Source of the DNA: Deltaproteobacteria bacterium
GTDB taxonomy: Bacteria > Myxococcota > Polyangia > Haliangiales > Haliangiaceae
Length of the DNA: 14,912 nt
Assembly (NCBI GenBank): GCA_018262455.1
Contig: JAGSPR010000147.1
Span: 1 to 14,912 of the forward strand
Direction of reading: 5' to 3'
Shown here: piece after piece, positions 1 through 14,912 of the stretch
Layout of the letters: each line of letters opens with the position of its first letter
Numbering within the stretch: position 1 is the first letter of the stretch
Notes under the pieces: model-generated
What the model saw: the letters and a program-made list of their open reading frames with translations, nothing else
The model's database searches: none
Told to the model about the DNA's origin: nothing
Position numbers and translations under genes: made by a program

Positions 1-75
1 GGCGTGATCGCGGAGTGGGAGAAGGCGATTCCCGAGTTGATCTCCGAGATCAAGAAGCTCAAAGCGAGTCGCTGA
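1..75 (+). CDS. C-terminal end of an unidentified protein (partial)
   Basis: The frame is open from the first base to a TGA at 73-75 and encodes 24 residues beginning GVIAEWEKAIPEL and ending KKLKASR. Codons end mostly in G or C, as in the other genes here, so this is probably the true tail of a gene that starts before the window. The fragment is charged and likely helical. It is too short to assign a family, and no function is proposed. An 80-base gap separates it from the permease gene; I see no clear terminator or strong ribosome binding site in that gap. Confidence 0.55.
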   Translation, partial: GVIAEWEKAIPELISEIKKLKASR

Positions 76-155
76 GCGATCGCGGGGCGCCAGCGCGAGC
101 GGGTCCACCAGTTTCGTGAAATGCTCGCGGTCGGCGTGACCTCGCGTCGATCTCC

Positions 156-1391
156 ATGAGCGTTTCCATCCTCGCGATGTTCGTCGCGCTCGCGATCGCG
201 CTGGCGTGGCAGAGTCCGTGGGCGCCCGCGCTCGGCGCGCTCGTGGGGCTCGCGGTGGCGCTCGCCGGCGGCGTCGCGAACGTCGACGACATCCGGCATG
301 CGCTCGAGGACCTGTGGCGCCCGATGATCAGCATCGTCGGGATCATGGCCACGACCGCGTGCGCCGCCGAGGTCGGCATCTTCACCCGGCTGGCAGCCTG
401 GATCGAGCCCAGGACGCGCGGCCCGGTCAAGCGAGCATTTCGGTTCGTGTTCGTCATCGCGGCCCTCACCGCGGCGATCCTCTCGAACGACGCGGCGATC
501 CTGCTGCTCACGCCGGTCGTCATCGAGTTGCTGCGCGCGGTCTACCCCAGGCGCAATCCCAAGTTCGTGCTCCCGTTCGCGTTCGCCGCGTTCGTGGCGG
601 CCGGTGTTGCACCGTTGCCAACCGGCAATCCGATGAACCTCGTCGTCGCGTATCGCGCCGGCATCGGGTTCAACACGTACGCGCTGCACATGATCCCGGT
701 CGCGATCGCAGGCTGGGTCGTCGCCTACTTGATGCTTGCCTGGGTCTATCGCAAGGCCCTCGCGGACGAGGCACCCGCCCTCGGGCCTGCGCCGCCCTCG
801 GTCCCGCTCAACGGCCACGCCAAGCTCGTCCTGGTGATCACGGCGGCGAGCATCGCGTCGTACCCGATCCTCGCGATCCTGGGCGTGCCGATCTGGCCGG
901 TCGCCGCGATCGCCGCGTCCGTCTGCGTCGCCACCGCGCTGCATCGCGATGTCTCGGTGCGCCGGATCTCGGCGGGGATCAGCTGGGAGTTGGTGCCGTT
1001 TCTGTTCGGCGTGCTGGTCGTCGCCACGGCCCTCGCCCGCGCAGGGGTCACCGACCACCTCGCATCACTGTATCGCGCGACCCCTGCGCCGATCGCCACG
1101 GTCGGCGCCCTCGCCGCCGCCGGCTCGGCCCTGATCGATAACCACCCGATGGCGTTGCTGCATTCCCTCACGCTCGAGGGCTGGCCTGATCGCTATGTCT
1201 TCGCAGCGCTGGTCGGCGGCGATCTCGGCCCCCGGCTGCTGCCGATCGGATCGCTCGCCGGGCTGCTGTGGACCCACGCGTTGCGCCGGCAAGGGATCGC
1301 GGTCCCCCTGTGGACCTTCGTCAAGGTCGGCTTCGTCGTCACGGTCCCGTCGTTGATCGCGTCCCTGGCGGTGCTGTGGTTGGTGACGTGA
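156..1391 (+). CDS. ArsB/NhaD-type (ion transporter superfamily) membrane permease
   Basis: This 411-residue protein is almost wholly hydrophobic, with about ten to twelve predicted membrane helices. Both halves carry signatures of the ArsB/NhaD/citrate-transporter superfamily. The first half has SNDAAILLLTPVV (Asn111, Asp112) and, after a helix, PTGNPMN at residues 155-161, corresponding to the unwound substrate-loop region. The second half has IDNHPM near residues 327-332 and GGDLGPRLLPIGSLAGLLW from residue 354, very like the ArsB pattern of a GxNLGP..TPIGSLA motif. The length fits ArsB (about 400-430). ArsB members extrude arsenite or antimonite and NhaD members exchange sodium for protons; there is no arsR, arsC or arsA nearby, so the substrate cannot be set. 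The ATG at 156 is the first in-frame start before the first helix; it has no strong Shine-Dalgarno sequence. Confidence 0.85.
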   Translation: MSVSILAMFVALAIALAWQSPWAPALGALVGLAVALAGGVANVDDIRHALEDLWRPMISIVGIMATTACAAEVGIFTRLAAWIEPRTRGPVKRAFRFVFVIAALTAAILSNDAAILLLTPVVIELLRAVYPRRNPKFVLPFAFAAFVAAGVAPLPTGNPMNLVVAYRAGIGFNTYALHMIPVAIAGWVVAYLMLAWVYRKALADEAPALGPAPPSVPLNGHAKLVLVITAASIASYPILAILGVPIWPVAAIAASVCVATALHRDVSVRRISAGISWELVPFLFGVLVVATALARAGVTDHLASLYRATPAPIATVGALAAAGSALIDNHPMALLHSLTLEGWPDRYVFAALVGGDLGPRLLPIGSLAGLLWTHALRRQGIAVPLWTFVKVGFVVTVPSLIASLAVLWLVT

Positions 1392-1565
1392 CCGAGCATG
1401 TGGCCGCAGCCTGGTTGGGGTGTCGCCCAGTGGTCGGAGCGTGCTACAAAAAGGTGCAACTCATCTCGAGGCTTGAACCCATGGCATTTGCTCAAAGTGC
1501 ACGTTCGATTCCAGGCGCAGTCGCAACACTTGTACGCCCCGCAGCTGACGTGGAACCTGTCCACG

Positions 1566-2177
1566 ATGTTCGGCAGCTCGATCGGCAGCATGCTGATCCT
1601 GGTCGCCATGCTCGTGTTCCTCATGTACGGAGCGGAGCGCCTCGCCCGCTCGAGCACGTCGCGCGGGCTGCAGTACGCCGGTCTGGCGCTCGGGATCGCG
1701 CTCCAGACCTTCATGCTCCTGCCGCTGATCTGGGTGCTGATGCTCAAGTTCAGCCACTTCACGCCGGAACAGGTGATGTTGATTCGGAGTGGCGTGATGG
1801 TCCCGGCGCTCAACGGTCCGGCAGCGGCGATCCTGATGCAGGCGGTCGTGATCACCCTCGCCATCTTCATCGGGTTGACCCTCGTCGTGTTCATCACGAA
1901 GAAGGACTTCTCGTTCATGCGTGGCGCCCTGGTCATCGCCACGTTCGCCATGATCGGGGTCGGCCTGGCATCGATCCTGTTCGGATTCAGCGTCGGGGCG
2001 CTGTTCAGCGGCTTCATCATCCTCTTGATGGCTGGGTACATCCTGTACGAGACCAGCGCGATCATGAAGGACTTCCCACCGACCGCGCACGTGGCCGCAG
2101 CGCTGGTCCTGTTCGTGACCATCGCGACCCTGTTCCGAGCTGTGCTGCGCGTCCTCATCAGCCTCCGTAGCGACTAG
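1566..2177 (+). CDS. Bax inhibitor-1/YccA-family membrane protein, apparently N-terminally short
   Basis: From ATG 1566 the product is 203 residues with about six hydrophobic helices. The C-terminal half is family-like: [13 protein letters not shown], then [12 protein letters not shown], then [11 protein letters not shown], and a final helix [23 protein letters not shown]. These match the 'KDFSFLRG' and 'ILYDTS' blocks of proteobacterial BI-1/YccA proteins, which are membrane proteins linked to calcium leak or to FtsH regulation. Family members usually have seven helices and about 220-240 residues, with one helix before the one that begins here. G/C-ending codons continue upstream in frame to about 1491, so a GTG at 1497 (226 residues) is an alternative start, but that extension adds no helix. 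Neither start has a good ribosome binding site. The gene may be truncated or partly decayed at its 5' end. Confidence 0.72.
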
Positions 2178-2200
2178 CTCGCGCCCGAGCTTCGACGCGC

Positions 2201-2233
2201 AGGGATCCAGCTTCTGGGTCCCTGTTGTCGTTT
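2201..2233 (+). terminator. Intrinsic terminator after the BI-1-like gene
   Basis: AGGGATCCAG (2201-2210) pairs with CTGGGTCCCT (2214-2223) as a ten-base-pair stem with a single T-G wobble and a CTT loop. A T-rich stretch GTTGTCGTTT follows. It lies 24 bases after the BI-1-like stop and before the MoxR promoter, so it separates the two transcription units. Confidence 0.6.
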
Positions 2234-2242
2234 CGGGCAGGC

Positions 2243-2248
2243 TATACT
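2243..2248 (+). promoter_or_regulatory. Putative -10 box (TATACT) for the MoxR operon
   Basis: TATACT ends nine bases before ATG 2257, so transcription would start within a base or two of the start codon and give a leaderless mRNA. There is no Shine-Dalgarno sequence upstream of that ATG, which agrees. The -35 region is poor: TTGTCG at 2225-2230 is only 12 bases away. This is inferred from sequence alone. Confidence 0.4.
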
Positions 2249-2256
2249 GGCTCGAC

Positions 2257-3228
<972 letters not shown>

Positions 3229-3247
3229 CGGCCGCCACGGAGGGACA

Positions 3248-4345
3248 ATGAGCATCTGGTCGCGACTCCGTCGACGCCTGCGGCCACCCCGTCGCCTGCG
3301 CTTCACGCGCGAGGGGCGGATCATCGTGCTGCTCGCGGTCGGGGTCGGGTTTGCGGCGATCAACACCGGCAACAACCTGCTCTATCTGCTCCTCGGATGG
3401 CTGCTGTCGTTCATCGTCGCCTCGGGGATCCTGTCGGAGCTGACGCTGAAGCGACTCACCGTCGAGCGGCGACCGCCGGCGCGGGTCTACGCCAACGAGC
3501 CGTTCCTGATGGAGGTCGTCATCGAGAACGGCAAGCAGAACCGGGCCTCGTTCTCGATCGAGGTCGAGGATCTGATCGCCGGGCGGCCTCTCGACAAGCG
3601 GTGTTACTTCCTCAAGATCCCGTCCTCGAAGTCGCAGCGCACGAGCTACCGCCACACGTTCGTCCGCCGGGGCCTCTACGAGCTGTCGGGGTACCGGCTC
3701 GCGACCAAGTTCCCGTTCGCGCTGTTCCGCAAGTCGCGCGATATCACCGCCCCGCTCGAGGTGCTGGTGTATCCGGCGCGGATCGTGGTGCCACGTCCGA
3801 TCCCGCGCTCGACGAGCACCGGCGACGCCACCGCGAATCGGCTCGGCCGCCGCGGCGAATTCTTCGGTCTGCGCGAGCGCCGGATCGGCGACGATCGACG
3901 CGACATCCACTGGCGCTCGAGCGCGCGGAGCGGCCGGTTGCTGGTCCGCGAGTACGAGGACGAGCTCGCACGGCGGGTGGTGATCGGCGTCGATAACGCG
4001 CTGCCCGAGGCGGTCCGCGAGGCCGTCCAGGACGGGGGACTGACGCCCGCGTTCGAGGCGCAGGTCTCATCGATCGAGCGTGCGATCAGCGTCGCGGCGA
4101 GCCTGGCGTCGTCGTACCTCGAGGTCGGCTGGTCGGTCGAGCTGTGCGCCCGGGGTTGCCACATCCCGTCGGGACTGGGCCGCCAGCACGAGGCCAAGAT
4201 CGGCCGCGCGCTCGCGCTCTTGCCTTATGTCTCGGAGGACGTCGTGTTCGCCGCGATCCCCGCGCGCGTCGAGTCGGTGCTCGTCATTCCGAAACAGGTG
4301 GCCGCGACCGGCCGGCCGTCGGCCACGACGGTGATGGACGTATGA
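3248..4345 (+). CDS. DUF58 domain membrane protein
   Basis: This 365-residue protein starts at an ATG three bases after GGAGGG (3239-3244), a strong ribosome binding site. After a basic N-terminus (RLRRRLRPPRRLRF) come two hydrophobic helices at about residues 27-65, then a beta-rich region. The DUF58 signature lies near residues 200-238: GRRGEFFGLRERRIGDD, then RDIHWRSSARSGRLLVREYE, followed by RRVVIGVDNA, which resembles the start of a degenerate von Willebrand A fold. DUF58 proteins are the standard partners of MoxR ATPases, but their biochemical role is not established. Its TGA overlaps the ATG of the next gene as ATGA (4342-4345), implying translational coupling. Confidence 0.92.
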   Translation: MSIWSRLRRRLRPPRRLRFTREGRIIVLLAVGVGFAAINTGNNLLYLLLGWLLSFIVASGILSELTLKRLTVERRPPARVYANEPFLMEVVIENGKQNRASFSIEVEDLIAGRPLDKRCYFLKIPSSKSQRTSYRHTFVRRGLYELSGYRLATKFPFALFRKSRDITAPLEVLVYPARIVVPRPIPRSTSTGDATANRLGRRGEFFGLRERRIGDDRRDIHWRSSARSGRLLVREYEDELARRVVIGVDNALPEAVREAVQDGGLTPAFEAQVSSIERAISVAASLASSYLEVGWSVELCARGCHIPSGLGRQHEAKIGRALALLPYVSEDVVFAAIPARVESVLVIPKQVAATGRPSATTVMDV

Positions 4346-6585
4346 GGTTTGCCGTCGCGCACAAGGCAACGACCTACATGATGGTCGGCTGTGCCTACCT
4401 CGCGCTCGTAGCGGGCGGCACGCTCCCGTCGGTGCTGTCGCTCGGCTCCCTGATCGGCCTGATCGTCTCGTGGTGGTGGGAGCCGCCGCGGATCCGGTTC
4501 GAGAAATGGTCATGGGTGTGGACGATCCTGTCGATCCTCGCGCTGATCTACAGCCTGCTGACGGCGCTGGTGACATTCGACTTCCTGCTCGTCGGAGCAG
4601 AGTTCCTCGTCTGGTTGACGGTGGTGAAGGCGTTCAACCGGAAGGCCGCGCGGGACTGGCAGCAGATGTACCTGCTCGCGTTCCTGATGCTGGTCGCCGG
4701 TTCGGTGCTGAACCCGGACCTGACGTACGGCCTGTGCTTCTTCGGGTTCGTGATCGCCTCGACCTGGGCGCTGACGCTGTTCCACCTCCGCCGCGAGATG
4801 GAGGACAACCTGCTCGTCAAGCACGCCGCCGACCGGGCGTCGGAGCGGGTCGAGGTGCGTCGGATCCTCGATTCGCGGCGGATCGTCGGCGGGCGGTTCT
4901 TCGTCGGGACGGGCTTCCTGTCGTTCGGGGTGTTCGTCGGCGCGGCGGTGGTGTTCCTCTCACTCCCGCGCGTTGGCATCGGGTTCTTCCTCAAGAGTCG
5001 CGGTGGGCTGACCCTGTCCGGGTTCTCCGACGGCGTGAACCTCGGCGGCCACGGCGTGATCAAGACCGACTCGACGGTGGTGATGCGCGTCGAGGTCAAC
5101 GCCCAGTTCGGCGCGCGCGAGGCGCCGCAGATCCACTGGCGGGGTGTCGCGTTCGACAAGTACCACGCGCGCCAGTGGTCTCGGAGCACCGACGCACCGC
5201 GCACCAATCAGACGCTCGAGCAGAGCCAGACCACGGATCGTCGTGTCCTGCTGTGGGCCGGCCGTGCGCTGCCGATCCCCGAGATCGAGCGGCTGAAGAC
5301 CTCGACCGTGAAACAGGAGATCTGGCTCGAACCGCTCGACTCGGACGTGCTGTTCGGAGCGAGCAACCCGCGGATCGTCGAGTACACGCATACGCTGCGC
5401 CGTCACAACCCGATCGAGCGCAACGACGAGATGCGGCTCGAGCACGGCACCACGGTGCACTACACCGTGTTCTCGGAGATCAACCCACCCTCGGCCGACG
5501 TGCTGCGCGCGTCCGAAGGCCCGCTCCCCACCGGCTTCGAGGTCTACCTCCAGCTGCCCGAGGAGATCACGCCGCGAACCCGCAAGCTCGCACAAACGAT
5601 CACCGCGCATGCGCTGACTCGCTACGACAAGGCGATGGCGATCAAGACGTGGCTCGGCAAGAACCTCACGTACACGCTCGAGCTCGAGGAGCCGATGGGC
5701 GAGGCGGTCGATTTCTTCCTGTTCGAGCGCAAGAAGGGGCACTGCGAATATTTCGCGTCGGCGTTCGCGGTACTCGCCCGGGCCGCCGGGATCCCGGTTC
5801 GTACGGTCAACGGATTCCTCGGCGGAGAGTGGAACGAGTATCAGAACTATGTCGCGGTGCGAGCCGGCGATGCGCACTCGTGGAACGAGGTGTATTTTGC
5901 TCAGCCCGGCCCCCAGGGCGGCGCCGACGCCGGAACGTGGGTGACCTTCGACGCGACGCCCCCGGCCGACATCGACCTGCTCGGGCGGGGCGGCACGGGC
6001 TGGCGAGCCCGGATGTCGCGCTTCATGGACACGCTGCGGTTCCAGTGGTCGAAGTGGGTGATCGAGTACGACCTGATCTCGCAGCTCTCGCTGGTCAAGT
6101 CGCTCGGCGACGCGCTCCAGACCGCGGGGCATGCCGTCAAGGTTGCGGCGATCTGGGTCAAGGACGTCGCGGTCGAGTACTGGCAGGTTTCGATCGCCCT
6201 CGCAGGAACGTTGATGGTCTGCCTTGGACTGCGTCGCCGACGGCGTCGAACGCGGGCCCCGGTCGCGAGCCGCGCCGAGCGGCGGAAACGGTCGAGCGTG
6301 GCCCAGGTCTATGACGCGGTGGCCAAGCAGCTCGCGAAGGCAGGGAACCCGCGAGGCCCCTCGGTCACCCCGCGCGAGCATGCCGAGCGGATGACCACGC
6401 GCGGCGATCCGGCGGCGCGCGAGGTCAGCGAGCTGGTCGAGCTCTATTACGCCACCGAGTGGGGCCATCGCGCCGGCACCGGACCGGATGTGGCGACCGA
6501 GGACCGCGCCGCAGCCCTGGCCCGAACCATCCGCAGCACGTTGATCGCCGCCCGCAGCCAGCCGAAGCCCCCACGATCGTCGTGA
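4342..6585 (+). CDS. TgpA-like membrane transglutaminase (DUF3488-transglutaminase core-DUF4129)
   Basis: The 747-residue product starts at the ATG within the ATGA overlap with the DUF58 stop. The N-terminal 200 residues hold about six or seven membrane helices (DUF3488-like). A periplasmic region follows with a transglutaminase core: KKGHCEYF (Cys468), AHSWNEVYF (His512) and WVTFDATPP (Asp537), so the catalytic triad is complete. One more helix lies near residues 616-632, followed by the Arg-rich stop RRRRRRTR. The cytoplasmic tail has a DUF4129-like stretch with VTPREHAER and a terminal LYYATEWG-like helix. TgpA of Pseudomonas aeruginosa is the characterised relative and is essential there; its substrate is uncertain. 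Frames upstream of 4342 are shadows of the DUF58 gene. Third gene of the MoxR operon. Confidence 0.92.
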   Translation: MRFAVAHKATTYMMVGCAYLALVAGGTLPSVLSLGSLIGLIVSWWWEPPRIRFEKWSWVWTILSILALIYSLLTALVTFDFLLVGAEFLVWLTVVKAFNRKAARDWQQMYLLAFLMLVAGSVLNPDLTYGLCFFGFVIASTWALTLFHLRREMEDNLLVKHAADRASERVEVRRILDSRRIVGGRFFVGTGFLSFGVFVGAAVVFLSLPRVGIGFFLKSRGGLTLSGFSDGVNLGGHGVIKTDSTVVMRVEVNAQFGAREAPQIHWRGVAFDKYHARQWSRSTDAPRTNQTLEQSQTTDRRVLLWAGRALPIPEIERLKTSTVKQEIWLEPLDSDVLFGASNPRIVEYTHTLRRHNPIERNDEMRLEHGTTVHYTVFSEINPPSADVLRASEGPLPTGFEVYLQLPEEITPRTRKLAQTITAHALTRYDKAMAIKTWLGKNLTYTLELEEPMGEAVDFFLFERKKGHCEYFASAFAVLARAAGIPVRTVNGFLGGEWNEYQNYVAVRAGDAHSWNEVYFAQPGPQGGADAGTWVTFDATPPADIDLLGRGGTGWRARMSRFMDTLRFQWSKWVIEYDLISQLSLVKSLGDALQTAGHAVKVAAIWVKDVAVEYWQVSIALAGTLMVCLGLRRRRRRTRAPVASRAERRKRSSVAQVYDAVAKQLAKAGNPRGPSVTPREHAERMTTRGDPAAREVSELVELYYATEWGHRAGTGPDVATEDRAAALARTIRSTLIAARSQPKPPRSS

Positions 6586-6638
6586 GGTACGTAGACCGGC
6601 TGACATGGGCCGCTCGGCCCGCGTGCCACTTTGGCAGG

Positions 6639-6670
6639 ATGCGGGATCGATCGCGGTCGGATCGCCGCAT
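6639..6670. terminator. Possible hairpin after the transglutaminase gene
   Basis: ATGCGGGATC (6639-6648) can pair with GATCGCCGCAT (6660-6670) as ten base pairs with one bulged G. It lies 53 bases after the transglutaminase stop and before the next gene. No T tract follows, so termination is only a suggestion. The rest of this 167-base gap shows no clear promoter. Confidence 0.25.
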
Positions 6671-6752
6671 GGTTGATGCGCCCATGTCCGCGTGATATCG
6701 ACGGTTGTCGTCGGACGTCCCGCCGGCCTTCCCCTTGCAAAGCAAAGCGCCG

Positions 6753-8798
6753 ATGACTTTCTCGCGTACGGTCCTCGTTGCGGCGATCGTGCCCGTGTTC
6801 CTCGCCCTGGGGGCAAGCCTCGCGGGTGCAGACACGGGGATGCTCGACAACGGCGCGGTCCTCCAGTGGCCGCGGCTGTTCATCCGGGAGGGCGACGCGC
6901 TCAAGGAGCCGTCCGATTCCGAGACGCTCCGCACCCGGATGAACCTCGCCTCCTGCCTGTGCAGCCAGTCGAACGCGGCCGTCGACACCGACCTGTACTA
7001 CGAGCTCCAGCTCACCACGACCACCGGCACCAACCGGGCGGGCCAGATCTGGGTCGGCGCCAACTGCGAGGACGACATCCAGCGCGCGATGCAATGCCGC
7101 CAGGTCGGCTCGATCGACGACATCGACACGTTCGCGATCCGCGCCGACAACATCGCCGTCCGGCTTTACGACCTCATCAACGCCTCGCCGGCCCAGGCCA
7201 CCGCTGCGTGCCGCCAGGCCGACGGGGGCGAAGCGTTCGTGTGGGTGATCGTCGATACCAACGGCGACAGCACCCCGGACTTCTTCTCGCCGCGACCGCT
7301 CGATCTCGACAAGTTCACCGACGCGAACGGCTTCGACACCCAGCCTCCACCTCCGCCGGAGAATGCGACCGCCGCCGGCGGCGAGAACGCCATCGAGATC
7401 ACGTGGAAGACTCCCGAGAGCCGCGCCACCGACATCTACGGGTTTCAAGCGCTCTGCATGGATGCCGCCGGCGCGCCGGTCGGCACGGGCGGAACTCCGC
7501 TCTACTCGACGACCGAGACCGTGTGCGGCGTTCCCCAGACCTTCGACCTGCCCGCGTCCGTGATCGTCGGCGATGAGGGCACCGCGGTGGCCGCGCCGCC
7601 GGCCCCGTTCGCGGCGCTCGATCCCGCCTACATCTGCGGGACCGTCGACAACGGCACCGCGCAGAGCATGACGATCAACGGCCTCTCGAACGATACCGAG
7701 TACACCGTCGCGCTCGTCGCCGTGGACTTCTACGGCAACGCCGTTGGCACCTACTTCTCGCGGACGGTGGTGCCCAGGCCGGTCACCGATTTCTGGGAGG
7801 ACGTCCACGACCGCGGCGGCAAGATCGAGGGTGGGTTGTGCTCGACGAGCTCGCCGGCATCGCTTCCAGGCATGCTGCTGATCCTCGCGCTGCCGTGGCT
7901 GTGGCGCCGCCGCCACCGGATCGTGCGCGGTCGCCTCACTCGCACCGCCACGCTCGTCGGTGGGCTCGCGATCCTCCTGGTCCCCGGCCGCGCCCGCGCC
8001 GATGACGCGTACCCGTACTGGGACGAAGGCGACGACAGCAGTGGCGGGCTCGACGACGGCGAGGACCTGGTGAAGTGGCACGCCGGCGTCAAGCTCGGCC
8101 CCTACACCCCCGACATCGACAACCAGCTCGGCATCAACCCGATGTCGAAGCAGGGCCCGTACCAGGCGATGTTCGGCAACTACTTCCTCGACGGCAAGGC
8201 GCACGACGCGCACGTCTACCAGGTCCTGCCGACGCTCGACGTCGACCGCATCATCTGGCGCGGCTCGGGCCAGCTCGGCATCGGCGGCACGCTCGGGTAC
8301 CTGCAGAAGACCGCGTACGCGTACCTCGCGAACACGAGCCCCGATGATCCGCGCCGCGAGCGTTCCGCCACCAGCAAGAACACGTTCCGGCTGATCCCGT
8401 TCGCCGCCACCGTCACCTACCGGGCGACCCAGCTCGACGATCTCTACGGCATCCCGGTCGTCCCCTACGTCCGCGGTGGCCTGTCGTACTACCTGTGGTG
8501 GCTCAAGGGTCCGAGCGGAAGCCTCGCGAAGGTCTGCACGGACGGCGGCATGGAAACCTCCAGCTGCAAAGGCGACAAGGCCTACGGCGGCACCCTCGGC
8601 TTCCAGGGCAGCATCGGGCTCTCGCTCCGCCTCGAGCGCATCGATGCCGATGCCGCGCGCTCGATGCGCCAGAGTGGGCTCAACCACGCCGGGTTCTACG
8701 GCGAGCTGACCTACGCCAAGGTCGATGGTTTCGGCTCCGACACGAAGCTGTCGGTCGGCGACGCGACGTGGTTCGCGGGCGTCGACTTCGAGTTCTGA
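6753..8798 (+). CDS. In-frame fusion: MYXO-CTERM-tailed Fn3 protein plus outer-membrane beta-barrel protein
   Basis: From ATG 6753 the product is 681 residues; the earlier TTG at 6705 precedes no sensible leader. Residues 1-27 form a signal peptide (SRTVLVAAIVPVFLALGASLA, cleavage near AGA-DT). Residues 28-200 are a Cys-containing secreted region; residues about 203-335 resemble a fibronectin type III fold (ENAIEITW, then TINGLSNDTEYTVALVAVD). Residues 360-389 look like a MYXO-CTERM signal: EGGLC (Cys363), hydrophobic LPGMLLILALPWLW, then RRRHR. With no stop codon, residues 391-416 form a second signal peptide ending in ARA-DD. Residues 417-681 are beta-barrel-like (KLGPYTPDIDNQLG, alternating aromatic strands, terminal WFAGVDFEF with C-terminal Phe). 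The two halves resemble the MXAN_2561 and MXAN_2562 families, which I recall as separate neighbouring genes. A sequencing error that removed a stop is the main alternative. Confidence 0.8.
   Translation: MTFSRTVLVAAIVPVFLALGASLAGADTGMLDNGAVLQWPRLFIREGDALKEPSDSETLRTRMNLASCLCSQSNAAVDTDLYYELQLTTTTGTNRAGQIWVGANCEDDIQRAMQCRQVGSIDDIDTFAIRADNIAVRLYDLINASPAQATAACRQADGGEAFVWVIVDTNGDSTPDFFSPRPLDLDKFTDANGFDTQPPPPPENATAAGGENAIEITWKTPESRATDIYGFQALCMDAAGAPVGTGGTPLYSTTETVCGVPQTFDLPASVIVGDEGTAVAAPPAPFAALDPAYICGTVDNGTAQSMTINGLSNDTEYTVALVAVDFYGNAVGTYFSRTVVPRPVTDFWEDVHDRGGKIEGGLCSTSSPASLPGMLLILALPWLWRRRHRIVRGRLTRTATLVGGLAILLVPGRARADDAYPYWDEGDDSSGGLDDGEDLVKWHAGVKLGPYTPDIDNQLGINPMSKQGPYQAMFGNYFLDGKAHDAHVYQVLPTLDVDRIIWRGSGQLGIGGTLGYLQKTAYAYLANTSPDDPRRERSATSKNTFRLIPFAATVTYRATQLDDLYGIPVVPYVRGGLSYYLWWLKGPSGSLAKVCTDGGMETSSCKGDKAYGGTLGFQGSIGLSLRLERIDADAARSMRQSGLNHAGFYGELTYAKVDGFGSDTKLSVGDATWFAGVDFEF
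7839..8000 (+). other. Internal membrane hairpin: MYXO-CTERM-like tail followed by second signal peptide
   Basis: Coding segment for residues 363-416 of the fusion. Cys363 and helix one (about 371-384) are followed by RRRHRIVRGRLTR (385-397) and helix two (about 398-412), ending PGRARA. By the positive-inside rule, helix one would pass out-to-in and helix two in-to-out, placing both flanking domains in the periplasm and the Arg loop in the cytoplasm. Cys363 fits the invariant Cys of MYXO-CTERM tails, where a rhomboid-like or CPBP-like myxosortase cuts. The end of helix two fits signal peptidase I (Ala-X-Ala). The roles are inferred from pattern. Confidence 0.65.
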
Positions 8799-8806
8799 GG
8801 CTACGC

Positions 8807-8822
8807 CGGGACGATCGTCCCG
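8807..8822. terminator. 16-base perfect palindrome between convergent genes
   Basis: CGGGACGATCGTCCCG is a perfect palindrome. As RNA it would fold into a six-base-pair stem with a GATC loop on either strand. It sits eight bases after the fusion gene stop and 26 bases beyond the stop of the convergent ribbon-helix-helix gene, a natural place for a shared terminator. No T tract is present. Confidence 0.35.
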
Positions 8823-8845
8823 CTGCCCGGCTCGCTGCCCGGCTC
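8822..8845. repeat. Tandem duplication of a 12-base unit
   Basis: GCTGCCCGGCTC occurs twice in direct tandem (8822-8833 and 8834-8845), followed by a third partial GCT that runs into the stop codon of the minus-strand gene. It looks like a local slippage duplication next to the palindrome. Confidence 0.7.
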
Positions 8846-8847
8846 GC

Positions 8848-9057
8848 TCAGGAGGACGGTTCTTCGCGAGGGTCGGGCGCGGCGCCCGGCTCGTCGTTCG
8901 TGGCCGGGAAGGCCTTCATCTTGTCGCGCGCGAGCTTCCAGCCCTGCTGGACGATCCACGACAGCGACCGGTCGAGCCGACCTGCTTCCTTCTGGATCTC
9001 CTTGAGCATCTCCTCGGGAAAATACAGCGACTGCTTCCTCTTGTCGGCGTTAGCCAT
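8848..9057 (-). CDS. Small ribbon-helix-helix-like protein (TIGR04563-like)
   Basis: This 69-residue protein starts at ATG 9057, with GGAGG seven bases upstream on the minus strand, a strong ribosome binding site. The conserved-looking part is residues 5-45: KRKQSLYFPEEMLKEIQ forms a short strand then helix one, and LDRSLSWIVQQGWKLAR forms a second helix, the plan of the MetJ/Arc ribbon-helix-helix fold. The last 20 residues are acidic and proline-rich and probably disordered. I recall the SLYFPEEML...RLDRSLSWIVQ pattern as a myxobacterial family, TIGR04563, of unknown target. It is convergent with the fusion gene and divergent from the cytochrome gene; a palindrome in its leader could be an operator. 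DNA binding is inferred from the fold. Confidence 0.85.
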   Translation of the reverse strand: MANADKRKQSLYFPEEMLKEIQKEAGRLDRSLSWIVQQGWKLARDKMKAFPATNDEPGAAPDPREEPSS

Positions 9058-9074
9058 CTCGCGACCTCCATGTT

Positions 9075-9092
9075 CGACGCGAGCTAGCGTCG
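9075..9092. promoter_or_regulatory. Near-perfect palindrome in the leader of the ribbon-helix-helix gene
   Basis: CGACGCGAGCTAGCGTCG has perfect six-base arms (CGACGC and GCGTCG) around an AGCT core; only the pair flanking the core fails. It lies between the putative -10 box and the Shine-Dalgarno sequence of the minus-strand gene, where a bound repressor would block transcription. Ribbon-helix-helix proteins commonly bind short inverted repeats in their own leaders, so autoregulation is plausible. Confidence 0.4.
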
Positions 9093-9099
9093 TGGCCGC

Positions 9100-9105
9100 A
9101 TCCTA
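9100..9105 (-). promoter_or_regulatory. Putative -10 box (TAGGAT) of the ribbon-helix-helix gene
   Basis: On the minus strand TAGGAT lies about 43 bases before ATG 9057. The best -35 candidate upstream is weak (TATTCC at 17 bases or TTCCGA at 15). In this GC-rich gap it is one of few -10-like words, hence low confidence. Confidence 0.25.
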
Positions 9106-9200
9106 GCGCGTGCCCGCAGCTCGGAATACCCACAGGCGGCGCGAACGTGGCAGGTTCGACAACGTGCTCGGCGATTCCCGGATCGTGTTACGACCGCACC

Positions 9201-10583
9201 GTGAAGCTCGCTTACGCATGCCTGACCCTCCTCGCCTGCGGTGGCACCGGCGAGCCTGACTCACCCACCTCGCCCGTGGGGGAGATCCCCGAGTTCGAGC
9301 AACGCACCGGCGACGCCGCGAACGGCTGGCGGGCGTTGATCGAGGAGGGCTACGTGGGATGCGGCGTGCCGCTGACCGCCTATCGCCGCGTGTCGTCCGA
9401 TCCGGCGCCGCCGGAGCTCCGGCTGGCCGACCGCACGGGGGTGAACGCCGACCTGCCCTACAACCTCACGGCATTCCGCACGCCCAGCGGCGTCGACGTG
9501 GTCACGCCGAACTGCCTCCAGTGTCACGCCCAGATGCTCGATGGCAAGCTCGTCATCGGGCTCGGCAGCCACTCCGCCGACTACACCCAGGACCTCGGAA
9601 ACCTCGCAGAGCTCGCGGGCTCGCTCGTGGAGACCGACGCGGAGCGGGCCGAGTGGTCGCGCTGGAGAGATCGCATCGTGGCGATCTCGCCATACACCGT
9701 CACCCGCACGATCGGCGTCAACCCGGCCGACAACCTCGCCGCGGTGCTGTTCGCGCATCGCGATCCCGAGACGCTGGCGTGGAGCGACACCCCCCTCATG
9801 CCACTCCCCCCGGAGATCGTCGTGCCGGCCGACGTGCCGCCGTGGTGGCACATGCAGAAGAAGCACGCGATGTTCTACGTGGGCGCCGGCCGAGGGGACC
9901 ACGCTCGCATCATGATGGCCGCGTCGACGTTGTGCGTCGATACCGTCGAGGAAGCCGCGGCGATCGACGCCTACTTCCCCGACGTTCGCTCGTTCCTGCT
10001 CGGCCTTCAGCCCCCGGTGTGGCCGCACTCGATCGACAGCAGCCGCGCCGCCACCGGCCGCACGATCTTCGACCAGCGGTGTGCGAGCTGCCACGGCACG
10101 TATGGCGACGTCGACACGTATCCGAACCTCATCATCGCGGTCGACGAGATCGGCACCGACACCACGATGGCGAGCGGCGCAGGCCAGTTCGGAGGCCCCT
10201 ACATCAACTGGTTCAACCGTTCGTTCTTCGGCGAGCTGTCCCAGCTGGCTCCCGCGCCCGGCTACATCGCGCCGCCGCTCGATGGGATCTGGGCGACCGC
10301 TCCCTACCTCCACAACGGCTCGGTTCCGACGCTCCGCGCGCTGCTCGATTCGTCGTCGCGACCGCGCTATTTCGTCCGCTCGTTCACCGACTACGATCGC
10401 GACGCGGTCGGCTGGGCCTATCGCACGCTCGACGTCGGGCAGGATGCACCGCCGTCGGGGACGGACCAGGTCGAGATCTACGACACCACGTTGGTGGGCT
10501 ATGGCAACGCCGGCCACACCTACGGCGACGAGCTGACGCCGGACGAGCGCGAGGCCGTGCTCGAGTACCTGAAGACGCTGTGA
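9201..10583 (+). CDS. Diheme c-type cytochrome lipoprotein, RoxA/cytochrome c peroxidase-like
   Basis: Taking GTG 9201 gives 460 residues with a short lipoprotein signal (VKLAYACLTLLAC-GG); the lipobox LLAC places the lipidated Cys near residue 13. In-frame frames above 9201 add a leader that would spoil the signal. Two c-type haem sites are visible: CLQCH (Cys105, Cys108, His109) and CASCH (Cys294, Cys297, His298). Near residue 367 is APYLHNGSVPTLRALL, a hallmark of the MauG/cytochrome c peroxidase/RoxA superfamily, and the C-terminus has YGNAGHTYG followed by DEREAVLEYLKTL, as in RoxA-like proteins. The N-terminal EEGYVGCGVP also fits that group. RoxA itself (about 680 residues) cleaves rubber with oxygen; this shorter protein need not. 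It probably sits in the periplasm anchored to a membrane. It is divergent from the ribbon-helix-helix gene, sharing a 143-base upstream gap with no clear + strand promoter. Confidence 0.85.
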   Translation: MKLAYACLTLLACGGTGEPDSPTSPVGEIPEFEQRTGDAANGWRALIEEGYVGCGVPLTAYRRVSSDPAPPELRLADRTGVNADLPYNLTAFRTPSGVDVVTPNCLQCHAQMLDGKLVIGLGSHSADYTQDLGNLAELAGSLVETDAERAEWSRWRDRIVAISPYTVTRTIGVNPADNLAAVLFAHRDPETLAWSDTPLMPLPPEIVVPADVPPWWHMQKKHAMFYVGAGRGDHARIMMAASTLCVDTVEEAAAIDAYFPDVRSFLLGLQPPVWPHSIDSSRAATGRTIFDQRCASCHGTYGDVDTYPNLIIAVDEIGTDTTMASGAGQFGGPYINWFNRSFFGELSQLAPAPGYIAPPLDGIWATAPYLHNGSVPTLRALLDSSSRPRYFVRSFTDYDRDAVGWAYRTLDVGQDAPPSGTDQVEIYDTTLVGYGNAGHTYGDELTPDEREAVLEYLKTL

Positions 10584-10585
10584 CG

Positions 10586-10605
10586 AGCCCGACTTCGGCT
10601 GGGCT
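10586..10605 (+). terminator. UUCG-loop hairpin just after the cytochrome gene
   Basis: AGCCCGAC (10586-10593) faces GCTGGGCT (10598-10605) across a TTCG loop closed by C-G, the very stable UUCG tetraloop. There is one A-C mismatch and one G-T wobble. It begins three bases after the cytochrome stop. It lacks a T tract, so it may stabilise the mRNA end instead of terminating. Confidence 0.4.
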
Positions 10606-10612
10606 GATCCCG

Positions 10613-10683
10613 GCGTAAGCGTAAGCGTAAGCGTAAGCCCCAGAGTCGCTTACGCTTACGCTTACGCTTACGCTTACGCTTAC
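10613..10683. repeat. Hexamer-built inverted repeat: four GTAAGC facing six GCTTAC
   Basis: GTAAGC is repeated four times without error (10615-10638), a nine-base spacer CCCAGAGTC follows (10639-10647), then GCTTAC six times without error (10648-10683). The arms are exact complements; with flanking GC at 10613-10614 the stem is 26 base pairs and can slide in six-base steps because the right arm has two spare units. It lies midway between two convergent genes (29 bases from the cytochrome stop, 26 from the pckA stop), so it is likely a bidirectional terminator or mRNA end-stabiliser. A run of T is absent. Confidence 0.9.
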
Positions 10684-10709
10684 GGGCAACTCAGCCGATC
10701 CGAACCCTG

Positions 10710-12305
<1,596 letters not shown>

Positions 12306-12313
12306 GACTTGGG

Positions 12314-12344
12314 CTCCGCGCGTTGAAGATGGGTGGGCGTTATA
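12314..12344 (-). promoter_or_regulatory. Putative pckA -10 box and ribosome binding site
   Basis: On the minus strand TATAAC occupies 12339-12344 and GGAG 12314-12317. Transcription would begin near 12332, giving a leader of about 26 bases. A -35 hexamer at 16-18 bases is not convincing. The -10 word lies in the short gap after the upstream gene's stop, so pckA may be transcribed on its own. Confidence 0.45.
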
Positions 12345-12391
12345 CCACCGACCACGCGGTCCCGAGGATCGGATCGATGGACTTGACGAGC

Positions 12392-14912
12392 TCAGGGATT
12401 CGCGGTGCCGGCAGACGGGGCCGCGCAGACCGCCCAGTCGGACAGCGCGACGTCGGTGTCCTGGCCATCCGGCTTGCGGCAGACCGAGCCGGCGAACGGC
12501 GTCAGGTCGGCGGCGGGCGTGGGCAGGGCCTCGACGAGCGAGACCGGCGCCGCGAAGCCGGGTAGATCGACGGCCGTGATCGAGCCCTCGTACGATAGCG
12601 CATCGATCACGACGTGGGTCGTGTTGTCGATCAGCACGACGCCATCGGGTGCGCCGTTCTGGACCCGATCGGTGAGCCAGCCCGGATCGAGCTTCTTCGC
12701 GGTCCCGGGCACCGTCACGTTCGCCCCGGAGATGACGAGGTACTGGTGGCTGGCGAGCGATCCGAGCGACGTCAGGTCGATCGTGTCGTACACCAGTGCC
12801 CCGCTGCCGTTGACGAGCAGGACCTGCTTGCCGGACAGGCTGATCGCCGCGGCGGACGGGTTGTAGATCTCGATGAACTCGGCGCTATCGGACCCAGCCT
12901 GGTCGTAGTCGACCTCGTTGATCACCAGGTGGTTCGCGCCGGTCGACACGGTCACGGTCGCGCTGCTGGTGCTGGTGACGAGCGTCGCGGTCACCGTCGC
13001 GGAGCCCGAGGTCGACTGGTTGGTGTACGTGAAGGTCGCGGTGGTCTGGTTGGCCGCCACGCTGACCGTCGCCGGCAGCGAGCCGGCGTTCGCCGGATTC
13101 ACCGAGAGGCCGACCTGGGTCGCGGTCAGCGCCGGCACGTCGAGCGTCACCGTGAACACCACGGTGCCGCCGACTGCCACCGCGGTGTCGTTGGGCGACA
13201 GCGTCACCGTCGCCGGCGCCTCGGTGGCACCGAGCACGTGGACGTGCGAGGTCAGGCTCTGGGCGCCGAGCTGCGCGGTCACGGTGACGTCAGCATTCGC
13301 GGCGTTCGCGGTGACCGGCACCGTCGCGCTCGTTGCGCCGTCGGGGATCGTGACGTTGGAGACGGTCAGGTTCGCGCTCCCGGAGGTGACCGTCACCAGC
13401 GTGTTGCCCTGTGCGGGCCCGGTCAGCTTGACGGTCAGCGCGGAGGGGAACGTGGGGGCGTTCACCGTGGTCCCGACCCGCGCGAAGCTCAGCGCAGGGG
13501 TGACGGACGCCAGCCCGGGGGCGCCGGCCGTCAGATCGCCGGCATCGCGTGGCTCGAGCTTGGAGGCCGACTGGCGCAGCGCCAGGATGCCCCTCACGGC
13601 CGTGAAGCTCTGCCCGATCGCGAACGCGGGGTTCGGCACGAACAGCAGGTCATCGGCGATCAGGTCGTCGGCGCCGGCGGTCAGCGTGTACTCGCCGAAC
13701 ATCGGATTGACGGCGCTCACCGCCGAGGCACCGAGCGAGATGATCACACCTTCGAGCGCGAGCGCGCGCGTCCCGCCGGTCTTGACCTCGGCGTAGGTCG
13801 TCGCGATCGGCGCTGGCGGTGCCTCGGGGCCTACCGCGTCGACGGTGACCGCGGTGACGGCGTCGAGCTCGATCTCGCCCTGGAAGCTGGTGACGTGGGC
13901 GTCGATCGTGACGCGCGCCCCGAGCGTGGCGTTCGCGAGCCCCGGGTTGGTCGTCCCGGTGAACACGAACAGCCCGGAGTTGTCCGCGCCCATGTAGTCG
14001 GGGTCGGTCTCCTTGACCTGGACGAAGAAGCCGTTGGTGCCCTTGCCCGTCACGAGGACGTTCGTCAGCTGCACGGTGGTGCCGACCGCGGTCATGCCGG
14101 TCTTGATCTTGTAGATCGAGGACGCGCAGCCCGCCGCGCCCGGGTTCGAGGCTGCCGGACACGCGTCGCACACATCGCCCTTACCATCGGTGTCGCCATC
14201 GGCCTGATCGGTGTTGGCGACGTCGGGGCAGTTGTCGGTCGAGTTCGGCACGCCGTCGTGATCGCGATCGTTCGGATCGGCGACCGTGCACATGCTGGTG
14301 TTGGCATCGAGCGGGCATTGATCGCAGGCATCGCCGACGCCGTCATCATCGACATCACCCTCGACGCCGTTGTCGACCGGGCGGATCGGATCGAACACGG
14401 TCGGGCACTTGTCGCTGGCGTCGGGGATGCCGTCGCCGTCCATGTCGCCCGCGGCAGCGATGCCGGTGTAGACGCCGGAGCCATTGACCGACGCCGGCCG
14501 ACTCGGCACGCACGACGGCTCGTTCTGCGGCAGGCCACAGGCGAACGCGGGATACATGTTCGCGCCGGCCGCCGTGACCAGGTCCGAGTACGACTTGCCG
14601 ATCTCGCTCGTCAGGCAAACGCGCTTGCCGGTGCCGCACACATCGACGGCATCGCAGCTCTCCGCGAGCGCGGCCACCGCGGCGTCGTCACCGTAGAGCA
14701 CCTTGCCGCCGCGCATGACCAGGGTGACGTCCTGCGGCTCGGCATCGATCACCGCGCGGAACGTCTTGCCGTGGGCGTTGAAGATCGAGATGTCGGCGAC
14801 GTGACCGACCGCGAGCAAGCCGATCACGTCGTCGGTCGAGGTGATCGCGGCTGGGGTCGACGTCACCATCTGCCAGAGCTGGGCGTCGGAGAAGAAGTGG
14901 TAGTAGGTCTGG
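12392..14912 (-). CDS. Amidohydrolase fused to TSP3 repeats, OB/Ig-like domains and a lamin tail (5' end outside window)
   Basis: The frame is open from the window edge to a TGA at 12392-12394, giving about 839 residues; a Met codon at 14869 is internal, because preceding codons (QTYYHFFSDAQLWQ) continue the amidohydrolase fold. First part: AAITSTDDVIGLLAVGHVADISIF and then VTLVMRGGKVLYGD, the typical end of metal-dependent amidohydrolases (imidazolonepropionase/prolidase-like); the metal-binding residues would lie outside the window. Next come four Asp-rich calcium-binding thrombospondin type 3 repeats (14126-14446), two OB-like segments (about 14115-13545), two Ig-like Thr/Val-rich domains (about 13520-12940), and a lamin-tail domain (HLVINEVDYDQ from 12932, EFIEIYNPS) ending SDWAVCAAPSAGTANP, the usual end of that domain. 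It is probably secreted or surface-bound; the signal peptide cannot be seen. The substrate is unknown. Confidence 0.85.
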   Translation of the reverse strand, partial: QTYYHFFSDAQLWQMVTSTPAAITSTDDVIGLLAVGHVADISIFNAHGKTFRAVIDAEPQDVTLVMRGGKVLYGDDAAVAALAESCDAVDVCGTGKRVCLTSEIGKSYSDLVTAAGANMYPAFACGLPQNEPSCVPSRPASVNGSGVYTGIAAAGDMDGDGIPDASDKCPTVFDPIRPVDNGVEGDVDDDGVGDACDQCPLDANTSMCTVADPNDRDHDGVPNSTDNCPDVANTDQADGDTDGKGDVCDACPAASNPGAAGCASSIYKIKTGMTAVGTTVQLTNVLVTGKGTNGFFVQVKETDPDYMGADNSGLFVFTGTTNPGLANATLGARVTIDAHVTSFQGEIELDAVTAVTVDAVGPEAPPAPIATTYAEVKTGGTRALALEGVIISLGASAVSAVNPMFGEYTLTAGADDLIADDLLFVPNPAFAIGQSFTAVRGILALRQSASKLEPRDAGDLTAGAPGLASVTPALSFARVGTTVNAPTFPSALTVKLTGPAQGNTLVTVTSGSANLTVSNVTIPDGATSATVPVTANAANADVTVTAQLGAQSLTSHVHVLGATEAPATVTLSPNDTAVAVGGTVVFTVTLDVPALTATQVGLSVNPANAGSLPATVSVAANQTTATFTYTNQSTSGSATVTATLVTSTSSATVTVSTGANHLVINEVDYDQAGSDSAEFIEIYNPSAAAISLSGKQVLLVNGSGALVYDTIDLTSLGSLASHQYLVISGANVTVPGTAKKLDPGWLTDRVQNGAPDGVVLIDNTTHVVIDALSYEGSITAVDLPGFAAPVSLVEALPTPAADLTPFAGSVCRKPDGQDTDVALSDWAVCAAPSAGTANP
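14126..14446 (-). repeat. Thrombospondin type 3-like calcium-binding repeats within the amidohydrolase hybrid
   Basis: Four protein-level repeats follow a D-x-D-x-D-G-x-x-D/N-x-x-D-x-C-P pattern: DMDGDGIPDASDKCP, DVDDDGVGDACDQCP, DRDHDGVPNSTDNCP and DGDTDGKGDVCDACP. Asp side chains would bind Ca2+ and the Cys residues pair as disulfides, implying folding outside the cytoplasm. Repeats have diverged at DNA level, so this is not recent duplication. Confidence 0.85.

Follow-up and report, generated by a model that had tools for sequence, protein, structure and literature searches.

Our analysis revealed a single myxobacterial gene that encodes two envelope proteins end to end, first a surface protein and then a barrel of the outer membrane, each with its own export signal. 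It lies in the window, by which we mean the whole 14,912-nucleotide stretch analysed (contig JAGSPR010000147.1 of assembly GCA_018262455.1), and runs from ATG 6753 to TGA 8798 on the forward strand as one uninterrupted frame of 681 codons. We consider it likely, at a probability of roughly 0.7, that the gene is a conserved tandem-export polyprotein, that is, a two-gene operon for a tail-anchored surface protein and a barrel that has turned into a single frame, whose product is then cut in two. Comparison with relatives points to one frame with no conserved internal ribosome-binding site, to the conservation of both presumed cut sites, and to a fusion that is both shared and recurrent. The polyprotein reading put forward in the first-pass annotation is, on these comparisons, well supported up to proteolysis, which we infer.

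The fused gene and its two halves

The gene comprises the following features.

6753..8798 (+), entire fused gene, 681 codons plus stop; fused homologues exist
6753..6830 (+), signal peptide 1, residues 1-26, A-G-A/D, read from the sequence
6831..7841 (+), Fn3-like exported half, residues 27-363, from alignment and predicted structure; kin to the MXAN_2561 family by profile
7839..7841 (+), Cys363, presumed lipidation and tail-cut site; conserved in 112/112, modification presumed
7863..7904 (+), tail helix, hydrophobic residues 371-384, presumed first hairpin leg, from sequence; matches the final helix in tails of the CFI type
7905..7919 (+), Arg cluster RRRHR, residues 385-389, presumed cytoplasmic turn, from conservation
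7920..8000 (+), internal signal peptide 2, residues 390-416, core 398-411, A414-R415-A416/D417, from sequence and conservation
8001..8798 (+), OmpA-like outer-membrane barrel of the MXAN_2562 family, residues 417-681 plus stop, from profile and predicted structure

Every element of the order proposed in the first-pass annotation (signal peptide, Fn3-like half, Cys-helix-Arg tail, second signal peptide, barrel) was recovered in the window where that annotation had placed it. The internal signal peptide appears to have all type I features, namely a basic start, a hydrophobic core and an A-x-A site, kept in relatives, and the last barrel residue is Phe681. An open frame alone is weak evidence, since the DNA is GC-rich and the frames of separate barrels also extend far upstream by chance; the evidence that counts is that a stop has been lost with the two halves in the same frame, that the second ribosome-binding site is gone, and that particular sites are conserved.

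The barrel half belongs to the MXAN_2562 family by NCBIfam profile search (NF040596, 175.6 bits against a cut-off of 100), and its AlphaFold2 model (mean pLDDT 90.7) has OmpA as the top PDB match in Foldseek (TM by target 0.64), with NspA at rank 8 (0.70), which bears out the outer-membrane beta-barrel called earlier. The first half scores 51.8 bits against the MXAN_2561 family (NF045522, cut-off 150) and is related to that family without being an equivalog. Its earlier description as Fn3-like holds in that Fn3 tandems are the top PDB matches of its model (mean pLDDT 93.0), with TM by query low at 0.2-0.3, whereas the Pfam fn3 profile stays under its cut-off of 25 (19.1 bits, E 0.0016). The alignments given to AlphaFold2 held 61 and 42 sequences. 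Besides Cys363, eight cysteines are invariant in this half across 22 aligned sequences. Thus, both halves match the MXAN_2561/MXAN_2562 families, only the second over cut-off; these are modelled as two families, whereas here they form one chain. From their locus numbers, we take MXAN_2561 and MXAN_2562 to be neighbours in M. xanthus.

Fusion and translation across relatives

Among 169 distinct barrel loci, drawn partly from the matches listed, 73 are fused, 91 have both genes as neighbours, the first lying upstream in the same orientation, and in five the barrel frame runs off the 5' edge. All 164 loci with enough sequence thus keep the pair, those found via the first-half model containing that half by construction. 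The loci derive from 182 stretches (L001-L181 plus the window), of which 11 repeat counted barrels and two, L041 and L095, gave no barrel (L095 has the first gene); 80 regions were picked by hand among the NF040596 matches listed, in rough score order, and weak barrels are missing from the set. An earlier DNA scan had yielded 31 loci. Across 377 Myxococcota genomes, NF040596 matched in 274 (218 over cut-off) and NF045522 in 263 (none over cut-off).

The first-pass annotation had named fusion in this genome alone, with separate genes in all close relatives, as a case that would tell against its reading; that case is contradicted both by the 73 fused loci and by the barrel tree, on which the window sits within a starred set of 27 rows that are fused in 27/27. 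In the sequences compared, the fusion is shared and recurrent, not a single-genome oddity. On a tree of 164 barrels, the fused or separate state changes at least 17 times, against 6 when only starred branches are trusted and 54 with shuffled labels; gain and loss of the fusion are indistinguishable on it. Two relatives, P0179 and P0183 (45% and 43% identical), open with Met followed by a stretch resembling a signal peptide. This is what products of separate genes would show, and it speaks against a fusion universal among kin; P0114 (63% identical) is ambiguous.

These results leave next to no room for a sequencing or assembly error that removed a stop. The window does come from a single contig, but the fusion recurs in the distinct loci above, the second ribosome-binding site is gone as well, and 109 of 112 homologues measure 649-877 aa (three are shorter), though that search takes only lengths near the query's. 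Being blind to separate genes, it was complemented by the DNA loci and by a further search that brought in P0179, P0183 and P0114. Sequencing error was rejected, as relatives carry the same fusion.

In the separate pairs, a start codon in the barrel frame shares 4 nt with the stop of the first gene in 68/91 and 1 nt in 12/91, and 70 of these 80 overlapping starts have a Shine-Dalgarno match. A -4 or -1 start was preferred whenever present in the barrel frame, so that 80/91 counts the loci having such a codon, for which we guess a chance rate of a quarter of loci. Where two genes overlap in this way, one indel would be enough to join their frames, a plausible origin of the fusions. In loci with a recognised signal-peptidase site, we examined the stretch 15-55 codons ahead of it: a start codon with a Shine-Dalgarno match precedes the barrel in 70/80 separate loci versus 3/72 fused ones, against a background of 141/1408 and 118/1276 windows inside barrels (9-10%). 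The three fused loci are the window (TTG 362, ahead of the tail helix), L024 and L103, and 8/72 fused loci have no ATG, GTG or TTG in the 15-55-codon stretch at all. Because of this difference between fused and separate loci, the barrel of a fused locus is most probably synthesised solely within the chain, as judged from its sequence context.

The same counts bear on whether the barrel might instead be translated alone from an internal start (ATG 374 or GTG 391), with the open frame incidental. GTG 391 would yield a complete signal peptide, and 64/72 fused loci have some ATG, GTG or TTG within reach. Against this, neither ATG 374 nor GTG 391 has a Shine-Dalgarno match, the window's sole codon that does, TTG 362, lies before the helix, start codons with such a match occur in 3/72 fused loci against a background of 9-10%, and 8/72 lack a start codon there altogether. 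We regard independent translation as improbable, while leaderless or weak internal starts may occur.

Conserved sites, the tail and proposed processing

Conservation is concentrated at the two presumed cut sites. In the homologue columns, G360, G361 and C363 are each kept in 112/112, and the Arg cluster in 104/112 (R385) and 105/112 (R386). At the internal signal peptide, A414 is kept in 98/112 (A, V, S or G in 111/112) and A416 in 108/112, position 415 and the neighbouring columns vary, and the D417 column holds D, Q or G in 106/112. Conserved A414 and A416 amid variable neighbours are what a functioning signal-peptidase site would show, and the invariant Cys363 points to a second reaction. 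Among fused loci, 69/73 have A-x-A after the core versus a shuffle mean of 46 and maximum of 52 (the locus L023, missed by the script, has A-I-A by eye); taken by itself this count says little, because so much Ala yields A-x-A often even after shuffling (46/73 on average), and the column counts are the better test. Conservation at Cys363 and Ala416 is what would be expected if both cuts operate, and it suggests that they do, the tail cut being less certain than the signal-peptidase cut.

We propose the following sequence of events. Signal peptide 1 would begin export, and the Cys-helix-Arg tail would halt transfer, leaving the Arg cluster on the cytoplasmic side. Export would then resume at the internal signal peptide, which would form the other leg of a hairpin, a topology we infer. 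Signal peptidase I could cleave after Ala416, releasing the barrel for outer-membrane insertion, and a myxosortase-like intramembrane protease could cleave beside Cys363, leaving the Fn3-like protein on lipid and, presumably, displayed at the surface.

The tail itself has features of two known types. The first-pass annotation called it MYXO-CTERM-like; the feature set is present (invariant C363, helix 371-384, RRRHR), but the tail scores 14.7 bits against TIGR03901 in the whole protein and 15.6 in the first half alone, short of the cut-off of 20, and its last helix matches that in the CFI-box-type tails of near relatives. It also lacks the C-terminal position, with 292 residues following the Arg cluster. 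Plain MYXO-CTERM membership was rejected on the bit score. Plain CFI-box-CTERM membership (NF041770, cut-off 40 bits) was likewise rejected, the window protein giving no match at E up to 1; among ten homologues scanned, eight match and P0111 alone exceeds the cut-off. The last helix is alike in the window (LPGMLLILALPWLWRRR) and in the near relative L003 (LPGLLLVLAMPWLWRRR) despite the long tail of the latter. Set against L003, window positions 7842-7919 suggest that short and long tails are interchangeable within the family, while the Cys and the last helix stay. The window tail may thus be a long CFI-type tail minus its middle, with the direction of that change our supposition.

By rough counts, short tails occur in 42 fused and 72 separate loci and CFI-box-like tails in 31 and 19, the sorting being by regular expression and several separate-gene 'short' tails (L065, L096, L170 and L181, among others) looking CFI-like by eye. 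Among 111 homologues, an LP-x motif precedes the last helix in 81/83 long and 12/28 short tails, and, mapped onto a 116-barrel tree, tail type switches at least seven times, four of them forced. Long CFI-type tails are common among the fused relatives and may cross the membrane once or twice; two crossings would misfit the hairpin.

One alternative is that signal peptidase acts alone, so that the first half is retained in the inner membrane by its tail helix, or released by some other protease, and carries no lipid anchor at the surface. The tail's score below the MYXO-CTERM cut-off fits this, as does a limited literature search that found no protease for the relatives' long CFI-type tails. 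Set against it are Cys363 and the G360-G361 pair, kept in every homologue, and the presence of candidate enzymes and other substrates in the relatives. Specifically, the MrtX model matches in 25/25 relatives' genomes (24 at 100-149 bits and one at 26, none reaching the cut-off of 180), versus 4/14 control genomes, all under cut-off. Two of the matching proteins score above the 100-bit cut-off of the myxosortase core model (125.4 and 119.2 bits), with MrtP, under cut-off, as their best full-length match. Further, each of ten relatives' genomes examined holds 11-45 MYXO-CTERM matches. We therefore hold a single cut by signal peptidase to be unlikely. Less probable again is that both sites remain uncut and that a single membrane-tethered fusion functions. 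The present evidence, all of it from sequence, is compatible with such a protein, but the Ala residues at -3 and -1 are kept amid variable residues and both halves are separate proteins in 91/169 loci, and we give it very little weight.

If the two cuts of the polyprotein do happen, a C-terminal sorting tag would function mid-chain, and the gene itself would fix a 1:1 supply of the barrel and its surface partner. The fused gene would offer a natural substrate in which myxosortase and signal-peptidase cuts could be read from one precursor, and the fusion points to joint action of the barrel and the Fn3-like protein. To our knowledge, polyproteins cut into separate exported products have seldom been described in bacteria.

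Internal sorting tails elsewhere and genomic setting

From the genomes of ten relatives we inspected 75 hits to MYXO-CTERM, made up of the 20 with the best scores, 20 from genome G002 and 35 more. In 66/75 the protein ends within 50 aa of the motif start, in eight it continues into a second signal peptide, and in one (L256) it continues without one. The earlier statement that MYXO-CTERM tails are normally the last residues of a protein thus holds for most hits, with a mid-protein case, MXAN_5598, already in print (PMC11980579). Six of the eight run-on loci have a lipobox in the second signal peptide (L196, L214, L218, L234, L242 and L258, apparently one family) and two have a type I signal peptide (L205, S-H-A; L219, A-R-A); a Shine-Dalgarno match ahead of a start codon at the junction was found in 0/8.

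In five longer stretches (L228-L232), the internal motif exceeds the MYXO-CTERM cut-off, at 22.6-27.9 bits. At the place of L205, L229:3-3173 (+) encodes disulfide-type repeats, an internal MYXO-CTERM, a signal peptide and a TraB-like barrel (NF033763, E 1.1e-43, 149 bits, cut-off 700) in one frame; with its repeats, motif and TraB-like barrel, it resembles MXAN_5598. L232:2-1681 (-) has an internal MYXO-CTERM at 23.2 bits and then a type I signal peptide, the contig ending shortly after. A family of long frames, represented by L228, L230, L231 and L268-L297, combines an internal MYXO-CTERM over cut-off with a subsequent lipoprotein signal peptide and ~330-450 aa of second part. The lipoprotein-type protein has matches in 61/112 genomes, with tail and lipobox in one frame in 20/30 loci; the pattern gave 21/30, of which L271 is spurious by eye, and several others have the cut placed too far downstream. 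Weak matches to residues 248-385 of the lipoprotein-type query, with one TAG inside each, were seen at G116:C209, G072:C51 and G112:C270. The TraB-like query matches in 85/112 genomes, and 3/30 loci satisfy the strict pattern.

A broader proposal, to which we give about even odds, is that Myxococcota use tandem-export polyproteins generally. Precursors would be strung tail-to-signal peptide with hairpins cut twice, so that one chain yields two differently anchored envelope proteins, as in the Fn3/barrel, adhesin/TraB-like and lipoprotein families, and operons would repeatedly have turned into polyproteins, or the reverse, as the second ribosome-binding site was lost or gained.

The nearest precedent is MXAN_5598 of M. 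xanthus, in which an internal MYXO-CTERM is followed by an outer-membrane barrel (PMC11980579). The authors report that TraA cleavage is MrtX-dependent and propose that MXAN_5598 arose by gene fusion and has its first part processed likewise. MXAN_5598 resembles the fused gene of the window in its mid-protein MYXO-CTERM before a barrel and differs in its adhesin first half, in the OmpA domains after the barrel and in being, as presented there, one atypical case (PMC11980579). The family of the fused gene, in contrast, has MXAN_2561/MXAN_2562-type halves, and its fusion recurs over the phylum. In M. xanthus, the traA and traB frames overlap by four bases; like the separate pairs here, they join a tail-anchored surface protein with an envelope partner across a 4-nt overlap and, unlike the fused gene, they remain two genes and two proteins, unfused (PMC3325183). 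MXAN_5598 and overlapping gene pairs are already in print; a recurrent, widespread fusion without a second ribosome-binding site and a lipoprotein version were not found in a limited literature search. The midcut-by-XrtH family (NF033207), by its name a mid-cut protein of an exosortase system and compared here by name and score alone, matches the fused homologue P0106 at 29.5 bits (cut-off 45). The limited search returned nothing for MXAN_2561, CFI-box, midcut-by-XrtH or a mid-protein exosortase sorting signal.

Upstream of the fusion, window positions 2257-6585 (+) carry MoxR, DUF58 and TgpA-type transglutaminase genes. In 15/31 loci, all three genes sit immediately before the fusion; TgpA is at the contig edge in two more, the block is further upstream in L014 and before a separate pair in L028, it is absent within 10 kb upstream in five loci (L006, L007, L024, L030 and L031), and seven of the 31 loci begin too close to the gene to judge. 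From this gene order, a functional link between the block and the fusion is possible. Downstream, positions 9147-10583 (+) encode a RoxA-like cytochrome, and at 12392-14911 (-) lies a long frame, open at the window end, whose repeats are acidic and rich in Asp.
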